A stretch of 64,000 nucleotides of DNA from a bacterium (GTDB lineage: Bacteria > Bdellovibrionota_G > JALEGL01), in contig JALEGL010000009.1 of NCBI GenBank assembly GCA_022763185.1, positions 1-64,000 of the forward strand, written 5' to 3'. The stretch's first letter is position 1. Each line of letters begins with the position of its first letter. Below are positions 1 through 64,000 of the stretch, one piece after another. The notes beneath the pieces are model-generated. The model saw nothing but the letters and a program-made list of their open reading frames with translations, was not told the DNA's origin and searched no databases. A program made the translations under genes and the position numbers.

Positions 1-36
1 TCGTCGTTTTTAATTTGCTCATCCCCGTGTCTTCTT

Positions 37-768
37 CTAACTCAATCTTATGTTTTCTCTCTCACCTTGCACTATTAATCGTTTGCTTCTGATTCTTAAA
101 TTGATCACTTCTACAGTGAGAGAGAAGGCCATGGCAAAATAAATGTAGCCTTTGTTAAAGTGTTGTCCCATACCCTCTACCATCAGCATCACACCAATTA
201 AGATCAAAAAACTTAAACTTAAGATTTTTAAACTAGGATAACGTTCAATCAATCTGGAAATATAGCCAGAAAAAGCAATCATTACCCCCAAAGCAATGAC
301 CACAGCTGTAATCATAATCCAAACTTCTTTGACCATACCCACAGCGGTAATCACCGAATCCAGAGAAAAAACAATATCCAGCAATAAAATCTGACCAATA
401 ATCCAAGAAAAACTCTGCTTGATTTCTTTTTGAGTGACCGATTCATCAGTAGGTTCCATTTTTTCAACAATTTCATGCGTGGCTTTGGCCATTAAAAACA
501 AACCGCCCAAGAGCAGAATTAAATCACGTCCAGATACCGCATGACCTAATACTTCAAACAAAGGCGCTGTTAAGCCCATGACCCAGGAAATGGCAAACAA
601 CAAAGCAATACGCGCAAACATAGCCAAGGCTAAACCAATGGTTCTGGCTTTAGCCTGCTGTTCTTTAGGCAGGTGGCCAACAAGGATAGCAATAAAAATA
701 ACATTGTCTATCCCAAGAACAATTTCCATAAACAACAAAGCACCCAAGCTGATCAATGTTTCGAGCAT
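37..768 (-). CDS. TerC family integral membrane protein
   Basis: Polytopic inner-membrane protein of 243 residues in the TerC/YgdQ family, which is linked to metal-ion (often manganese) export or tellurite resistance; the substrate here is not known. Several hydrophobic helices are visible. The family's acidic intramembrane motifs are present: GIDNVIF (D21) in the first helix and LLLDIVFSLDSV (D131, D137) after the central loop. The C-terminal tail is basic. The ATG at 768 has no Shine-Dalgarno sequence, but a promoter with 17-bp spacing ends 7 bases upstream (separate entry), so the mRNA is probably leaderless. Family assignment is firm, function is general. Confidence 0.9.
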   Translation of the reverse strand: MLETLISLGALLFMEIVLGIDNVIFIAILVGHLPKEQQAKARTIGLALAMFARIALLFAISWVMGLTAPLFEVLGHAVSGRDLILLLGGLFLMAKATHEIVEKMEPTDESVTQKEIKQSFSWIIGQILLLDIVFSLDSVITAVGMVKEVWIMITAVVIALGVMIAFSGYISRLIERYPSLKILSLSFLILIGVMLMVEGMGQHFNKGYIYFAMAFSLTVEVINLRIRSKRLIVQGERENIRLS

Positions 769-775
769 GCATGCA

Positions 776-804
776 AATGTAATGGATTTTTAAAACTTAA
801 GCAA
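776..804 (-). promoter_or_regulatory. Predicted promoter of the TerC gene (leaderless type)
   Basis: On the minus strand TTGCTT (804-799), a 17-bp spacer and TACATT (781-776) precede the ATG at 768 by 7 bases. The expected transcription start is therefore at or next to the start codon. No Shine-Dalgarno sequence is visible. Confidence 0.45.
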
Positions 805-853
805 CACACTCTGCTTTTTTTCGCAAGAGAGTCCTGTGCATATCTCATAGCAA

Positions 854-878
854 CCAAAAGGTAGGCCGTACCTTTTGG
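854..878. repeat. REP-like palindrome, copy 1
   Basis: Perfect 10-bp inverted repeat CCAAAAGGTA / TACCTTTTGG with a 5-base loop GGCCG, between the 3' end of the glutaredoxin gene and the TerC promoter. A 21-22 base core is found again, inverted, at 47584-47606, and a diverged relative lies at 40921-40953. There is no T-run, so it is more like a REP element than a standard terminator. Confidence 0.6.
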
Positions 879-895
879 TGTTTGAGAATAGGTTT

Positions 896-1201
896 TTAAG
901 CCAACTTCTCTTGCAACTCACCTTTGCTGAACATATCGCGCACGATATCGCAACCGCCAACAAATTCACCTTTGATATAAAGTTGAGGAATGGTTGGCCA
1001 GTTGGAATACTCTTTAATCCCCTGTCTCACTTGTGGATCAGACAAAACATCAATGCTTTGATATTCCACGCCGGTAGCGTTCAAACATTCAACCGTGGCG
1101 GCAGAAAACCCACATTGGGGCATATCTGGTGTGCCTTTCATAAACAACACCACAGGATGCTTTTTCACAAACTCTTCTATTTTTTGATGTACTTCATTCA
1201 T
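896..1201 (-). CDS. grxD: Monothiol glutaredoxin, Grx4 family
   Basis: CGFS-type monothiol glutaredoxin of 101 residues. The active-site CGFS starts at C30, preceded by KGTPDMPQ, and the glutathione-binding [19 protein letters not shown] segment follows. This class binds a glutathione-ligated [2Fe-2S] cluster and passes it to carrier proteins, commonly with BolA partners; a BolA gene lies at 11262. The ATG at 1201 has a good ribosome site (GAAGGAGAAGG). It is downstream of an ErpA/IscA-type gene on the same strand with a repeat element between, and opposite mrp, so this is an Fe-S assembly neighbourhood. Confidence 0.95.
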
Positions 1202-1278
1202 GTCCTTCTCCTTCGTTTATACTTAACGATTCTCAATAACTTTGAGAAAAATATTATTTCTCCAAAAAACGCTTTTAG

Positions 1279-1393
1279 AAATGGAAAGTTTTGTACAGAT
1301 CGCGGCGCGCAGGAGCGAAAAAGCGCAGCGTATTATAATACGTGAGCATTTTGAGCGACTAAGCAACAAAGAGCTGTGCAAAAATCTCCATTT
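1279..1393. repeat. Dispersed ~118-bp element with terminal inverted repeats, copy 1
   Basis: About 116 bp that aligns end to end with 13972-14090, roughly 85% identical by eye. The ends form an imperfect inverted repeat: AAATGGAAAGTTTTGTACAG at the left against the complement of CTGTGCAAAAATCTCCATTT at the right. The interior repeats GAGCG- and AGCG-type motifs. This copy begins directly after the stop codon of the ErpA-like gene and fills most of the gap to grxD. No open reading frame is inside. It could be a MITE-like or REP-like mobile repeat, or a transcribed hairpin. Confidence 0.65.
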
Positions 1394-1717
1394 CTACCCC
1401 ATGCTGAATGATGATCCACAGCCACAGGTTGTTTTAGCATTGGGATTACGCACAACAAAACCTGCATTCATTAAGCCTTCATTGTAATCAATGACCGAGG
1501 TTGCTATATAGGGCGCGCTGATGGGATCAATGAGAACGGTTAAACCGGAAAACTCTAAGATCAAATCATCCTCAGCGGCTTCATCCACACTGAAACCGTA
1601 CTGAAAGCCAGAACATCCACCGCCTTCAACATAAATGCGTAAACCCTTTTTTTGTTGCTCCTGCGCAAGGTAACTTTTACCTTTTGCTATTGCTGTATCT
1701 GTTAATTGAATTTCCAT
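1394..1717 (-). CDS. HesB/IscA/ErpA-type iron-sulfur carrier protein
   Basis: A-type Fe-S carrier of 107 residues with the three conserved cysteines C35 (GGGCSGFQY), C98 and C100 (TTCGCGSSF), which bind and deliver clusters to apo-proteins. Length and motifs fit ErpA/IscA; the exact subtype cannot be decided by eye. The ATG at 1717 is preceded by AAGAGGATAATGAAAC, an acceptable ribosome site. The gene is divergent from mrp and upstream of grxD on its own strand. No iscS, iscU or iscR lies within the window. Confidence 0.93.
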   Translation of the reverse strand: MEIQLTDTAIAKGKSYLAQEQQKKGLRIYVEGGGCSGFQYGFSVDEAAEDDLILEFSGLTVLIDPISAPYIATSVIDYNEGLMNAGFVVRNPNAKTTCGCGSSFSMG

Positions 1718-1778
1718 GTTTCATTATCCTCTTAAACTTATGCATTCATATCAGTTTTATATGAATTGGCAAGCAAGT

Positions 1779-1801
1779 AATAGCACCTATATGGTACTAT
1801 T
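1779..1801. promoter_or_regulatory. Inverted repeat between erpA-like gene and mrp, possible operator
   Basis: AATAGCACC - TATAT - GGTACTATT: two 9-bp arms with one mismatch, in the 141-bp divergent intergenic region of two Fe-S genes. Size and position fit a dimeric regulator site such as one for an Rrf2/IscR-type protein, but no matching consensus is claimed. Confidence 0.4.
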
Positions 1802-1858
1802 GTAGCATAAAAAACTTGATTACTATACAGGCCATGAAATTTTGTATATGGCTTAGCT

Positions 1859-3007
1859 ATGGAAGAACTACCAAGCGTCAGTGCCGGTGGTGGCCGTAAA
1901 CAAGCCACGCCACAAGGGCACACCTCACAAAGTAATTTATCTGATGTTAAACACATTGTTGCTGTATCCAGCGGGAAAGGTGGCGTAGGTAAATCTACGG
2001 TTACCGTTAATCTTGCCATGGCGCTCAGTCGCATGGGGCATTCGGTAGGCTTAATGGATGCCGATGTTTATGGCCCCTCTATTGCTAAAATGCTCAATGG
2101 CTACATGGAACCTACACAAGAAGGTTCAAAAATAAAGCCTTTGGAGCGCTACGGCTTAAAATTTATGTCCATGGCTGTATTAACTCATGAAGATAGCCCC
2201 GTAATATGGCGCGGCCCTATGGCCTCTAAACTGATTCAAACCTTTTTAACACAGGTAGATTGGGGTGAACTGGACTATTTACTGATTGATCTTCCGCCAG
2301 GAACCGGTGATGTTCAACTGACACTGACACAGATGGCTCCCTTAACCGGTGCTGTTGTTGTGACCACTCCTCAAGATGTGGCCATCAATGTAACCATGCG
2401 GGGAATTAAAATGTTTGATGAAGTCCAGGTCCCCATCATTGGTATTGTTGAAAACATGAGTGGTTTTGTCTGCAATCACTGTGGTGAAGAAACGGCTATT
2501 TTTAAAAAGGGTGGCGGTCAAGCCACTGCAAAGCGCTTGGGATACCCTTTTTTAGGAGGTGTTCCATTAGATCCTAAACTGGCTCTATCCGCTGATGTTG
2601 GATCTCCTTTAACTGAAGATGATGCCGGCTCCAGTAAAGTGGCGCACGCTTTTAAAACCATTGCCCAAAATGTTGATGCAACCGTAGAAAAACTGGCCAA
2701 AGCTGAAGCAGAAAACAGCATCAGTGCCACACAAATTGATAGCAAAGACAAACGAGTCCATATTACTTGGAGTGATGGTGTAGAATCGCTTTTGGATTCC
2801 AAAGAGCTACGTTACATGTGTTCCTGTGCTGCCTGCGTTGATGAAAACACCGGTAAACGCATAATTAAAATGGAAGACATTAAAGATGATATATATCCCA
2901 TGGGGTTCAGACCCATAGGCAAATATGGCGTACAAATCTCATGGAGTGACGGCCATAACACTGGCATATACACGTATGATAAGTTGCGCCACTTTAGTAA
3001 AGACTAA
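1859..3007 (+). CDS. mrp: Mrp/ApbC P-loop ATPase fused to a C-terminal DUF971 domain
   Basis: Fe-S cluster carrier ATPase of 382 residues. The deviant Walker A motif GKGGVGKS lies at about residues 39-46, the switch-type LIDLPPGTGD follows, and the CNHC pair near residue 206 is the expected cluster-binding CxxC. The usual N-terminal DUF59 domain is absent: only about 30 polar residues precede the P-loop. From about residue 300 a second domain (ITWSDGVES, RYMCSCAACVDE, QISWSDGHNTGIY) matches DUF971, with an additional cysteine cluster CSCAAC. The ATG at 1859 lies 8 bases after a TATATG box, so it may also be leaderless. It is divergent from the A-type carrier gene and followed by a terminator. 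Confidence 0.93.
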   Translation: MEELPSVSAGGGRKQATPQGHTSQSNLSDVKHIVAVSSGKGGVGKSTVTVNLAMALSRMGHSVGLMDADVYGPSIAKMLNGYMEPTQEGSKIKPLERYGLKFMSMAVLTHEDSPVIWRGPMASKLIQTFLTQVDWGELDYLLIDLPPGTGDVQLTLTQMAPLTGAVVVTTPQDVAINVTMRGIKMFDEVQVPIIGIVENMSGFVCNHCGEETAIFKKGGGQATAKRLGYPFLGGVPLDPKLALSADVGSPLTEDDAGSSKVAHAFKTIAQNVDATVEKLAKAEAENSISATQIDSKDKRVHITWSDGVESLLDSKELRYMCSCAACVDENTGKRIIKMEDIKDDIYPMGFRPIGKYGVQISWSDGHNTGIYTYDKLRHFSKD

Positions 3008-3033
3008 TCAACTTAACAATTATGTTTTTAATA

Positions 3034-3069
3034 AAAAGGGCTACAAATAAACTTTGTAGCCCTTTTTTG
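3034..3069. terminator. Bidirectional Rho-independent terminator after mrp
   Basis: Stem GGGCTACAAA (3039-3048) with TTTGTAGCCC (3054-3063), 10 bp, loop TAAAC-like, flanked by A5 on the left and T6 on the right. It serves mrp on the plus strand and the convergent YqjD-like gene on the minus strand. Confidence 0.88.
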
Positions 3070-3095
3070 ATGATTGATTGAATGTTGCTGTTAAA

Positions 3096-3431
3096 TTAAA
3101 GTCTTTGTTTACCGCGTTTATTAATCAACATCCCCATAATAAATGCTGTTGCAGAAGCAACGCCAACGGCCTTCCATGGGTTTTCTTTGGTTTTTTGATC
3201 AACCTCATTCTTTAAGTCTGTAACTTTTTTATTGATATGATTCACCGTTTGTACCATATCATCCTGCAATTGCGCAGCTTTGTGTTGCACTTTGGGTTTA
3301 ATTTCATCAACAACACTTTTTATTTCTTTGTACTCTTGAGAAATCATTTTTTGAATCTCATCTTTTTTATCTTCTTTGGCATCATTTAAAATATCCAATG
3401 CTTTTCGAATTGATGTAACTTTATTTGCCAT
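3096..3431 (-). CDS. YqjD/ElaB-like (DUF883) membrane-anchored protein
   Basis: Small protein of 111 residues: a long charged amphipathic helical region (residues 1-80, lysine and glutamate rich, probable coiled coil), then a C-terminal anchor ENPWKAVGVASATAFIMGMLINKR. This is the arrangement of the DUF883 family (ElaB, YqjD), stationary-phase inner-membrane proteins, some of which bind ribosomes. A ribosome site AAAGGAGAATAC precedes the ATG. It is downstream of a 160-residue unknown gene on the same strand, in a cluster of stress-type genes. Confidence 0.75.
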   Translation of the reverse strand: MANKVTSIRKALDILNDAKEDKKDEIQKMISQEYKEIKSVVDEIKPKVQHKAAQLQDDMVQTVNHINKKVTDLKNEVDQKTKENPWKAVGVASATAFIMGMLINKRGKQRL

Positions 3432-3444
3432 TGTATTCTCCTTT

Positions 3445-3924
3445 TCAATTGTTTAATTCATAACTTATAGCTTTTTCTTCATAGTCACCACTAACCTTGG
3501 TTAGGGTTTTATTGAGTTGATCAATACTCAATAGATGACAGATGTAGGCACACAGATTGTCAATTTCGTTTAAATCAGCATGGATTGACAGCGTCCAATT
3601 GCTGGGCGCATCAACATCGTCCAGCTTTATACCTTCGTCAACCACCAATAGCGTGTAGACCCCTAGTCGCTTAAGTTGAGTAATATACTGTTTAATCGTT
3701 TCATAGGATTCAATAGTTTGATCTATAAAGAAGACCTCCACTGCATATTGGCGAGCTTTTGTTTGTTCACGTGACTTCAGTGTGGAACTTAGGTCATCCA
3801 ATTTTTTTTTAGCAATGGTCAACTGATAGGCACTGAATACATCTATCCACGACCTCACATCTTGACGATTGCGCCAAAACACAATTTCATATACATTATT
3901 GTTTTTATCTGAGGTGCTACTCAT
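3445..3924 (-). CDS. Unknown protein, possibly a degenerate receiver-like fold
   Basis: About 159 residues, not recognised. It is soluble, with alternating beta-strand and helix character: VYEIVFW, VEVFFIDQTIESYETIKQYITQLKRLGVYTLLVVDEGI. The segment VFFIDQ followed by a helix and TLLVVDEG recalls the core of response-regulator receivers, but no phosphorylation pocket can be shown. The ATG at 3924 with AGGTG upstream is preferred to the in-frame GTG at 3930. It lies between a response regulator gene and the YqjD-like gene, all on the minus strand and probably co-regulated. Confidence 0.65.
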   Translation of the reverse strand: MSSTSDKNNNVYEIVFWRNRQDVRSWIDVFSAYQLTIAKKKLDDLSSTLKSREQTKARQYAVEVFFIDQTIESYETIKQYITQLKRLGVYTLLVVDEGIKLDDVDAPSNWTLSIHADLNEIDNLCAYICHLLSIDQLNKTLTKVSGDYEEKAISYELNN

Positions 3925-3997
3925 AAACACCTAAATTATAAGACCTTTGAATGCAATCAACTACTAACCAAAGATAGCAAACTGCGTATTTGATGTA

Positions 3998-4612
3998 CTA
4001 TGTTGGGAAAATATAGTTAAACAACTCTCCGCGGCTACCAACATTACTTTTTTCAAAAATCTGATTGGTATAAAACTTAACCGTAGATACCGTTGTCTCC
4101 ATAACTTCTGCTATTTCCTTATTGGACAAGCCTTTTAAAATCAGCCTTGCAAACTCTCTTTCTTTTTGAGTGAGTCCAGAACGATCAAAACAACGTTCTC
4201 TACGCCCAATCAAACCTTTAGGGTTTTCCCATAAATCCTCTAAAACTTTTTTGAGCACCTCAACTTCAAAGGGCTTTTCAAGGATATGATCTGCCCCCAA
4301 ATTCAAACCCTGTTTGGCAATATTTAAGTCCAGGGCTGAGGTAATGATGACTACAGGCAGGCCCTTATTACTGGCATATTCAACAACCTTTAATCCGTTG
4401 GGCTCTTCTGAATTAAGATACATGTCAGACACAACAGCATGGCTATCACCTTCATCAATATGCTCCATCGCTTCTTCATAAGAGCTGCATAAAATATGAT
4501 TGATGTTTTTTTTACTTAAATCTTTACCCAACTTAAGCGCCAACAGCTCATCATCTTCCACCACAATAACTCGACCCAAATAAGGTTTTTGATATGATTT
4601 TGATCTAGACAT
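3998..4612 (-). CDS. Two-component response regulator, receiver plus LuxR-type HTH
   Basis: NarL/FixJ-type regulator of 204 residues. Receiver domain (about residues 13-130): acidic pair in VVEDDE, phospho-acceptor D63 in VVSDMYLN, and K113 in LEKPFE. A C-terminal LuxR-type helix-turn-helix follows (LTQKEREFARLILKGLSNKEIAEVMETTVSTVKFYTNQIF). The longer open frame to 4675 gives a hydrophobic, unlikely N-terminus overlapping the divergent kinase gene, so ATG 4612 is chosen. It is divergent from a PAS histidine kinase, starting only 33 bp away, which is its probable partner. DNA targets are unknown. Confidence 0.88.
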   Translation of the reverse strand: MSRSKSYQKPYLGRVIVVEDDELLALKLGKDLSKKNINHILCSSYEEAMEHIDEGDSHAVVSDMYLNSEEPNGLKVVEYASNKGLPVVIITSALDLNIAKQGLNLGADHILEKPFEVEVLKKVLEDLWENPKGLIGRRERCFDRSGLTQKEREFARLILKGLSNKEIAEVMETTVSTVKFYTNQIFEKSNVGSRGELFNYIFPT

Positions 4613-4645
4613 AGCTATGTTATATAGTATTAAAACAAAAAAAAC

Positions 4646-6502
4646 ATGAAAAAAACACCCAGTTCTTCTGAACAAAACAATACTTTATGGTTAAAATCCT
4701 TTTTATCTTATTCCAAAGATGCTTTTATCGTATGCGATACAAAACTTAACATTTTATACGCTAATCCAAAAAGCTCTTCCTTCGTCAACAAAAAGCCCTC
4801 TGAACTTATAGGCTCCAATATAAGCGATTGTGGCATCTTTGGATCTTTGGTATCCGCTGATTTAAAAGCAGCCATCAAAAAAAATAAAGCTCAAAGCTAC
4901 CAATACAATTATACCCACAAAAAAATTGAATACATTGAAGTTTCTTACACGCCTATCCCTTGCGATTCCTCAATACAAATAACACTGATTATAAGGGATC
5001 TCACCAAAAAAAAACGTGCCTTAGAAGAGCTAGAACTTGCAAAAAAGCGCTTAGAATTGCAATCAAAAGCCTTACAACATTATAATCTTGTCAGCGAGTC
5101 TGATTTATTTGGTAACATTATTTATGCCAGTGAAAGCTTTTTAAAGCTTTCTGGCTATACTATTGAAGATATTCTTAATAAAAACTACCGAGAGTTCAAT
5201 TCTCAGCATCATGATTCTAAATTTTTTGAAAAACTTTGGAAAACAATCATTGAGGGTAAAGTTTGGTCTGGCTTAATAAAAAACAAATTTAAGGATAAAG
5301 TTGTATGGCTCGAAACCATCATATCTCCTGTTTATGACAAAAAGGGAAACATAAGCAAATTTTTATGCATGCAGCGAGATGTTAGCAAAAAACAATTTAG
5401 ATTTGAAGAAGGCCAAGACTTTCTTCTCCGCTTTCGAGAGGCTTTCATGCAAAGCCCTATTATTTTCATCTCATTAGACTTGGCTGGAAACATTATTTTT
5501 ACCAATAATTTTTTTTCAAGCTTGGTTGAATATGAACAAAACTATCTAAAAGGTAAAAACTTTATTCATACCTTTATCGATCCAGAAGAAAAAAATAAAA
5601 TACAAAGAAAAATTTTAACTCTTATTTCTAAAAAATCTAAAGCCGGCTCTTTTAAGACCAAACTACTCACATCTAAAAATATAAGTCATACCATACAATG
5701 GAAAGCTTCTTCTACCGTTGACGAATCTAACGCAGTCAACGGCATTACTTTAATCGGTGAAAATGTAACAGAAAAAAACATGCAAAAAAACAAGCTATCG
5801 TCTTTAGAAAAAAACTTAGCCCAACAACAAAAAAAGACTTTTAGCTTTATCACACATCAGCTCAAAGGGGGCTTAAACAGTATAGATGCTGGCCTTGAAC
5901 TTTTATCCGACTATGATGCTATTAAAAACAGTAAAGAAATTTTTAATCTTACACGTAAGGTTAAAAACAGAGTAAAAAAACTTAAAACTTTAAATCATAC
6001 ATTCTTAGAAACCTTAACAAACACTCACAACAATATTTCTATTCATAAACAGCGTTTCAACATTTACCCCATCATCAAAGAAGCCTTAGAAGAAAACATC
6101 CAAAAATCCAAAACCCAAGCCTCTTTTGAGATTAATTTTAATCCAAGTGACCATTCTATTGATGCGGATCCATTTATTTTTAAAGAAATTCTTAACAATT
6201 TAATCAACAATTCCCTTAAATATGCAAAGAATAAACAAGCCAATTTAAGTGTCAGCGCTCATCCCCAAAAACATTTTTTTATTCTGTGTCTATCGGATGA
6301 CGGCATGGGCATGACCCAAGAACAAGCAAACCAAGCCTTTGTCATGTTTGAAAGAGGTGATTCAAAGAAAAAGGGACACGGTATTGGCTTACAATTTTGT
6401 CAAGACATGATGAAAAAACATCGGGGTAAAATATGGCTAGAAACAGAACTTAAGGTTGGGACTCGGGTTTTTTTGTGTTTCCCTCATAAAAATCAATCGT
6501 GA
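4646..6502 (+). CDS. Soluble multi-PAS sensor histidine kinase
   Basis: Histidine kinase of 618 residues without transmembrane segments. It carries three PAS-type regions (about 12-125, 140-245 and 265-380; for example AFIVCDTKLNILYANPKSS, DLFGNIIYASESFLKLSGYT, ISLDLAGNIIFTNNFFSSL). Then comes a kinase core: phospho-acceptor H404 in FSFITHQLKGGLNS, N box NNLINNSLKYAKN, G1 LSDDGMGM and G2 GHGIGLQF. It probably senses an internal signal and phosphorylates the divergent response regulator at 3998-4612. Adenine-rich runs give it a lysine-rich composition compared with the neighbours. A KaiB-like gene converges on its 3' end. Confidence 0.9.
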   Translation: MKKTPSSSEQNNTLWLKSFLSYSKDAFIVCDTKLNILYANPKSSSFVNKKPSELIGSNISDCGIFGSLVSADLKAAIKKNKAQSYQYNYTHKKIEYIEVSYTPIPCDSSIQITLIIRDLTKKKRALEELELAKKRLELQSKALQHYNLVSESDLFGNIIYASESFLKLSGYTIEDILNKNYREFNSQHHDSKFFEKLWKTIIEGKVWSGLIKNKFKDKVVWLETIISPVYDKKGNISKFLCMQRDVSKKQFRFEEGQDFLLRFREAFMQSPIIFISLDLAGNIIFTNNFFSSLVEYEQNYLKGKNFIHTFIDPEEKNKIQRKILTLISKKSKAGSFKTKLLTSKNISHTIQWKASSTVDESNAVNGITLIGENVTEKNMQKNKLSSLEKNLAQQQKKTFSFITHQLKGGLNSIDAGLELLSDYDAIKNSKEIFNLTRKVKNRVKKLKTLNHTFLETLTNTHNNISIHKQRFNIYPIIKEALEENIQKSKTQASFEINFNPSDHSIDADPFIFKEILNNLINNSLKYAKNKQANLSVSAHPQKHFFILCLSDDGMGMTQEQANQAFVMFERGDSKKKGHGIGLQFCQDMMKKHRGKIWLETELKVGTRVFLCFPHKNQS

Positions 6503-6514
6503 TTACAAGCCGTT

Positions 6515-6781
6515 TCATTTGCTAGCTGTTTTATCTAACCAAGATTGAATATCCTTTAATTCACCAACAAAGACTTCTTCTGGTAGAGGAAATATTTTTG
6601 TTAGTCTTGGAGTAACATTTGGGTAATAACTAAGATTATCTTTATCGCTATCCAGCAAATCAATAAAAGAACATTCCATATCATAGTCCTTTTTATTGAT
6701 AATATTCTCTAGCTCACTACAAAACTTATCTGATGTGGGTGAACCTTTGCTAAAAATCAGTTGATACATTGACTTACTCAT
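6515..6781 (-). CDS. KaiB-like thioredoxin-fold protein
   Basis: Small protein of 88 residues with the layout of the KaiB domain: a beta strand (YQLIFSKGSPTSDKFCSELENIIN), a second strand (MECSFIDLLD), then VTPRLTKIFPLPEEVFVGELKD, which resembles the KaiB signature of a threonine-proline turn followed by a PPP-type strand and GDL. KaiB partners KaiC in cyanobacteria, and KaiB-like domains occur at the N-terminus of SasA kinases. No kaiA or kaiC lies in the window. It converges with the PAS kinase gene, 12 bp apart, suggesting an accessory role in that signalling system. Resemblance is judged by eye. Confidence 0.68.
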   Translation of the reverse strand: MSKSMYQLIFSKGSPTSDKFCSELENIINKKDYDMECSFIDLLDSDKDNLSYYPNVTPRLTKIFPLPEEVFVGELKDIQSWLDKTASK

Positions 6782-6857
6782 CTAAGTTTCATGTATTATG
6801 TTTTCTTGGCTATAGCAAATTAAAAAACATCCTTATTGAGCATGCTCTTAACATGTA

Positions 6858-7781
6858 CTATTTTTTCAATTCAGATACCTTAGTTTGAATACCTTGAGGA
6901 AAGTCCAAAGTTCTGATGGGAAAAGGTATCACTATCCCTTTGTCATCAAAGGCTTTTTTAATATTTTTTACCATTTGATGCTTGGCCAATAAATAATTGG
7001 CTTTGTATGGATATTTAATCCATACCCTGGCACTAAAGTTAATAGAGCTATCAGCAAAGGCATCATAATAAAATTCTATGTCTTTAGATTCATCTCTATC
7101 TTTTATACTTTGTAAAGCATGGCGTACTGTATCTTCTACCAAGTCCAGATCTGAATCATAAGCAACGCCACAGAGCAAATCCACTCTTCTGTTAGACGTT
7201 TTGGTATAGTTCCACAGTGGGTTGGTGAACATAATTCTATTGGGAATTACAACATGTTGGCCATCAAAAGTGGTCAGTATGGTTGAACGCAAATTAATGG
7301 CTTCAACTTTACCTAAAATATCTTCAACCTTTACTATATCGTTATAGGTATAAGGCTTTCTAAATGCAATCAGAACACCCGATATAAAATTTGCACTCGT
7401 TTCTTGAAAAGCAAAACCTAAAGCAATACCAATGACACCAGCACCGGCCAAAAGCGAGGTCACAGCTTTATCCAAATTAAGTATACTTAGAGCAACAAAC
7501 AAACCAAGGATCAGTATCAACATATGCAATGTCGTTTGCAGCAAGTTGTTGATGGCCAAGTTACTGGAAATTTTACTGAATATCTTTGGAGATATTTTTC
7601 TCAGTCCCAGTGCAAGCAGGTAAAAAAAACAAAAAACTAAACCCGCAAGCAATATATTTGGAATCAATTCAATAAAGCTCTTTAGCCAAAGACTGAGCTT
7701 GTCTTTCAAAATTTTTAGAACATTTTGAATTTGCAATAAGTTTTCCAGGCTGTATTGTTTTTCCATATAACCATCATTCAT
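6858..7781 (-). CDS. Small-conductance mechanosensitive channel, MscS family
   Basis: About 307 residues. Three membrane segments (FIELIPNILLAGLVFCFFYLLAL; LLQTTLHMLILILGLFVALSIL; then the pore-lining helix AVTSLLAGAGVIGIALGFAFQETSANFISG) precede the beta domain (KPYTYNDIVKVEDILGKVEAINLRSTILTTFDGQHVVIPN) and the C-terminal alpha-beta domain. This is the canonical MscS layout, which releases solutes on hypo-osmotic shock. The open frame continues to 7826, but that start would lie inside a perfect palindrome, so the ATG at 7781 (or 7766) is preferred. It sits among small stress-type membrane genes. Confidence 0.9.
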   Translation of the reverse strand: MNDGYMEKQYSLENLLQIQNVLKILKDKLSLWLKSFIELIPNILLAGLVFCFFYLLALGLRKISPKIFSKISSNLAINNLLQTTLHMLILILGLFVALSILNLDKAVTSLLAGAGVIGIALGFAFQETSANFISGVLIAFRKPYTYNDIVKVEDILGKVEAINLRSTILTTFDGQHVVIPNRIMFTNPLWNYTKTSNRRVDLLCGVAYDSDLDLVEDTVRHALQSIKDRDESKDIEFYYDAFADSSINFSARVWIKYPYKANYLLAKHQMVKNIKKAFDDKGIVIPFPIRTLDFPQGIQTKVSELKK

Positions 7782-7809
7782 TTCATATATTTTGTAAGGC
7801 TTATAAAGT

Positions 7810-7835
7810 GCGCAAGAGATATGCATCTCTTGCGC
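7810..7835. repeat. Perfect 11-bp palindromic hairpin upstream of mscS
   Basis: GCGCAAGAGAT - ATGC - ATCTCTTGCGC, 11-bp arms with a 4-base loop, between the small lipoprotein gene and mscS. There is no T-run on either side. It may be a processing or attenuating hairpin or an operator. Confidence 0.6.
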
Positions 7836-7855
7836 TTAAATTTATATATTAATTT

Positions 7856-8068
7856 TTAGTTTGTTGCATCATCTATTTCATCTTTGACTTCATTGGCTGC
7901 ATCACTCATCTCATCACTAACTTCTTCACCAGCTTCTTCCAAGTTATCTTTTGTATTTTCTACAGCGTCTCCAACTTTATCTCCCATACTTTCATTTTTT
8001 GACGGGCACGCCGTTAAAAACATAACCATAACCAAACACATCAATGACAATAATTTTTTACTATACAT
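7856..8068 (-). CDS. Small acidic lipoprotein
   Basis: 70 residues with a lipoprotein signal peptide (KKLLSLMCLVMVMFLTAC, lipobox LTAC). The mature part of about 50 residues is strongly acidic, repetitive and helical (VGDAVENTKDNLEEAGEEVSDEMSDAANEVKDEIDDATN). Small entericidin-like or YtxH/late-embryogenesis-like proteins of this composition are often induced under stress, but no specific family is claimed. It lies 17 bp downstream of the DUF1328 gene on the same strand, so the two probably share a transcript. Confidence 0.75.
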   Translation of the reverse strand: MYSKKLLSLMCLVMVMFLTACPSKNESMGDKVGDAVENTKDNLEEAGEEVSDEMSDAANEVKDEIDDATN

Positions 8069-8085
8069 ACTAACCCTCCTATTTT

Positions 8086-8247
8086 TTATTTTTTAACCAA
8101 GTTCATTATGGTTGATACTGCAAAAGCCACCAAAAACACAAAGAAAATGATCTTTGCTATTCCAGCAGATGCTCCAGCAATACCGCCAAAACCGAACACT
8201 GCAGCTATCAGTGCAATAATTAAAAATGTTACAACCCAATTCAACAT
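8086..8247 (-). CDS. DUF1328 (YtjA family) small membrane protein
   Basis: 53 residues starting [32 protein letters not shown] (quoted in parts: two hydrophobic helices with the conserved FGFGGIAG turn), as in the YtjA/UPF0391 family, whose usual length is 53-55. The open frame runs upstream to 8283, but ATG 8247 has a strong ribosome site (AAAAGGAGATAACC) and the family length. Function is unknown; relatives are often part of general stress regulons. It is upstream of the acidic lipoprotein gene. Confidence 0.85.
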
Positions 8248-8416
8248 GGTTATCTCCTTTTCGTTTTGTTTACTTGAATACAATCTACACTTTTATAAAA
8301 AACGTAAACCTAACTTTGGTTAAAAAACTCTGTCTAAAGTTAGTTTCATTTTATATAAAAAAAAGTATGTTCACCATTGAAGTAATTGAAATGAAAATGA
8401 AAGGAAGCACCTTAAA

Positions 8417-8848
8417 ATGAATGACAAAATAATTGATAATTTAAATGAAATTTTACGGGGTGAACGCTCTGCACTTGAAACTTACGTACAAGTTTTATCG
8501 AATACAGAAACCTCACCTAAAACCAACCATCTATTACAGTCAAAAGCTGAACACATCGAAGCAGTACAAAATCTCAAGCAAGAGATCAGTTCTTTAGGTG
8601 GCCAGCCTTCCGAAGACAGTGGAGCTTGGGGGGATTGGGCCAAAACCATTACTGGTACAGCCCATATTTTTGGTGATAAAACTGCCCTCAAAGCTTTAAA
8701 AGAAGGTGAAGAACATGGTCTAAAACTTTATCAAGAGCTTAAAAAAGACCACCCTGAGCATCAGGTTACTGAATCTATAGCTAATAAGTTTATACCCCGT
8801 CAAAAAGCACATATTGATAGAATTGATAGCTGCTTAGAAGATTTATAG
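8417..8848 (+). CDS. DUF2383 / PA2169-family four-helix-bundle protein
   Basis: 143 residues, soluble and helical, matching the ferritin-like DUF2383 (PA2169) family: a first helix with GERSALETYVQVL, a second with KAEHIEAVQNLKQEI, the central GGQPSEDSGAWGDWAKTITGTAHIFGDKTALKALKEGEEHGLKLY, and a last helix ending HIDRIDSCLEDL. Glutamate/histidine pairs could bind a di-metal centre as in ferritin-like folds, but this is inferred. A ribosome site GAAAGGAAG precedes the ATG. It is divergent from the DUF1328 gene, consistent with a stress module. Confidence 0.85.
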   Translation: MNDKIIDNLNEILRGERSALETYVQVLSNTETSPKTNHLLQSKAEHIEAVQNLKQEISSLGGQPSEDSGAWGDWAKTITGTAHIFGDKTALKALKEGEEHGLKLYQELKKDHPEHQVTESIANKFIPRQKAHIDRIDSCLEDL

Positions 8849-8886
8849 ATTCACAGTCTGCTGAATCATGCAAGTTATTGCATTAA

Positions 8887-8917
8887 GGGAGGTTAACCTG
8901 GCTTAACCTCCCTTTTT
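8887..8917 (+). terminator. Rho-independent terminator after the DUF2383 gene
   Basis: Stem GGGAGGTTAA (8887-8896) with TTAACCTCCC (8903-8912), 10 bp perfect, 6-base loop, followed by TTTTT. Confidence 0.92.
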
Positions 8918-8949
8918 ATTTTTAATTTCTTAGAGTAAATGCATAAATA

Positions 8950-10521
8950 ATGTTAAAAAAACCCATGGCCAAAACCCGAGACTTGATTGAAATCAAAAAC
9001 CCAACGCTGTCTGATATACCTGGAATTTACAAACTTTTAAATGAAGTTTATCCTGATGAAGAAGAGCCCTATTCTAAAGATGCCTTGCGCAGCCAAATTA
9101 AAGCATTTCCAGAAGGTTGCTTTGTTGTCTATCTTAACAAAAGTATTGTTGCTTACTCTGCAAGCCTAAGAATTGATCAACGCACAGCATTGTCCAAACA
9201 CACTTGGGATGAAATAACCACTAACGGCTATGCTTCTAGACACAGTTCATCGGGCGAGTATTTGTATGGCTATGAAACCTGTGTGCACCCTAGTATTCGC
9301 GGCAAACGTATAGGCCAAAGAATATACAATGCTCGAAAAAAACTGGTCAGCTATTTAAAACTCAAAGGCATTATTTTTGGTGGTAGAGTTCCTAACTACT
9401 ACAAACATTTTAAAAAAACACCTTCCGTTAAAGACTATATTCAAAAAGTAAAAGATAAGCACATCAAAGATCCAACCTTGGGCTTTCATTTAAGAAGAGG
9501 CTTTGAAGTTGTTGGTATTTTAAAAAATTACCTGCCCGATGACAAAGAAAGTTTAGGGTATGCCGTACATTTAAAGTGGGAAAACCCAGAATATAGCGCT
9601 ATACATCCGTCTGCACCACAAGAAACGCTTAAGCAAAATTCTGTTCGTATTGTAAGTGTTCAATACCAACAAAGACCTGTTAAAAGTTTTAAAGAGTTTT
9701 CACAAATTGTAGAGTATTATGTTGATGTTGCCGGTGATTATCGTGCGGACTTTTTATTGTTTCCAGAATTGTTTACCATGCAACTTCTGTCAATAGATAA
9801 TGAAGAAGTTAGCCCAGATGTGGCCATCAGAACCATGACCAAATACACGCAAGACATAAAAAACATGTTTTGTGATTTAGCCATCAAATACAATGTCAAT
9901 ATCATTGCTGGATCGCACCCAACCCAAGTTGGCAACAATATCAGAAACGTTTCGTACATTTGTTTAAGAGACGGTCAACTGCATGAGCAAGCCAAGATCC
10001 ATCCCACGCCCGATGAAAAATACTGGTGGAAAATAGAAGGTGGGGATACCGTCAGAGCCATTGACACTGACTGTGGTCCTATTGGGGTTTTGATTTGTTA
10101 TGACAGTGAGTTTCCTGAACTGGCCAGACATTTGGCCAATCAAGGGATTCGGTTTTTATTTGTTCCATTTTTGACAGATAATAGGCAAGCCTATTGTAGA
10201 GTAAAGTACTGCTGCCAAGCTCGGGCCATAGAAAATCAAATTTATGTGGCTATGGCGGGCAATGTGGGAAATCTTCCAAGAGTGCAAAATGTTGATATCC
10301 AGTATGCGCAAAGTTGTATTTTAACACCCTGTGATTTTCCTTTTGCCCGAGATGGGATTGCAGCCGATGCAACACCCAACGTTGAAACCGTTTCCATTGC
10401 TGACTTACGCGTTGACACTTTACTTGAAGCACGTGAAAACGGTGCTGTACAGAACTTAAAAGATCGCAGGCATGACTTATACTCTGTTGTATGGAAAAAA
10501 AAACCCGTTAAAAATCTTTAA
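8950..10521 (+). CDS. GNAT acetyltransferase fused to carbon-nitrogen hydrolase
   Basis: Two-domain protein of 523 residues. The N-terminal part (about 10-210) is a GNAT acyltransferase, with the acetyl-CoA region around VHPSIRGKRIGQRIYNARKKL. The C-terminal part (about 230-505) is a nitrilase-type amidohydrolase with the catalytic triad in place: E near 273 (LLFPELF), K349 (QAKIHPTP) and C383 (GVLICYDSEFPE). Such bifunctional proteins occur in many bacteria, but the substrate is generally unknown. The start at 8950 is ATG; a second in-frame ATG follows at residue 6. The 3' end overlaps the convergent methyltransferase gene by 4 bp. Confidence 0.9.
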   Translation: MLKKPMAKTRDLIEIKNPTLSDIPGIYKLLNEVYPDEEEPYSKDALRSQIKAFPEGCFVVYLNKSIVAYSASLRIDQRTALSKHTWDEITTNGYASRHSSSGEYLYGYETCVHPSIRGKRIGQRIYNARKKLVSYLKLKGIIFGGRVPNYYKHFKKTPSVKDYIQKVKDKHIKDPTLGFHLRRGFEVVGILKNYLPDDKESLGYAVHLKWENPEYSAIHPSAPQETLKQNSVRIVSVQYQQRPVKSFKEFSQIVEYYVDVAGDYRADFLLFPELFTMQLLSIDNEEVSPDVAIRTMTKYTQDIKNMFCDLAIKYNVNIIAGSHPTQVGNNIRNVSYICLRDGQLHEQAKIHPTPDEKYWWKIEGGDTVRAIDTDCGPIGVLICYDSEFPELARHLANQGIRFLFVPFLTDNRQAYCRVKYCCQARAIENQIYVAMAGNVGNLPRVQNVDIQYAQSCILTPCDFPFARDGIAADATPNVETVSIADLRVDTLLEARENGAVQNLKDRRHDLYSVVWKKKPVKNL

Positions 10522-11153
10522 CTTTTGTAAAAAGAATAAACACAGGTATCCGGTGCATCTTGTTTTTCAATGCGTTTGATTTGCATTTCACTCCAAAAGC
10601 TCTGATAAAGATGTCTCACTTCTTTTTCCATAACAGAAAAAGGTGGACCAGACTCATCACCGATTGACTTTTCTATACAAATGCACAGCATGTGTTTTGC
10701 TTGTGGAATTAATTTTTTAAGATGGCTTGCATAAGCTTTTCTTAAGCTTTCATCCAAGGCAATCAAAGCGGCTCGATCATAAACCCAGTTGACTTTGGTT
10801 AATAAGTCTTCTTGATTCACATCAAAAAAACTTTTTTCTAGAATCTGTATATCCTCAGCACGATAACATTGACCTTGCTTAACCAAGTCTATCTCGTACT
10901 CTAAATTGTTTTCTGTAAAAAAAGATTGAATGGCTTGTTGAGAAATTTCAATACCGGTTACCTTAAACCCTTGTTTTTTTAACCAAAGCATATCCATACT
11001 CTTGCCACACAAAGGAACTAAAACATGCTCCCCCAGTTGTTGCTGGTGTTGCTTAACATAGTCCTGCAAATGTTGATTGATGTTTTGCTGGTGAAATCCA
11101 ATATTGTTTTCAGCCCAGCGCTGATGCCATGGCTTTAAGTTTTGTTTAACCAT
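10518..11153 (-). CDS. tpm: Thiopurine S-methyltransferase (TPMT) family
   Basis: 211-residue SAM-dependent methyltransferase. The N-terminal WHQRWAENNIGFHQ is the family hallmark, followed by the SAM-binding region VLVPLCGKSMDMLWLKKQGFKVTGIEIS and WVYDRAALIAL. Bacterial TPMTs methylate thiol, selenium or tellurium compounds and are of about this length. It is a single gene facing the GNAT/nitrilase fusion. An alternative start slightly downstream is possible because a TATTAA box lies 1 base before the ATG. Confidence 0.9.
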   Translation of the reverse strand: MVKQNLKPWHQRWAENNIGFHQQNINQHLQDYVKQHQQQLGEHVLVPLCGKSMDMLWLKKQGFKVTGIEISQQAIQSFFTENNLEYEIDLVKQGQCYRAEDIQILEKSFFDVNQEDLLTKVNWVYDRAALIALDESLRKAYASHLKKLIPQAKHMLCICIEKSIGDESGPPFSVMEKEVRHLYQSFWSEMQIKRIEKQDAPDTCVYSFYKS

Positions 11154-11225
11154 ATTAATACGCTACTTACTTTTTAATTGGCAAGCAAGTTTCATTTTCC
11201 CCAGCCCATATTTTGTAAAATACCA

Positions 11226-11254
11226 TTGGCCATCTTTTGTGATTCACGTATATT
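11226..11254 (+). promoter_or_regulatory. Predicted promoter of bolA (leaderless type)
   Basis: TTGGCC (11226-11231), 17-bp spacer, TATATT (11249-11254), then 7 bases to the ATG at 11262. The expected transcription start coincides with the start codon. Confidence 0.5.
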
Positions 11255-11261
11255 GTAAGCC

Positions 11262-11540
11262 ATGCTTGAAGAGCTCGATAAAATTTTACAAGAACACTTT
11301 AATATTCATCATATAACCTTGGAAGACCAAGGCTATTTTCACCGCGGTCATCATCCAGATCGAAAAGGTGGGCATTATGCTATCACACTGGTATCGGATG
11401 ACTTTACTGAGCTCAATACCATAAAACGTCATCAAAAAGTCTATCAAGCCTTGGGCATGCCCAACAATGAGGACATTCATGCCTTAAGTTTAAACACCTT
11501 GACCATTGACGAATGGCAGAAAAAAAACACAGCAGGTTAA
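11262..11540 (+). CDS. bolA: BolA family protein
   Basis: 92 residues, BolA fold: an N-terminal helix, then LEDQGYFHRGHHPDRKGGHYAITLVSDDF and the conserved R/H motif region IKRHQKVYQALGM with an IHALSLNTLT strand. BolA-like proteins pair with CGFS glutaredoxins through a shared [2Fe-2S] cluster, and grxD is 10 kb upstream. The histidine-rich loop YFHRGHHPDRKGGH could supply the cluster ligand. The transcript is predicted to be leaderless. The esterase gene follows after 3 bases, so the two are probably co-transcribed. Confidence 0.85.
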   Translation: MLEELDKILQEHFNIHHITLEDQGYFHRGHHPDRKGGHYAITLVSDDFTELNTIKRHQKVYQALGMPNNEDIHALSLNTLTIDEWQKKNTAG

Positions 11541-11543
11541 GGC

Positions 11544-12563
11544 ATGTCAACTCCCCACATTGAACAAGCTATTTTTGATAGCAAAGTCTTAAAACAAAGT
11601 TTATTCAAAGATCCAACCCAAAGACCAATCAGTGTCTACTTACCGCCAAACTACAATGAAGCCGCAAAAAAAGCCTACCCCTGTTTTTATATCTTGGCTC
11701 CATGGAGCAGTACCGGCTCTTTATTACTTCATCCTAAAAATGTTTTTACGCCTTCTTTACCCCAGTTGCTTGATCAAGCCATATTAGACAAAAGTATTAA
11801 ACCTTGCATTGTTGTGTTTCCTAACTGTGAAAGTAAGTTGGGTCACAGTCAATACATCAATTCCCCTGCCTGTGGTCCCTACATGGACTATTTATGTGAG
11901 GAAATTGTTCCCTACATAGATCAACATTACCCTACTCTTAAAAATCCCCAGCAGCGTAGCATTATGGGCTTTTCAAGCGGTGGTTTTGGTGCACTGGTTA
12001 CCGGCATGTTAAGACCGGATGTTTTTTTAAATATTGCCAGCTCAGCTGCAGACAGTTTTTATGAACATTTGTACTTAAGTATGATTCCAAAAGCACAGGC
12101 CGTTTTGGAAAAACATGGCAGCATTGATGCCTTCATCAAGTATTACCTCAGTAATCCTAATCCCATGAGCTTGCTTTCTAGAAACGAAGGAGAAACACTT
12201 TTGCTTCTCAATATATGTGCCTGTTTCATCCCCAATAAAAACAATCCCCCACTGTACGGTGATTTATTTTTTGATGTTCATAGCGGCGCAATCATAGAAG
12301 AAGCGTGGCAAAAACTTTTGGCTTGGGACCCCATAAGAATGATTGATCAGTATCAAGATAATATCAAGCAATGGCAGCATGTAGTTTTAGACGCTGGCAA
12401 ACAAGATGAATACGCTTTGCACTTGGGACACAGACAAATGGCCAATAAACTCAAAGCCTTAAACATATCCATGACTCATCAGGAATATCCAGGTCGCCAC
12501 AGTGGGCATACTTACAGGTATATTGAGCGGATTAAAGCTTTGCAGCGTGTTTTGAATGTTTAG
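11544..12563 (+). CDS. Esterase D/feruloyl-esterase-like alpha/beta hydrolase
   Basis: 339 residues without a signal peptide. The nucleophile elbow GFSSGG places the serine at 144; an aspartate (LDAGKQDEY) and a histidine (GRHSGHTYRYI) occur in the expected later positions. The N-terminal RPISVYLPPNYNEAAKKAYPCFYIL is typical of putative-esterase (PF00756-type) proteins such as esterase D and S-formylglutathione hydrolases. Substrate unknown. The spacing of 3 bp behind bolA suggests translational coupling. Confidence 0.85.
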   Translation: MSTPHIEQAIFDSKVLKQSLFKDPTQRPISVYLPPNYNEAAKKAYPCFYILAPWSSTGSLLLHPKNVFTPSLPQLLDQAILDKSIKPCIVVFPNCESKLGHSQYINSPACGPYMDYLCEEIVPYIDQHYPTLKNPQQRSIMGFSSGGFGALVTGMLRPDVFLNIASSAADSFYEHLYLSMIPKAQAVLEKHGSIDAFIKYYLSNPNPMSLLSRNEGETLLLLNICACFIPNKNNPPLYGDLFFDVHSGAIIEEAWQKLLAWDPIRMIDQYQDNIKQWQHVVLDAGKQDEYALHLGHRQMANKLKALNISMTHQEYPGRHSGHTYRYIERIKALQRVLNV

Positions 12564-12625
12564 CTTAGTGGAATATCCTGTTCATCAACTGGAAAACCAT
12601 TAAACTACTCAAAGCGAATAAGCAT

Positions 12626-12724
12626 TTACTTGTGCAAGGCTTCGCTATCAACCTCAAGCTCAGGATTTTCTGATAAAATTTGCCTTCTGATTTGATTCAT
12701 AAGGTAATGAACAACCTGTTTGTA
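12626..12724 (-). pseudogene. C-terminal remnant of a decayed secreted-protein gene
   Basis: Within a 273-bp gap, the minus strand reads YKQVVHYLMNQIRRQILSENPELEVDSEALHK then TAA, with a TGA directly upstream and no plausible start except an internal ATG for 24 residues. The pattern of a charged helix followed by an acidic tail resembles the C-terminus of the neighbouring gene at 12837 (NLVRQELKTEHPDWTPQQIEDKLYE). It is likely what is left of a paralogue. The rest of the gap (12564-12625 and 12725-12836) shows nothing. Confidence 0.4.
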
Positions 12725-12836
12725 TCAATTAAATGACTGTTGCTCTCTTAAGTTCCAATAACCGACATAACAAATTTCGCAAACATTTTTAAAAATGATC
12801 TCTGCTTTAAACTTTATTGTAAAAATGCTCTGCAGT

Positions 12837-13532
12837 TTAACTTAAAAATTCATCAACATCGTCAACTGTAAAACCTTCAAACATTTCATATAATTTATCT
12901 TCTATTTGTTGAGGAGTCCAATCTGGATGTTCTGTTTTTAATTCTTGCCTTACCAAGTTTTTTAAAAACTCAATAAGTTCAACATAGCTTTTAAAATCTT
13001 GTCCAAGAACATTGCTATAAAATCCAACAGTACAAATTTCAAGTGAATCTTGGTACAGTCTTTCATACAATCTTTGTTGCACACCCGAAATCTCTCCCAT
13101 TTCTTCAAACAAGGCAAAACTAGAGCCCTCAAGATTAAATTGAACTTTATCGCTTTCACCACCTTTTTTTAGGATAATTTCAAGCTTACACATGCTTGTC
13201 ATATTCTGGTACTCATCAACAACGGTAGTATGATCTCCCGAAATTTTGTATGGTATTGAGACATTATCATTCGACTCTGTCTCAAAAACAATATGTTTGC
13301 TATCACCTTTTTTAAGATCTCTGTGCGCATGGACATCTACAAGTATCACTAAGTTTTTTGAATTCGGGTGGACATGAAATATATTTCCCATTTTAGGCAT
13401 TAAACTATCATGAAGCGCATACCCATCTAGATCGTCAACACATGGATCAAGATGAATAGAAATTCCTCCCAATGGTTTGGAAAACAAAGTGCTTGCACTT
13501 AATAAAACAAAACAGATAACTTTTAATTTCAC
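12837..13532 (-). CDS. Secreted protein of unknown function
   Basis: 231 residues, GTG start with a strong ribosome site (GGGGGATTT). The signal peptide is KLKVICFVLLSASTLFSKP. The mature part begins GGISIHLDPCVDDLDGY and contains HVHPNSKNLVILVDVHAHRDLKKGDS; the C-terminal quarter is helical and acidic. Cysteines at C-x-C spacing allow one or two disulfides. No family recognised. It is followed downstream by a remnant that resembles its C-terminus. Confidence 0.7.
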   Translation of the reverse strand: MKLKVICFVLLSASTLFSKPLGGISIHLDPCVDDLDGYALHDSLMPKMGNIFHVHPNSKNLVILVDVHAHRDLKKGDSKHIVFETESNDNVSIPYKISGDHTTVVDEYQNMTSMCKLEIILKKGGESDKVQFNLEGSSFALFEEMGEISGVQQRLYERLYQDSLEICTVGFYSNVLGQDFKSYVELIEFLKNLVRQELKTEHPDWTPQQIEDKLYEMFEGFTVDDVDEFLS

Positions 13533-13640
13533 AAATCCCCCTAGATTTAAATTTATATACGATGTGTCAAATCATACTAAAAAAATATCTTCAAGGAATT
13601 TACAATTAATAATTTTAATGAGTTTATTTATTTCAATGAA

Positions 13641-13949
13641 CTAATCTACTATTTGCTTGACGTCATACTGTGCTTCAGTGGTGCAGGCCATGACTTCTGT
13701 CATGCCCGAAGCTATAAATGCACAGGCGTTGTCAATGGCTGTGACCGAACACTCTTTAATGGCAGGACCCGTGGCTTCCTTGCACTGCTGTCTACCTTTA
13801 TAGGTCACACAAACCTTGCATTTAATCGTTTGCGTGGTCACTACATTGTAGGTCATAAAGCCGACTGGCAACATGACGGCCAGCAGCAACAAAGCAGCTT
13901 GCAACCAACGGTTGCGTTTTCTTAATCTCTGCTGTTTCTCTTCATACAT
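13641..13949 (-). CDS. Small membrane-anchored cysteine-rich protein
   Basis: 102 residues: a basic N-terminus (EEKQQRLRKRNRW), one membrane helix (LQAALLLLAVMLPVGFMTYNV), then about 65 residues outside with six cysteines (IKCKVCVTYKGRQQCKEATGP, IKECSVTAIDNACAF, MACTTEAQ). The KCxxC plus later C pattern suggests disulfides or metal binding. Not recognised. It lies between a secreted protein gene and a copy of the 118-bp repeat. Confidence 0.65.
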   Translation of the reverse strand: MYEEKQQRLRKRNRWLQAALLLLAVMLPVGFMTYNVVTTQTIKCKVCVTYKGRQQCKEATGPAIKECSVTAIDNACAFIASGMTEVMACTTEAQYDVKQIVD

Positions 13950-13971
13950 TCAAAAAACCCCAAACTTATAA

Positions 13972-14090
13972 AAATAGAAAGTTTTGTGCAGATCTAGGCG
14001 CGATTGAGCGAAAAAGCCCAGCGTGTGCATCATACCTGAGCATTTTGAGCGATTGAGCAACGACGAGCTGTGCAAAAACCTCCATTTTTT
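13972..14090. repeat. Dispersed ~118-bp element with terminal inverted repeats, copy 2
   Basis: Second copy of the element at 1279-1393. Shared stretches include GAAAGTTTTGT, GAGCGAAAAAGC, TGAGCATTTTGAGCGA and GAGCTGTGCAAAAA. Like copy 1 it starts 2-3 bp behind the stop codon of a minus-strand gene (BAX-inhibitor family) and fills the gap to the next one. On the minus strand the left end reads as a long hairpin partner for the right end. Confidence 0.65.
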
Positions 14091-14092
14091 GA

Positions 14093-14767
14093 TTAATCGC
14101 GTGACATGAATAGTCGTAATACATACCAAAACATTAAGGCGACAGAAGCAAACAGCTGCAAAGATGCCGATACATACTTATCCTGGGGATAGTGGTGTAA
14201 AACATTGGATGTATCATACAGTATGGCTCCGCCCGCCAATAAAATCATAGCCACAGAAAACCAATGCCCTAAACTAAAACCAAAAATACCACCAGCGACA
14301 ATGGCCAACAAAGCAACCACACCGGCCCACATCAAGGCTGTTCTTAAAAAGCTAAAGTCTTTTTTGGTGATAAACACAATGGCGGTTAAGGCTAAAAAAG
14401 CAATAATGGTTACATAAGCTGCACTCTCTATGCTTTGTGCGTGACCAGAGTAATAGGCAATGGCCAACATGGGCAATAAAATCAAGGCTTCTGCAAACAC
14501 GTAGGCCGATAATGCCAAGTACTGGACCAACTTATTTTCTGCAGTATGGGCTGCTCGTGTTGCCAACCATGCCACCAACATAAATGCCCCCAATATCCAC
14601 AGCCAATTCACTCTTTGTACCAAGGCCAAGGCTGTGCGATCAAAGCCTGAACTAAAAAATAAGTATTCCAAGCCAACCAGGCCTAAAATAGCAAAAAATA
14701 AATGACTGTAGGTTTTTCTTAGAAAAGCTTCTCTGCCAGTTATGGCAACGGTCTGTGTAATATTCAT
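14093..14767 (-). CDS. BAX inhibitor-1 / YccA family membrane protein
   Basis: 224 residues with seven hydrophobic segments, in the BI-1 family: the N-terminal REAFLRKTYSHLFFAILGLVGLEY, internal helices, and the signature near the end GGAILYDTSNVLHHYPQDKYVSASLQLFASVALMFWYVLRLF, with the conserved YD and closing acidic residue. Bacterial members act as calcium leak channels or modulate FtsH (YccA). A ribosome site GTTAGGATC precedes the ATG. Upstream on the same strand is the candidate ncRNA and terminator at 15.0 kb. Confidence 0.88.
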   Translation of the reverse strand: MNITQTVAITGREAFLRKTYSHLFFAILGLVGLEYLFFSSGFDRTALALVQRVNWLWILGAFMLVAWLATRAAHTAENKLVQYLALSAYVFAEALILLPMLAIAYYSGHAQSIESAAYVTIIAFLALTAIVFITKKDFSFLRTALMWAGVVALLAIVAGGIFGFSLGHWFSVAMILLAGGAILYDTSNVLHHYPQDKYVSASLQLFASVALMFWYVLRLFMSRD

Positions 14768-15017
14768 GATCCTAACAATATAAACAGAATCTAGTTCTGT
14801 CTACCTTTAATTATTAAATTAAAATGCGTTGTAGTTTTAATGGAGGCCAGGTTTTATAATGCAGTCGGCCGCAGGAGAAAAGAAAACAGCTCTGCATAAA
14901 ATACTCTGGTTCGTAACTCAGAAGGATATTTAAAAAACCATGTTTTTGTTTTCTTGGGGGAAGCGTTTTTAGTGACTGTTAAAACTTGTGCTACAGTCAC
15001 TTATGCAATGCTACTAA

Positions 15018-15265
15018 AAAAAGTAAAACCCCATGGTTCTCAATATCTTGAAGCACATGGGGTTTTTAAGTGTAGCCGCCAAACTCACGGTGTGAATGCG
15101 GTATTTTTATCTTCCTGCTAACAGGTGGGTTTCGTATACTTGCTTCTGGTTACTTGATCACGTCAAGTCTTACGCTCCACAAATAGGAACAAATCCCGAT
15201 AAAAAAAAGTTAATGAGACAAAAATACGTTAGTGATTCATCACCCATGTTTCAGCCGCACTACAT
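15018..15265 (-). ncRNA. Candidate structured non-coding RNA gene (6S-like length, identity unproven)
   Basis: A gap of 560 bp (14768-15327) carries no credible gene. On the minus strand a TTGACT box (15298-15293) and AT-rich -10 region (TATATA) precede a potential RNA of about 245 nt. It has UGUAG near 15262 pairable with CUACA near 15071, perfect small hairpins ACTTGA-CGTGA-TCAAGT, CCTG-TTAG-CAGG, TCAC-ACC-GTGA and GTGA-TGAA-TCAC, and a terminator at 15025-15066. The ~190 nt between the closing strands is the size of 6S RNA, and the end GGCGGCUACA is reminiscent of it, but I cannot confirm the family. A riboswitch or leader of the downstream BI-1 gene is an alternative. Confidence 0.38.
15021..15068. 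terminator. Bidirectional terminator closing the candidate ncRNA
   Basis: AAAACCCCATG (15025-15035) pairs with CATGGGGTTTT (15056-15066). On the minus strand it is followed by TTTTACTTTTTTT, on the plus strand by five T. A further perfect 9-bp hairpin AGTGACTGT/ACAGTCACT lies at about 14971-15001, and a TATAAT at 14855-14860 could start a plus-strand RNA ending here. Confidence 0.7.
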
Positions 15266-15327
15266 CTTATATATTAGTCCATTTATACTATTAGTCAATA
15301 GGATTTTATGCTTTTGCTGCAAGGCGT

Positions 15328-16152
15328 TTAAATTGAAAAGGTGTACGGCGTGGGCATAAAACATAAAATAAAAATCAATACACACAAAAACACTTTGGTG
15401 ATTTCTATCTCGGTAACTTTAGGCACACTTTTTTCATTGTTGTGATGATAACTAAACAATAAAAACATAGACATGATCATATGCCAAACATAGTGATGCG
15501 TAAAACCCAAAACAAACAGAGCAAAACAACAAACACCTGACAACCAAACATAACGTTCTTTTAAAATCTGCCTGGCCATAAAACCACCATTGAGTTGACC
15601 AATAGGCAAAAGACTCAAGGCACAGGTAAAAGAGCCCGCTAAGCCGGCCAAGTACATAGGATCATAATTAAGTATAACATCACTTTGTGGCTCTAGTTGA
15701 AATAGGTAGTGCAAAAAAGTACTGATCAAGTTTTGTCCCCAGCTAAACTGATAGCCATGCTCAACCATGGCCGATACATTAGATGACTTTAGACCCAAAA
15801 CCATCAAAAATAGACTTGCAAAAAAAGCATAAAAAATGCCCTGACTGTGAACATGAATATCTATTTTTGGATTATCAACAATTGATTTGATGGTTCTAAA
15901 TGTACCCAAACTTCCAAAAGGATAAGGAAAAGGCAAAACATAGGCTGGATAATAGACTTGGCCCTTTTTTTTCAAGGCCATATAATAGCCTAATTCCTTG
16001 CAGGCAAAGATCGCCATTAAATAAAGAGCAAACTTAAAACCAATCCCATTGACCATCAATAAAAAACTCAAGCCAAACAAAAAAACACTCAAAAATGTTT
16101 GTAATAAATTTTGCAAGGTCTGATCATTGCTCATTTTTTGAACTTTTTCCAT
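15328..16152 (-). CDS. Site-2-protease-like membrane protein lacking catalytic residues
   Basis: 274 residues, about six membrane helices, with the layout of M50 (S2P/EGY-type) peptidases: a helix with CKELGYYMALKKKGQ where active enzymes have HELGHY, a loop FPYPFGSLGTFRTIKSIVDNPKIDIHVHSQG matching the substrate-loop region, and LPIGQLNGGFMARQIL where active enzymes have LPxGQLDGGH. Both zinc histidines (now K52 and Y56) and the aspartate (N188) are replaced; only E53 remains. It is therefore predicted to be a non-proteolytic homologue. Last gene of the pantothenate/CoA operon, 26 bp behind panC. An alternative start is ATG 16134. Confidence 0.75.
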   Translation of the reverse strand: MEKVQKMSNDQTLQNLLQTFLSVFLFGLSFLLMVNGIGFKFALYLMAIFACKELGYYMALKKKGQVYYPAYVLPFPYPFGSLGTFRTIKSIVDNPKIDIHVHSQGIFYAFFASLFLMVLGLKSSNVSAMVEHGYQFSWGQNLISTFLHYLFQLEPQSDVILNYDPMYLAGLAGSFTCALSLLPIGQLNGGFMARQILKERYVWLSGVCCFALFVLGFTHHYVWHMIMSMFLLFSYHHNNEKSVPKVTEIEITKVFLCVLIFILCFMPTPYTFSI

Positions 16153-16177
16153 GCTTCTCTATTTATATTGCCTTGAC

Positions 16178-17023
16178 TCAAAGATCAATGATTAGGTTAT
16201 CAATTAAGCGTGTAGAACCGACAAAAGCTGCCAAGGCTACCACAAATTTTTTCTCTATTTTTTCTGGGGGCAAAAAATCATCCCAATGCAAAATTTTTAA
16301 ATACTGTAACTTGATTTCTGGATAGGCTTGTAAATAATTTTCCGCTTGCCCAAGTAAGGTTTGAACTACCCGTTCACCAGACTGGCTTGTTTCTTTAATC
16401 AGGCATAAAGCTTGGTACAAATGCCTGGCAATTTCTCTTTGCTGATCTGATAAGTATTGATTGCGTGAACTCATGGCCAGACCGTTTTTCTCGCGTATGG
16501 TTGGACAGGCCACCATTTCTACCGGCAAATGAAAAGCTTTGATCATTTCTTCAATAACTTTGACTTGCTCAACATCCTTTAAGCCCATAAACAGTTGGTC
16601 ACAGGGGATCAAATGCAACAATTTCATTACCACTGTACAAATACCGTCAAAATAACCTTTGCGATACGCACCACACAAATGCGATGAAAAAAAACTTTCC
16701 ATAATTTTAAATGAAAAATTTTTGGGGTACATCATTTCTACACTGGGGACAAAAACCAAGTCCACCCCCGCCTGCTCACACATGGCTAAATCTTTTTCTA
16801 AAGGCCGTGGGTATTGCTTTAAATCTTCATTGGGACCAAACTGCATAGGGTTCACAAAAACACTCACTGCCGTCTGTTGACATCTTTCTTTACTGGCTTC
16901 AACCAGAGAAAGATGCCCAGCATGCAGCGCTCCCATGGTGGGCACAAAACCCAAACTTTGCTTGTTGTTTTTTATCTCTTCAATCGCATTTTGAAGATCT
17001 GAAAAACTTTTAATAACATTCAT
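16178..17023 (-). CDS. panC: Pantothenate synthetase
   Basis: 281 residues; joins pantoate and beta-alanine with ATP to give pantothenate. Motifs: the nucleotidyl-transferase HxGH in PTMGALHAGHLSLV, SVFVNPMQFGPNEDLKQYPR, and the later GLKDVEQVKVIEEM and SSRNQYLS segments. Length fits the family (about 280). It overlaps the end of coaBC by 4 bp, indicating coupled translation within the operon. Confidence 0.97.
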   Translation of the reverse strand: MNVIKSFSDLQNAIEEIKNNKQSLGFVPTMGALHAGHLSLVEASKERCQQTAVSVFVNPMQFGPNEDLKQYPRPLEKDLAMCEQAGVDLVFVPSVEMMYPKNFSFKIMESFFSSHLCGAYRKGYFDGICTVVMKLLHLIPCDQLFMGLKDVEQVKVIEEMIKAFHLPVEMVACPTIREKNGLAMSSRNQYLSDQQREIARHLYQALCLIKETSQSGERVVQTLLGQAENYLQAYPEIKLQYLKILHWDDFLPPEKIEKKFVVALAAFVGSTRLIDNLIIDL

Positions 17024-18222
17024 GATGAACTCTCATTCAACAACCAATGCCAAAGATGCTGAGCTATTTCTAACTTGGAGATAGAGGTGTAATTTTGATA
17101 CGACTTGGCTTCATTTTTTGCCATGAAGTGAACTGTGCTGCATCCAGAACCAAAACCTTTTTCATCTTTATAAACTTCATTGGCAACAATGGCATCAGCG
17201 TTTTTTTTGTTCATTTTATTCAAGGCATTGTCCATGATGTTTTGTGTTTCGGCTGCAAACGCAATCAAGTTTTGTCCTGGTTTTTTATGCTCCCCCATAT
17301 AAAGGGCAATATCCTGCGTGGACTTTAAGTGAAGACTTAGGTCTTGATCATATTTTTTTATTTTTTCTTTTTCCTGATGTACTGGAACATAGTCTGAAAC
17401 AGCCGCTGTGGCAAAAAAATAATCATAATCCATATGCTGCTGACTTGCCACAAACATATCTTGCGCAGTGGTAACGTTAATGATGTTGGCTACAAAATCA
17501 GCTTCAATCGCTACAGGTCCAGAAATAAGACTGACTTCTGCTCCACGCAAACTTGCCTCTTTAGCAATAGCATACCCCATGGTTCCTGTTGATGGTGAGC
17601 TGATAAACCGGACGGGATCAAGATACTCGCGCGTGGGACCAGCCGTAACAACAACCTTTTTACCCTTTAAACTGCTTTGCTTCTGAGCATAGCTTTCTAA
17701 GCATTGAATAATACTTTCCTCATTAGCCAACTTTCCAAGCCCTTCATCTTTACAAGCCAATTCACCTGACTGTGGATCAATGAATACAATGCCCTGCTGC
17801 TTTAAGTGAGTAATATTTTCTAGTGTTTGCGGGTTATGCCACATTCTTGTATTCATTGCCGGAGCAATAAATTTAGGTTTGTCAAAGGCCAAAAAAACCG
17901 CTGACAACAAGTCATCTGCTCTTCCCCATCTAAACTTAGCAATTGAGTCGGCTGTTGCTGGAGCCACCAGCATATAGTCATGCTGCTTAACCAATTCTAT
18001 ATGAGCAATACCTTTATCTGCACCTTCTAGCATATCACTGTAAACGGTTCTTTGTGATAAGGCTTCAAAAGTCAACTCGCCAACAAAGGCCTTAGCTGCA
18101 GGCGTCATTAAAACCGTGACCTGTGCGCCTTTTTTTTGCAAGCCTCTTAAAATTTCGCAGGCCTTGTAAGCCGCAATGCCGCCAGTAACCGCCAGTAAAA
18201 TATTTTTATTTTCTATAATCAT
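17020..18222 (-). CDS. coaBC: Bifunctional phosphopantothenoylcysteine decarboxylase/synthase
   Basis: 400 residues, two domains. CoaC (about 1-180) is the flavin decarboxylase, with GGIAAYKACEILRGL, the MNTRMW active-site loop and the conserved ACKDEGLGKLA. CoaB (about 185-400) is the synthase, with VVTAGPTREYLDPVRFISSPSTGTMGYAIA and MNKKNADAIVANEV. It catalyses the second and third steps from phosphopantothenate toward CoA. It lies between coaX (25 bp upstream) and panC (4-bp overlap). Confidence 0.97.
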   Translation of the reverse strand: MIIENKNILLAVTGGIAAYKACEILRGLQKKGAQVTVLMTPAAKAFVGELTFEALSQRTVYSDMLEGADKGIAHIELVKQHDYMLVAPATADSIAKFRWGRADDLLSAVFLAFDKPKFIAPAMNTRMWHNPQTLENITHLKQQGIVFIDPQSGELACKDEGLGKLANEESIIQCLESYAQKQSSLKGKKVVVTAGPTREYLDPVRFISSPSTGTMGYAIAKEASLRGAEVSLISGPVAIEADFVANIINVTTAQDMFVASQQHMDYDYFFATAAVSDYVPVHQEKEKIKKYDQDLSLHLKSTQDIALYMGEHKKPGQNLIAFAAETQNIMDNALNKMNKKNADAIVANEVYKDEKGFGSGCSTVHFMAKNEAKSYQNYTSISKLEIAQHLWHWLLNESSS

Positions 18223-18247
18223 TTTATTTCATATCTTTAGATCTTTT

Positions 18248-19012
18248 TTACCTTTGCTTAGCAAATTGTTTTTGCCCTAAACTTAAAAGGCCATGCAGTG
18301 CCAGGTGTTCGTGGGGGATGAAATGTTTGGGTAAGTATTGATTGATGCTATCTAGAGCGCCGCCGGTTGCAACAACTTGGGCATTGTTCCATTTTCTTTC
18401 TGTACAAATTTTTTGTACCAAAGCTTCTACCATACTTGCATGCCCCATACACACACCATTGGATAATGCCGTTTGCGTGTTAAACCCAATCACGCTTTCA
18501 CTCTTACTGTAATGAATTGAACTTAGGGCAGCCGCTTTTTCAAACAAGGCTTCAGCTGAAATACCAAAGCCAGGGCAAATCAATCCCCCAATAAACTCTT
18601 TGTTTTCATTGACCACACTCAAGGTGGTGGCCGTTCCAAAATCAACCACAATCAGGGGTGCGTGATAATGCTGCAAGGCTGCTTCTAAATCTGCCAAGCG
18701 ATCTGCGCCTATGGTATGTGGCGATTCAACATTGACTTTAAAAGAGGTCTCAATGCCAGAGTGCAAAACAAATACAGCTTCACTTATTTTTTTTAATTCC
18801 GCCGTCACCTTAGGAACAACAGAACATAAAACCACCGGCGTTGTCTCTGTCAAGGCTGGCAATGCTTTTTCTTTGAACACCTGATTAATAAACACCACAT
18901 ACTCATCCTTAAGTCTGTGCGCTTGTGTTGCTATTTTCCAACTGTGGACAATTTTTCCACGCTCGGCCCATGCCAGGGCTGTTTTGGTGTTTCCTACATC
19001 AATCAAGAGCAC
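18248..19012 (-). CDS. coaX: Type III pantothenate kinase
   Basis: 254 residues of the ASKHA fold: the N-terminal phosphate loop LLIDVGNTKTALAW, a second loop VVDFGTATTLSVVN, and the ADRLADLEAA and ATGGALDSI segments. It phosphorylates pantothenate, is insensitive to CoA feedback in characterised members, and needs a monovalent cation. It follows panB by 12 bp and precedes coaBC by 25 bp in the same operon. Confidence 0.95.
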   Translation of the reverse strand: MLLIDVGNTKTALAWAERGKIVHSWKIATQAHRLKDEYVVFINQVFKEKALPALTETTPVVLCSVVPKVTAELKKISEAVFVLHSGIETSFKVNVESPHTIGADRLADLEAALQHYHAPLIVVDFGTATTLSVVNENKEFIGGLICPGFGISAEALFEKAAALSSIHYSKSESVIGFNTQTALSNGVCMGHASMVEALVQKICTERKWNNAQVVATGGALDSINQYLPKHFIPHEHLALHGLLSLGQKQFAKQR

Positions 19013-19024
19013 GACAGCTCCTTT

Positions 19025-19798
19025 CTAATTCTCATTAATCCACGTTTTGTATTGTGCAACAGCACTCTGCATCACTTCTTGAAGATTCGCGGTCACTTTG
19101 ACAAAACTGGGAACATAGCCCGTGTTTAATCCCATCATATCGTGCGTTACCAAGACCTGACCGTCACATACTTTGCCAGAGCCAATGCCAATGGTGGGAA
19201 TGCTTAATTCTTGGCTGATGGCTTGGGCAACAGTTTCTTCAACACATTCTAAAACAATTGAAAAAACGCCCGCCTCTTGCAAGGCTTTAGCATCTTGCAT
19301 AAGCTTTTGTTTGGCTGTATCGGTTTTACCTTGTTTTTTATAACCACTTTGTTGATGAACAGACTGTGGGCGTAAACCAATATGACCCATCACAGGGATA
19401 CCCGCTGCTACAATCTTTTTTATGGTGTTGGCCAATTCTTCTCCACCTTCAAGCTTAACTGCTTGCGCTCTACCTTTGGCCATAAGCTTGATGGCATTGG
19501 CCACTGCTTTTTCAGGACTTACTTGATACGAGCCAAAAGGCATATCGCAGACCAACAAAGCTTTTTCCGTAGCTCTGGCTACAGCACTGCAGTGATGAAT
19601 CATTTCCTGCATGCTCACACTGAGCGTATCTGAATAGCCCAAAACCACATTGCCCAAAGAGTCTCCCACCAACAGCATATCAACCCCTGCTGCATCTAAA
19701 ATCTTTGCGGTTGGATAATCATAGGCGGTCAACATGCAGATTTTTTCGCCCTCATTTTTTTTGTTCTGTATATCACTGATGCGTATGGGTTTGTTCAT
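19025..19798 (-). CDS. panB: 3-methyl-2-oxobutanoate hydroxymethyltransferase
   Basis: 257 residues, TIM-barrel. It transfers a hydroxymethyl group from methylene-tetrahydrofolate to ketoisovalerate, giving ketopantoate. Motifs: MLTAYDYPTAKILDAAGVDMLLVGDSLGNVVLGY (metal ligand D), DMPFGSY, KLEGGEE, MGHIGLRPQSVHQ, VLECVEE and GIGSGKVCDGQVLVTHDMMG. It starts 5 bp after the reductoisomerase-like gene, so the two are tightly coupled. Confidence 0.97.
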   Translation of the reverse strand: MNKPIRISDIQNKKNEGEKICMLTAYDYPTAKILDAAGVDMLLVGDSLGNVVLGYSDTLSVSMQEMIHHCSAVARATEKALLVCDMPFGSYQVSPEKAVANAIKLMAKGRAQAVKLEGGEELANTIKKIVAAGIPVMGHIGLRPQSVHQQSGYKKQGKTDTAKQKLMQDAKALQEAGVFSIVLECVEETVAQAISQELSIPTIGIGSGKVCDGQVLVTHDMMGLNTGYVPSFVKVTANLQEVMQSAVAQYKTWINEN

Positions 19799-19803
19799 GC
19801 TGC

Positions 19804-20739
19804 TTAATCCTTATCATGTTTTTTTGTATAAACTTCACTTAAATCATTGAATGTGGAGTTTTTCATGGCTTTTTTCCAGCTTTGGCTCAAGCTTAACCCT
19901 TGCTGACTGTCTTTTTGTAAGCTTTTATAAAAATCACCGTTTTGAATGGCCGTCATGCATGCTTCAAAACTATCTTGCAGTGCTTGAGTTGGCATCATTT
20001 TTTGGGCATAAACGGCACTACCATACAGAGCCGATGGACTAATGTTTTGCATGGTTTGATAAAAGCCTTTTTGATTGAACAAGCGCATAAAAATTTCCAG
20101 CTCTTTAACACATTCCAAATAGGCCAAGTCTTTGGGAATACCTTTTTCCACCATGGTATCCACGGCCTGCATCAAAAGCTTGGGCACACCGCCACACAGC
20201 ACCGCTTGCTCAGAAAAAAAATCTGCATGCACTTCGGTTTTTACATCATAAAGCAAATGCTGCTGTTTTGTGCTTCCTAAGGCTTGCGCCAAGTGCTGAA
20301 TATACTCTAAATCCTCTTCAGGCTTGGCACTATGAAATACATCTAATACACAGGGCAAGGCTTGTTTGTTTTTATAACAGGCTCTCACTTCATCTGCGAT
20401 CATTTTGGGGGATAACAAAAGATGAGAAACTGTTTTGGGCAATTCATCAAAGTGATACAACAGAGTTGAACCATGCGCGTAAATAATCTTGCTGCCATCA
20501 GAGAGGGTATGGTTTTTAAAAAAATCCAGCATGGCATGGTCACTGATGAGCAAAGCCACAACAGAAAACCGGTTAATTTGGCCAATGTCTTCAACAGTAA
20601 AGCCATGTTCCCTGGCTATATCCTGATTGTCACTGCTTTGCCGTAAAACAATGCTGACCTGCCAACCTGAGTCTCTCAAGTTCTGAGCCCAAACCTTGGC
20701 TTGATTGCCGTAACCAACAATAGCGATACGCTTATCCAT
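19804..20739 (-). CDS. Ketol-acid reductoisomerase-like protein, probable ketopantoate reductase
   Basis: 311 residues. The N-terminal Rossmann domain has IAIVGYGNQAKVWAQNLRDSGW, as in IlvC (GYGSQG form), and AHG with H89. The C-terminal knotted domain has the metal-binding residues D173 and E177 (ADFFSEQAVLCGG) and E209 and E213 (YLECVKELEIF) seen in KARI enzymes. The sequence is shorter and more diverged than normal IlvC. It is the first gene of a panB-coaX-coaBC-panC operon that lacks panE, and IlvC is known to reduce ketopantoate as a side activity. I infer it makes pantoate here. Branched-chain synthesis is the alternative; no ilv genes are nearby. Confidence 0.78.
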   Translation of the reverse strand: MDKRIAIVGYGNQAKVWAQNLRDSGWQVSIVLRQSSDNQDIAREHGFTVEDIGQINRFSVVALLISDHAMLDFFKNHTLSDGSKIIYAHGSTLLYHFDELPKTVSHLLLSPKMIADEVRACYKNKQALPCVLDVFHSAKPEEDLEYIQHLAQALGSTKQQHLLYDVKTEVHADFFSEQAVLCGGVPKLLMQAVDTMVEKGIPKDLAYLECVKELEIFMRLFNQKGFYQTMQNISPSALYGSAVYAQKMMPTQALQDSFEACMTAIQNGDFYKSLQKDSQQGLSLSQSWKKAMKNSTFNDLSEVYTKKHDKD

Positions 20740-20825
20740 ACTTTATGCCTATCAGAGCAAAACTTGCCTTTCAAGACAAAAACACAGCACCAGTAAAGGC
20801 ATAGTTTACTATCAATGTAGACAAT

Positions 20826-22223
20826 TTATTCATCAAGAATTGTTTTAAAAAACCGTCTGAGCTGTTCGCTGCCATCTTGGTTATTCAAACCAACCATGCG
20901 TATGTAGTTTGTTTGATCAAAGTCTCGTTTGCGCCAATAAAATTCATTGCCACCGCTGCCCTCAAGAAAATTATGCGCTTGGGTTGCTCTTGATGTTTGA
21001 TCGTACTGATCACCCCAAAATAAACCAGCATACATTTCTGCATGGGTAAAGCCTGTAAGTTTTTTCAGGTCCGCCCTAGGTCTAATGCCATAATTTGTTG
21101 CCGAAGCACGAAATTGATCATTATTTCTGTGCATGGTTTCCATATGTCTTTGTGTGGATTTACTGACTAAAAAAGACTCCCTGTTAAACTCTATCCAGAC
21201 GCTCTCAAGCTCACTGTCCACAACACTGGAGTATAATGTGTTTGATCTATGCTCATGCCAATGTTTTACAAAAAAAGCATAGTTTAGATCAAAATAAAGC
21301 TGTGAAAGTGCCGCTCTATAAGCACTGGCCAGTTTGTATTTTTCGTCATCATCGATAAAAGATAGGTCTAAATTGCGTTGCTGGATTTCCGATTTTACAA
21401 AACTTTTTAATTGATCTTGCTTACGTTCAAAACCTTTTTGTGTAAAGCCTGCTGGCCTCACAACAGCGCTGTCAATTAAGAACTGAAACACATAATTTTC
21501 ACTTGAAAACAAAAGGCTGGGTGAGTACTCAAAACTTCCAGGGATAGCCTTGATAAAGCTTAACATCAGTGGTTTATCAAGCAACTGACCAGCTTCATTT
21601 TTGGTGTACTGCGCAAAAGAAACCATAATGCTTTGCAAGCTTTCTGTTTCTTGGTTTTGATCAACATCCACTATAAAATACAAATTCAAATATTGCTTTT
21701 CATAGTGCGGACTCACAAAAGCGCGTTTAAAAACTTTACGCAGGCTATCTTTGCTATTTTTTTGTTCTGCAACTTGCTCAAAACTATTATAATGTAATTT
21801 ATCTTGCCAAGACATGGTCTTGGTTTCACTGGCATCGACCGCGTCCACCACATCTACATCTCTGGTGGCATAATGGTATCTTTGATTACGCAAACTCAAG
21901 ATATAATCGTATCCATTGATTTCACGACACTTTAAATACAACTCTTCTTTGTCAGATGGCTTATTTTGCTTGATCACAAAATCCAGACAGTTGCTTAAGT
22001 TTTTAAGCTTGGGCGCATAGGCCTCATACATTTCAAATTGATTATTGTTGTATCGTGTAGCCCAAGTTATGGTGTTGGCTTCACCCGTCAATGATGATGA
22101 ATAAAATGTCCACCCCTCTTGTGAAGGTCTAAGCTCTTGCACACCTGTTTGCGCAAACAATGAAGACTCAATCAACATGCCAACACAAAACATCCCTAAA
22201 CATAAATATTTAATTTTAATCAT
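20826..22223 (-). CDS. Large secreted protein of unknown function
   Basis: 465 residues, ATG with an excellent ribosome site (GGGGGAAAA). Signal peptide IKYLCLGMFCVGMLIESSLFAQ. The mature protein contains no recognised domain; it has aromatic-rich stretches (LYFDLNYAFFVKHWHEH, FYWRKRDFDQTNYIRMVG) and a paired cysteine segment CLDFVIKQNKPSDKEELYLKC. Probably a periplasmic or surface protein special to this lineage. It is divergent from the proline-rich secreted gene at 22336. Confidence 0.75.
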   Translation of the reverse strand: MIKIKYLCLGMFCVGMLIESSLFAQTGVQELRPSQEGWTFYSSSLTGEANTITWATRYNNNQFEMYEAYAPKLKNLSNCLDFVIKQNKPSDKEELYLKCREINGYDYILSLRNQRYHYATRDVDVVDAVDASETKTMSWQDKLHYNSFEQVAEQKNSKDSLRKVFKRAFVSPHYEKQYLNLYFIVDVDQNQETESLQSIMVSFAQYTKNEAGQLLDKPLMLSFIKAIPGSFEYSPSLLFSSENYVFQFLIDSAVVRPAGFTQKGFERKQDQLKSFVKSEIQQRNLDLSFIDDDEKYKLASAYRAALSQLYFDLNYAFFVKHWHEHRSNTLYSSVVDSELESVWIEFNRESFLVSKSTQRHMETMHRNNDQFRASATNYGIRPRADLKKLTGFTHAEMYAGLFWGDQYDQTSRATQAHNFLEGSGGNEFYWRKRDFDQTNYIRMVGLNNQDGSEQLRRFFKTILDE

Positions 22224-22335
22224 TTTTCCCCCGGTTTTAAATTATTCAACGCATCATAACACAGCAAAAGCACTGGTTCAAGTACAGAAACTCAGTCCTA
22301 GCCTAGGGTGTAAAAACATGTATAATATAATTGAA

Positions 22336-22899
22336 ATGACCTTGAGAATAATTCAACACTGTATTGTATTGGCCTTTGTTGCAAGTTTTTGTCTTTTTGC
22401 ACAAGATAATGAGTCCCCCCCACCTTTAAATCCTTATGACTCACCTTGGGGAGAACCTGCAAAACCGCCTTCAGGCTCAAATAACAACTCACCAGCAAAC
22501 AGTCCTTTTGACCAAGATGAAGATGACAACTCTTTTATACCACCAAGCTTTGGCGGCAGTTCATCTTCAAGCAGCAATCAAACAGGCGAAGGCAAAACCA
22601 GTTTTATGTTGATTGAACCTTCCGACGTTGATCAGTGTAGGGCATGGAGCAATCAAATGTTATCCAACAAAAGTTTTCCCGATTTTAACGAATGTCAATT
22701 TAATCTAGAACGCAAATTAGAAGAGACCCGCTCTGCTATTGAACACAGCATAGACACAGTTGAGCGCTATAAACTTAAAAAAATGCTGCGTGGTAAAATG
22801 AAGAATGAAGATCGTAAAAAAAATCAGATGGATTATTCAAAATTAGAAGCACGTCTTAAAGCAGAAACAAAAAAAGGCTGCGTTTGTATAAAAAAATAG
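22336..22899 (+). CDS. Secreted proline/serine-rich protein of unknown function
   Basis: 187 residues from ATG 22336, chosen because it begins a signal peptide (TLRIIQHCIVLAFVASFCLFAQ); the frame stays open further upstream, with another ATG at 22318. The mature protein starts with a disordered proline/asparagine/serine region (PPPLNPYDSPWGEPAKPPSG, GGSSSSSSNQ) and ends in a lysine-rich coiled-coil-like helix finishing KKGCVCIKK. No family recognised. Confidence 0.65.
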   Translation: MTLRIIQHCIVLAFVASFCLFAQDNESPPPLNPYDSPWGEPAKPPSGSNNNSPANSPFDQDEDDNSFIPPSFGGSSSSSSNQTGEGKTSFMLIEPSDVDQCRAWSNQMLSNKSFPDFNECQFNLERKLEETRSAIEHSIDTVERYKLKKMLRGKMKNEDRKKNQMDYSKLEARLKAETKKGCVCIKK

Positions 22900-22997
22900 C
22901 CGCAAAAGCGATAACTCTACTTTTCTGATCCTCTTAAAAGTAAAACCATCCGCCTTGAGACTTTACAAAACCAACTGCCCAGGTAGTATACGCTCGC

Positions 22998-23156
22998 ATG
23001 GATATTTTAAATGATATTTTTGGTATGCCTTTGTTTCCTCACATTTATGCCATCCCGTTTAGTATTATTTTGGGCATGATTTTAGGCTACAAATTAAGAG
23101 GCAACACAGAATTGTTTGAAGACGAAAATAAACGTCCCCCAAAACCCAAAATTTAA
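22998..23156 (+). CDS. Small single-pass membrane protein upstream of rhomboid
   Basis: 52 residues, one hydrophobic segment (HIYAIPFSIILGMILGY) followed by a basic/acidic soluble tail (KLRGNTELFEDENKRPPKPK). It begins with ATG at 22998 and ends 18 bp before the rhomboid gene, so the two may form an operon. The ribosome site is weak. Not recognised. Confidence 0.55.
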   Translation: MDILNDIFGMPLFPHIYAIPFSIILGMILGYKLRGNTELFEDENKRPPKPKI

Positions 23157-23174
23157 GGTATAGTTAGTAGACGA

Positions 23175-23924
23175 ATGCGATCCCCAGCAAAAAGCAAGTT
23201 ATCCTTTGGCGGCCCATTGAGCCCTATGGTCAAGACCATGATCATCATCAATGTCTTGTTTTACGTATGCAGTTTATTGGTGCGCAACAAAGGTTTTGTT
23301 GGCAGCATGAGCTATCAAATGGTTTTGGTTGAACTCTTGGGCCTTTCTCCAAACAGAGTTTTTCAAGACTTCGCGTTTTGGCAGTTTTTTTCTTATCAGT
23401 TCATGCATTTGGAGTTCTTCCATCTTTTATTTAACATGCTGGCCTTGTATTGGTTTGGCTCAGAGCTTGAGTGGACTTGGGGCAGTAAAAAGTTTTTACA
23501 GTATTATTTTTTTGCCGGAGTTGGCGCTGGCTTGGTCTCTGCTATTCTTAAAATTCCCACCATTGGCGCCTCTGGTGCAATTTTTGCGCTGCTTTTAGCC
23601 TACGGCATCATGTTCCCCAACCGAGTGCTCTACATTTATTTTGTTATTCCCATCAAAGCCAAATATGCGGTTATGGCTTTTGGCGCTTTAGAGTTCATTG
23701 CTTTGCTCAATGCTGGACCCAACAGCCGAGTTAATCACGCAGCTCACTTAAGCGGCTTGGCCTTTGGTGGACTGTGGTTTTTGTACATGCGCTACCAGCA
23801 TCATGTCTATGCGCTTTGGTTACGCTTTAAACAACCAAAAAAGCGCAAAAAACCCAATCTTAAAGTCATTCGTTTTGATAAAGCGGTCAATGATGACGAA
23901 GACAGCAAACCCACCATTCATTAA
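23175..23924 (+). CDS. Rhomboid family intramembrane serine protease
   Basis: 249 residues, six membrane helices. Catalytic serine S133 in the GASGA loop and histidine H191 in NHAAHLSGLAFGG; the HLEFFHLLFNMLALYWFG region is the typical helix-2 HxxxxHxxxN signature. It cuts membrane-anchored substrates within the bilayer; targets unknown. The C-terminal tail is basic and then acidic. It follows a tiny membrane protein gene. Confidence 0.93.
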   Translation: MRSPAKSKLSFGGPLSPMVKTMIIINVLFYVCSLLVRNKGFVGSMSYQMVLVELLGLSPNRVFQDFAFWQFFSYQFMHLEFFHLLFNMLALYWFGSELEWTWGSKKFLQYYFFAGVGAGLVSAILKIPTIGASGAIFALLLAYGIMFPNRVLYIYFVIPIKAKYAVMAFGALEFIALLNAGPNSRVNHAAHLSGLAFGGLWFLYMRYQHHVYALWLRFKQPKKRKKPNLKVIRFDKAVNDDEDSKPTIH

Positions 23925-23993
23925 GGCAATTCTTTTAGTTTGACAAAAATGATGCTATGCGCTAATTGATCCGTAAACAGAAAGGATAGGCGT

Positions 23994-24542
23994 ATGACTT
24001 ATAAACACTTACAAACTTACTTTTTACTCGGCTTTCTTACTTTAACGGCTTTGGTCCCCAACTCTTATGCTCAAATTACAGGCGACAATTATAATACTAA
24101 AAAATTAGCCCAGCACAGCAGAAATTTTGTTGCCTTACCGGATGCTATGAACGCTGCTTTGTTTTCTTTTGTTTTCGATGAATACATTAAACCTTATGAT
24201 TTTAACGTTGAAAACAATACCGTATCGGCAAACTTTATGGGCTTATTATCTCATTTAGAGCTGCATAAAAACACAACCGATGCGTATTTATTAACTGAAC
24301 ATGAAACAAACATAGAAAACCCAAAAAATGAACATAAAGTCATCTACACACATTGGTTAAGCATCAGCGGTCGATTTGATTTAAATACACACTCTAGTTT
24401 TATCCTGTACAGTCTTGATGGTGGTTTTTCATGGTTTTTTGAACTTGATAATGAAGCTATCCCTTACCTTATAGAAAAAGAAAATAAACTGCTGCGTGTT
24501 CACGCCGCTTTAACCACTCACCTAAAAGCCCAAAAAAAATAA
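23994..24542 (+). CDS. Secreted protein, member 1 of a tandem paralogous pair
   Basis: 182 residues with a Sec signal peptide (YKHLQTYFLLGFLTLTALVPNSYAQ). The C-terminal half shares KVIYTH, LYSLDGG-x-SWFF and a following acidic-E-x-x-P pattern with the next gene, showing they are duplicates. The repeated YSLDGG/SWFF resembles the edge of a beta-rich fold. Function unknown. A ribosome site AAGGATAGGCGT precedes the ATG. Confidence 0.75.
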   Translation: MTYKHLQTYFLLGFLTLTALVPNSYAQITGDNYNTKKLAQHSRNFVALPDAMNAALFSFVFDEYIKPYDFNVENNTVSANFMGLLSHLELHKNTTDAYLLTEHETNIENPKNEHKVIYTHWLSISGRFDLNTHSSFILYSLDGGFSWFFELDNEAIPYLIEKENKLLRVHAALTTHLKAQKK

Positions 24543-24580
24543 GACTCTCATTGCACAAATTTTAATAAGGAGAAAATTCT

Positions 24581-25117
24581 ATGTTGAACTGGAACACAAA
24601 GAATATTTTTTTAGCTTTATCTTTACTGCTTATTTCATTTGCTCACACCGCAAATGCCCAGGTAAATATAAACGCTTTAAGCACCACAGAACTGCAAAAA
24701 TATGATTCTGTATTTGTAGCTTTAACGCCAGAGATGAACCAACGCTTGCTTGATCTGATCAATAAAGAGCGTATTTCTTTTAACCCAGAGAACGACGTGC
24801 TGGCATCTTATTTAGGCATCGATTACTCCATCAGTTCAAATCGAAACTCTCAAACCAACCCGTCTTATATATTAAGCAGTTACACCCATGACAAAAGCAA
24901 CCCTGATGAAAGTGATAAAGTTATCTATACCCATAAGATAAAAGTATCCAGCCTTACACCCAACCAATCCAACTCTTTGGTGACTCTGTACAGCTTAGAT
25001 GATGGACATACCTGGTTTTTTAGAATCAGTGATGAGTATGTCCCCGGTGAAGAAGAAACAAAATGGCTGCTTATAAGCTCTGCAATTGTAGCAAATCTCA
25101 TTGAAGCAGAAGAATGA
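24581..25117 (+). CDS. Secreted protein, member 2 of a tandem paralogous pair
   Basis: 178 residues, ATG with a strong ribosome site (AAGGAGAAAATTCT). Signal peptide NTKNIFLALSLLLISFAHTANAQ. It aligns with the preceding gene over most of its length, best at KVIYTHKI and LYSLDDGHTWFFRISDE. The pair is separated by 38 bp and probably co-transcribed. No family recognised. Confidence 0.75.
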   Translation: MLNWNTKNIFLALSLLLISFAHTANAQVNINALSTTELQKYDSVFVALTPEMNQRLLDLINKERISFNPENDVLASYLGIDYSISSNRNSQTNPSYILSSYTHDKSNPDESDKVIYTHKIKVSSLTPNQSNSLVTLYSLDDGHTWFFRISDEYVPGEEETKWLLISSAIVANLIEAEE

Positions 25118-25182
25118 TCCTATTTTTAAACCTTTAAAAGCCATTGTTTTATTTTTTACAGCTATGGCAACCACTGTAGAGC

Positions 25183-25542
25183 CTAGGTCTTTTTCTTGCG
25201 AATTGTATAGAAGATAACGTGATGTGGTGGTTGCACTGATAGCTTGAGAAAAATATCAACCACCTCATTCATGACTTCATCATCTTTTGATATTGCAAGT
25301 AACGCATACCCAAGCAAACCCAATTCATACTTAGCGTCTGCAATGTCCATCATAAAAGAGCCTTGAGCAAAGCGCCATAAATCCACAGTCAAATCACTCT
25401 CTGACAGACTTAAATATAAGCCATCGTTTCCACTTGTCTTTTCTATAATTTCTTCTTTTTCAGATCTTTCAGAAAAATCTGGTTTTATTTGCGCTGGACC
25501 AGATTGAACACACTGTTGTATGCTGATATTTTTTAAACACAA
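25183..25542 (-). CDS. Hypothetical protein, uncertain start
   Basis: Open frame of 119 codons opening with TTG and no clear ribosome site. The middle reads GLYLSLSESDLTVDLWRFAQGSFMMDIADAKYELGLLGYALLAI, a protein-like composition, and the tail is basic. Not recognised. It is either a small gene with a non-standard start or the 3' part of a truncated gene. It is convergent with the secreted pair and divergent from mutS. Confidence 0.4.
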   Translation of the reverse strand: MCLKNISIQQCVQSGPAQIKPDFSERSEKEEIIEKTSGNDGLYLSLSESDLTVDLWRFAQGSFMMDIADAKYELGLLGYALLAISKDDEVMNEVVDIFLKLSVQPPHHVIFYTIRKKKT

Positions 25543-25640
25543 AAGCCCATGACTTCAAACCATGGTATGGTTTATTTTTACGCGTACTTTAAACAAGAAA
25601 ACACTAGAAAAATAAAGCGGCTTTATATACAAGAACACTT

Positions 25641-28253
25641 ATGGCTGGCGCACAAACACCCTTGATGAAGCAATATTTGCACATTAAATCCAACTATCAA
25701 GACTGCATACTGTTCTTTAGACTGGGTGATTTTTATGAAATGTTTTTTGATGATGCGCAAAAAGCTGCGCCTATTTTGGATATTGCCCTCACCTGCAGAG
25801 ACAAGAACGCCCAAGATCCTGTGCCCTTATGCGGCGTTCCCCACCATAGTGCCAACAGCTACATTGCCAAGCTTTTAGACCATGGTTTAAATGTGGCCAT
25901 CTGTGAACAAGTAGAAGATGCTGCAGCAAGCAAGGGCTTGGTCAAACGCGATGTAGTTAAGGTGGTAACCCCCAGCATGCGCACAGAAAACGAAGGTTTA
26001 AGCCCCACTCAAGACAGTTATATTGCTGCCATTTGTCCTTTCACAGAACACAATCAAACACTTTATGCTCTAGCCTGGATGAACATTGCCAACGGTGATT
26101 TTGCCACCACTGTTTTAGATTCATTAACCAGCATGGAACACCAACTGTGGCAACTCAAAGCCAAAGAGATTTTAATTCCTAATAAAAATTTACCTGCAGA
26201 ACTGTGCGCCTGGCAAACTGCTTTTGCAAGTGTTCAAAAAAACCTTGTTTTTCATTCAATGGAAAACTGGGTGTTTTGTGATGCTGAAAAACCTCTAGCG
26301 CACTTCTTCAAGCTAAATAACTTGCATGGCTTAGGTTTTAGCAATATTCAAGCGCAAGCTGGCAGCTGCCATGCTGTCTTGTATTATGCCAAAGACTTGC
26401 GCAAAAACAATTGTGCCCATCTGGATATCCCAAAACACCAACACAGCCAACAATCTTTGTATTTGGATAGAGTCAGCCAAAATCACTTAGACCTTTTCCC
26501 CAGTCCCCACTCATCTCAACATGATCTGTTTACCTTGCTCAATCAATGCAAAAATAAAATGGGCACACGTCTGCTCTACGCTTGGATGAGTAAACCTTTA
26601 TTGGATCATGAGCAAATCCATATGCGCCTTAAAGCTGTAGCAAGTCTTTATGATAACACTCAAATTTTGCAAGAGCTGCAAAGCCTGCTTAAAGGCATTT
26701 GTGATTTAGAGCGCTTATCCAGTAAAATCATTCAACACACGATTAAACCTCTAGAGCTTACGGCAATTTTGCAAAGCTTACAGAGTATTCCACTTTTATC
26801 TGAACATTTAAACAAACTAAACCTGCAAAGCAACAGTGCTTTAAGCGTGATTAAAGAGACACTATCGCCTTGTCAGGCCATTATTGATCTTCTTGAGCAA
26901 CGTTTACAAGAGGAACCGGGAAAAAGCATAGATGATGCCTGGGTCATCAAACAAGGCTTTAATCCAGAACTGGATGAACTCAGACAATTGTGCAGCAACG
27001 GCCAAGACTGGCTCAATCAGTTAGAACAACAAGAGAAAAAGCAAACCGGCATCAGCACCTTAAAAGTTAGGTTCAATAAAGTTTTTGGTTATTACATTGA
27101 GGTCAGTAAAAGTCATATCAGCAAAGTTCCCTCTCATTATGTGCGCAAGCAAACCCTGGTCAATGCTGAACGTTTTGTCACTGAAGCGCTTAAAAACTAT
27201 GAAGTAAAATTGCTCAATGCTCAAGATGAACGCTTGCGTCTAGAAAAAGTGCTCTACCAGCAACTGCTCAAGGATCTTTCTCCACTTGCCCACCAACTTA
27301 AACAACAAGCCTATTTGATTGCGCAACTGGACGTTTTTGCTGCCTTTGCACAAACATCTTTAAACAACAGTTATGTTTGCCCAAACTTATGCGCCAAAGA
27401 TGCGCCTCTAATTATCAAGCAAGGAAGGCATCCCATGTTGGAGCAGCATGTAGAGCCGGGCAAAAGCTTTATTGCCAACGATATTGTCTTGAATCATGAT
27501 CAACAACAAATGATTATTTTAACCGGCCCCAATATGTCGGGGAAATCAACATTGATGCGGCAAACAGCTCTGATTGTTTACATGGCACATATTGGTTGCT
27601 TTGTACCGGCACAAGAGGCTAATATTCCCTACGTAGATCAAATTTTTACGCGGGTGGGCACAGGTGATGACTTGGCCCAAGGTCGCTCAACCTTTATGGT
27701 TGAAATGAATGAAACCGCCAAAATTTTACGCAATGCCAGCAAAAACTCACTGATCATTTTAGACGAAGTTGGCCGTGGGACCAGCACCTATGATGGTCTA
27801 GCTTTAGCCTGGGCGGTGTCAGAACATATTCATGATCACATTGAAGCCAAAACCTTATTTGCTACACACTACCACGAGCTAACAGAGCTGGCAGAACAAA
27901 AGGATAAGATGCAAAACTTTCACGTTGCTGCCAAACTCTGGCAGGAAAAAATTGTTTTTTTACACACTCTTAAGCCCGGACCTGCCAGCCAAAGTTATGG
28001 TTTAGAGGTAGCAAAAATGGCGGGTGTTTTAAACCCTGTCGTAGATCGTGCGCGCAATGTCCTAAACACTTTAGAGCAACAGCATATGAGCTCGCCACAA
28101 AGCAGTTTTGATTTTTCAACTCAAACTGCCAAGTCAACCCCCTCTGTATCAAGATTTGAGCAGGAACTAAAAAACACCGACCTCAACACTTTATCTGCCA
28201 AACAAGCCCTGGATCTACTGTATCAATGGCAAAAAAAATTAAATTCCCTATAG
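25641..28253 (+). CDS. mutS: DNA mismatch repair protein MutS
   Basis: 870 residues, full length for MutS1. The mismatch-binding motif is in the N-terminal domain (YQDCILFFRLGDFYEMFFDDA, the F-x-E being in GDFYEMF-type form), with connector, core and clamp domains following. The ATPase has Walker A GPNMSGKST near residue 630, Walker B SLIILDEVGRGTSTYDG, and the THYHELTEL signature. The C-terminal tail is short and typical. A TATATA box lies 11 bp before the ATG. No mutL is visible nearby; amiC follows. Confidence 0.98.
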   Translation: MAGAQTPLMKQYLHIKSNYQDCILFFRLGDFYEMFFDDAQKAAPILDIALTCRDKNAQDPVPLCGVPHHSANSYIAKLLDHGLNVAICEQVEDAAASKGLVKRDVVKVVTPSMRTENEGLSPTQDSYIAAICPFTEHNQTLYALAWMNIANGDFATTVLDSLTSMEHQLWQLKAKEILIPNKNLPAELCAWQTAFASVQKNLVFHSMENWVFCDAEKPLAHFFKLNNLHGLGFSNIQAQAGSCHAVLYYAKDLRKNNCAHLDIPKHQHSQQSLYLDRVSQNHLDLFPSPHSSQHDLFTLLNQCKNKMGTRLLYAWMSKPLLDHEQIHMRLKAVASLYDNTQILQELQSLLKGICDLERLSSKIIQHTIKPLELTAILQSLQSIPLLSEHLNKLNLQSNSALSVIKETLSPCQAIIDLLEQRLQEEPGKSIDDAWVIKQGFNPELDELRQLCSNGQDWLNQLEQQEKKQTGISTLKVRFNKVFGYYIEVSKSHISKVPSHYVRKQTLVNAERFVTEALKNYEVKLLNAQDERLRLEKVLYQQLLKDLSPLAHQLKQQAYLIAQLDVFAAFAQTSLNNSYVCPNLCAKDAPLIIKQGRHPMLEQHVEPGKSFIANDIVLNHDQQQMIILTGPNMSGKSTLMRQTALIVYMAHIGCFVPAQEANIPYVDQIFTRVGTGDDLAQGRSTFMVEMNETAKILRNASKNSLIILDEVGRGTSTYDGLALAWAVSEHIHDHIEAKTLFATHYHELTELAEQKDKMQNFHVAAKLWQEKIVFLHTLKPGPASQSYGLEVAKMAGVLNPVVDRARNVLNTLEQQHMSSPQSSFDFSTQTAKSTPSVSRFEQELKNTDLNTLSAKQALDLLYQWQKKLNSL

Positions 28254-28333
28254 CTATACCCAAACCATAGGGAAAAACTTTGGATATATTAAACATGCTG
28301 GGTATGGCTTTATCCTGTTTTGTTTTGATAAAC

Positions 28334-28362
28334 TTGGAAGCCTGTTTAATTTGCGCTATAAT
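28334..28362 (+). promoter_or_regulatory. Predicted promoter of the amidase gene (leaderless type)
   Basis: TTGGAA (28334-28339), 17-bp spacer, consensus TATAAT (28357-28362), then 6 bases to the ATG at 28369. Confidence 0.55.
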
Positions 28363-28368
28363 TGGCGC

Positions 28369-29787
28369 ATGTTGGCAATGGGTAAAAATGGGATGAAACT
28401 TTTCTGCCTTGTACTGTTGATTTTAACCAATAGTCTTTTGCTTTTTGCCCAAGATAGCTCAGCAGATTTAGAAAACTTACGTGTCAAAAAAAAGCTTGGT
28501 ATTGAACAGGTGGTTTTAACCTTTACCCAAGCGATTGACAGCAAAGGTCATTTTTTAAAAGCTCATGAAAACTCTCCGCATGCACGCTACTATGTTGATT
28601 TTTCTATAGCCAAGCTCAAGCAAAACTTTCCCTCACCCAATTTGGGACAGGACTTTTCCTTGATCCAAAATGTGCGCATTGCCCAAAAAGACAAACAAAC
28701 CGTACGCGTTGTTTTAGACTTACCTAAAACACTGAATCAAAACAACATTGTCTTGGAACACAACCAGACTTCCACCACCATATCTTTGGCTAAAAAAGCA
28801 ACCGATTTGGCCATTTTGCAATTGGAAGAATCTGGCCCCCTAAAACATGAAATTAAGAATAGCCCGTCGCCAGAGGCTAGCCAGAACACATTAAATAAGC
28901 CGGAGATAAAACCCAATAATCCAGCCAATCCTCCCATAGACATAGAAATTCCCAGCAGCCAAGAATTGGAAATTTCTCCTTCAAAAACCCAATCCAAAAA
29001 AATTGAACCCACCGTAAAAGTAGAAGAAATTATCATCAACCCCCCAAAAAATAAAAGCTCTCGTCACACCATTATTATTGATGCCGGTCATGGGGGTGAA
29101 GATTCTGGTGCGCTGGGACCCTTTTATAAAACCCATGAAAAAGATGTGACCTTGAGCATTGCCAAACGTTTGAAAAAAATTTTAGACAATGATGACAAAT
29201 ACAGTGTGTTGATGACGCGGGAAAAAGATACTTATTTGCATCTATGGGATAGAACTAACTTTGCCAACAAACACCAGGGTGACTTGTTTGTGTCCATTCA
29301 TGCCAATGCCAACAAAAAACACACTGCCAATGGCGTAAGCACTTACTTTTTGCACAATGCTGATGATGAAGAAAGTTTGCGCGTGGCCATGCGAGAAAAC
29401 GGTGAGTTGGCAGTACCCAAAAGCAAAAAAAAAACCCAAAACGATGCCTACTTTTTAGAGGTGATGAAAGCCTCCATGCTGAAGAATTTTCATACCGTTC
29501 AATCTACGGATTTAGCGCGTATTGTCCAAAACAGTTTATTCAAGCACCTGAGTCAAAACTACAGTAAAGTTTATAATAGGGGCGTTAAAAGTGCTCGCTT
29601 TTATGTTTTAACCGGTGCCAACATGCCAGCTATTTTAGTAGAAACCTCTTTTATCACCAACAAACTTGAAGAAAAGCGCCTGCGCAGCTCATCCTACCAA
29701 TATCAAATTGCTTTAGCCATTTACCGCGGCATTCAAAACTATTTTAAACAGCAAGACAACAACATGAGTCATGCCAGTATGTACTAA
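28369..29787 (+). CDS. amiC: N-acetylmuramoyl-L-alanine amidase, AMIN plus Amidase_3
   Basis: 472 residues from ATG 28369 (an ATG at 28393 is possible). A signal peptide (KLFCLVLLILTNSLLLFAQ) leads to an AMIN domain (about 45-145, targeting to septal peptidoglycan), a proline-rich linker, and a zinc amidase catalytic domain from about residue 235. There HTIIIDAGHGGEDSGALGP supplies H and the later glutamate, FVSIHANANKKHTANGVSTYFL the second histidine, and PAILVETSFITNKLEEKRL the catalytic glutamate. It splits daughter cells by trimming stem peptides. The promoter overlaps the frame's upstream extension, so the TTG at 28351 is rejected as start. A terminator follows. Confidence 0.92.
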   Translation: MLAMGKNGMKLFCLVLLILTNSLLLFAQDSSADLENLRVKKKLGIEQVVLTFTQAIDSKGHFLKAHENSPHARYYVDFSIAKLKQNFPSPNLGQDFSLIQNVRIAQKDKQTVRVVLDLPKTLNQNNIVLEHNQTSTTISLAKKATDLAILQLEESGPLKHEIKNSPSPEASQNTLNKPEIKPNNPANPPIDIEIPSSQELEISPSKTQSKKIEPTVKVEEIIINPPKNKSSRHTIIIDAGHGGEDSGALGPFYKTHEKDVTLSIAKRLKKILDNDDKYSVLMTREKDTYLHLWDRTNFANKHQGDLFVSIHANANKKHTANGVSTYFLHNADDEESLRVAMRENGELAVPKSKKKTQNDAYFLEVMKASMLKNFHTVQSTDLARIVQNSLFKHLSQNYSKVYNRGVKSARFYVLTGANMPAILVETSFITNKLEEKRLRSSSYQYQIALAIYRGIQNYFKQQDNNMSHASMY

Positions 29788-29816
29788 AAAAGCCTGCTTT
29801 TTAGGCAGGCTTTTTT
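29785..29816 (+). terminator. Rho-independent terminator after amiC
   Basis: AGCCTGC (29791-29797) pairs with GCAGGCT (29805-29811), with an A6 run before and T6 after; it also suits the convergent gene at 29851. Confidence 0.9.
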
Positions 29817-29850
29817 GGAGTGTATGTTTTTTTGGCTGAGTTAACTTTTA

Positions 29851-30717
29851 TCAGTGACACTGGACCACAGCTTGGTACATGCCGCTGCTTTCATAAGAAT
29901 CCATAAATAAACCTTCTAAATCTCTGACATAGTTTGAACCAAATCTAATTTTGTAACCCTGAATACCACCAACACTGGGCACCACAATTTTCATGATACT
30001 CATATCACCACCTTGCAGCTGAGTCATGGGGAGGTTCTGATAGTTGTTTGCAAAGTCATTAACAACTTGTACGTCCACAGTAGGTGCAAAAGCCAAGTCT
30101 TCATTGAATCTTACTTCAATATGTGCGGTATGAATCTCTTGACCAGAAGCATCAATAAAACACTGACGAATATAATTTCTTGAAATTATGTAAGGTTTCC
30201 CTGGAACGGTTACACCACCATCAGAGTTTTCAAAGCCACCGCCGGTATTGAACTTATGGCTGATGGGTGTGGTTAAGGCCATATTTAAACCCAAAGGCCT
30301 AACTGTTTGATTGACGCTAAACGTATAATCTGCTCTATCTGCCAAAGGCTGCGTTGATGGACAGGGCGTGCTTGGATTATCATCAGGGTTAATGTGAAAT
30401 GTGACAATGCTCCCGGTACTGTCCACTGACAAGGTTAAACATTGTGTTAAGTTGGTGGGAATCCCGTTGATGTCTTGAGTTAAACTAAAGTTTCCTATAA
30501 GACTGCCTACATCCACAGGCATACTGAATACCGCTACAATTTGCGCTGTTTCATCGCTTGTGGTTGTGTCATAACCCGGTGTAAAGTCTACCACATAAAA
30601 TTTGGAGGTATCCACAATGGGCCCCTCACCCGTGCGGGTATCATCTACCGCACAGCCGGTAAAAAGCATACCTGACAGTGCTGCAAAACTGGTTAATATA
30701 AACTTATTCATTTTCAT
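29851..30717 (-). CDS. Lipoprotein with Ig-like repeats, paralogue 1
   Basis: 288 residues with a lipobox (FAALSGMLFTGC). The mature protein looks beta-rich: an N-terminal region with IVAVFSMPVDVGS and a middle region ending RADYTFSVNQTVRPLGLNM, similar to bacterial Ig-like (SbsA-type) domains in which an extremum-like strand is followed by TYTF-x-V. The C-terminal part has an RFNEDLAFAP motif shared with the next gene (FFNEDLARAP). A surface or periplasmic adhesive role is possible; unproven. A ribosome site AAGGAGATGTAGGT precedes the ATG. Confidence 0.75.
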   Translation of the reverse strand: MKMNKFILTSFAALSGMLFTGCAVDDTRTGEGPIVDTSKFYVVDFTPGYDTTTSDETAQIVAVFSMPVDVGSLIGNFSLTQDINGIPTNLTQCLTLSVDSTGSIVTFHINPDDNPSTPCPSTQPLADRADYTFSVNQTVRPLGLNMALTTPISHKFNTGGGFENSDGGVTVPGKPYIISRNYIRQCFIDASGQEIHTAHIEVRFNEDLAFAPTVDVQVVNDFANNYQNLPMTQLQGGDMSIMKIVVPSVGGIQGYKIRFGSNYVRDLEGLFMDSYESSGMYQAVVQCH

Positions 30718-30895
30718 ACCTACATCTCCTTATAAGCCAATAGTCTATGCTGCTATTGAATTGTATTCTTACAAGGATTAATAAAAGCAAAGATGATGCC
30801 AAGAATCATCAATTTAACATATTGTTTTTATTGTATATTTTCAAAAACAACGTTGGGTATTTTTTAGGCACTTTGTTTTAGTTGTGACACCATGG

Positions 30896-30939
30896 CATAA
30901 AAATAGGCCTGGTGATGGGCATCCATAAACCAGGCCTAT
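30896..30939 (-). terminator. Rho-independent terminator of the second lipoprotein gene
   Basis: ATAGGCCTGG (30903-30912) pairs with CCAGGCCTAT (30930-30939); read on the minus strand the stem is followed by TTTTTA. Confidence 0.8.
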
Positions 30940-30959
30940 TAATTTGATGTACAGTCGTT

Positions 30960-31856
30960 TTAGAAGCAGGGCGAGATCAGTTGGAATAAGTTTCCACTCT
31001 CGTAGTCGCCAGGAACCAAATCACCATTGCCTTGCCTAACATGCAAGGTATCGCCTTGAAGATCCACCACATCGTTTCTAAAAATCTTCAGCTTATGTCC
31101 CGATAAAGCGCCACCGCTGTTAATGTGAACACCAAAGATATCCATGCGTCCTGAGTAAGCAGGCCATGTTGGGTAAGTTGGGTCGTTGGGAAAGATAGAA
31201 GAGCCAATCACACCTGTTTTTACACGCACCAAAGGCGCACGCGCAAGATCTTCATTAAAGAAAATAAACATGTAAGGTTGACCACAAATTTCATAATAGT
31301 TGACGTCAATCACGTGTGGCGGATTGGCTGGATCAGTAAAGCCAAAGCCACCTGCAGCGTCAAAATTGAAGTCGGTGTACATTCTATAGATGTTTAAAAA
31401 TTTTAAGTTTTGACCTAAAGCGGAGGTAACGGTTTGAAAAAGAGTTAGCTCATATTTGGCGTTGGCCGCCAAAAGGGCTCCACCCCCATTGGGTGTGTTG
31501 ATGATGAACGTGGCATTTTTACCTGAACATTGAACGGTGGTGGTGCTAGTTAAATCCGTGACGCCGCCTCCGTTGATCGTCTCTGTTAGCCTAAAACCAT
31601 TTTGTAAACTAAACTGGTCACAGTTCTCGCTGAATGTTGCCGTTATATAGTTGACGCCTAAATCCGAAACATCTGTAGGCGGATTTTGGCCCATGTAGTT
31701 TGGGTAGAAATTCTCAATAACAAAGGTACTTTGTAAAGCCAAACTTTGCAAATTGACTTGTCTTTGGTTTTGAAAGTTATCCACGGGTCCACACCCATGT
31801 ATAAACAAAGCTAAAATAGTCCATAAACTTGTAGATATAATGTATTTATAACGCAT
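30960..31856 (-). CDS. Lipoprotein with Ig-like repeats, paralogue 2
   Basis: 298 residues with signal IISTSLWTILALFIHGC (lipobox-like IHGC). It matches the downstream lipoprotein in layout: ITATFSENCDQFSL, LAANAKYELTLFQTVTSALGQNLKF and FFNEDLARAPLVRVKTG correspond to the same places in the paralogue, and both end in cysteine plus one residue. It has its own terminator, so the two are separate transcripts. No enzymatic motif. Confidence 0.72.
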   Translation of the reverse strand: MRYKYIISTSLWTILALFIHGCGPVDNFQNQRQVNLQSLALQSTFVIENFYPNYMGQNPPTDVSDLGVNYITATFSENCDQFSLQNGFRLTETINGGGVTDLTSTTTVQCSGKNATFIINTPNGGGALLAANAKYELTLFQTVTSALGQNLKFLNIYRMYTDFNFDAAGGFGFTDPANPPHVIDVNYYEICGQPYMFIFFNEDLARAPLVRVKTGVIGSSIFPNDPTYPTWPAYSGRMDIFGVHINSGGALSGHKLKIFRNDVVDLQGDTLHVRQGNGDLVPGDYESGNLFQLISPCF

Positions 31857-32110
31857 GATGTTATTTGTTTAGCACAGTTCCCTGGCCAGTGCAAGCGCTA
31901 TTTTTATTTGCTCAGCAATTTAAGCTAAGGGTAAACTCTAAAACAGACTTTATTTTCAAAGGCTTAGGGCATTATATCTAACAAATGCGTTCATATTAAG
32001 AAACGTTTGCAAAACACGATTTGCAATCCGAATAACTTGTAAGTATTTCTTAACGGCCTTTATCTTGTGAGTAAGACTATTTTGAAAAGTGGCATGGTAA
32101 ACAATTTCCC

Positions 32111-32158
32111 AAGGCAACCATAAAATATCAAACGAGCTCGCGAAGCGAGTTCGAGTCT
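32111..32158 (+). repeat. 48-bp direct repeat with T-arm-like motif, copy A
   Basis: It shares 46 of 48 positions with 32325-32371. The 3' part contains GCGAGTTCGAGTCTC, identical over 15 bases to the T-arm of the adjacent tRNA-Asp but in inverted orientation to that gene. CTCGC-GAA-GCGAG forms a small hairpin. Confidence 0.75.
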
Positions 32159-32324
32159 CCCGCTTCGCTCTTTATTAAAAGGGAAAATCGCTTTTTAGGT
32201 ATTCTTGTGAGGAACGAACTAGAATACTTTATGCAAAGCCCCCTCACCAACAAAAAACGTCGTTTTTGTTGGCTCACCCTTTGCGAAAAACTACCTCAAT
32301 CAAGCGGGGTACGCCATGTTGCCA

Positions 32325-32371
32325 AAGGCAACATAAAATATCAAACGAGCTCGCCAAGCGAGTTCGAGTCT
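32325..32371 (+). repeat. 48-bp direct repeat with T-arm-like motif, copy B
   Basis: Second copy, with one base deleted and one changed relative to copy A, 214 bp downstream and 60 bp from the tRNA-Asp 3' end. Confidence 0.75.
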
Positions 32372-32431
32372 AAATAGCAACCAATGCTTTTTAAAACTCA
32401 TGATTATAAAATGTTGAAAAATTTTGAGAAG

Positions 32432-32508
32432 TGGCGCGGTGTACGAGACTCGAACTCGCGACCTCCAGCGTGACAGGCTGGCATTCTAACCAACTGAACT
32501 AACACCGC
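32432..32508 (-). tRNA. tRNA-Asp (GUC)
   Basis: 77 bases including an encoded CCA. Acceptor stem GCGGTGT/ACACCGC, D-arm TTAGTTCAGTTGGTTAGAA, anticodon stem CCAGC/GCTGG with loop CTGTCAC (anticodon GTC), T-arm GCGAGTTCGAGTCTCG. All standard invariant positions are present. Confidence 0.97.
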
Positions 32509-32626
32509 GTTTAGAATAAACTTGTTTGAAACAAGTTTTTAGCTTCTAACAAGCTTTTGTAAGCAGGTCAATCATTTTCACTGATTTTTACGCATCAAGC
32601 ATGCAAAAATCAATTTTAATTAAATG

Positions 32627-33391
32627 CTACAAATTTTTAATCAACATCCATGTGCCTAAAAAGACCAAGGCAAAAGCAAAAATAAACCGAAAGGTTTTTA
32701 AAGGGAGTTTTTTCATGGTGGCATGACCAATAAAAACACCAAGCATGGCAATGATGCTAAAGTAGATAATCAATTCTTGATAACTCTGTAAATTTAAGCT
32801 TTTTTGATACACCCAAAAGCCCAAAAAAGCATTGAAACAAATGATAAATAAAGATGTTCCTACGGCATGCTTATGCTCTAGCCCAACCAATAAAACCAAA
32901 GCCGGCACAATCAAAAAACCACCACCAACCCCCAAAACACCGGTCAATACACCAATGATCATGGAGTAGAAAAAGCTGGTGGCAACTTTATGCTGTCCTT
33001 GCAATTGAACATTTCCAGCTGATTTAGCTCTAAACATTTTGTAAGCGGCAAAAAAGACAATGGCCACAAAAATATTAACCTGCATTGTTTGCGACATCAC
33101 AAGACCCATACGGGCACCAAGATAGGTCCCCAACATGGAGCCCGGAATAAAACTCAAGGCGGCTGTCCAGTCGATATGCTTATCTTTAATATTTAAAATA
33201 CTGCCAAAAACAGCATTAATCCCAACCACTGCAAGACTCGCCATGACTGCTAACTTACTATTAAGATGAAAAATATGCATAAAAATGGGGACCGTCAATA
33301 AAGAGCCCCCACTGCCCATCAAGCCCATACATAAACCGGTTAACAATGCTAAAACGGGCATTGGCCCCATCAATAAATCCCAATTTATCAT
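32627..33391 (-). CDS. TauE/SafE family sulfite/anion exporter-like permease
   Basis: 254 residues, seven to eight membrane helices in two similar halves: GLCMGLMGSGGSLLTVPIFMHIFHLNSKLAVMASLAVVG and IGVLTGVLGVGGGFLIVPALVLLVGLEHKHAVGTSLF. The duplicated GxxGxGGG..VP signature is that of the TauE/SafE (DUF81) family, which exports sulfite, sulfoacetate or related anions. Substrate not deducible. It lies between the two tRNA genes, on their strand. Confidence 0.92.
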   Translation of the reverse strand: MINWDLLMGPMPVLALLTGLCMGLMGSGGSLLTVPIFMHIFHLNSKLAVMASLAVVGINAVFGSILNIKDKHIDWTAALSFIPGSMLGTYLGARMGLVMSQTMQVNIFVAIVFFAAYKMFRAKSAGNVQLQGQHKVATSFFYSMIIGVLTGVLGVGGGFLIVPALVLLVGLEHKHAVGTSLFIICFNAFLGFWVYQKSLNLQSYQELIIYFSIIAMLGVFIGHATMKKLPLKTFRFIFAFALVFLGTWMLIKNL

Positions 33392-33504
33392 GAAGCCTTT
33401 ATTATCTGTCTTAAGTCTGAAAGTACATTTTCTAGCTATTTATTTTATTAGAAAATTTCTCATTCTAAGCCAAGAACTATGTTCAAACCTTCAAAACCTG
33501 TACA

Positions 33505-33530
33505 TAAAAAAAAATCACCCTTCGGGTGAT
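33505..33530 (-). terminator. Terminator of tRNA-Val
   Basis: ATCACCC-GAA-GGGTGAT on the minus strand, 7-bp stem, followed by about eight T; directly behind the tRNA 3' end. Confidence 0.92.
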
Positions 33531-33538
33531 GTTTTTTA

Positions 33539-33614
33539 TGGTGGGCGGTGAGGGGCTCGAACCCCCGACCCTCTGCGTGTAAAGCAGATGCTCTCCCAGC
33601 TGAGCTAACCGCCC
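33539..33614 (-). tRNA. tRNA-Val (UAC)
   Basis: 76 bases including an encoded CCA. Acceptor GGGCGGT/ACCGCCC, D-arm TTAGCTCAGCTGGGAGAGC, anticodon stem TCTGC/GCAGA with loop TTTACAC (anticodon TAC), T-arm GGGGGTTCGAGCCCCTC. Confidence 0.97.
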
Positions 33615-33662
33615 ATTTTGACCAAATGGAATGCTATAGCTAGCAAATCATTGCCAAAAGGT

Positions 33663-33830
33663 CTACATTTTTTTTAGTGCTTCAGCACTAAAACTAAGAA
33701 CGGCCCCTGATGCTTGTTGATACGCACTTTCCGTCAGATTTACCATATGGGATATTTTGTTGATATAGCCTAAAAGCTCTGAGCTCAGATCTTCTTTGGC
33801 AATACTTGTATTCTCCTTTTTTTCTGTCAT
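33663..33830 (-). CDS. Short gene translationally coupled to the preceding one
   Basis: 55 residues, MTEKKENTSIAKEDLSSELL then GYINKISHMVNLTESAYQQA and a short AEALKKM end. Its ATG overlaps the TGA of the upstream gene in an ATGA arrangement, and it continues the same minus-strand operon. The protein is soluble and helical. No family recognised. The composition and coupling argue that it is real; the gene upstream has a similar helical, charged character. Confidence 0.6.
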   Translation of the reverse strand: MTEKKENTSIAKEDLSSELLGYINKISHMVNLTESAYQQASGAVLSFSAEALKKM

Positions 33831-34078
33831 AAAACATATCTATAGTTACATGCTTCAAGATAACTTAAGTCAGTTTGTTCATGAATCAGTCCTATTGCAT
33901 GTTCAGCAATGATATATTCGGCATAAAGTAAATTTTGATAACGACGATCATTCATGGCTATTTCGTCCACGAAAAATTTGGTTCCATCCATGATAGATAC
34001 AATATTTTTTTGGGCTTTTTTTAATTTTTCCTCATCTGCTTGCGGCAATAAATTCTTTTTGAGTTTTGATATGACCAT
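33827..34078 (-). CDS. Small helical protein of unknown function
   Basis: 83 residues, charged and helical (KLKKNLLPQADEEKLKKAQKNIV, then DEIAMNDRRYQNLLYAEYIIAEHAIGLIHEQTDLSYLEACNYRYVL). Its start lies inside the 3' end of the secreted-protein gene upstream (47-bp overlap in another frame) and its stop overlaps the next gene by ATGA. A later in-frame ATG (residue 30) would remove the overlap. Unrecognised; it may work with the neighbours. Confidence 0.6.
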   Translation of the reverse strand: MVISKLKKNLLPQADEEKLKKAQKNIVSIMDGTKFFVDEIAMNDRRYQNLLYAEYIIAEHAIGLIHEQTDLSYLEACNYRYVL

Positions 34079-34973
34079 CTGGAGCCTTTAAATACACATG
34101 ATATTCAAACACAACATGCTGGCAATCTTCTACGTATTCTGCCAAAGCGCTAGGGTTGCATCGATTGTAAGTATATAGACTTTTATCAGAATTACAGATG
34201 ATGAAAGTACTGTCTTCCTCTAACGCTACCATAAAACAGTCCCCCAATTCAGGCTCTATACGATGTGTAATTTCATTTGGATTTTGCTTGCACGCATCTC
34301 CTAGATTGCTGGCAAACTGAAAAATCTGATCATACGTCATTTTTATTCTCTTTGCTGACCCAAGATCTAAATCATAATGATCTTTTAGTTCTTTTCTTGG
34401 AGTAACCAAGCGCGGCATGCCGTATATACTTGAATAGGTAAACATATTGTTATCAAAAAATTTCGTATTACCAACACTATCTATATTTTCCCACCAAGTT
34501 CTTTGATGTTCAAACATGGCCCACTGTGACTCTTGAATTGTGGCTCTTCTAATCTCTAGATAATGCGATAAATCATCACTAGCTCGCAACTGCATTCTAA
34601 ATGTAGTTGGACTTTCTACTTCTCTAAAAAAACCAAGATAGCTTACCGGTGGAAAATTCTGAGCCAAAGATACTCTAAAGCCACCACTGGTTGGTTTTTC
34701 ATTTACAGTTGCAATAAAAAGCCATGAAGTTTCTAAGAGTTGGTCTTTATTGAGCTTTTGCCTAATTTCTGGCTGATCATGATGCTCATTTAAATACTCA
34801 ATTAATTGCTCAAGGTAGGGTTTTCTGAACGATAAAAGCGCCTGCCATTGCTCTGAAGGACTTTGATATCGGTAAGACTCCAATCTTTTTTCATCTTCAC
34901 TATTAGATTGTGCAAAAAGTGTTGTAGATAGACATACAACGAACATGCATAAATTATAGAAAGCCTGTCGCAT
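34032..34973 (-). CDS. Secreted protein of unknown function
   Basis: 313 residues from ATG 34973, which gives a good signal peptide (RQAFYNLCMFVVCLSTTLFAQ); the frame runs on to a GTG at 34994. The mature protein is mixed, with VSYLGFFREVESPTTFRMQLRASDDLSHYLEIRR and a cysteine-containing C-terminal part (GDACKQNPNEI, GDCFMVALEEDSTFIICNSDKS, YNRCNPSALAEYVEDCQHVVF). No family recognised. First gene of a three-gene overlapping run. Confidence 0.72.
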   Translation of the reverse strand: MRQAFYNLCMFVVCLSTTLFAQSNSEDEKRLESYRYQSPSEQWQALLSFRKPYLEQLIEYLNEHHDQPEIRQKLNKDQLLETSWLFIATVNEKPTSGGFRVSLAQNFPPVSYLGFFREVESPTTFRMQLRASDDLSHYLEIRRATIQESQWAMFEHQRTWWENIDSVGNTKFFDNNMFTYSSIYGMPRLVTPRKELKDHYDLDLGSAKRIKMTYDQIFQFASNLGDACKQNPNEITHRIEPELGDCFMVALEEDSTFIICNSDKSLYTYNRCNPSALAEYVEDCQHVVFEYHVYLKAPDGHIKTQKEFIAASR

Positions 34974-35038
34974 CACCAACGCAAAATACAACACTTTGCA
35001 TCATTAATCAAGTCAAGATATAGCCTCGATCACCGCGG

Positions 35039-37483
35039 TTAATGCACAGGTTTGTTCTCTGCATCTTGCACATCTTTTTCAAATATGGGCGGCAAAAAGC
35101 TTTCGATGTTGCTTAAAAAGTCGCTTTTATTGCTTTCATCCAAAGCCAAAGCCTCTTTAAGCACATCATCGGCATGCTCCATAGGATACACGGTCAGCTC
35201 TTTTAAAACATTCTTAGGAATATCTTTAAGATCTTTTTCATTCTCTTTAGGAATAATAATGGTTTTTATCCCACCTCTGTGCGCTGCCAGTATTTTTTCT
35301 TTTAATCCTCCTATGGGCAAGACTCTACCGGCAATGGTTATTTCACCAGTCATGGCCACATCATTTCTTACCGGTACATGAAGCAAGGCAGATGCCAATG
35401 AGGTTGCCATGGTAATTCCTGCTGACGGTCCATCTTTAGGTATAGCACCTTCAGGGACGTGGACATGAATATCAATCTTGGAATAGAAATCATCTCGCAA
35501 ACCAAAGGCCTTGGCCCGAGAGCGCACATAAGACAAAGCCGCATGCGCAGATTCTTTCATAACATCCCCCAATTTACCGGTCATGGTCAACTTACCATTA
35601 CCTGGCATAATCGTGGCTTCTATATCCAATAAATCTCCACCCAGTTCAGTCCAAGCCAAACCAATGGTTCTGCCAACGGTTTTTATCTGATGGGCTTTGC
35701 CGTACTTAAACTTTTCTACACCTAAATATTTACCAACATTGCTGGCGGTTAAAGTTCTGTGATGCTCTTTGCCTTTTTCAACCACTTCTTTAGCAATTTT
35801 TCTACACAAAGACGCCAGTTCTCTTTCTAAATTACGCACCCCGGCTTCTTTGGTATAGCGACGAATCACCTTACGAATGGCGTTGTCATTAAAACTAATG
35901 TTTTGATCACTTAAGCCGTTGGCTTCTTTTTGTTTGTCCACCAAATACTGCTTGGCAATATTTAGCTTTTCATCTTCAGTGTAACCGGCCAATGAAATGA
36001 TTTCCATTCTGTCCAGCAAAGGTCTGGGAATGGTATGCAAAGAGTTGGCTGTGGCCAAAAATGTTACCTTGGATAAATCATAATCCAAGTCCATATAGTG
36101 ATCACTAAACGTTGCATTTTGTTCCGGGTCCAAAACTTCTAACATGGCGCTGGATGGATCACCTCTGAAATCCGAAGACATTTTATCAATTTCATCTATC
36201 AAAAACACAGGATTGCTGGTACCGGCTTTTTTTAAGGATTGGATCAATTTACCCGGCATGGCTCCAATATAAGTACGCCGGTGCCCTCTGATTTCAGCTT
36301 CATCGCGTAAACCACCCACAGAAATTCTAACAAACTTCCGGCCCATGGCTGAAGCAATGGAGCGTGCCAAAGAGGTTTTACCCACACCCGGAGGACCTAC
36401 AAAACAAAGAATAGGCCCTTTGATTTTTTTGACCAGCTTTTGTACGGCCAAGTACTCTAAAATTCTTTTTTTTACTTTTTCTAAACCAAAGTGGTCTTTG
36501 TCTAAAATATGCTGCGCAGCTTGCAGATCCAACTTGTCTTCAGAGTAGTTGTACCAAGGCAGATCCAAGATCCAGTCAATGTAATTGCGCACCACGGTTG
36601 CTTCTGCCGCCATCGGTGACATCATTTTAAGCTTTTTAAACTCTTTTTTAACTTTATCTTCTGCTTCTTTGCTGAGCTTTTTATTTTTGATGCGCTTTTC
36701 CAGCTCATCCATCTCAGCTTTAAACTCATCTTTTTCACCCAGCTCTTTTTGAATCGCATTCATGCGTTCATTGAGATAATAATCTTTCTGGGTTTTTTCC
36801 ATTTGTTTTTTAACCCGAGATTGTATTTTTTTCTCAACTTGCAAAATTTCAATTTCAGATTGCATCAAGGTATACAGTTTTTCCAAGCGGGCTTTGGCAT
36901 CGGTAATCTCTAAAACCTCTTGTTTGTCTTCTTGTTTCAACGTCAAGTGCGCGGCGATGGTATCGGCCAACCGTGAGGGTTCATCAATGGCAGCCACACT
37001 CATCAACATTTCAGGCGGAATTTTTTTATTGAGTTTGATATAGGCTTCAAAGGTTGTGTGCACTGTACGCATCAAGGCTTCAACTTCTACAGAGCTGCCC
37101 TTATCTTCACCAACTTCATCAATGCTGCACATGTAAAATTTTTCACTTTGCTCATAGGCATGAATTTTGGCACGCTTTTTACCTTCAACTAAAACTTTAA
37201 CTGTGCCATCGGGCAATTTGAGCATTTGAATAATGTTTCCCAATGTTCCCATGTTGTAGATATCTTCGGGCTTTGGGTCATTGTTTTTAGAGCTTTTTTG
37301 CGCGCACAACAATAAATCTTTTTCAGAGGCCATCGCATGCTCTAAGGCCGCAACCGATTTTTTACGACCCACATACAAAGGCACCACCATGTGTGGGAAT
37401 ACAATAATATCTCTTAACGGTAAAAGCGGTAGTTTACGCTTGTTTTTTGCCGTTTTCGCTTTTTCATCTTGATCAAATAACAT
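35039..37483 (-). CDS. lon: ATP-dependent protease La (Lon)
   Basis: 814 residues, full length LonA: N-terminal substrate-binding domain ([23 protein letters not shown]), AAA+ module with Walker [10 protein letters not shown] and Walker [11 protein letters not shown], and a C-terminal protease with the Ser-Lys dyad in [11 protein letters not shown] and the downstream [14 protein letters not shown] lysine. It degrades misfolded and regulatory proteins in the cytoplasm. A ribosome site GAAGGAGAATTGA precedes the ATG. A promoter is visible 25 bp upstream. It shares the neighbourhood with clpX, clpP and tig. Confidence 0.98.
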
Positions 37484-37507
37484 TCAATTCTCCTTCGTTG
37501 ACTTTTT

Positions 37508-37535
37508 ATTATAATCACTATGGAGAACTTGGCAA
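37508..37535 (-). promoter_or_regulatory. Predicted lon promoter
   Basis: Minus strand TTGCCA (37535-37530), 16-bp spacer, TATAAT (37513-37508). The predicted start is about 15-20 bases upstream of the ATG and includes the ribosome site. No CIRCE or sigma-32-like element is apparent. Confidence 0.6.
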
Positions 37536-37568
37536 TAGGCAAAGGTGATGCCAAAACCTATCTTTTTA

Positions 37569-38678
37569 TTAATCTTTCATACGGCAAACAACGCCCAATT
37601 TCTTAGATTTTAACTTACCGTTGATATCACCATCTGCAAGGTTAAAGACATAAGCTTTATAACCATTTTTGTACGGCACATCTAATGATGACCACAAGGA
37701 TAGATCATACAATGATTGTCCTTTATAGGTTTCTAGCGTGTAATAGAACTCAACTTTACTCGCTGAAGATTCGGTGGTTTTGCTCATCACAGCCATTTTA
37801 AACTGTCGGTAAGGATTATCAAACACCGTAACTCCACCAGCATTGTAAAATTCAGCCAACTCCAAAATGGTGGGTAAGCCTGCATATTCTTGCTCACAGT
37901 ATTTCTTTGCTTGCATGTAATTCATCATACAGGGTTCTCCCATGGCATTTTCAGAACATTGATTCTTGTTCTTCTCATTTTTTTTAATGACTTCACTGAG
38001 AAGTGTTAAGCTGGCACTTTCTTTTTGTTCCAGATAAATTGCAATGACTGTATCTTCTTGCGATTGTTTTAAAAGAGGTAAAATATTTTCTGAAACTTGT
38101 TCTTCTTGTGCAAAAACCACATGGCCCAAGTTGAATAAAGCTTCATTGATAGAATCATTACTGTTTTGACTTGCAAACAAGCTTAAGCTTGGGTTTTCAA
38201 TTTTTTTTATCTGCTCAATCTTTTTTTTATCATCCCAAACTTTTTCCACCACGGATAAATCAAAACGACAGACTTGCGCTTCTGTCTCTCCTGAAGCTTG
38301 TCCTTCAACCCTAAAATAAATGGGCGTTGTATATGCCAGCTCTAACTCTTTATTGTGATTCACCAGACCCAAATTCAATGTGTGATGCTGACCTTCATGT
38401 TCAAAAGAAATGTCGTACTTCATTTCTAAAATGTGAACATCTTGACCATCATCAGAACTGGTTTGATTTAACATAATGCTTAAATGATCGGCTTGATTAT
38501 AAAATGCTTGTTCAAGGTATGGGTATGCACCCTCTGCCACCAACATGCTTTTTACATCATGCATTCTTTTTTCCAATACTCGATAAATATCACTGCTGTA
38601 ATGTTCCACAGAACAGTTGCTCTGAGCATAACTAATAAGGATAGGCATCAAAATAAATAATATAGATAGTTTTTTCAT
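37569..38678 (-). CDS. Secreted protein of unknown function
   Basis: 369 residues from ATG 38678, with a strong ribosome site (AAAGGGGAAATC) and signal peptide KKLSILFILMPILISYAQ. The C-terminal third reads CMMNYMQAKKYCEQEYAGLPTILELAEFYNAGGV and then YTLETYKGQSLYDLSLWSS... VVCRMKD. That cysteine-and-leucine spacing is reminiscent of sulfatase-modifying-factor or C-type-lectin-like ends, though I cannot prove it. It lies between clpX and lon on the same strand. Confidence 0.72.
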   Translation of the reverse strand: MKKLSILFILMPILISYAQSNCSVEHYSSDIYRVLEKRMHDVKSMLVAEGAYPYLEQAFYNQADHLSIMLNQTSSDDGQDVHILEMKYDISFEHEGQHHTLNLGLVNHNKELELAYTTPIYFRVEGQASGETEAQVCRFDLSVVEKVWDDKKKIEQIKKIENPSLSLFASQNSNDSINEALFNLGHVVFAQEEQVSENILPLLKQSQEDTVIAIYLEQKESASLTLLSEVIKKNEKNKNQCSENAMGEPCMMNYMQAKKYCEQEYAGLPTILELAEFYNAGGVTVFDNPYRQFKMAVMSKTTESSASKVEFYYTLETYKGQSLYDLSLWSSLDVPYKNGYKAYVFNLADGDINGKLKSKKLGVVCRMKD

Positions 38679-38852
38679 GATTTCCCCTTTCAAAGAACAA
38701 ACTAAAACGATTTGCACAGTTTGCTCAATAGCAAGCAAGGTATCAATAAAAAATGCAGCGTGTCAAACACTAAATACCTTATGGCAAAGGAGTAAAAAAC
38801 CAGCCACAATATTAAAATATGCCTTGTATTTTTAAGATCTCTAACGTAGAGC

Positions 38853-39313
38853 ATGTCAATGAGCTTAAATTACAAGTTTACTTTAATTTTTCTGAGTCTT
38901 TTTACAAGCCTAGCTTTAGCAAACTCACCAGTAAGCGAAAACAAATAAAAAAATATTCATGAACTTTTAAAACAAACCAACGCCATTGGCATGGGCAAGC
39001 AGTTTGCTCAACAAATATTTGCTTTGCTAAAAACGCAATTGCCTGAAGATAAACAACAATGCTTTAAAAATGCTACCTGGCTGTTGAATTACAAATGAGC
39101 AATAATAAATTTACCGAAATGTTAGTCCCTGTATACGCCAAACATTTTACCGATAAAGACATTGACGGCCTGATTAAGTTTTACAAAACCCCTTTAGGAA
39201 AAAAACTTCTAGAAAAACAACCTCTCATCATGCAAGATTCCTTAATTGTAGGCCAGCAATGGGGACAAGAAATAAACACCTTATTGGAAAAAGAATTGAT
39301 AAAGTGTAAATAA
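38853..39313 (+). pseudogene. Decayed DUF2059-type secreted protein gene
   Basis: From ATG 38853 the frame reads a signal peptide (LNYKFTLIFLSLFTSLALA), NSPVSENK, then an in-frame TAA at codon 32. It continues KNIHELLKQTNAIGMGKQFAQQ to a second stop (LLNYK then TGA). The rest, from ATG 39095, is in another frame: FTEMLVPVYAKHFTDKDIDGLIKFYKTPLGKKLLEKQPLIMQDSL, the conserved DUF2059 end. One nonsense and one frameshift mutation interrupt it. The last 72 codons could still be translated. Confidence 0.8.
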
Positions 39314-39334
39314 AATGTACTTTATTATAAGGCC

Positions 39335-40630
39335 TTAAGCGCTTTCTGCTTCTGGTTCTTTGTTTTCTGCTGCTTCAGCTTTTTCATCTTCTTCAGTTTT
39401 ATACACCAAGATGGGTTTTTCTTTTTTCAGAACCACGTCTTCAGTGATATGACACTCTTTGATGCTATCGTCTGATGGAATATCATACATGATATCCAAC
39501 ATGATGTTTTCCATGATAGAGCGTAAGCCTCTGGCGCCAGTTTTGCGTTTGATGGTTTCACGGGCAATGGCAATAATTGCCTCTTTGCTAAACTCTAGTT
39601 TCACTTTTTCAAAATCAAATAGTTTTTGGTACTGCTTGATCAAAGCATTTTTGGGCTCGGTTAAAATCTGCAATAAAGCATCTTCATCCAACTCGCCTAA
39701 CGTAGCCAACACTGGCAAACGACCAATAAACTCTGGAATCAAACCAAATTTCAGCAAATCTTCTGGCTCAGATTTGGTCAACAAATCACCGGTTTTATGC
39801 TTTTTCTTGGAATCAATCTTTGCACCAAAACCAATACTGCGTTCATGCAACCTGGACTCAACAATTTTTTCCAAGCCTACAAATGCACCGCCACAGATAA
39901 ATAAAATATTAGAGGTATCCACTTGCAAAAACTCCTGCTGAGGATGTTTACGCCCACCTTTGGGGGGGACATTGGCCATGGTTCCTTCAATAATTTTTAA
40001 CAAAGCTTGCTGTACGCCTTCACCCGACACATCTCTGGTGATAGAAGGGTTGTCCGACTTACGAGAAATTTTATCAATTTCATCAATATAAGCAATGCCC
40101 CGTTGGGCACGCTCCACATCATAATCTGCATTTTGTAAAAGATTGAGAATAATGTTTTCTACATCTTCACCCACATAACCGGCTTCGGTTAAGGTTGTGG
40201 CATCCACAATGGTAAACGGTACATTGAGAATTTTAGCCAAAGTTTGCGCCAGCAAGGTTTTACCGGTCCCGGTGGGTCCCACCAGCAAAATGTTGGATTT
40301 TTGTAACTCAACATCGCTTTTGCCCATGGTTTTTGATTCAATGCGTTTGTAGTGATTGTACACCGCCACGGACAACATTTTTTTGGCGTCATCTTGGCCA
40401 ATCACGTACTCATCCAAAATGGCTTTAATTTCTTTGGGCTTGGGGACTTTGGCTTCCGCCAAGACTTGCTCTTGATCACGTTCATTTTCTTCTAAAATGA
40501 TATCATTGCACAGCTCAATGCATTCATCACAGATATAAACTGTGGGTCCTGCAATGAGTTTTTTCACTTCTTTTTGACTTTTACCGCAAAAAGAACAACT
40601 TAAATTATGACCATCATTTTTTTCCATCAT
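39335..40630 (-). CDS. clpX: ClpX ATPase subunit of ClpXP protease
   Basis: About 431 residues. N-terminal zinc-binding domain (CSFCGKSQ ... CDECIELC), AAA+ ATPase with Walker [13 protein letters not shown], and the conserved [15 protein letters not shown] and TGARGLRS segments. It unfolds tagged substrates and feeds them to ClpP, whose gene is just upstream on the same strand. The usual frame opens at TTG 40633, but two ATG codons (40630, 40627) follow an AAGGA site. The C-terminus ends in an acidic [19 protein letters not shown] tail. Preceded by a structured leader. Confidence 0.97.
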
Positions 40631-40653
40631 CAATCCTTTTATTACTTATTTAA

Positions 40654-40736
40654 GGGGGCCCTTCCCCTTCTTGACCCATAAACGCAGCTTTGGACCAATT
40701 TAAGGCTTTACTCGTGAAGATCAAGGTTTAGTCTTG
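40654..40736 (-). promoter_or_regulatory. Structured clpX leader, same architecture as the nusA leader
   Basis: On the minus strand, 5' to 3': hairpin CAAG-ACTAAAC-CTTG (40736-40722), 23 bases, stem TTGGTCC/GGGTCAA (40698-40692 with 40677-40671) around a 13-base loop containing GCGT, 3 bases, then a G/C hairpin GGGG/CCCC (40667-40654) just before the ribosome site. The spacing matches the nusA leader (51713-51630) almost base for base, while stem sequences differ compensatorily. Confidence 0.55.
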
Positions 40737-40757
40737 CAATCAGCCAGCATAAAGAAT

Positions 40758-40773
40758 GCCGCACTTATGCGGC
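40758..40773 (-). promoter_or_regulatory. GC hairpin at the 5' side of the clpX leader
   Basis: GCCGCA-CTTA-TGCGGC, perfect 6-bp stem. On the minus strand it is followed by ATTCTTTAT, a poor U-tract, so it may be a weak attenuator or part of the leader fold. The nusA leader also has a GC hairpin upstream of its shared block. Confidence 0.35.
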
Positions 40774-40920
40774 CTTCACACCCTGATACGAACCAGTATA
40801 AAACCTCTTCTCCCAGATAACCTAGCTTAAGCTAAGCTATTAATCTTACTATACTTTCTAACCTTTATTATAACGGCATTGGCCGATCGCACAAAGGTAT
40901 TTTTTAAATTTACCTGCTCT

Positions 40921-40953
40921 GGTACCCAAAGGCACCGGCTACCTTTGGGTACC
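40921..40953. repeat. REP-like palindrome, diverged copy
   Basis: Perfect 12-bp arms GGTACCCAAAGG / CCTTTGGGTACC with a 9-base loop, behind clpP. On the minus strand the core AAAGGTAGCCGGTGCCTTT resembles AAAGGTAGGCCGTACCTTT of the copies at 854 and 47584. No U-tract follows. Confidence 0.55.
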
Positions 40954-40968
40954 CATGCACTATTTATT

Positions 40969-41565
40969 TTAAGCTTTTTTAAGCTTTTGGCTTTCTACAA
41001 TTTCATCAATCAAACCATAATCTTTGGCCATTTGTGCGGTCATGTAGTTGTCACGGTCTGAATCTTTTTCAACCTGGTCTTTTTCTTGACCCGTATGAAA
41101 GGCCAATATGCCATTGAGTTCTTCACGCAAGCGTAAGATTTCTTTGGCTTGAATATCAATATCGCTGGCTTGGCCACGAAAGCCGCCTAAAGGCTGGTGA
41201 ATCATTACTCTGGCATGCGGCAAAGCATAACGTTTGCCTTTTTGTCCAGCGGCCAACAATACACTGGCCATAGACGCTGCCATCCCCATGCAAAACGTGG
41301 AGACCGGACAACGAATGTGCTGCATGGTATCGTAAATGGCCATGCCAGAATAAATTACGCCGCCTGGCGAGTTGATGTACAAGAAAATTTCTTTGTCTGG
41401 ATCTTCTGACTCTAAAAACAAAAGCTGGGCCACCACCAAGTTGGCGACATCATCATTGATTTCAGAGTTTAAAAAGATAATTCTGTCTTTAAGCAAACGA
41501 CTGTAAATATCATACGAACGCTCACCTCTATGGGTTTGCTCAACAACCATTGGAATTAAGGGCAT
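40969..41565 (-). CDS. clpP: ATP-dependent Clp protease proteolytic subunit
   Basis: 198 residues, normal length. Catalytic serine in [17 protein letters not shown], histidine in [14 protein letters not shown], and the aspartate further on in the [24 protein letters not shown] segment. It forms the tetradecameric chamber that works with ClpX, whose gene lies 335 bp downstream on the same strand. The N-terminus [28 protein letters not shown] is typical. Confidence 0.97.
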
Positions 41566-41730
41566 ACATCAAATCCTCTCATAAAATAAAAATTAGTCTT
41601 ATCACAATTATAGCATGCGCAAAAAAAAAGCCCTAAGAAAGCCTGCGGCCTAACCATTTTTAATTTAAACATAAAGCCCCAACCCTTCTAACAAGCATTC
41701 TTTAAGTAGGTTTATTTGCAGATAAAAACT

Positions 41731-42381
41731 TTATGGCCTTATTATCCCCTTGTCATACTCATACAGCTCATCAACAAAATTAGAGAGCACTTGACAACTG
41801 GAATTACCAATCCACAAGCAACCATCCAACCTGATGATATCTGACCCAACTTTAATGTAAAAATAGTTTTTTGGGTAGGCAAAGAAGTCTTTGAAACTTT
41901 GCGAATTATTCATTGCATCATAAAACAACGGGCTCGCATCCTCAAAAGCCATATAAAGTTTATTATCATTTTCATCCAAATACTGATCAAGAAGCATAAA
42001 CTGCCGGCTTCTTTTTCTTGCTTGGGCTTCAAGTTCTTCTTGGCTTAATTCAGAAAAAACATCACACGGGCAGAGCTGTATTTCTTGATAGTATGAACAA
42101 AACTGCATGGGAAGGTACAATTTTCTACCATCTTTAAGTTCCAAAATATAACTTTTTTGGTTTATGTGAGCTTGGGGATAACTTGGCTTAACTGTTTTTT
42201 CTGTAAATTTATAAGGGATGAACATAAATTTTTTCGCATCGTATTCATAAACTTGATGACGCGACAACATACCCTCAACAGCGTTCTGAGCATATAGATT
42301 AAAACACAAGCCCAATATCAAAATAACAAAGTAAGGAGTTTTAAGACCTTGCTTTATTTTTTCCGATCTACCACCTTGCAT
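41731..42381 (-). CDS. Secreted protein of unknown function in the tig operon
   Basis: 216 residues with a signal-like segment after a basic start (KTPYFVILILGLCFNLYAQ). The mature part has FCSYYQEIQLCPCDVFSEL with three cysteines and a C-terminal DGCLWIGNSSCQVLSNFVDELYEYDKG, suggesting disulfides. Not recognised. Its ATG is 4 bp behind the tig stop codon, so co-translation with tig is likely, which is an unexpected place for a secreted protein. Confidence 0.7.
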   Translation of the reverse strand: MQGGRSEKIKQGLKTPYFVILILGLCFNLYAQNAVEGMLSRHQVYEYDAKKFMFIPYKFTEKTVKPSYPQAHINQKSYILELKDGRKLYLPMQFCSYYQEIQLCPCDVFSELSQEELEAQARKRSRQFMLLDQYLDENDNKLYMAFEDASPLFYDAMNNSQSFKDFFAYPKNYFYIKVGSDIIRLDGCLWIGNSSCQVLSNFVDELYEYDKGIIRP

Positions 42382-42385
42382 GTCT

Positions 42386-43639
42386 TTATTTACTACTGGC
42401 TTTTTCTAACAAAAAATCAATGGTTTTTTCCCAAACCATATCAAACCTTACCGAGTCCAAACGATGGGTTTTTTCATAATAGGCCTTGAGTTCTGCTGTA
42501 GGGACTTTAGACTGCTTGGCCAGGTCTGCTATTTTATCATTAAAAGCCTTATCATCTACCGTAATATCTTCAGCTTTAGCAATGGCTTCAATCAACAATT
42601 GATCATGCACACGCTTTTCTGCATCGGGCTTAAGTTCATTGATGATTTGTTCTTGCGTATAATCTTCTGGAAATGCCGGTACGCCACTGTAACGCATTTG
42701 ATTTTGAATGTTTTCCAGCATAAATTGAATTTCATTGGAGACCAAAGTAGGCGGCACCTCTACAGGATTGTTTTTGCGTAAGGTTTCTAGCAAACCATCT
42801 ACTTTTTTATGCTTGCTGCGTTTTTGCGCCTCTTCAATTAAATCTTCTTTAAGCTTGTCTTTTAGCTCTGCCAAAGTTTTAAACTGACCCAAAGACTTGG
42901 CTAAATCATCATTGACTTCTGGCAAGACTTTTTCTTTGATTTCATCCAAATGCACACGCATGTTGAGGTCTTTGTTGTTCTTTTTGTCATGAAAAGTCAC
43001 TGCTTCAGACTGCCCAACCGTCATTTTTAATAGCGCGTTATCCAAAACCTCTTGACCGCCTTTGGCGCCCACTTCATAAATACGCTCCTGAGCTTTGTTT
43101 TCTTCTCCTGGTGTTGCTAGCAAAGATTCAATACGAATCGCCGCAAAGTCACCTTTTTTAGGCGTAAGAGCTTTTTCTTTTTTCTGTAGGACAGCCTGAG
43201 ATTGACGGATATGATCTAGAGCTTGCTCTATTTCTTTGTCTCCCACTTCTACTTTTTCTTCTTTAACTTTGATTCCGGTATATTTTTTAGGTTTAAGCTC
43301 TGGCTTAACCTCAATGATGGCATGGTACGAGAAGCCTTTTTTTTCGTCTCTGTTGGGCTCAGAAATATTTTTGACATTGATGGCGTTTAAGTTTTCTTTT
43401 TCAATCACTTCAGCCACGGAACTGCGCACCAAATCTTGATATACCTGCGCTTCTACCGATGGACCGTATTTTTTCTCTAAAATGGCTCTAGGGGCTTTGC
43501 CTTTACGAAAGCCGGGAATGTTTGCCTGATTTTTTAAGCCTTTGTAAGCTTTATCAATTTCTTCAACGACCTGCGCTTCAGGTATTTCTACGATAACTTT
43601 TTTTTCAAAACTTGATTGATTTTCTACTTTAACATTCAT
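42386..43639 (-). CDS. tig: Trigger factor
   Basis: 417 residues, ribosome-bound chaperone. N-terminal ribosome-binding domain (FEKKVIVEIPEAQVVEEIDKAYKGLKNQANIPGFRKGKAPRAILEKKYG, with the GFRKGKAP signature), a PPIase-like middle region (FAAIRIESLLATPGEENKAQ, less conserved) and the helical C-terminal domain. ATG 43639 is chosen over 43651 because GTGGAGCATAAC lies at the right distance. Order tig, unknown, clpP, clpX, lon on one strand resembles the usual tig-clpPX-lon group. Confidence 0.96.
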   Translation of the reverse strand: MNVKVENQSSFEKKVIVEIPEAQVVEEIDKAYKGLKNQANIPGFRKGKAPRAILEKKYGPSVEAQVYQDLVRSSVAEVIEKENLNAINVKNISEPNRDEKKGFSYHAIIEVKPELKPKKYTGIKVKEEKVEVGDKEIEQALDHIRQSQAVLQKKEKALTPKKGDFAAIRIESLLATPGEENKAQERIYEVGAKGGQEVLDNALLKMTVGQSEAVTFHDKKNNKDLNMRVHLDEIKEKVLPEVNDDLAKSLGQFKTLAELKDKLKEDLIEEAQKRSKHKKVDGLLETLRKNNPVEVPPTLVSNEIQFMLENIQNQMRYSGVPAFPEDYTQEQIINELKPDAEKRVHDQLLIEAIAKAEDITVDDKAFNDKIADLAKQSKVPTAELKAYYEKTHRLDSVRFDMVWEKTIDFLLEKASSK

Positions 43640-43985
43640 GTTATGCTCCACAGTGATTTAAATATATTTATTTTGCTAAATATCTGGCGGTTTACCTTAG
43701 TCCTGGCTTGGACGCAAGTTCAAAAAGATACTTTCACTGATTGAAGGGCGATGTTCTAACGGCTTATTGTATGTTGAAACAACCCATGCATGCACCTTAT
43801 TCCTGACTTTACACATACTCAAAAATGACTTTCTTAGTGGACAAAATGTTTTTAAAGCTAGAACTGAACAAATTTAAATTTGAATACGCCAACACTATAC
43901 CTAAGCCTGAACATTATCTTACGCATTTATTTTTTCACTGACTTGCATGTGCGTGGATACACCCTAACCATGGGGAAATTGTGTT
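43640..43985. other. 346-bp gap between tig and a protease gene, no clear gene
   Basis: It holds the tig upstream region and, on the plus strand, a 38-codon open frame (43825-43941, FLVDKMFLKLELNKFKFEYANTIPKPEHYLTHLFF) that lacks a good ribosome site. It might be an N-terminal fragment of a lost gene. Nothing else is convincing. Confidence 0.3.
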
Positions 43986-44795
43986 TTATGGGTTTAAAAT
44001 TTTAACCAAATCTTTTGGAAACGGACGCATGCTGGCTTTGCCAATGGTTTTTCCGCGTCCCACCACCGTAATAAAAGAGGTATACTGGCCCATCAACCCA
44101 CCGTTGATGTCAAACACCGGCCCACCGCTGGCACCAGGCAAGAAAAAGGCTCCGCCTTCCAAGTCTAGCACCACTTTTCTACCCCCTTCTTTATGAGATA
44201 CTTTTGCCAATAAAACCAAGGGGTCTAATCTTTGGCCGGGATAGGCTCGGGTATGCACCACCTGTCCACTTTTGTCTTTGCCATAACTTTGCGGATATCC
44301 CAACACTACCGCCATAGACTTGGCTTTAATAGACTTACTCAATTCAACTGCATACTGCGGGTGAAAACCACCACCTTCAACCTGCAAAATGGCCCAATCT
44401 GTGTTTTTCTGCCGGTTGTAGTCCATTTTTAATAAGTAGGCTTTACGCTCACTGCCCTTGGGCCCTAAAACCTTGATGGCTTTCTTCTTGTCCATCCCCA
44501 AAAAATTATGTCCGGAAGAGAGTAAAAGCATGCCATTGGCCACGATTACTGCTCCGCCCATCGCCACCAGGCTTTTTCCATTTTCATTTTTGGGAACTTC
44601 TATCTGCACGCAACTGCTGGAATAGCGCTTTAAAAGGTCTTTGATTTGCTCTCCTTGCTCTGATGCTTGCAAATATTCCTCAACCAGCGTTTGACCCTGC
44701 ATGAAATAGTCTTGTAAACTGTAGACATAGTTTTTAGCGTAAGACTGACGAAAAAACAAACATAAAATAACAAATATTGCTTTATAAGTGTTCAT
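43986..44795 (-). CDS. Secreted trypsin-like serine protease
   Basis: 269 residues from ATG 44795 with a signal-like N-terminus (YKAIFVILCLFFRQSYA). The catalytic triad is complete: H96 (SSGHNFLG), D133 (NTDWAILQ) and S223 (GASGGPVFD). The triad order and spacing fit the S1/DegP-like chymotrypsin fold, with no PDZ domain, so it is a compact periplasmic or secreted protease. It is divergent from the VWA gene at 44992. Confidence 0.85.
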   Translation of the reverse strand: MNTYKAIFVILCLFFRQSYAKNYVYSLQDYFMQGQTLVEEYLQASEQGEQIKDLLKRYSSSCVQIEVPKNENGKSLVAMGGAVIVANGMLLLSSGHNFLGMDKKKAIKVLGPKGSERKAYLLKMDYNRQKNTDWAILQVEGGGFHPQYAVELSKSIKAKSMAVVLGYPQSYGKDKSGQVVHTRAYPGQRLDPLVLLAKVSHKEGGRKVVLDLEGGAFFLPGASGGPVFDINGGLMGQYTSFITVVGRGKTIGKASMRPFPKDLVKILNP

Positions 44796-44991
44796 ATTTG
44801 TTAAATTTAAACGCATATTTACAATTATTGCACCTATTGTTGTTTTTTACAATAATTATAGCCTTTACAAACATTACTTTTTTACAGCTCATAGCAACTT
44901 CAGTTTACAGTTTGATAGAAGCGCGCCTCTGAAATGCCTTGTTTTATGCATTTTTTTTTGGCATATGTATTGCTGTTTTAAGGGGAAGCTT

Positions 44992-46281
44992 ATGAAAAAT
45001 TTTATTCACTTATTAATCCTTAGTTCAATGGTTTTTTTTAGCACCTCTATTGTTGCGCAAACTTCAAGCAACGAATGCGCCCACGAAGTTATTTTTGTTA
45101 TCGATGTTTCACATAGCATCTGTAGCTACAGCAATGCTCACCTTGAGTGGAACTCTGTCGTCAATCAACTCCAAACCTTCATCGCCTCTATGACAGGAGA
45201 TTTAAAAGTTGGTATTTTGTTAATGGGAACAGAAGAAGATGAAGACAAGTTATTTTATATCCACGCAAACAACGCTCAACATCAAATTAACCAGCTATGG
45301 TCTAAAGCAAAAAATATTTGCAATGTTCGCAGAGGCAGCAGTCGCACAGGTTTAAAAGGTAAGATTGACCTGGCTTTGGATATTTTTAACACCACAACTA
45401 CATCTGGAGTTACCCAACACCTGGTTATTGTCAGCGATGGCCACATAGAAGACGACAACCCTGAATACGATGAAAACCCCGGACCTCATTGGTCTTGGTT
45501 AAACTACGCTAAACTGTTCGAAGAATCAGATTACCGCGTCTACTCTATATTGATCAACCCAGAAAGTTCATCAGAAAAAACTCGCTCTACAATTGCCAGA
45601 AGACAAAATGAAACCGGCGAACTGTTTTTCTGGGAATACCTCAATGACTACAAAAAAGAAAATCCAAAGCTTGATTTATCAGAGGTCAGCTTTGATACGG
45701 TTATTGAATATGTTAGCACCAGAAACATTCCTACCAGCAAAAATCCTCAAGCTTATACGCCACCCATACTACCTACGCTTAAATGGCATCAAAACCTTGT
45801 CAAGTATAACATGCTAGAAGAATTCGAAGCCATTAGAGAGTCCGTCATTGAACTGAGCCCTTTGTGGGAGTTGCACAAGCACCGTAACAACGACAACACT
45901 ATTTTTGATTTCCTTCAAGAAGTATCGAGAGAGTTTCAAGACAAAGGCTACTTTCATATCATCAACCTATTTTTCCATGATTATGGCCGCAAAGCATATG
46001 GCCATGAAGAACTCGAACAACAACTGAAAACAAAATTTATGGCTCTTGCACAAAAAAACAACTCCTTACGCAAAAACTTAGCCAAAGCTATGATTGATGA
46101 CCCTGACAATGCGTATAAATTTACCAGACTTGATCCAAGAGGATATCTTAAAGCCTTTGCCAGCTACAGAACCGATTTACGACAAAGAAAATTGATGTAT
46201 GATTTTAAAAAATCTACGCATGCACGCGCTTTTGAACAGGACCTTAACACCCAGTTGAATTGCATTATCATCAAACCTTAG
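44992..46281 (+). CDS. Secreted von Willebrand factor A domain protein
   Basis: 429 residues from ATG 44992 with a strong site (AAGGGGAAGCTT) and signal peptide KNFIHLLILSSMVFFSTSIVAQ. A VWA domain occupies about residues 30-230: the MIDAS motif starts at D38 (VIDVSHSI, D-x-S-x-S), a conserved threonine is in SSRTGLKGK, and an aspartate in HLVIVSDGHIED. The C-terminal half is helical and unrecognised. MIDAS domains bind protein partners through a divalent metal. It is divergent from a secreted protease gene 196 bp away. Confidence 0.85.
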   Translation: MKNFIHLLILSSMVFFSTSIVAQTSSNECAHEVIFVIDVSHSICSYSNAHLEWNSVVNQLQTFIASMTGDLKVGILLMGTEEDEDKLFYIHANNAQHQINQLWSKAKNICNVRRGSSRTGLKGKIDLALDIFNTTTTSGVTQHLVIVSDGHIEDDNPEYDENPGPHWSWLNYAKLFEESDYRVYSILINPESSSEKTRSTIARRQNETGELFFWEYLNDYKKENPKLDLSEVSFDTVIEYVSTRNIPTSKNPQAYTPPILPTLKWHQNLVKYNMLEEFEAIRESVIELSPLWELHKHRNNDNTIFDFLQEVSREFQDKGYFHIINLFFHDYGRKAYGHEELEQQLKTKFMALAQKNNSLRKNLAKAMIDDPDNAYKFTRLDPRGYLKAFASYRTDLRQRKLMYDFKKSTHARAFEQDLNTQLNCIIIKP

Positions 46282-46304
46282 AAAAATTTTAATCGCTTAT
46301 TTCG

Positions 46305-47192
46305 TCATACAAGAGCGCGTTTTATTTTTAGACGTTGTCCGTTACTTTCACCCAAGGCAAACAGCTTGCCTAGATCATCGTACAGAGCATATTCACCTTC
46401 TTGCGTTGTACTAGATAAAAACTGACCTTGCAAAAGACTACTTTTCTCTGCCTCAGTGAACTTTTCCAAACTGGGCATGGCCTGCATCACTTGCTCCATA
46501 GGCAACATGGCTTTATTGACTTGCTCTTGAGAAAAATTTAAAAAGTCTTCTAAACCAATGGCTTGATTGAGGGTAAATTCGCCACTTTGTAGACGATGAA
46601 TGTTTTTTGCATGCGCTCCAACCTTAAGAGCACTGCCAATATCCCGAGCCAAAGCCCGCATGTATGTGCCCTTGCTGCAGTGAACTTGAATTTTTAAAAT
46701 AGGATGCTTAAAATTAATGATTTTTAAATCATAGATATGAACTGGCCTTGATTTACGTTCAATCTCTATACCCTTTCTTGCATATTCATAGAGCTTTTTT
46801 CCCTTGTGCTTGATGGCGCTAAAATCTGGAGGGGTTTGCGCAAACTCTCCTTTAAACAGTTCACACACTTTTTTAACAGCCTTTAACTCAACACTCTGTT
46901 TTGAAGAAAATACAAGCTCACCTTCATCATCATCGGTGCTGGTTTGCTGACCCAGAAACACATCTAAATTATAAACTTTTTCATCTCTCATCAAGTAAGA
47001 GCTGATTTTGGTAGCTTGCCCCACACATACGATTAAAAGCCCCGTGGCCGCTGGATCAAGCGTGCCCGCATGCCCAATTTTTATGGCTTTGTAGTTAAGT
47101 GCATATAGCTCAGACAGATGCCTGCGCATTTTTTTAAGAACACCGAAGGAGGAAATGCCCTGAGGTTTATTGATAAAAAAAACGCCATTCAT
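46305..47192 (-). CDS. truB: tRNA pseudouridine(55) synthase
   Basis: 295 residues. N-terminal NGVFFINKPQGISSFGVLKKM, catalytic aspartate D46 in GHAGTLDPAATG, then KVYNLDVFLGQQTSTDDDEGE, FSAIKHKGKKLYEYARKG and the YMRALARDIGSALKVGAHAKNIHRLQSGEF segment. It makes pseudouridine 55 in the T loop of tRNA. It follows rbfA by 17 bp in the nusA-infB-rbfA-truB group. Confidence 0.96.
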   Translation of the reverse strand: MNGVFFINKPQGISSFGVLKKMRRHLSELYALNYKAIKIGHAGTLDPAATGLLIVCVGQATKISSYLMRDEKVYNLDVFLGQQTSTDDDEGELVFSSKQSVELKAVKKVCELFKGEFAQTPPDFSAIKHKGKKLYEYARKGIEIERKSRPVHIYDLKIINFKHPILKIQVHCSKGTYMRALARDIGSALKVGAHAKNIHRLQSGEFTLNQAIGLEDFLNFSQEQVNKAMLPMEQVMQAMPSLEKFTEAEKSSLLQGQFLSSTTQEGEYALYDDLGKLFALGESNGQRLKIKRALV

Positions 47193-47209
47193 ATCAAATA
47201 GCCCAATAA

Positions 47210-47563
47210 TTATTCGTCTTCTTTTATTTTCTCAAGCAAGGCTTCTATTTTTGAACCTTCATCCAAGGAATTATCAAATATAAAGCGTATATTAGGGGAA
47301 TAACGGGTTTGCATTTCTTTGGCCAAGGTTTTTTGTACTTTAGGAAGCACTTTAATTAAAGCCAAGCGTGCTTTATCTTCATCAAAACCCGGCAAGACCC
47401 GATAAAATAGTTTTGCGTGCTTAAAATCAGGAGAAATATCAGCCGCTGTAATGTTAACCCCACTTAAGCTATCTTCGTGCATAAAGTCTAACAAAGCCGC
47501 AGATACAATTTGCCTGATTTGATCATTCATCCGATCAACGCGTTTATAAGGCGTATTCTTCAT
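47210..47563 (-). CDS. rbfA: Ribosome-binding factor A
   Basis: 117 residues: an N-terminal helix with RMNDQIRQIVSAALL, strands with VNITAADISPDFKHAKLFYRVLPGF, and the KALAKEMQTRYSPNIRFIFDNSLDEGSKIEALLEKI end, all typical. It helps 16S rRNA 5' helix maturation in the 30S subunit. It lies between infB (243 bp upstream, with a REP-like hairpin in the gap) and truB. Confidence 0.93.
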   Translation of the reverse strand: MKNTPYKRVDRMNDQIRQIVSAALLDFMHEDSLSGVNITAADISPDFKHAKLFYRVLPGFDEDKARLALIKVLPKVQKTLAKEMQTRYSPNIRFIFDNSLDEGSKIEALLEKIKEDE

Positions 47564-47583
47564 TCCGCTTCACTCCTCTGTTT

Positions 47584-47606
47584 CAAAAGGTACGGCCTAC
47601 CTTTTT
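47584..47606. repeat. REP-like palindrome, copy 2
   Basis: AAAAGGTA/TACCTTTT with loop CGGCC on the plus strand; on the minus strand it is the same 21-22 base core as 854-878. It lies in the infB-rbfA gap, where a dissociated ylxP-type gene is often found in other genomes; none is present here. No U-tract. Confidence 0.6.
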
Positions 47607-47806
47607 GTTTGGCATCTTTTTGACGTAAGATCCAAACTGGATAAGATCCTCAGGTTTTTGCCAATTTTTCAACTCAATGTTTTATTATCCCAGCATAATT
47701 TTTAAATAGCTAAAACAACTTTCTCATCAATTGTTTTTTATTGAATATGAAGGCCTTGAGAGCAAAGCCCGATCAGCTGAATATTCATAAAAAACAATGG
47801 TCGCCT

Positions 47807-50209
47807 CTACTCCAACTCTGCAGCAACTTCTTCAACTTCAAAGGCTTCAATCACATCATCCACTTTAATGTCATTGTAGTTCACAATGGACATACCGCAT
47901 TCCATGCCTTCACGCACTTCTTTGGCGTCGTCTTTAAAGCGTTTCAATGAACTCAATTCACCGGTATAAATTGGGACATTTTCACGGATTAACCTTACTT
48001 TAGATGAGCGCATCACTTTACCATCGGTGACCATACACCCAGCAATGGTGCCTTGTTTTGGAATGGTAAAAATTTGTCTGACTTGGGCATGACCCAAAAC
48101 TTTTTCCACTTCTTTGGGCGCCAACAATCCAGCCATGGCTCCTGTAATATCCTCAAGCAATTCATAAATAATATCATAGACACGTAAATCAACGTTTTCT
48201 TGCTCTGCTAACTTTCTAACGCTGCCTGTGGGACGTGTATGAAAAGCTATAACCACAGCACCAGAAGCACTGGCTAACATGATATCATTATCTGACACAC
48301 CACCCACAGCACCGTGGATTACCTTGACGCTGACTTTTTGAGTGGATAAATCTTCTAGTTTTTTAGTAAGAACCTCTACAGAACCTGCGGTATCGGCCTT
48401 CACCACAACTTTAAGCTCTTTAACATCACCCAAAGCAATTTTTTGATACAAGTCATCCAAAGATACTTTACTGGTTTTTGCCAGTTCTTTTTGTCGTTCT
48501 TGGTTATGTTTTAATTGGGTAATTTGCTTGGCTTTCTTTTCATCCGGAACAATAGAGAAAGCATCTCCAGCAGAAGCTACACCTGAAAGACCCATAAGCT
48601 CAACTGCACCTGAAGGAGGAATTTCCTTAACGCGCATGCCTTTATCATCGCGCATGGCTCGCACACGACCATAATGCGTGCCTGCTACAATGGTATCCCC
48701 TTCTCTTAAAGTTCCATCTTGAACCAACAGTGTAGAAACCACACCTTTTTGCTTATCCAAGCTGGCCTCAACCACCACGCCTCTGGCAGGACGATCTGGG
48801 TTGGCTTTTAATTCTAAAATATCCGATTGCAAGGCCACAAACTCTAAAAGCTCATTAATGCCTTTGCCCGTCTTTGCTGAAACAGGGACATAGATTGTAT
48901 CTCCGCCCCACTCTTCAGGAACCATGCTAAACTCTGTCAGCTCGTTTTTAATTTTATCAATATCTACGCCTGGTTTATCTACCTTGTTAACTGCAACAAT
49001 AATAGGAACCTCTGCGCTTTGCGCATGGTTGATGGCTTCTTTGGTTTGAGGCATCACACCATCATCACCAGCAACAACCAAAATAACAATATCTGTTACC
49101 CTTGCTCCACGAGCACGCATAGAGGTAAAGGCTTCGTGACCGGGTGTATCAATAAAGGTAACCTGCTTACCACTATCTAATTTAACTGAGTAAGCTCCAA
49201 TATGCTGAGTAATTCCGCCGGCTTCACCTGCAGCAACATCAGCTTTACGAATTTTATCCAATAAAGAAGTCTTACCATGGTCAACGTGCCCCATCACCGT
49301 GACAACCGGAGGTCTAAGCTGCATGTCTTCTGGCTTAGACTCTAAAGCTTTTTCATGCTGCTCCAATAAATCTTCAGCATCAACTTTGATGTTCTCAACT
49401 TCATAACCAAACTCACCGGCCACGAGGGTTGCTGTATCAGAATCAATGTTTTGGTTGATGGTGACCATCATCCCCATGCCCATCAACTTACCAATCACAT
49501 CTCCTGCCTTGACACTCATTTTTTTGGCCAATTCAGCTACGGAAATAACATCCTCCATACGAATAATTCGCTTAGCCGCTTTGGGCACCGTAATCTCTGT
49601 TTTCTTACCCTCTCCAGGTGCGGGTTTGCGGCGCTTTTTATTGCGCATGTTTTTAGGATTGTAAATATCTCTGATTTCAATAATATCTTTTCTACGCCCT
49701 GTACCCGTTGATGGACTTGGCTTGTAGTCTTTTGGCGCAGGCTTGACTATTCTTAAACCACCTTCTGGCTTGTTGATATCTTGCGCAATACGAATTCTGG
49801 AATAACCGCTTTTATCATTAGATTCTTGCTTTTCTTCAGCCTTGGCTTTTTCTTGCGCAGGAGTAGCCGCGTCATTGCTCTCAACTTTAGGTTCAACTTT
49901 AGGTTTTGCTACTTTCTTCAGGCCACGCGGCATAGCTTTAGCTTTTGAAGCAGCTTTACGCTTAATTGACTCACTGATCTCAACGCCATTGTTGCCATCT
50001 TGCTCAACACTTTGTTCTACTTGTTCCTCAGATGACTCAGAAGATACCTCTTGACCAGCAGCCTGTTCTTCTTGGGCAGATGCTTCTGCTTTTTCCTGAC
50101 TTTCTTCAGCCTCTGGACTTGGCGCAGACGATTTTCTGCGTCGAATCACTCTTCGTGTTACCCGCTTTTCTGTCAGTGCTTTTTTCTCTTCTGTATTTTC
50201 TTTATCCAC
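47807..50209 (-). CDS. infB: Translation initiation factor IF-2
   Basis: 800 residues. The first ~290 residues are low-complexity and alanine/lysine/glutamate-rich (RRVIRRRKSSAPSPEAEESQEKAEASAQ) and carry the IF2 N-terminal helical domain (VISVAELAKKMSVKAGDVIGKLMGMGMMVTINQ). Then come the GTPase (VVTVMGHVDHGKTSLLDKIR, DTPGHEAF, NKVDK) and C-terminal domains to EVEEVAAELE. It places initiator tRNA on the ribosome. It lies 40 bp behind nusA with no ylxR between. Confidence 0.98.
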   Translation of the reverse strand: MDKENTEEKKALTEKRVTRRVIRRRKSSAPSPEAEESQEKAEASAQEEQAAGQEVSSESSEEQVEQSVEQDGNNGVEISESIKRKAASKAKAMPRGLKKVAKPKVEPKVESNDAATPAQEKAKAEEKQESNDKSGYSRIRIAQDINKPEGGLRIVKPAPKDYKPSPSTGTGRRKDIIEIRDIYNPKNMRNKKRRKPAPGEGKKTEITVPKAAKRIIRMEDVISVAELAKKMSVKAGDVIGKLMGMGMMVTINQNIDSDTATLVAGEFGYEVENIKVDAEDLLEQHEKALESKPEDMQLRPPVVTVMGHVDHGKTSLLDKIRKADVAAGEAGGITQHIGAYSVKLDSGKQVTFIDTPGHEAFTSMRARGARVTDIVILVVAGDDGVMPQTKEAINHAQSAEVPIIVAVNKVDKPGVDIDKIKNELTEFSMVPEEWGGDTIYVPVSAKTGKGINELLEFVALQSDILELKANPDRPARGVVVEASLDKQKGVVSTLLVQDGTLREGDTIVAGTHYGRVRAMRDDKGMRVKEIPPSGAVELMGLSGVASAGDAFSIVPDEKKAKQITQLKHNQERQKELAKTSKVSLDDLYQKIALGDVKELKVVVKADTAGSVEVLTKKLEDLSTQKVSVKVIHGAVGGVSDNDIMLASASGAVVIAFHTRPTGSVRKLAEQENVDLRVYDIIYELLEDITGAMAGLLAPKEVEKVLGHAQVRQIFTIPKQGTIAGCMVTDGKVMRSSKVRLIRENVPIYTGELSSLKRFKDDAKEVREGMECGMSIVNYNDIKVDDVIEAFEVEEVAAELE

Positions 50210-50249
50210 GTTAACTCTCTTTAAGTTTGATACAACAAAACCTTCATCG

Positions 50250-51602
50250 TTAGGCCTGATCTACCACCTGTCCTTGATTATCTTCAAGCTCTGTTTCTTG
50301 TTCTACTATCTCTGGCTGATCTTGCAAGTTTTCATCACTTTGTGCTTGTGATACACTTTGATTTTCTTCAGATGCCAGCCATTGTTTGGCAAAGCCTTGC
50401 AAGGCTTCTACCTTTTCCAAATCCAAGCCCGTTGCCGTAGCAATTTTCTCTGATTCGTTTTCCACCAAAGCTTCTGGGGTGGTAACACCCTGGCCATACA
50501 ACAACTCTGACATGGTTTCACTGATGCCTTCAATCGAAGACAAACGATTTTTATCCTGATCAGCCATCTCTTTCATTTTGGTTTCACTGTGGATATCCAC
50601 ATGCCAGCCAGTCAACTTGGTTGCCAAACGAACATTTTGTCCTTTTTTACCAATGGCTAAGGACAATTGGTCATCGGCAACCACCAAGTCCAAACGTTGG
50701 TTGGCTTCATCCAAAACTACTCTACTGACTTCAGCAGGTGCAATAGCATTACAAATAAACTGAGCCATATCCAGATTGTAGGCGACAATGTCAATCTTTT
50801 CTCCCCGCAACTCTTGAACCACAGCTTGTACTCTTGACCCTTTCATCCCTACGCAGGCGCCTACAGGATCAACATCTGAATCCTTTGAATAAACTGCTAT
50901 TTTACCTCTTATGCCAGGCTCACGCGCTGCTGACTTGATACTTACAATACCCTCATAAATTTCAGGCACTTCGTTTTCAAACAGCTTTATCAACAAACCT
51001 TCGTGCGCTCTTGAAATAATAATTTCAGTACCTCGAGGTGTTTTGCGAATATCCATAACATAGCCTTGAATTCTATCGCCGGGTCTAAAAATTTCTTTGG
51101 GCACTTGTTGTGATTGCGGCAACAAGGCTTCAGCTCTACCTAAGTCAATAATGATATTGCCCCGCTCAAAACGACGAACAATGCCCGTAATTAAAGAACC
51201 CACTCTATCTTTATACTCTTCATAGATAATATCAGTTTCAGCATCGCGAATTTTTTGAATAATCACCTGCTTGGCCGTTTGCGCTGCAATTCTTCCCAGC
51301 TCTTCTGAATTCATTTTTAAACCAATGCTATCGCCTAATTCACATTCAGGGTCATGCAGCTTGGCTTCATCAAAGGTAATTTCATTGTTTTCATCTTCAA
51401 CATGCTCCACCACATTTTTAAATTCAAACAACTCAATTTCTTCTTCTTGCTCATTAAAATGCGCTTCAATATCTTTTTCCGCACCAAACTTTTTTTTGGC
51501 TGCTGTTAAAAATGCACTCTGCACAGCCTCAATAATTAAATTTTTATCAATACCTTTGTCTTTGGCCAGTTGCTCAATTTCGCGATTCAGTCCTTTAAAC
51601 AT
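50250..51602 (-). CDS. nusA: Transcription termination/antitermination protein NusA
   Basis: 450 residues from ATG 51602: the [20 protein letters not shown] start has a GAGGAAAC site at a good distance, while the open frame to 51656 runs into the leader hairpins. NusA N-terminal domain, S1 domain ([23 protein letters not shown]), two KH domains ([41 protein letters not shown]) and a C-terminal helix-hairpin-helix region ([15 protein letters not shown]), then a glutamine/acid-rich tail. It binds RNA polymerase and regulates pausing. rimP, usually upstream, is missing. Confidence 0.97.
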
Positions 51603-51629
51603 TGTTGTTTCCTCATTTCTGTTTTTATT

Positions 51630-51713
51630 GGGAAAATCCCTTTCCCTCTTGCCCAAGACGCGTTCATGGACAAGCTATAAACGTATACGTGTGAAGAACA
51701 AGGCCTAGCCTTG
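51630..51713 (-). promoter_or_regulatory. Structured nusA leader, same architecture as the clpX leader
   Basis: Minus strand 5' to 3': hairpin CAAGG-CTAGG-CCTTG (51713-51699), 24 bases with ACGTATACGT, stem CTTGTCC/GGGCAAG (51674-51668 with 51654-51648, one G-U pair) around a 13-base loop containing GCGT, 1 base, then GGGAAA/TTTCCC (51646-51630), followed by the ribosome site GAGGAAA. The clpX leader has the same elements at the same spacing with different base pairs. Confidence 0.55.
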
Positions 51714-51829
51714 CGATAATGGTTTAATGCAGTCTAAGTTACACGCTTGGCAACAGTTGCATAGTCAAAGAACACAGATTGGTTGTCTTCAACTAAAAAC
51801 ACTAAACCCTTACCCCACGTACTTGGGAT

Positions 51830-51853
51830 AAAAAAAATAGGCCTCACGGCCCA
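51830..51853 (-). terminator. Possible attenuator upstream of nusA
   Basis: On the minus strand GGGCC-GTGA-GGCC is followed by TATTTTTTTTA. The stem is short (4-5 bp) but all G-C with a strong U-run. A TTGCAT-N18-TATAAG promoter lies only about 15-40 bp upstream, so if real it would act in the nusA leader itself or end a very short RNA. Confidence 0.35.
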
Positions 51854-51902
51854 TTCGTTTACCCTTATAAACGTTTGTTGGGTTAAAATGCAAGGGAAAT
51901 CA

Positions 51903-51931
51903 TTGACTTTTTTTCATTGTTTCCTTACTCT
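51903..51931 (+). promoter_or_regulatory. Predicted promoter of pal
   Basis: TTGACT (51903-51908), 17-bp spacer, TACTCT (51926-51931), giving an mRNA leader of about 125 nt that includes two perfect hairpins. Confidence 0.45.
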
Positions 51932-51988
51932 TTGGTTTAAACATCTTAGCCCATTTCTAGTGTTATGGGTTTTTTTAACATCCTCATT

Positions 51989-52048
51989 CAGCATACACTC
52001 ATTAAGTATGCTGCGTGAGACTACATTATTCAAGTAGAAGCTTGAATA
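51989..52048 (+). promoter_or_regulatory. Two hairpins in the pal mRNA leader
   Basis: CAGCATAC/GTATGCTG (51989-51996 with 52006-52013) and TATTCAAG/CTTGAATA (52027-52034 with 52041-52048), both 8 bp and perfect. The second ends 4 bases before the ribosome site AGGGAGGA. They may stabilise the 5' end of an abundant mRNA or modulate initiation. Confidence 0.5.
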
Positions 52049-52062
52049 ACAAGGGAGGATTC

Positions 52063-52578
52063 ATGTTTCAACGTCAGTATTTGGCTATGGTATTATGTCT
52101 GTGCTTTGCAGTTGCAGGTTTAAGTTCGTGTGGAAAAAAGAAAGCATCCGAGGTTGAGACACCTCCTACCGCTGAAGAACAAGCAAATGTAGAAGAAGAT
52201 GGCATGACAGAAGAAGCTGTTGATGCAGCAGCAGAAGGTATTTTGGCCAACATGCCTGTCATCTATTTTGAGTTTGATCAATCAACACTCAGTGCCGAAA
52301 GCAGAACGCTGTTGCAAGAAATTGCGGCTGCAATGAATGCACAAGACAACATCTCTTTAACCATTGAAGGCCATACCGATGAGCGTGGCAGCAATGAGTA
52401 TAACCTGGCTTTAGGTGAACGTCGTGCACGCAGTGTACAAGAGTACATTCAACGCTTAGGCATCTCAGCTGACCGCTTAACCCCTGTCAGTTATGGTGAA
52501 GAACGCCCTAGTGATCCAAGCACCGGTGAAGCCGCTTGGTCAAAAAACCGTAGAGTAGAATTTACTGTTTCACAATAG
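52063..52578 (+). CDS. pal: Peptidoglycan-associated lipoprotein Pal
   Basis: 171 residues from ATG 52063 (site AAGGGAGGATTC). Lipobox in VLCLCFAVAGLSSC, an acidic linker (EEQANVEEDGMTEEAVDAAAEG), then the OmpA-like peptidoglycan-binding domain (IYFEFDQSTLSAESRTLLQEI, IEGHTDERGSNEYNLALGERRARSVQEYI, YGEERPSDPSTGEAAWSKNRRVEF). It anchors the outer membrane to peptidoglycan as part of Tol-Pal. cpoB follows 300 bp later, but tolQRAB are not in the window. A strong terminator follows. Confidence 0.95.
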   Translation: MFQRQYLAMVLCLCFAVAGLSSCGKKKASEVETPPTAEEQANVEEDGMTEEAVDAAAEGILANMPVIYFEFDQSTLSAESRTLLQEIAAAMNAQDNISLTIEGHTDERGSNEYNLALGERRARSVQEYIQRLGISADRLTPVSYGEERPSDPSTGEAAWSKNRRVEFTVSQ

Positions 52579-52588
52579 CCTCAACTGT

Positions 52589-52626
52589 ACAAGGGTTTGC
52601 TTTCTTGCAAACCCTTGTATTGTTCT
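52589..52626 (+). terminator. Terminator-like hairpin after pal
   Basis: ACAAGGGTTTGC (52589-52600) pairs perfectly with GCAAACCCTTGT (52607-52618), 12 bp, then ATTGTTCTTT, an imperfect U-tract. Confidence 0.75.
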
Positions 52627-52696
52627 TTGAATATACCAAACATTTTTCTCTAAAATCTTTAAAAAATTTCTCACGCCACCTTGTAATCTTTATCAT

Positions 52697-52816
52697 TCAA
52701 TTGAGCCACTCCACAACTTCACCTTTGTAGAATTTAACTTTAAGACCTGCTTTAAAATACACGTATTGTTTGCTGTTATGATTAAATATATTTTTTAATT
52801 CTAAAAACAATAGACT
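52697..52816 (-). pseudogene. Remnant of a lost gene between pal and cpoB
   Basis: The minus strand reads LELKNIFNHNSKQYVYFKAG then LKVKFYKGEVVEWLN and a stop. There is a TGA 4 codons upstream and no ATG start. The YVYFKAG-x-KVKFYKGEVVEW pattern is typical of the end of a small beta-rich periplasmic protein, so this looks like the surviving C-terminus of a decayed gene. The rest of the 296-bp gap shows only the pal terminator and the cpoB upstream region. Confidence 0.4.
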
Positions 52817-52874
52817 TCACATTTTGTCCTATCTTCTTTAAACTGTAATAATCTAATGTAGGAGAAACATTGCT

Positions 52875-53648
52875 ATGACCATAAAATATTCTTTTAGTTT
52901 TTTTATCTTAATCACGCTAATGGCCCAAGCACAGCTATTTAGCAACAGCAAAAAAACTGATGAAAAAATTAAAAGCATGCAAAGTCAAATTGATCAAATC
53001 AATGCCTTTAACCAATCCAATGCGCAAAACCTTAATGAGGTCAAAGCCCTCAATGAAAAGTTTAAGCAGCATCAGGCCGACACCTCAGTATTAATTGAAA
53101 ATTTACGCAATGAGATTCAAATTCTCAAGGGTGAAATTGCTTTTTTCAAGCGACAAATGGAAATCTTTGAAGACAATCAAAAAAACTTTTTTAAAGATGC
53201 TCAGTTTCGTTTGAATGAAATGGAAAGCTCACCAAAAACCAACAGCCCCACTTCACCTGCCAACAAACCCGCACCCAAACAGTCTACTCAACAGGCTTAC
53301 GATCAAGCTTTAAGCTATTATCAAAAAGATAAAAATTATCCGCAAGCCATAACGGCCTTTGAAAATTTTATTCAGCTTTATCCAAAGCATAAACTCACAG
53401 CCAATGCTTATTACTGGATGGGAGAAAGCTATTTTGCCCTGGGCAAGTTTGCCAGGGCCATCAAAACCTTTGATGTTGTCACCAAAAAATACGCCAGCAG
53501 TAGCAAAAAATGTGCGGCCTTATTCATGCAAGGCAAAGGTTTTGAAGCCTTAAATAAAAGCAATGAAGCCAAGCTGTTTTACAGTGAAGTGGTGAGTCAA
53601 TGCCCTAACACCGACCTATCTAAAAAAGCCTCAAGCAATCTCAACTAA
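52875..53648 (+). CDS. cpoB: Cell division coordinator CpoB/YbgF, Tol-Pal associated
   Basis: 257 residues. Signal peptide (KYSFSFFILITLMAQAQLF), a long coiled coil (about 25-120, IKSMQSQIDQINAFNQSN), a proline linker, then three TPR-like repeats: QQAYDQALSYYQKDKNYPQAITAFENFIQLYPKHKLTANAYYWMGESYFALGKFARAIKTFDVVTKKYASSSKKCAALFMQGKGFEAL. It coordinates peptidoglycan synthesis with outer-membrane constriction. A ribosome site AGGAGAAACATTGCT precedes the ATG. Usual neighbour of pal. Confidence 0.92.
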   Translation: MTIKYSFSFFILITLMAQAQLFSNSKKTDEKIKSMQSQIDQINAFNQSNAQNLNEVKALNEKFKQHQADTSVLIENLRNEIQILKGEIAFFKRQMEIFEDNQKNFFKDAQFRLNEMESSPKTNSPTSPANKPAPKQSTQQAYDQALSYYQKDKNYPQAITAFENFIQLYPKHKLTANAYYWMGESYFALGKFARAIKTFDVVTKKYASSSKKCAALFMQGKGFEALNKSNEAKLFYSEVVSQCPNTDLSKKASSNLN

Positions 53649-53715
53649 GGTTGATGACGATAGCTCCTACACTAAAAAGTTTAAAAAATGGGCTTTGGGT
53701 TTTAAGACTGGTGTA

Positions 53716-53744
53716 TTGACATCTGGATCAATTCAACATATTCG
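53716..53744 (+). promoter_or_regulatory. Predicted promoter of tsaD (leaderless type)
   Basis: Consensus TTGACA (53716-53721), 17-bp spacer, TATTCG (53739-53744), then 6 bases to the ATG at 53751; no Shine-Dalgarno sequence. Confidence 0.5.
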
Positions 53745-53750
53745 CACAGC

Positions 53751-54755
53751 ATGAACGTTCTTGGTATAGAAAGCTCTTGTGATGAAACGGCGGCAGCTGT
53801 TTTAAAAGATGGGCAGGAGATTTTATCTTCTGTCATTGTGAGTCAATTCGATGACCATGAAATTTTTGGCGGTGTGGTTCCTGAGCTAGCTTCTCGTAGT
53901 CATGTCAAAGCCATCTACCCTGTTATTGAAAAAGCCTTATCTGATGCAAACTTATCTCTTAAAGATATAGACGGCATTGCTGTTACGCAAGGGCCTGGTC
54001 TCATTGGCTCCCTTTTGGTGGGCTATACTTTTGCCAAAAGCTTGGCTTTTGCCAACGATATTCCTTTTGTGGGGGTACACCATATTGAAGGTCACTTGGC
54101 TTCAGCCATGATGTTAACGCAAGATCAACATTACCCTGCCCTTGGCCTAGTCGTTTCTGGTGGGCACTCGCATATCTACTATATTCAAGAACCCGGACAC
54201 TATGAGCTAGTGGGCTATACCCGAGATGATGCGGTGGGTGAAGCTTTTGATAAAGCTGCTCAAATTTTAAACCTTGGTTTTCCCGGTGGACCGGCCATTG
54301 AAAAAGCTGCCCGTGAAGGTAACAATAAATTTGTAAAATTTCCCCGCACCAAACTTGAACAAAACTCCAAAGCCTATGAATACAGCTTTAGTGGCATCAA
54401 AACTTCTTTGGCCTACCATGTTAGAGACCATCAGGATCATTTACAGCAGCACACACATGACTTGGCCGCCAGTTTTCAACAAGCTTTGATCGATATGATT
54501 CTCTATCCTTTAGACTTTGCCATTAAAGATCTAGCCCCAAAATCCCTCTTATTGTGTGGCGGCGTAGCACGCAACACTTTATTAAGAGAGTCGCTTGCTA
54601 ACTTTTCTAAACAACATCAACTTGATTTTTTTGTTCCAGATTTTCAATTGTGCACGGATAATGCTGTCATGATTGCTGCTGCGGGAGACCCAAAGCTTAA
54701 GCAAGGGCAAAGCGATGGTTTTGATCAAGCGCCCAAAGCCAGCATGCTGTTTTAA
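53751..54755 (+). CDS. tsaD: tRNA threonylcarbamoyladenosine biosynthesis protein TsaD
   Basis: 334 residues of the Kae1/Qri7 ASKHA family: N-terminal GIESSCDETAAAVLKDG, metal-binding histidines in GVHHIEGHLASA, VVSGGHSHIYY, EAFDKAAQILNLGFPGGPAIEKAA and the later LLCGGVARNTLLRESL and CTDNAVMIAAAG. With TsaB, TsaE and TsaC it makes t6A37 in ANN-decoding tRNAs. It is followed 6 bp later by rsmA. Confidence 0.97.
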   Translation: MNVLGIESSCDETAAAVLKDGQEILSSVIVSQFDDHEIFGGVVPELASRSHVKAIYPVIEKALSDANLSLKDIDGIAVTQGPGLIGSLLVGYTFAKSLAFANDIPFVGVHHIEGHLASAMMLTQDQHYPALGLVVSGGHSHIYYIQEPGHYELVGYTRDDAVGEAFDKAAQILNLGFPGGPAIEKAAREGNNKFVKFPRTKLEQNSKAYEYSFSGIKTSLAYHVRDHQDHLQQHTHDLAASFQQALIDMILYPLDFAIKDLAPKSLLLCGGVARNTLLRESLANFSKQHQLDFFVPDFQLCTDNAVMIAAAGDPKLKQGQSDGFDQAPKASMLF

Positions 54756-54761
54756 ACAACC

Positions 54762-55580
54762 GTGGAAAACCCTAAAAAAATATTGGAACGTCTGGGCACA
54801 TGGCCAAAAAAAAAGCTAGGACAAAATTTTTTGGTTAACCTTGCCTCCGCTGAAAAAATTTATCGCTTTGCAGACCCAACACCAAACTGTCCTGTTATAG
54901 AAATTGGTCCTGGCTTGGGCGCCATGACCGAAGTCATTTTAAATCAAAACCATCCTTTTTTATGCATTGAAAAAGACAAAGACCTTGTTCCTTTTTTAAA
55001 TCAGCATTTTTCATCCTTTAAAAATTTTCATTGCCTTGAGCATGATATTTTAACGTGGGATTTTGATTTTTCTCCTTATTCCAAGGACAAAGAAAAACCT
55101 TGGGTTATTGCCAACTTACCATATTCCATTACCACCCCCATCATTGAGACCCTATTTGATCAGCGTGAGCATCTGGGAAGTTTATGTTTTTTATTGCAAC
55201 GAGAATTTGTTGAACGCATCTGCGCCCAAGAAAACACCAAAAACTATGGCCGCTTGAGCGTTTGGTTGCAATGCTATTATGATGTTGAAGCCGGTCCAAT
55301 TATCCCGCCCACATCGTTTCATCCAAGACCCAAAGTCGATTCCCGTCTGGTTAAACTGACCCCTAAAAAAACAAACCTTTTACAAAAACACAAAATCAAA
55401 GACGATGAGGCCTTTTTTGCCTTGATCAAAACCGTCTTTTCTCAACGCCGTAAAATGCTGCGCAGCACTTTAAAACAGGGACAGTTTAACCTTGATAAAA
55501 TTGATCCAAAGCTACTACAACAAAGACCCGAAACACTCAGCCTGACCGATTTTTTTAAGCTTTATCAAGCTCTACTCTAG
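54762..55580 (+). CDS. rsmA: 16S rRNA (adenine(1518)-N(6)/adenine(1519)-N(6))-dimethyltransferase
   Basis: 272 residues with GTG start 6 bp behind tsaD. Motif set: KKLGQNFLVN, SAM motif IEIGPGLGAMTEVIL, catalytic NLPY in WVIANLPYSITTPI, and the C-terminal FHPRPKVDSRLVKL and FSQRRKMLRSTL segments. It dimethylates two adjacent adenines near the 3' end of 16S rRNA late in 30S assembly. Length fits. Confidence 0.96.
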   Translation: MENPKKILERLGTWPKKKLGQNFLVNLASAEKIYRFADPTPNCPVIEIGPGLGAMTEVILNQNHPFLCIEKDKDLVPFLNQHFSSFKNFHCLEHDILTWDFDFSPYSKDKEKPWVIANLPYSITTPIIETLFDQREHLGSLCFLLQREFVERICAQENTKNYGRLSVWLQCYYDVEAGPIIPPTSFHPRPKVDSRLVKLTPKKTNLLQKHKIKDDEAFFALIKTVFSQRRKMLRSTLKQGQFNLDKIDPKLLQQRPETLSLTDFFKLYQALL

Positions 55581-55767
55581 GAATACTGGCATGTGGTTTT
55601 TACTTGAGTATCTCCTGACCCTTTAATGGTAGCCTAGAAAAATTTTTATCCATTCAGTTGTTCTTTTGTGTGAAGTGAACACCCTTTTCCGTCAAGCAGC
55701 GCACAGCGCTTTGCGTCTTTGTGCTCCTGACAAAAACTCACTATTTCCGTGACGCCATAGGTTTGTA

Positions 55768-56409
55768 GTGATAACCATAAACTTAGTGAAAGGAAAGTAC
55801 ATTGCAATTGAAGGGCCCATAGGAGTGGGTAAAAGTCAGCTGGTTTCTGCCTTGGCAGAGAGACTTTCTGCTCAAACCATCAAAGACACGGACAACCCCT
55901 TTTTACCGTCTTTTTACAATAACATGGAAAAATACGCCTTTCAGGTTCAGCTTTTTTTCCTGATGTCCCGTTTTCAACAACAGGTGGATTGCACACAGCC
56001 GGATTTATTCTCTCAGTACACCCTGTGTGATTATTTATTTCACAAAGATCGTCTGTTTGCTTCTTTAACTTTGGAACCGCAAGAGTTTGCTTTGTATGAA
56101 AAAGTTTATGGGCTGCTCAAAGGCACAGCCGCCAAACCAGACTTGGTAATTTACTTGCAAGCCAGCACCGATAGCCTGCTCAAACGCATTGCTCAAAAAG
56201 ATGAAGACTTAGCGCTGCTTTTACCCAAGGCTTATTTAGAAAAAGTGGTGCATGCTTTTCAAACCTTCTTTTTTCATTTTTCCCTGTGTCCGGTCATTGT
56301 CTGCAACACCGATAAAAATGATTTTGAAAACAATCCCGACAACCTTGACTTGTTGCTTAGAAAAATAGCTGAAGTAAAATCGGGCTTGAACTATCTTAAC
56401 TTGGATTAA
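55768..56409 (+). CDS. Deoxynucleoside kinase family protein
   Basis: 213 residues. P-loop KYIAIEGPIGVGKSQLVSALAERL, the family's EKYAFQVQLFFLMSRFQQ helix, DYLFHKDRLFASLTL (the ERS-like region shifted to KDR) and DLVIYLQASTDSLLKRIAQKDED. This matches bacterial deoxyadenosine/deoxyguanosine kinases, which salvage purine deoxynucleosides. The GTG at 55768 is used here; another GTG at 55786 (VKGKYIAIEG) is equally possible. The next gene follows by 5 bp. Confidence 0.88.
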   Translation: MITINLVKGKYIAIEGPIGVGKSQLVSALAERLSAQTIKDTDNPFLPSFYNNMEKYAFQVQLFFLMSRFQQQVDCTQPDLFSQYTLCDYLFHKDRLFASLTLEPQEFALYEKVYGLLKGTAAKPDLVIYLQASTDSLLKRIAQKDEDLALLLPKAYLEKVVHAFQTFFFHFSLCPVIVCNTDKNDFENNPDNLDLLLRKIAEVKSGLNYLNLD

Positions 56410-56414
56410 ATAAG

Positions 56415-56804
56415 ATGGATCTAAAAAAAGTAAAAAGTGACCGGTTATTTTTACCTTTTATCCTTACGACCGCTTTTTCTTATGTCCCTTCATTTATTGA
56501 TGTATTTCAAAGTTATGTATCATGGCTTGACCTTCTTGGTAATATTTATGCTGTTATTACAGCAGCTCTTTTGCTTGCCTACCTAGCCTTTACATTAACC
56601 CCTAAACCTAAGGTTGCTTCAGGCATCAAGTCCATAATCAAGCTTGTTAACCTTCTACTGATCCTTGCTGCATCATTCACTGTTCTGTACACTTTTGTTC
56701 TTATTGCTCAAGGCAGAAGCACTGCGTTTGGTCCATTTTTCCCCATCGTCGCTATGTCTGTCCTTTTTGCTGTTCGATTAAAGCTTAAAACTCTCTACTC
56801 TTAA
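56415..56804 (+). CDS. Small polytopic membrane protein
   Basis: 129 residues with four hydrophobic segments (LFLPFILTTAFSYVPSFIDV; LLGNIYAVITAALLLAYLAF; LVNLLLILAASFTVLYTFVLI; FFPIVAMSVLFAVRL). A polar, basic N-terminus; unknown family. It begins 5 bp after the deoxynucleoside kinase gene and so is probably co-transcribed with it. Confidence 0.7.
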   Translation: MDLKKVKSDRLFLPFILTTAFSYVPSFIDVFQSYVSWLDLLGNIYAVITAALLLAYLAFTLTPKPKVASGIKSIIKLVNLLLILAASFTVLYTFVLIAQGRSTAFGPFFPIVAMSVLFAVRLKLKTLYS

Positions 56805-56990
56805 ACATATAAAAATATCAACAAGCTTAGAAAACGGTTTGAATTTTTTTGCAGTTATTCATTTTGCATGGCGTATACAAAACCAAGACTTGCACACAAC
56901 AATAGCCTTATGATTGGTGACAAAAAATAAGGTCTTAGCTTTTGTATGAAATAACTTTATGCTTTTTTTTTTGCATGCTAAAAGCCGGGG

Positions 56991-58259
56991 ATGAGCAGCA
57001 ATATTAGACAAATTACTCCCAGACAAATTTTAGATTCTCGTGGCAACCCTACCATTGAAGTGGATGTTATTTTAGACTCCGGTCATATGGGCAGAGCTGC
57101 CGTGCCTTCAGGTGCCTCAACAGGCAGCAAAGAAGCCCTGGAGTTGCGTGATGGGGGAGATGCCTACATGGGAAAAGCTGTGGGCAAAGCCATCAATAAT
57201 ATTGTTGAACACATCACACCAAAACTGATTGACATGAATGCGCTTGAGCAAAGTAAAGTCGATCAATGCATGTTAGACTTGGATGGCACAGAAAATAAAT
57301 CGAATATCGGCGCCAATGCCATCTTAGGTGTATCCTTGGCTGTGGCCAAAGCCGCTGCTCATTTTAAACATGTACCCTTATTTACTTACTTAGGTGGAAA
57401 ACAAGCCAATACTTTGCCTTTACCTTTGATGAATGTTCTTAACGGTGGTCAACATGCAGACAATGCTTTGGACATCCAAGAGTTTATGCTGGCACCACAC
57501 GGTTTTGATAGCTTTTCAAAAGCCTTACAGGCGGGTGCAGAAACCTTTCAGCATTTGAAAAAAATCCTGCATGACAACAAACTTTCCACCAACGTGGGGG
57601 ATGAAGGTGGCTTTGCCCCTAACATTGATACTCAACAAGCTTTAGAATTCTTATTGCAAGCCATTGATACAGCCGGCTATACCGCTGGCAAACATATTTC
57701 TTTGGCCTTGGATGTGGCTGCATCAGAAATGTATAAAGATGGCAACTATGTCATGTTCAAGTCCAATCAAGAGCAAAAAAGCACAGAACAAATGATTGCC
57801 TGGTATCAAGAATTAACCAGCAACTACCCTATCATTTCTATTGAAGACCCATTGGATGAAAACGATTGGTCAGGTTGGCAAACCCTACAAAGCCAATTGG
57901 GAGAAAAAGTACAACTGGTGGGAGACGATATTTTTGTCACCAACCCCAAGCTTTTACAAAAAGGCATTGATGAAAAAAGTGCCAATGCCATTCTGATCAA
58001 ACTGAATCAAATTGGTACTCTCAGTGAAACTTTAGAGTGCATTGATTTGGCCCAAGAAAACGAATGGGGTACGGTGATTTCTCACCGTTCTGGTGAAACA
58101 GAAGACACCTTTATTGCAGATCTTGCTGTAGCCACAAGCGCTGGCCAAATCAAAACCGGTTCCTTAAGCCGTGCCGATAGAACAGCAAAATATAACCAGC
58201 TTCTACGTATTGAGCAACAGCTAGGTGATAAAGCCAACTACGCTCAAATAAAAAAGTAA
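56991..58259 (+). CDS. eno: Enolase
   Basis: 422 residues: N-terminal [21 protein letters not shown], the metal aspartates and glutamates in [10 protein letters not shown] and [12 protein letters not shown] and [10 protein letters not shown], lysine in [14 protein letters not shown], and signature [45 protein letters not shown]. It converts 2-phosphoglycerate to phosphoenolpyruvate. A GGGG directly before the ATG is too close for a classical ribosome site. Confidence 0.98.
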
Positions 58260-58545
58260 AAAAACAAGCTTACTGTTTAGAAAAGTATTTTTAACCATTC
58301 TGGGTCGAGTTGATTTATCACCAAGCATGGATACGTTCTGCAGATATTTTTTATCAACTGCAGACTTGAAATTTTTCGTCACTGTAAATTTGATCTAAGC
58401 TCTTTCAGGCAGTTATTCCATTCCAACGACCTTGATCATGAACTAGAAATCGGTTTGGATTTTATCTTGTTACCCTTGGATCTATGACGCATATTGAAAA
58501 ATAGATTTGAATTTTTAGTTAAGCCTATGCTAAACAGAGTTTGAA
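58260..58545. other. 286-bp gap behind enolase, nothing convincing
   Basis: It contains a direct repeat of CTGCAG 14 bp apart (around 58338 and 58358) and one 57-codon plus-strand open stretch without a start. No terminator hairpin with a T-run is evident after enolase. Confidence 0.3.
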
Positions 58546-59730
58546 ATGAGATGTTTAAAAAAAAATACCCCCATTTTATTTTTCCTGAGCTTTGGATTTT
58601 TCATTCACTCAACAACTCTTCATGCACACGGTTTTGGGAAAGCAACTGCTGTGTGTCATCCTCATAACATTTATCAGTTTGAACAATTGCATATTCCTTA
58701 TTTTACTTATTATAAAATATCTTCTTTCATCAGTGCCAACAACGATGATGCCATCCTTGAAAAATGGTTACAACATAACCGAGTTGAAACCTTTACGGGT
58801 GAACACGCCATGATGCTTCCTAAAGAATGTGTAGTTTCTGCTATTCAAGCTTGTCAAGCACTTGGTATTGCTGCATTTTGGATGAACAGTCAGAAATACA
58901 GAACCGACCCAAACACCTTATCGCAATTGATCAAGGAGTTTTTTGTTATTCACCATCCTTTTTCGCCTGTTTATTTTTCTCCAGATCAAAGTCAACGTGT
59001 TCGAGACTTTCCAAACTTTGACCATTTGGATCAATATCGATCGCAATTTTCTATCCATCTGACCCATTTAACTTGTTCTCAAACCCATGAATTTGAGGAC
59101 GTAAAACAAGAGCAATTGGCAATGCCTGTTATTAGTAAAAAAGCCAATCCTGTATTGGATGAGAACAATCGCCTAAATTATGAGGCTTTATCTGCCATGT
59201 CTGATCTTGAGCTGGCTGAACGTTTAAATCAGGAAATTGAACAAGCCCAAAGCAACGGCATATTGATTCTTATTGACCAAGAAGATATTGACGGGGCCCC
59301 AATTTTTGCCATATCTGATCATGGTGTTGATATTCTTTATCCATTGGCTAAAAACATTCGTGCTTATCGGGGTATTGCATCAATAAAAAACCTTGTTCAA
59401 TTGGTAGATGCTGCCATTGAACAGGGAATGCAGGGTCGTTACACTGACTGGCTAAAACTCAAACAACAACGCTCTCAAGCAAAAGCCATGGCTTTAAGCT
59501 TTGGAGGAGCACTTATGGTTGTAAGTGGAGGAGGTACTGGGGCTTTACTGTTTTCATCTATGCGTCTACCTTTGGATGATCAAGTCAATAACAATCCCAG
59601 TTCGCTGTATCATCTTAAATCTCGGCCACAGATTGTAAAAAGAATTTTAGCCAAAGAGCATATTCGAAAAACTATTGTTCACTACACACTTTTACTTAAT
59701 GCAGCAAACCACTCTTTTAAATGCCCTTAA
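58546..59730 (+). CDS. Secreted or membrane-bound protein of unknown function
   Basis: 394 residues. N-terminal hydrophobic stretch NTPILFFLSFGFFIHSTTLHA serves as signal or anchor. The first ~170 residues are aromatic and histidine-rich (ATAVCHPHNIYQFEQLHIPYF). A central region has YEALSAMSDLELAERLNQEIEQAQSNGILILIDQEDIDGAPIF. A second membrane segment lies near the end (AMALSFGGALMVVSGGGTGALLF). Not recognised; the two halves could be separate domains. Confidence 0.65.
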   Translation: MRCLKKNTPILFFLSFGFFIHSTTLHAHGFGKATAVCHPHNIYQFEQLHIPYFTYYKISSFISANNDDAILEKWLQHNRVETFTGEHAMMLPKECVVSAIQACQALGIAAFWMNSQKYRTDPNTLSQLIKEFFVIHHPFSPVYFSPDQSQRVRDFPNFDHLDQYRSQFSIHLTHLTCSQTHEFEDVKQEQLAMPVISKKANPVLDENNRLNYEALSAMSDLELAERLNQEIEQAQSNGILILIDQEDIDGAPIFAISDHGVDILYPLAKNIRAYRGIASIKNLVQLVDAAIEQGMQGRYTDWLKLKQQRSQAKAMALSFGGALMVVSGGGTGALLFSSMRLPLDDQVNNNPSSLYHLKSRPQIVKRILAKEHIRKTIVHYTLLLNAANHSFKCP

Positions 59731-59761
59731 TGCATTTGCTGTTTGTGGTTTCTGTTAAGCT

Positions 59762-60297
59762 TTATGCAGGACATACCAGACGAGTTACCCAGGACAGATA
59801 GTGCGGAGTTCTGCTAAAATAAGTATTGTAGTAGACATTAAAAAAACATTCATTGCGACCCTTTATCCTCAAAAAATAAGAACCTTCATAAGTACTTATA
59901 CAATCTATGTTAAAGCTACGATTATCTAAACTGAATTGGCCCTCTGTTTCTGGATATGAAAAATAAAAATACAAGGGCTCACCAGAAACATTGGGCAAAT
60001 AGTGTTGTGTAAGTTCAATGTGGTCAAAGTATTCTAAAATTTGATCTTGTTGCTCTTTTGAAAAGCCCGATAAATTGATGGATATTTTTTTTCTTGATAC
60101 ATGCTTGAAAAAAAAACATCACGCAGACGAGGTTTCTCTTTAACGTTAATGCTCGATATATCCTTTGCCATGAGGTAATCTTCTTGACTTGGCCACATAG
60201 GTTGATTGGTTTCAAGATCAAGTCCTTGGATAACCTGCTGAGCAAAACCTAACTGTACAAAAACAATACTGATGAGCATTAAAGTATTTTTTAACAT
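59762..60297 (-). pseudogene. Secreted-protein gene interrupted by a frameshift in a poly-A run
   Basis: Minus strand from ATG 60297: signal peptide LKNTLMLISIVFVQLGFAQ, then VIQGLDLETNQPMWPSQED, KPRLRDVFFSSMYQEK. At a run of eight A (about 60091-60098) the reading frame must shift by -1 to continue KISINLSGFSKEQQDQILEY into a well-formed C-terminal part (PLYFYFSYPETEGQFSLDNR, ISTYEGSYFLRIKGRNECFFNVYYN, TRLVCPA). One extra A would restore the frame. It may be a real mutation, phase-variable slippage, ribosomal frameshifting or a homopolymer sequencing error. Confidence 0.75.
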
Positions 60298-60495
60298 TAT
60301 TGTGTTTTCCCTTTGCTCCAAATGTTGCAGTGACGTAACGGGTTTATTTCTTTATTGTAGATTATAGAAATTTTTAACCGGCAAAATAATTTCAATCTTA
60401 TGACAGATAAGAGTAAAACACACAAGAAGTGCATTCATCTCCAAAAAAAGTCTATTTTCTAGCGTGCGTTACTGGATTGTGCAACATTGATAAAG

Positions 60496-61323
60496 ATGCA
60501 TCAATTTAAAGTCTCTCTCTACAATAACAGTTATGCTCTATCTGGCATAAAAAATAGCGCACAAGAACCTGAGATCATTGCCCTTCATGGTTGGTTGGAC
60601 AATGCCATGAGTTTTGTGCCTTTGATGCAGGCTTTACCGCAATACTCCATACATGCTTTGGATCTTCCGGGTCACGGTAAGAGTGTCCATCTTCCACAAA
60701 TAATTCCCGCATACTCCATGACACAAGCGGCATTTATTTTAAATGAATATTTTAAGACTTTAACAAAACCCATTGTACTGATGGGTCACTCATTGGGTGC
60801 TGGTTTGGCCAGCCTTGTTGCGGTACTCTTCCCAGAAAAAATTAAAGCTTTGCTGCTCTTAGACAATGTCATCCCCATTCCCAATGATGACTTGGCCATG
60901 ATTTCCTTAAAACAATTGACCCAAACAAAACACAGAACACAACGCACTTACACTACTGTAGATGCTGCTGTTCAAGCGCGTTGCAAATACGGAGTGACAC
61001 CAGATATTGCAAAACTTTTAGCGCAACGTTCAGTTTCACAAAATGAACACGGGCAATATTATTGGCATCACGACATACGCTTAACCCAAAACTCTTTGAG
61101 TTATTTTACCACACCTGATGTAAAAGACATTGTAAAGCAGATTCAACAACCGGTTTTGTATATTCATGGGGACTGGGACTACCGCTATCAAGAGCGCCTG
61201 CGAGCCGCGCAATCTTTAAAAAATGTTAAGATTGTTAAAATATCAGGCGATCATTATTTTCACATGACAAACATTGCTGCTTTTAAAACGCCTTTAAAGC
61301 AGTTTGTTGATTTGCATCTTTAA
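60496..61323 (+). CDS. Alpha/beta hydrolase
   Basis: 275 residues from ATG 60496 (the frame also has a TTG at 60487). Catalytic elements: oxyanion region IIALHGWLDNAMSFVPLM, nucleophile in LMGHSLGAGLAS, aspartate in YIHGDWDYR and histidine in ISGDHYFHMT. It resembles MEST/serine-hydrolase-like small esterases. Substrate unknown. It overlaps the convergent TRAP permease gene by 4 bp. Confidence 0.88.
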   Translation: MHQFKVSLYNNSYALSGIKNSAQEPEIIALHGWLDNAMSFVPLMQALPQYSIHALDLPGHGKSVHLPQIIPAYSMTQAAFILNEYFKTLTKPIVLMGHSLGAGLASLVAVLFPEKIKALLLLDNVIPIPNDDLAMISLKQLTQTKHRTQRTYTTVDAAVQARCKYGVTPDIAKLLAQRSVSQNEHGQYYWHHDIRLTQNSLSYFTTPDVKDIVKQIQQPVLYIHGDWDYRYQERLRAAQSLKNVKIVKISGDHYFHMTNIAAFKTPLKQFVDLHL

Positions 61324-63293
61324 TCTATGTTTTTTTGCATCATTATAAAAGTACAAACTGCGAAACCATACAAAACCACGTACACACCTGTATTAAGTTG
61401 AGTCAGTTTTAATATTTGCGGATACAAAAACACACCTAAAAACAAAGCTATTGCCCATGCACGTTGCCACCAGCTAAGCCTACTTTTAAACCAACCGGTG
61501 ATGGCGGAGACAAAAAAGATCATGCCAATGCAGGCTGCCACAAGCAAGGTCAGGGCTGATAATAAACTATCATTCCAAATCCAATCGGCTGGACGCATAG
61601 GATTACCGCCAGGCACAACATCTTTAATGAGAATGAACTGCGTATTTAAAATAAAAATAAACGGCAAGGCTGCGGTGCGCATATCAAAAATAAATCCTTG
61701 AATACCGGTCTTGATGGGATCAGACTTGGCAATGGCTGCCGCGGCATAGGCGGCTAAACCCACAGGTGGAGTATCGTCAGCCAAAATACCAAAATAAAAC
61801 ACAAACAAATGAATGGCAATCACCGGAATCATCAAACCACTGCCTTGCGCTAAACTGGCTAAAATAGGCGCGGTTAACGAAGCCATGACAATATAGTTGG
61901 CTGTGGTGGGCAAACCCATGCCCAAAACAATACAGCTGATCGCAGTTAAAATTAAAACAAGGTAAAAGTTGCCTCCAGAAGCCAACTCAATGACTTGCAA
62001 TAAACTTTGTCCTAAACCGGTCATGGTCACCACACCTATGATGATACCCGCACAAGCTGTAGCAATGGCAATAGGAATCATGTTTTGGGCACCTTGGGCA
62101 AAAGCATCAGCAAGTTTTTTAAAGCCTTCAAAAAAATCAGCTTTGTTTAAGCTTTGCTTAAAATAAGCTTTGATCAGTGGCTCAACAACAATGATCAACA
62201 TGGTCATGATAATGGCGTTAAAGGCGGAAGCCGTCGGAGATTGCCTCTTGATCATTAAAGTATAAATTAGAAAAACAATAGGTATGCAATAATGCAAGCC
62301 TCGCCATAAAGTTTTAAAAAAGGGTGGAATGTCTTGCGCAGGACTTGCCTGAATGTTCAACTTACAGGCTTCAAAATGAACCACGGCAAACAAAGCCACA
62401 TAAGAAGCAAGCGCTGGGACAATAGCAGCTTTGACCACCTCCATATAACCAATGCCTAAAAACTCGGCCATGATAAAGGCTGCAGCCCCCATGACTGGCG
62501 GCATCAATTGGGCATTGGTACTGGCTGCCACTTCAATGGCAGCGGCTTTTTCTGGTGTGAAACCAATTTTTTTCATCAAAGGTATGGTAAAGGTGCCGGT
62601 GGTTACGGTATTGGCAATGGAGGAGCCAGACAGCATACCCAACAAACCAGAGGCCGCCACGGATGCTTTGGCTGGACCCCCTCTAAATTTGCCTAAAGCT
62701 GAATAGGCCAACTCAATAAAATACTGTCCAGCACCGGCTTTATCCAACAGTGAGCCCAGCAATACAAACAAAAACACAAAACTTGCTGACACTCTAATGG
62801 GTACACCAAAAATCCCTTCTGTTCCCAGATACAAATGACTGATCATCTTACCAATATCTGCACCCCTGTGCGCTACCACCTGCGGAAAATACGGACCAAA
62901 AAAAGCAAAGAGCATAAAGACAATGGCCACTGCGCTTAACGCCACGCCTAAAACGCGTCGGCTGGCTTCAAGCAAACAAACAATTAAGATGCAGCCAGCA
63001 ACAAGATCTCGGGTAATGGGTAAGCCTGGTCGCTGGGCTATACCATCATAGTCCAGAGCCAAATACAATGCTGCCAAAGCTGCAATTCCAGCTACAACAC
63101 CATTGCTCCAGATTATCCATGTCTGAATCTTTGTATTGTCTTTTTTTTTGGGAATAAAAATGAGGAAGGTCAAGCCAAGAGCAAAGCTTAAGTGAATACT
63201 GCGCAATAGCGTATCATTGATAGCAAACTGTGTGCTTAACAATTGAAAAACAGACCACAAACACAACAGATACTGAATGACTCTATTTTTCAT
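61320..63293 (-). CDS. TRAP transporter permease, fused DctQM type (TAXI family)
   Basis: 657 residues with about 16 or more membrane segments: a small-permease (DctQ-like) N-terminal portion fused to the large DctM portion (AASGLLGMLSGSSIANTVTTGTFTIPLMKKIGFTPEKAAAIEVAASTNAQLMPPVMGAAAFIMAEFLG; GMGLPTTANYIVMASLTAPIL). This fused form is standard for TAXI-type TRAP systems, secondary importers driven by a sodium gradient, often for dicarboxylates or glutamate. It is downstream of its substrate-binding protein gene. Confidence 0.95.
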   Translation of the reverse strand: MKNRVIQYLLCLWSVFQLLSTQFAINDTLLRSIHLSFALGLTFLIFIPKKKDNTKIQTWIIWSNGVVAGIAALAALYLALDYDGIAQRPGLPITRDLVAGCILIVCLLEASRRVLGVALSAVAIVFMLFAFFGPYFPQVVAHRGADIGKMISHLYLGTEGIFGVPIRVSASFVFLFVLLGSLLDKAGAGQYFIELAYSALGKFRGGPAKASVAASGLLGMLSGSSIANTVTTGTFTIPLMKKIGFTPEKAAAIEVAASTNAQLMPPVMGAAAFIMAEFLGIGYMEVVKAAIVPALASYVALFAVVHFEACKLNIQASPAQDIPPFFKTLWRGLHYCIPIVFLIYTLMIKRQSPTASAFNAIIMTMLIIVVEPLIKAYFKQSLNKADFFEGFKKLADAFAQGAQNMIPIAIATACAGIIIGVVTMTGLGQSLLQVIELASGGNFYLVLILTAISCIVLGMGLPTTANYIVMASLTAPILASLAQGSGLMIPVIAIHLFVFYFGILADDTPPVGLAAYAAAAIAKSDPIKTGIQGFIFDMRTAALPFIFILNTQFILIKDVVPGGNPMRPADWIWNDSLLSALTLLVAACIGMIFFVSAITGWFKSRLSWWQRAWAIALFLGVFLYPQILKLTQLNTGVYVVLYGFAVCTFIMMQKNID

Positions 63294-63387
63294 GAATCTC
63301 CTTTGCTATAAACACAGGAGTGTTCTCTGGCAAAGACCTAAAACTCAGCCCATTTTATTTTGAATTCCCGTGTGTAATTAAAAATTA

Positions 63388-64000
63388 TTATTTTTGTTTA
63401 TCCAAGTACATTTGCACCCCTGGATGCAAAGGCAAAGATAAACCTTCAAACACACTGTCTTTGGTTAGCTTAGCATAAGCAGGGTGTAAGGTTTTGAAGT
63501 TTTCAAAGTCTTCCAGAATAGCCTCAATAATAGAATAAGCCACATCATTGCTTAATTGATCTGAGGCCAACAAGGTTGCTTTAAATCCAAAGGACTTTAT
63601 ATCTTCATCATTACCCTTATACAAACCACCAGGAACAATTGTTTTAACGAAATAACTTTCTTTTTTAATCAAGTCATCAATGCACGGCATGTCCAATGGA
63701 ATAACTGCAACATCCGTACTGGTGGCCACATCTTTAATATTGGCGGTAGGATGCCCCACCACATAAAAATAGGCATCCAACTTGCCGTCACGCAAAGCAT
63801 CTGGCATTTCGGCGGCTTTAAGCTGACCTTGAAAACTCAAGGCATCTAATTTTAAATCACAGGCATTGAATAAAGTTTCTACAGTTCTGCGGGTCCCTGA
63901 ACCTGGATTGCCAATATTCACTTTTTTACCTTTTAAGTCTGCAAAGCTTTTAATGCCAGAGTCTTTTCTGGCCACCAAAGTTAAAGACTCTGGATAAATA
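63388..64000 (-). CDS. TAXI family TRAP transporter solute-binding protein (partial)
   Basis: C-terminal ~204 residues; the gene continues past the window end. The reading frame stays open to 64000 (IYPESLTLVARKDSGIKSFA), so the apparent start inside it is not the true one. KVNIGNPGSGTRRTVETLF and DAYFYVVGHPTANI match the ligand-binding core of TAXI proteins. It is the periplasmic partner of the permease 95 bp downstream. Confidence 0.92.
   Translation of the reverse strand, partial: IYPESLTLVARKDSGIKSFADLKGKKVNIGNPGSGTRRTVETLFNACDLKLDALSFQGQLKAAEMPDALRDGKLDAYFYVVGHPTANIKDVATSTDVAVIPLDMPCIDDLIKKESYFVKTIVPGGLYKGNDEDIKSFGFKATLLASDQLSNDVAYSIIEAILEDFENFKTLHPAYAKLTKDSVFEGLSLPLHPGVQMYLDKQK

Follow-up and report, generated by a model that had tools for sequence, protein, structure and literature searches.

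Leaders of clpX and nusA as probable copies of a palindromic repeat dispersed in one bacterial genome

The leaders preceding clpX and nusA in the window, the whole 64,000-nucleotide stretch analysed here, are very probably two old, diverged copies of a non-autonomous palindromic repeat transcribed as hairpins in untranslated RNA. It is likewise highly probable that the two leaders share their ancestry as repeat copies, in which case no dedicated shared regulator is needed. A previous sequence-only reading placed these leaders at 40654-40736 and 51630-51713, respectively, and these positions are correct, on the minus strand; curated family models confirmed the downstream proteins as ClpX and NusA. 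The resemblance noticed between the two leaders reflects genuine homology, but it is confined neither to these segments nor to these two genes. Three hairpins had been proposed for each leader. The second and third, termed hairpins C and D, are real in both, whereas the first (CAAG..CTTG) folds in the nusA leader but is missing from the minimum-energy structure of the clpX leader.

Modular anatomy and genomic distribution of the repeat

In the direction of the element, the repeat consists of module A (GGAGAGG...GACC), a G-run with TGA, an optional module B, hairpin C and hairpin D (GGGG..CCCC). Module B (GCCGC..GCGGCATAAGTTGTACTAGATCATCGCAAGGC..GCCTTGCTCTTCACAAGTACAGCTTTATGAA) is a long hairpin enclosing an inner hairpin, and hairpin C has a variable stem with the inner sequence AAAAC-GAC-GTTTT. 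In addition, the palindromic module E, composed of GCTTTGCATAA, a variable stem and TAAAAAGC, can nest inside hairpin D, as seen in the copies at mdh and at 32237-32276 of the window. Copies often end just before the ribosome-binding site of the downstream gene. Two covariance models were used, R1 for modules B and C together and R2 for hairpin C alone. The window contains three copies, one of which, near a tRNA gene, had not been noticed before:

40650..40814 (approximate), minus strand: whole repeat copy in the clpP-clpX gap (clpX leader), with a module A remnant, module B and hairpins C and D; homologous to the mdh, glyA, ahpC and other copies; R1 score 73.5 bits
40793-40814, minus strand: 5' module A remnant of the clpX copy
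40699..40773, minus strand: module B of the clpX copy, which holds the first hairpin of the sequence-only reading; stems decayed, judging from differences at stem versus unpaired positions
40671..40698, minus strand: hairpin C of the clpX copy, UUGGUCC/GGGUCAA, with a variable stem and the conserved inner core of the family, AAAACGACGTTTT; R2 match at 40662-40701, 43.9 bits, and family covariation
40654..40668, minus strand: hairpin D of the clpX copy, GGGG..CCCC, a short distance upstream of the ribosome-binding site, seen in the sequence and at the same position in the mdh, glyA, cpaB, ndk and pnp copies
51630..51742, minus strand: diverged repeat copy of the nusA leader, modules B, C and D; R1 match at 51641-51742, 71.7 bits
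51699..51713, minus strand: CAAGGC..GCCTTG, the inner module B hairpin of the nusA copy, from sequence and fold
51648..51674, minus strand: hairpin C of the nusA copy, CUUGUCC/GGGCAAG; R2 match at 51640-51677, 30.8 bits
51630..51646, minus strand: hairpin D of the nusA copy, from sequence and fold
32159..32320 (approximate ends), minus strand: third copy, near a tRNA gene, ending in ...GAGCGAAGCGGG; R2 match at 32237-32276, 45.4 bits
about 32113-32158 and 32326-32371: direct duplication of ~53 bp flanking the third copy, from sequence comparison
32192..32239, minus strand: module E of the third copy, made up of GCTTTGCATAA, a variable stem and TAAAAA, nested in hairpin D

The genome to which the window belongs spans 2.25 Mb in 15 contigs, with an assembly that is ~97% complete. 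A search of this genome with the clpX leader as DNA query matched two other loci, and a BLAST search by sequence alone with the better-preserved mdh copy revealed more than 10 dispersed copies, that of clpX included. With R1, the clpX and nusA leaders score 73.5 and 71.7 bits, respectively, compared to 98-109 bits for five other copies of the same genome, all these copies being part of the model. The R2 model found 39 copies in the genome at E<=0.1, giving a family of ~40 copies per genome. Copies precede mdh, ahpC, glyA, ndk, pnp, rplY, rpmA, cpaB, clpX and nusA. Others lie 3' of ftsZ and etfA, next to tRNAs, in antisense to genes or, in inverted orientation, between gspH and gspI. Those with module B stand before mdh, ahpC, glyA, clpX, nusA and one more gene (L055); others of this type lie close to a tRNA, in antisense at the end of a gene, or between gspH and gspI in the inverted sense. 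The genes that carry the repeat have no common functional theme. Such dispersal over numerous sites, unrelated to each other and for the most part intergenic, is the mark of a small interspersed palindromic, or MITE-like, repeat. A regulator shared by ClpX and NusA, as once suggested, finds no support in a family with ~39 central hairpins spread over the genome in both orientations and at 5', 3', antisense and tRNA-adjacent positions.

Compared to dinucleotide shuffles, neither leader is unusually stable alone (z = -0.52 for clpX and -1.79 for nusA), and on the plus strand the nusA copy is as stable relative to its own shuffles (z = -2.09) as on the minus strand. As both leaders are unremarkable when folded alone, the case is carried by their resemblance rather than by their stability. 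Separate from the repeat, a terminator-like hairpin with a T run (GAATGGGCCGTGAGGCCTATTTTTTTT) lies at 51830-51856 on the minus strand, which is the nusA strand, ~230 bases upstream of the nusA start. It is just preceded by a promoter-like stretch, and possibly represents a nusA attenuator.

Stem variation, orientation and flanking duplications

Hairpin C occurs with ~20 different stem sequences, and 436 of the 471 stem positions in 40 copies are Watson-Crick paired. In the model-based alignment, paired cells amount to 89.8%, compared to 68.9% after shuffling, with 100 two-sided changes against 33 in shuffles. The covariation score is 0.52 compared to 0.18 for shuffled alignments, and drops to 0.15-0.17 once the partner is slid by one column. 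Although this alignment is biased towards structure, BLAST, which takes no account of pairing, had already picked up many of the strongest copies. Since the stems vary and yet nearly all of them pair, some process maintains the pairing. The earlier observation of different bases with the same pairing thus holds for hairpin C, with strong covariation across the whole repeat family. Among the non-Watson-Crick pairs in the stem, G-U exceeds A-C (16:5, p = 0.03), which hints weakly at selection on the RNA of this strand.

By contrast, module B of the clpX copy decays without compensation. Compared to better-preserved copies, it has changed at an equal rate in stems (10 of 38 positions) and outside them (6 of 24 unpaired positions), and one of eight changed pairs still pairs; in the nusA copy, five of nine do. 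We also considered a switch based on competition between the 5' G-run and hairpin D for the C-run of the latter, which was rejected as the run lengths are not significantly correlated (rho 0.19, p = 0.31). The 5' flank and the D loop match over 3-4 bases in a way that follows the subfamily, with CGC/GCG in 16 copies, CAC/GTG in one and CACG/CGTG in about five, as counted by eye. This match was noticed after the fact and is kept only as a lead, as it may reflect shared descent.

Element and downstream gene point the same way in 33 of the 39 copies (p = 1e-5, optimistic like all our orientation p-values, since copies in tandem lack independence and genes were called automatically). Of the 39 copies, 31 lie on the GC-skew-positive strand, a property partly confounded with gene direction. 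Even where the skew is opposite, the majority of copies keep the direction of the local gene, and transcription direction therefore seems to be the better predictor.

Direct duplications of neighbouring sequence, 43-103 bp in length, flank nine of 36 copies on both sides, compared to six of 1500 random positions (p = 3e-12). Examples are 55 bp at the atpC end (L056), 72 bp at a gene start (L051) and 53 bp around the window copy at 32159-32320. Five duplicated cases resemble target duplications, and a further one (L059) is larger and diverged. No remnant of a second repeat is left at L051, L052, L056 (the atpC end), L070 and L090, whereas at etfA, glyA and L057 the tandemly duplicated unit includes the repeat, complete or shortened. 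Clear terminal inverted repeats were not found in the duplication-bounded inserts. The clpX and nusA copies have no flanking duplication, as expected if both are older, and they are most likely old, diverged members of the family. At the 3' end of etfA (L129, 17600-18200), the last ~100 bp of the gene are tandemly duplicated together with the repeat, and the second copy bears an extra module E.

Proposed origin and competing explanations

We propose that a lineage-specific, non-autonomous, modular interspersed palindromic repeat has spread within this lineage, and that its copies, mostly in sense orientation, would form transcribed hairpins in untranslated RNA, either 5' or intercistronic. The hairpins would probably have local, generic effects there on the stability, processing or translation of the mRNA, in the manner of ERIC, BOX and Correia elements and not as a sensor shared by ClpX and NusA. 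By analogy with these elements, the repeat may have a local effect on mRNA stability or processing (PMC2229807, PMC3049150). The data show the family itself, its copy number, its variable but paired stems, the orientation bias, the long duplications at its flanks and its absence from the relatives searched, and from there we infer past mobility, transcription and an effect on mRNA. The sense bias and the maintained hairpin C, however, exceed the needs of a purely selfish, neutral repeat, and the argument for mobility draws on the duplications that flank one copy in four, and some of these resemble tandem duplications that include the repeat.

The same sense bias, together with the strong covariation of hairpin C, would suit a cis-regulatory regulon amplified in this lineage, in which a three-hairpin leader senses one signal and controls many growth genes (clpX, nusA, mdh, ahpC, glyA, ndk, pnp and ribosomal proteins). 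In many cases the element ends near the ribosome-binding site, six of the nine module-B copies precede genes, and the excess of G-U over A-C hints at pairing in RNA rather than DNA. We nevertheless regard such a regulon as quite improbable, given the copies after ftsZ and etfA, antisense to genes, adjacent to tRNAs and inverted between gspH and gspI. The flanks vary by subfamily, and no invariant unpaired binding core was seen across the copies. Moreover, the element is absent from four other genomes of the phylum, and module B decays at clpX.

The duplications could alternatively be tandem duplications caused by replication slippage at hairpins, with one hairpin copy lost afterwards and spread by recombination instead of transposition. 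The duplicated units at etfA, glyA and L057 that contain the repeat agree with this explanation, which we consider rather unlikely, as the five loci with no trace of a second repeat do not, and dispersal to ~40 loci requires some transfer step in any case. A mobilisation of REP type, in which Y1 (IS200/IS605-like) transposases move palindromes via single-stranded hairpins, appears highly improbable. Three different Y1_Tnp (RAYT-like) genes are present in the genome (L040, L041 and L042), an extra T is frequent in the hairpin C stem, and most copies follow the GC-skew-positive strand; however, each Y1 gene is flanked by its own type of palindrome, different from the clpX/nusA repeat, for which reason these genes were rejected as mobilisers. 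Furthermore, the stems vary freely here whereas REPs are conserved in sequence, no GTAG foot was seen in the repeat, and known IS200/IS605 members generate no larger target duplications (PMC2817692), yet long ones occur at nine of 36 copies. A DDE mobiliser of the IS1634 type and a reverse transcriptase were also discarded, since the DDE_1 family and the reverse transcriptase families are absent from the genome; among the Y1, DDE_1 and reverse transcriptase families looked for, no transposase with ends matching the repeat was found. It is improbable, though conceivable, that the repeat is a mobile element dependent on RNA structure for its mobility or maintenance, with free stems that keep their pairing, insertion coupled to transcription direction, duplications of 40-100 bp and no known transposase or reverse transcriptase family involved.

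Relatives, databases and known repeat families

Comparison within the phylum covered five genomes, that of the window included, which is the only one of its family. Neither R1 nor R2 matched in the four others, nor at their clpX and nusA loci, which speaks against the proposed shared cis-regulatory RNA. In one relative (G002) the clpP-clpX gap measures only ~20 bp, and in another (G004) it is short and devoid of the element. Absence from such distant relatives shows lineage restriction and gives no insertion date. Two of the outcomes named beforehand as adverse to a conserved leader RNA did appear, namely relatives that lack homologues and a first-hairpin module of clpX (module B) that changes without compensation, but hairpin C does covary.

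The sequence-only reading could name no known RNA family, in agreement with our comparison to Rfam, in which no family matched the leaders. At the gathering score this search returned only 6S RNA and tRNAs, and at E<=10 only chance-level matches. The exact module-B pattern gave 10 single matches in unrelated taxa across the GTDB genome collection, about the number expected by chance, and R1 gave none of them a convincing score (best E-value 0.7). Viral contigs, plasmids and phages yielded no match to the repeat.

Several known families share part of this architecture. ERIC, or RU-1, of enterobacteria is a small intergenic palindromic repeat co-transcribed with its neighbours, with an orientation-dependent effect on mRNA stability (PMC2229807). 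The present repeat is also small, intergenic and palindromic, but forms several consecutive hairpins, one with a freely varying stem, compared to the single long stem-loop of the ERIC transcript. We know of no sequence relation between ERIC and the clpX/nusA repeat. The Yersinia palindromic sequence (YPAL, RU-2) has inverted repeats that are internal and not terminal, lacks TA termini and makes a target duplication of variable length, 3-26 bp (PMC2229807). Similar traits seem to recur here, except that the duplications are 43-103 bp long and the modular architecture differs. BOX elements of Streptococcus pneumoniae are modular and dispersed, with predicted RNA stem-loops, and are transcribed as 5' or 3' extensions of operons (PMC3049150); our repeat resembles them in modularity, dispersal and predicted stem-loops, but belongs to another lineage and has a hairpin C stem that varies freely between copies. 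Long, variable direct repeats of 8-514 bp arise on insertion of IS1549 and IS1634 by an unexplained mechanism (PMC2266710). The flanking repeats here are similarly long and variable, but those elements encode a transposase in a family of 1.5-2 kb members, with no DDE_1 match in this genome. REP/RAYT systems likewise consist of extragenic palindromes, and the genome holds Y1 transposases and a Y1-type palindrome beside clpX (40921-40953), but the palindromes of the present family have no conserved stem and are not those that border the Y1 genes. None of the repeat families compared combines free stem variation under kept pairing with a sense bias, nested modules and long duplications at the flanks, as this one does. 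Altogether, a resemblance between two RNA leaders, compensatory pairing included, can stem from a dispersed repeat, and the family offers a useful test case of the ways in which small repeats spread and come to serve as leaders of housekeeping genes.

The palindrome at 40921-40953, between clpP and clpX, is perfect with 12-bp arms (GGTACCCAAAGGCACCGGCTACCTTTGGGTACC) and of the same kind as those flanking the Y1 (RAYT-like) transposase gene on contig C4 (L042). A further duplicated pair resembling inverted repeats (AATACATAGTGTGTCCCACGATT) is found at L135 (13600-14000), unrelated to the clpX/nusA family, and the genome seems rich in palindromic repeats. The window also carries a 6S RNA gene on the minus strand at 15072-15260 (Rfam RF00013, 69.9 bits).
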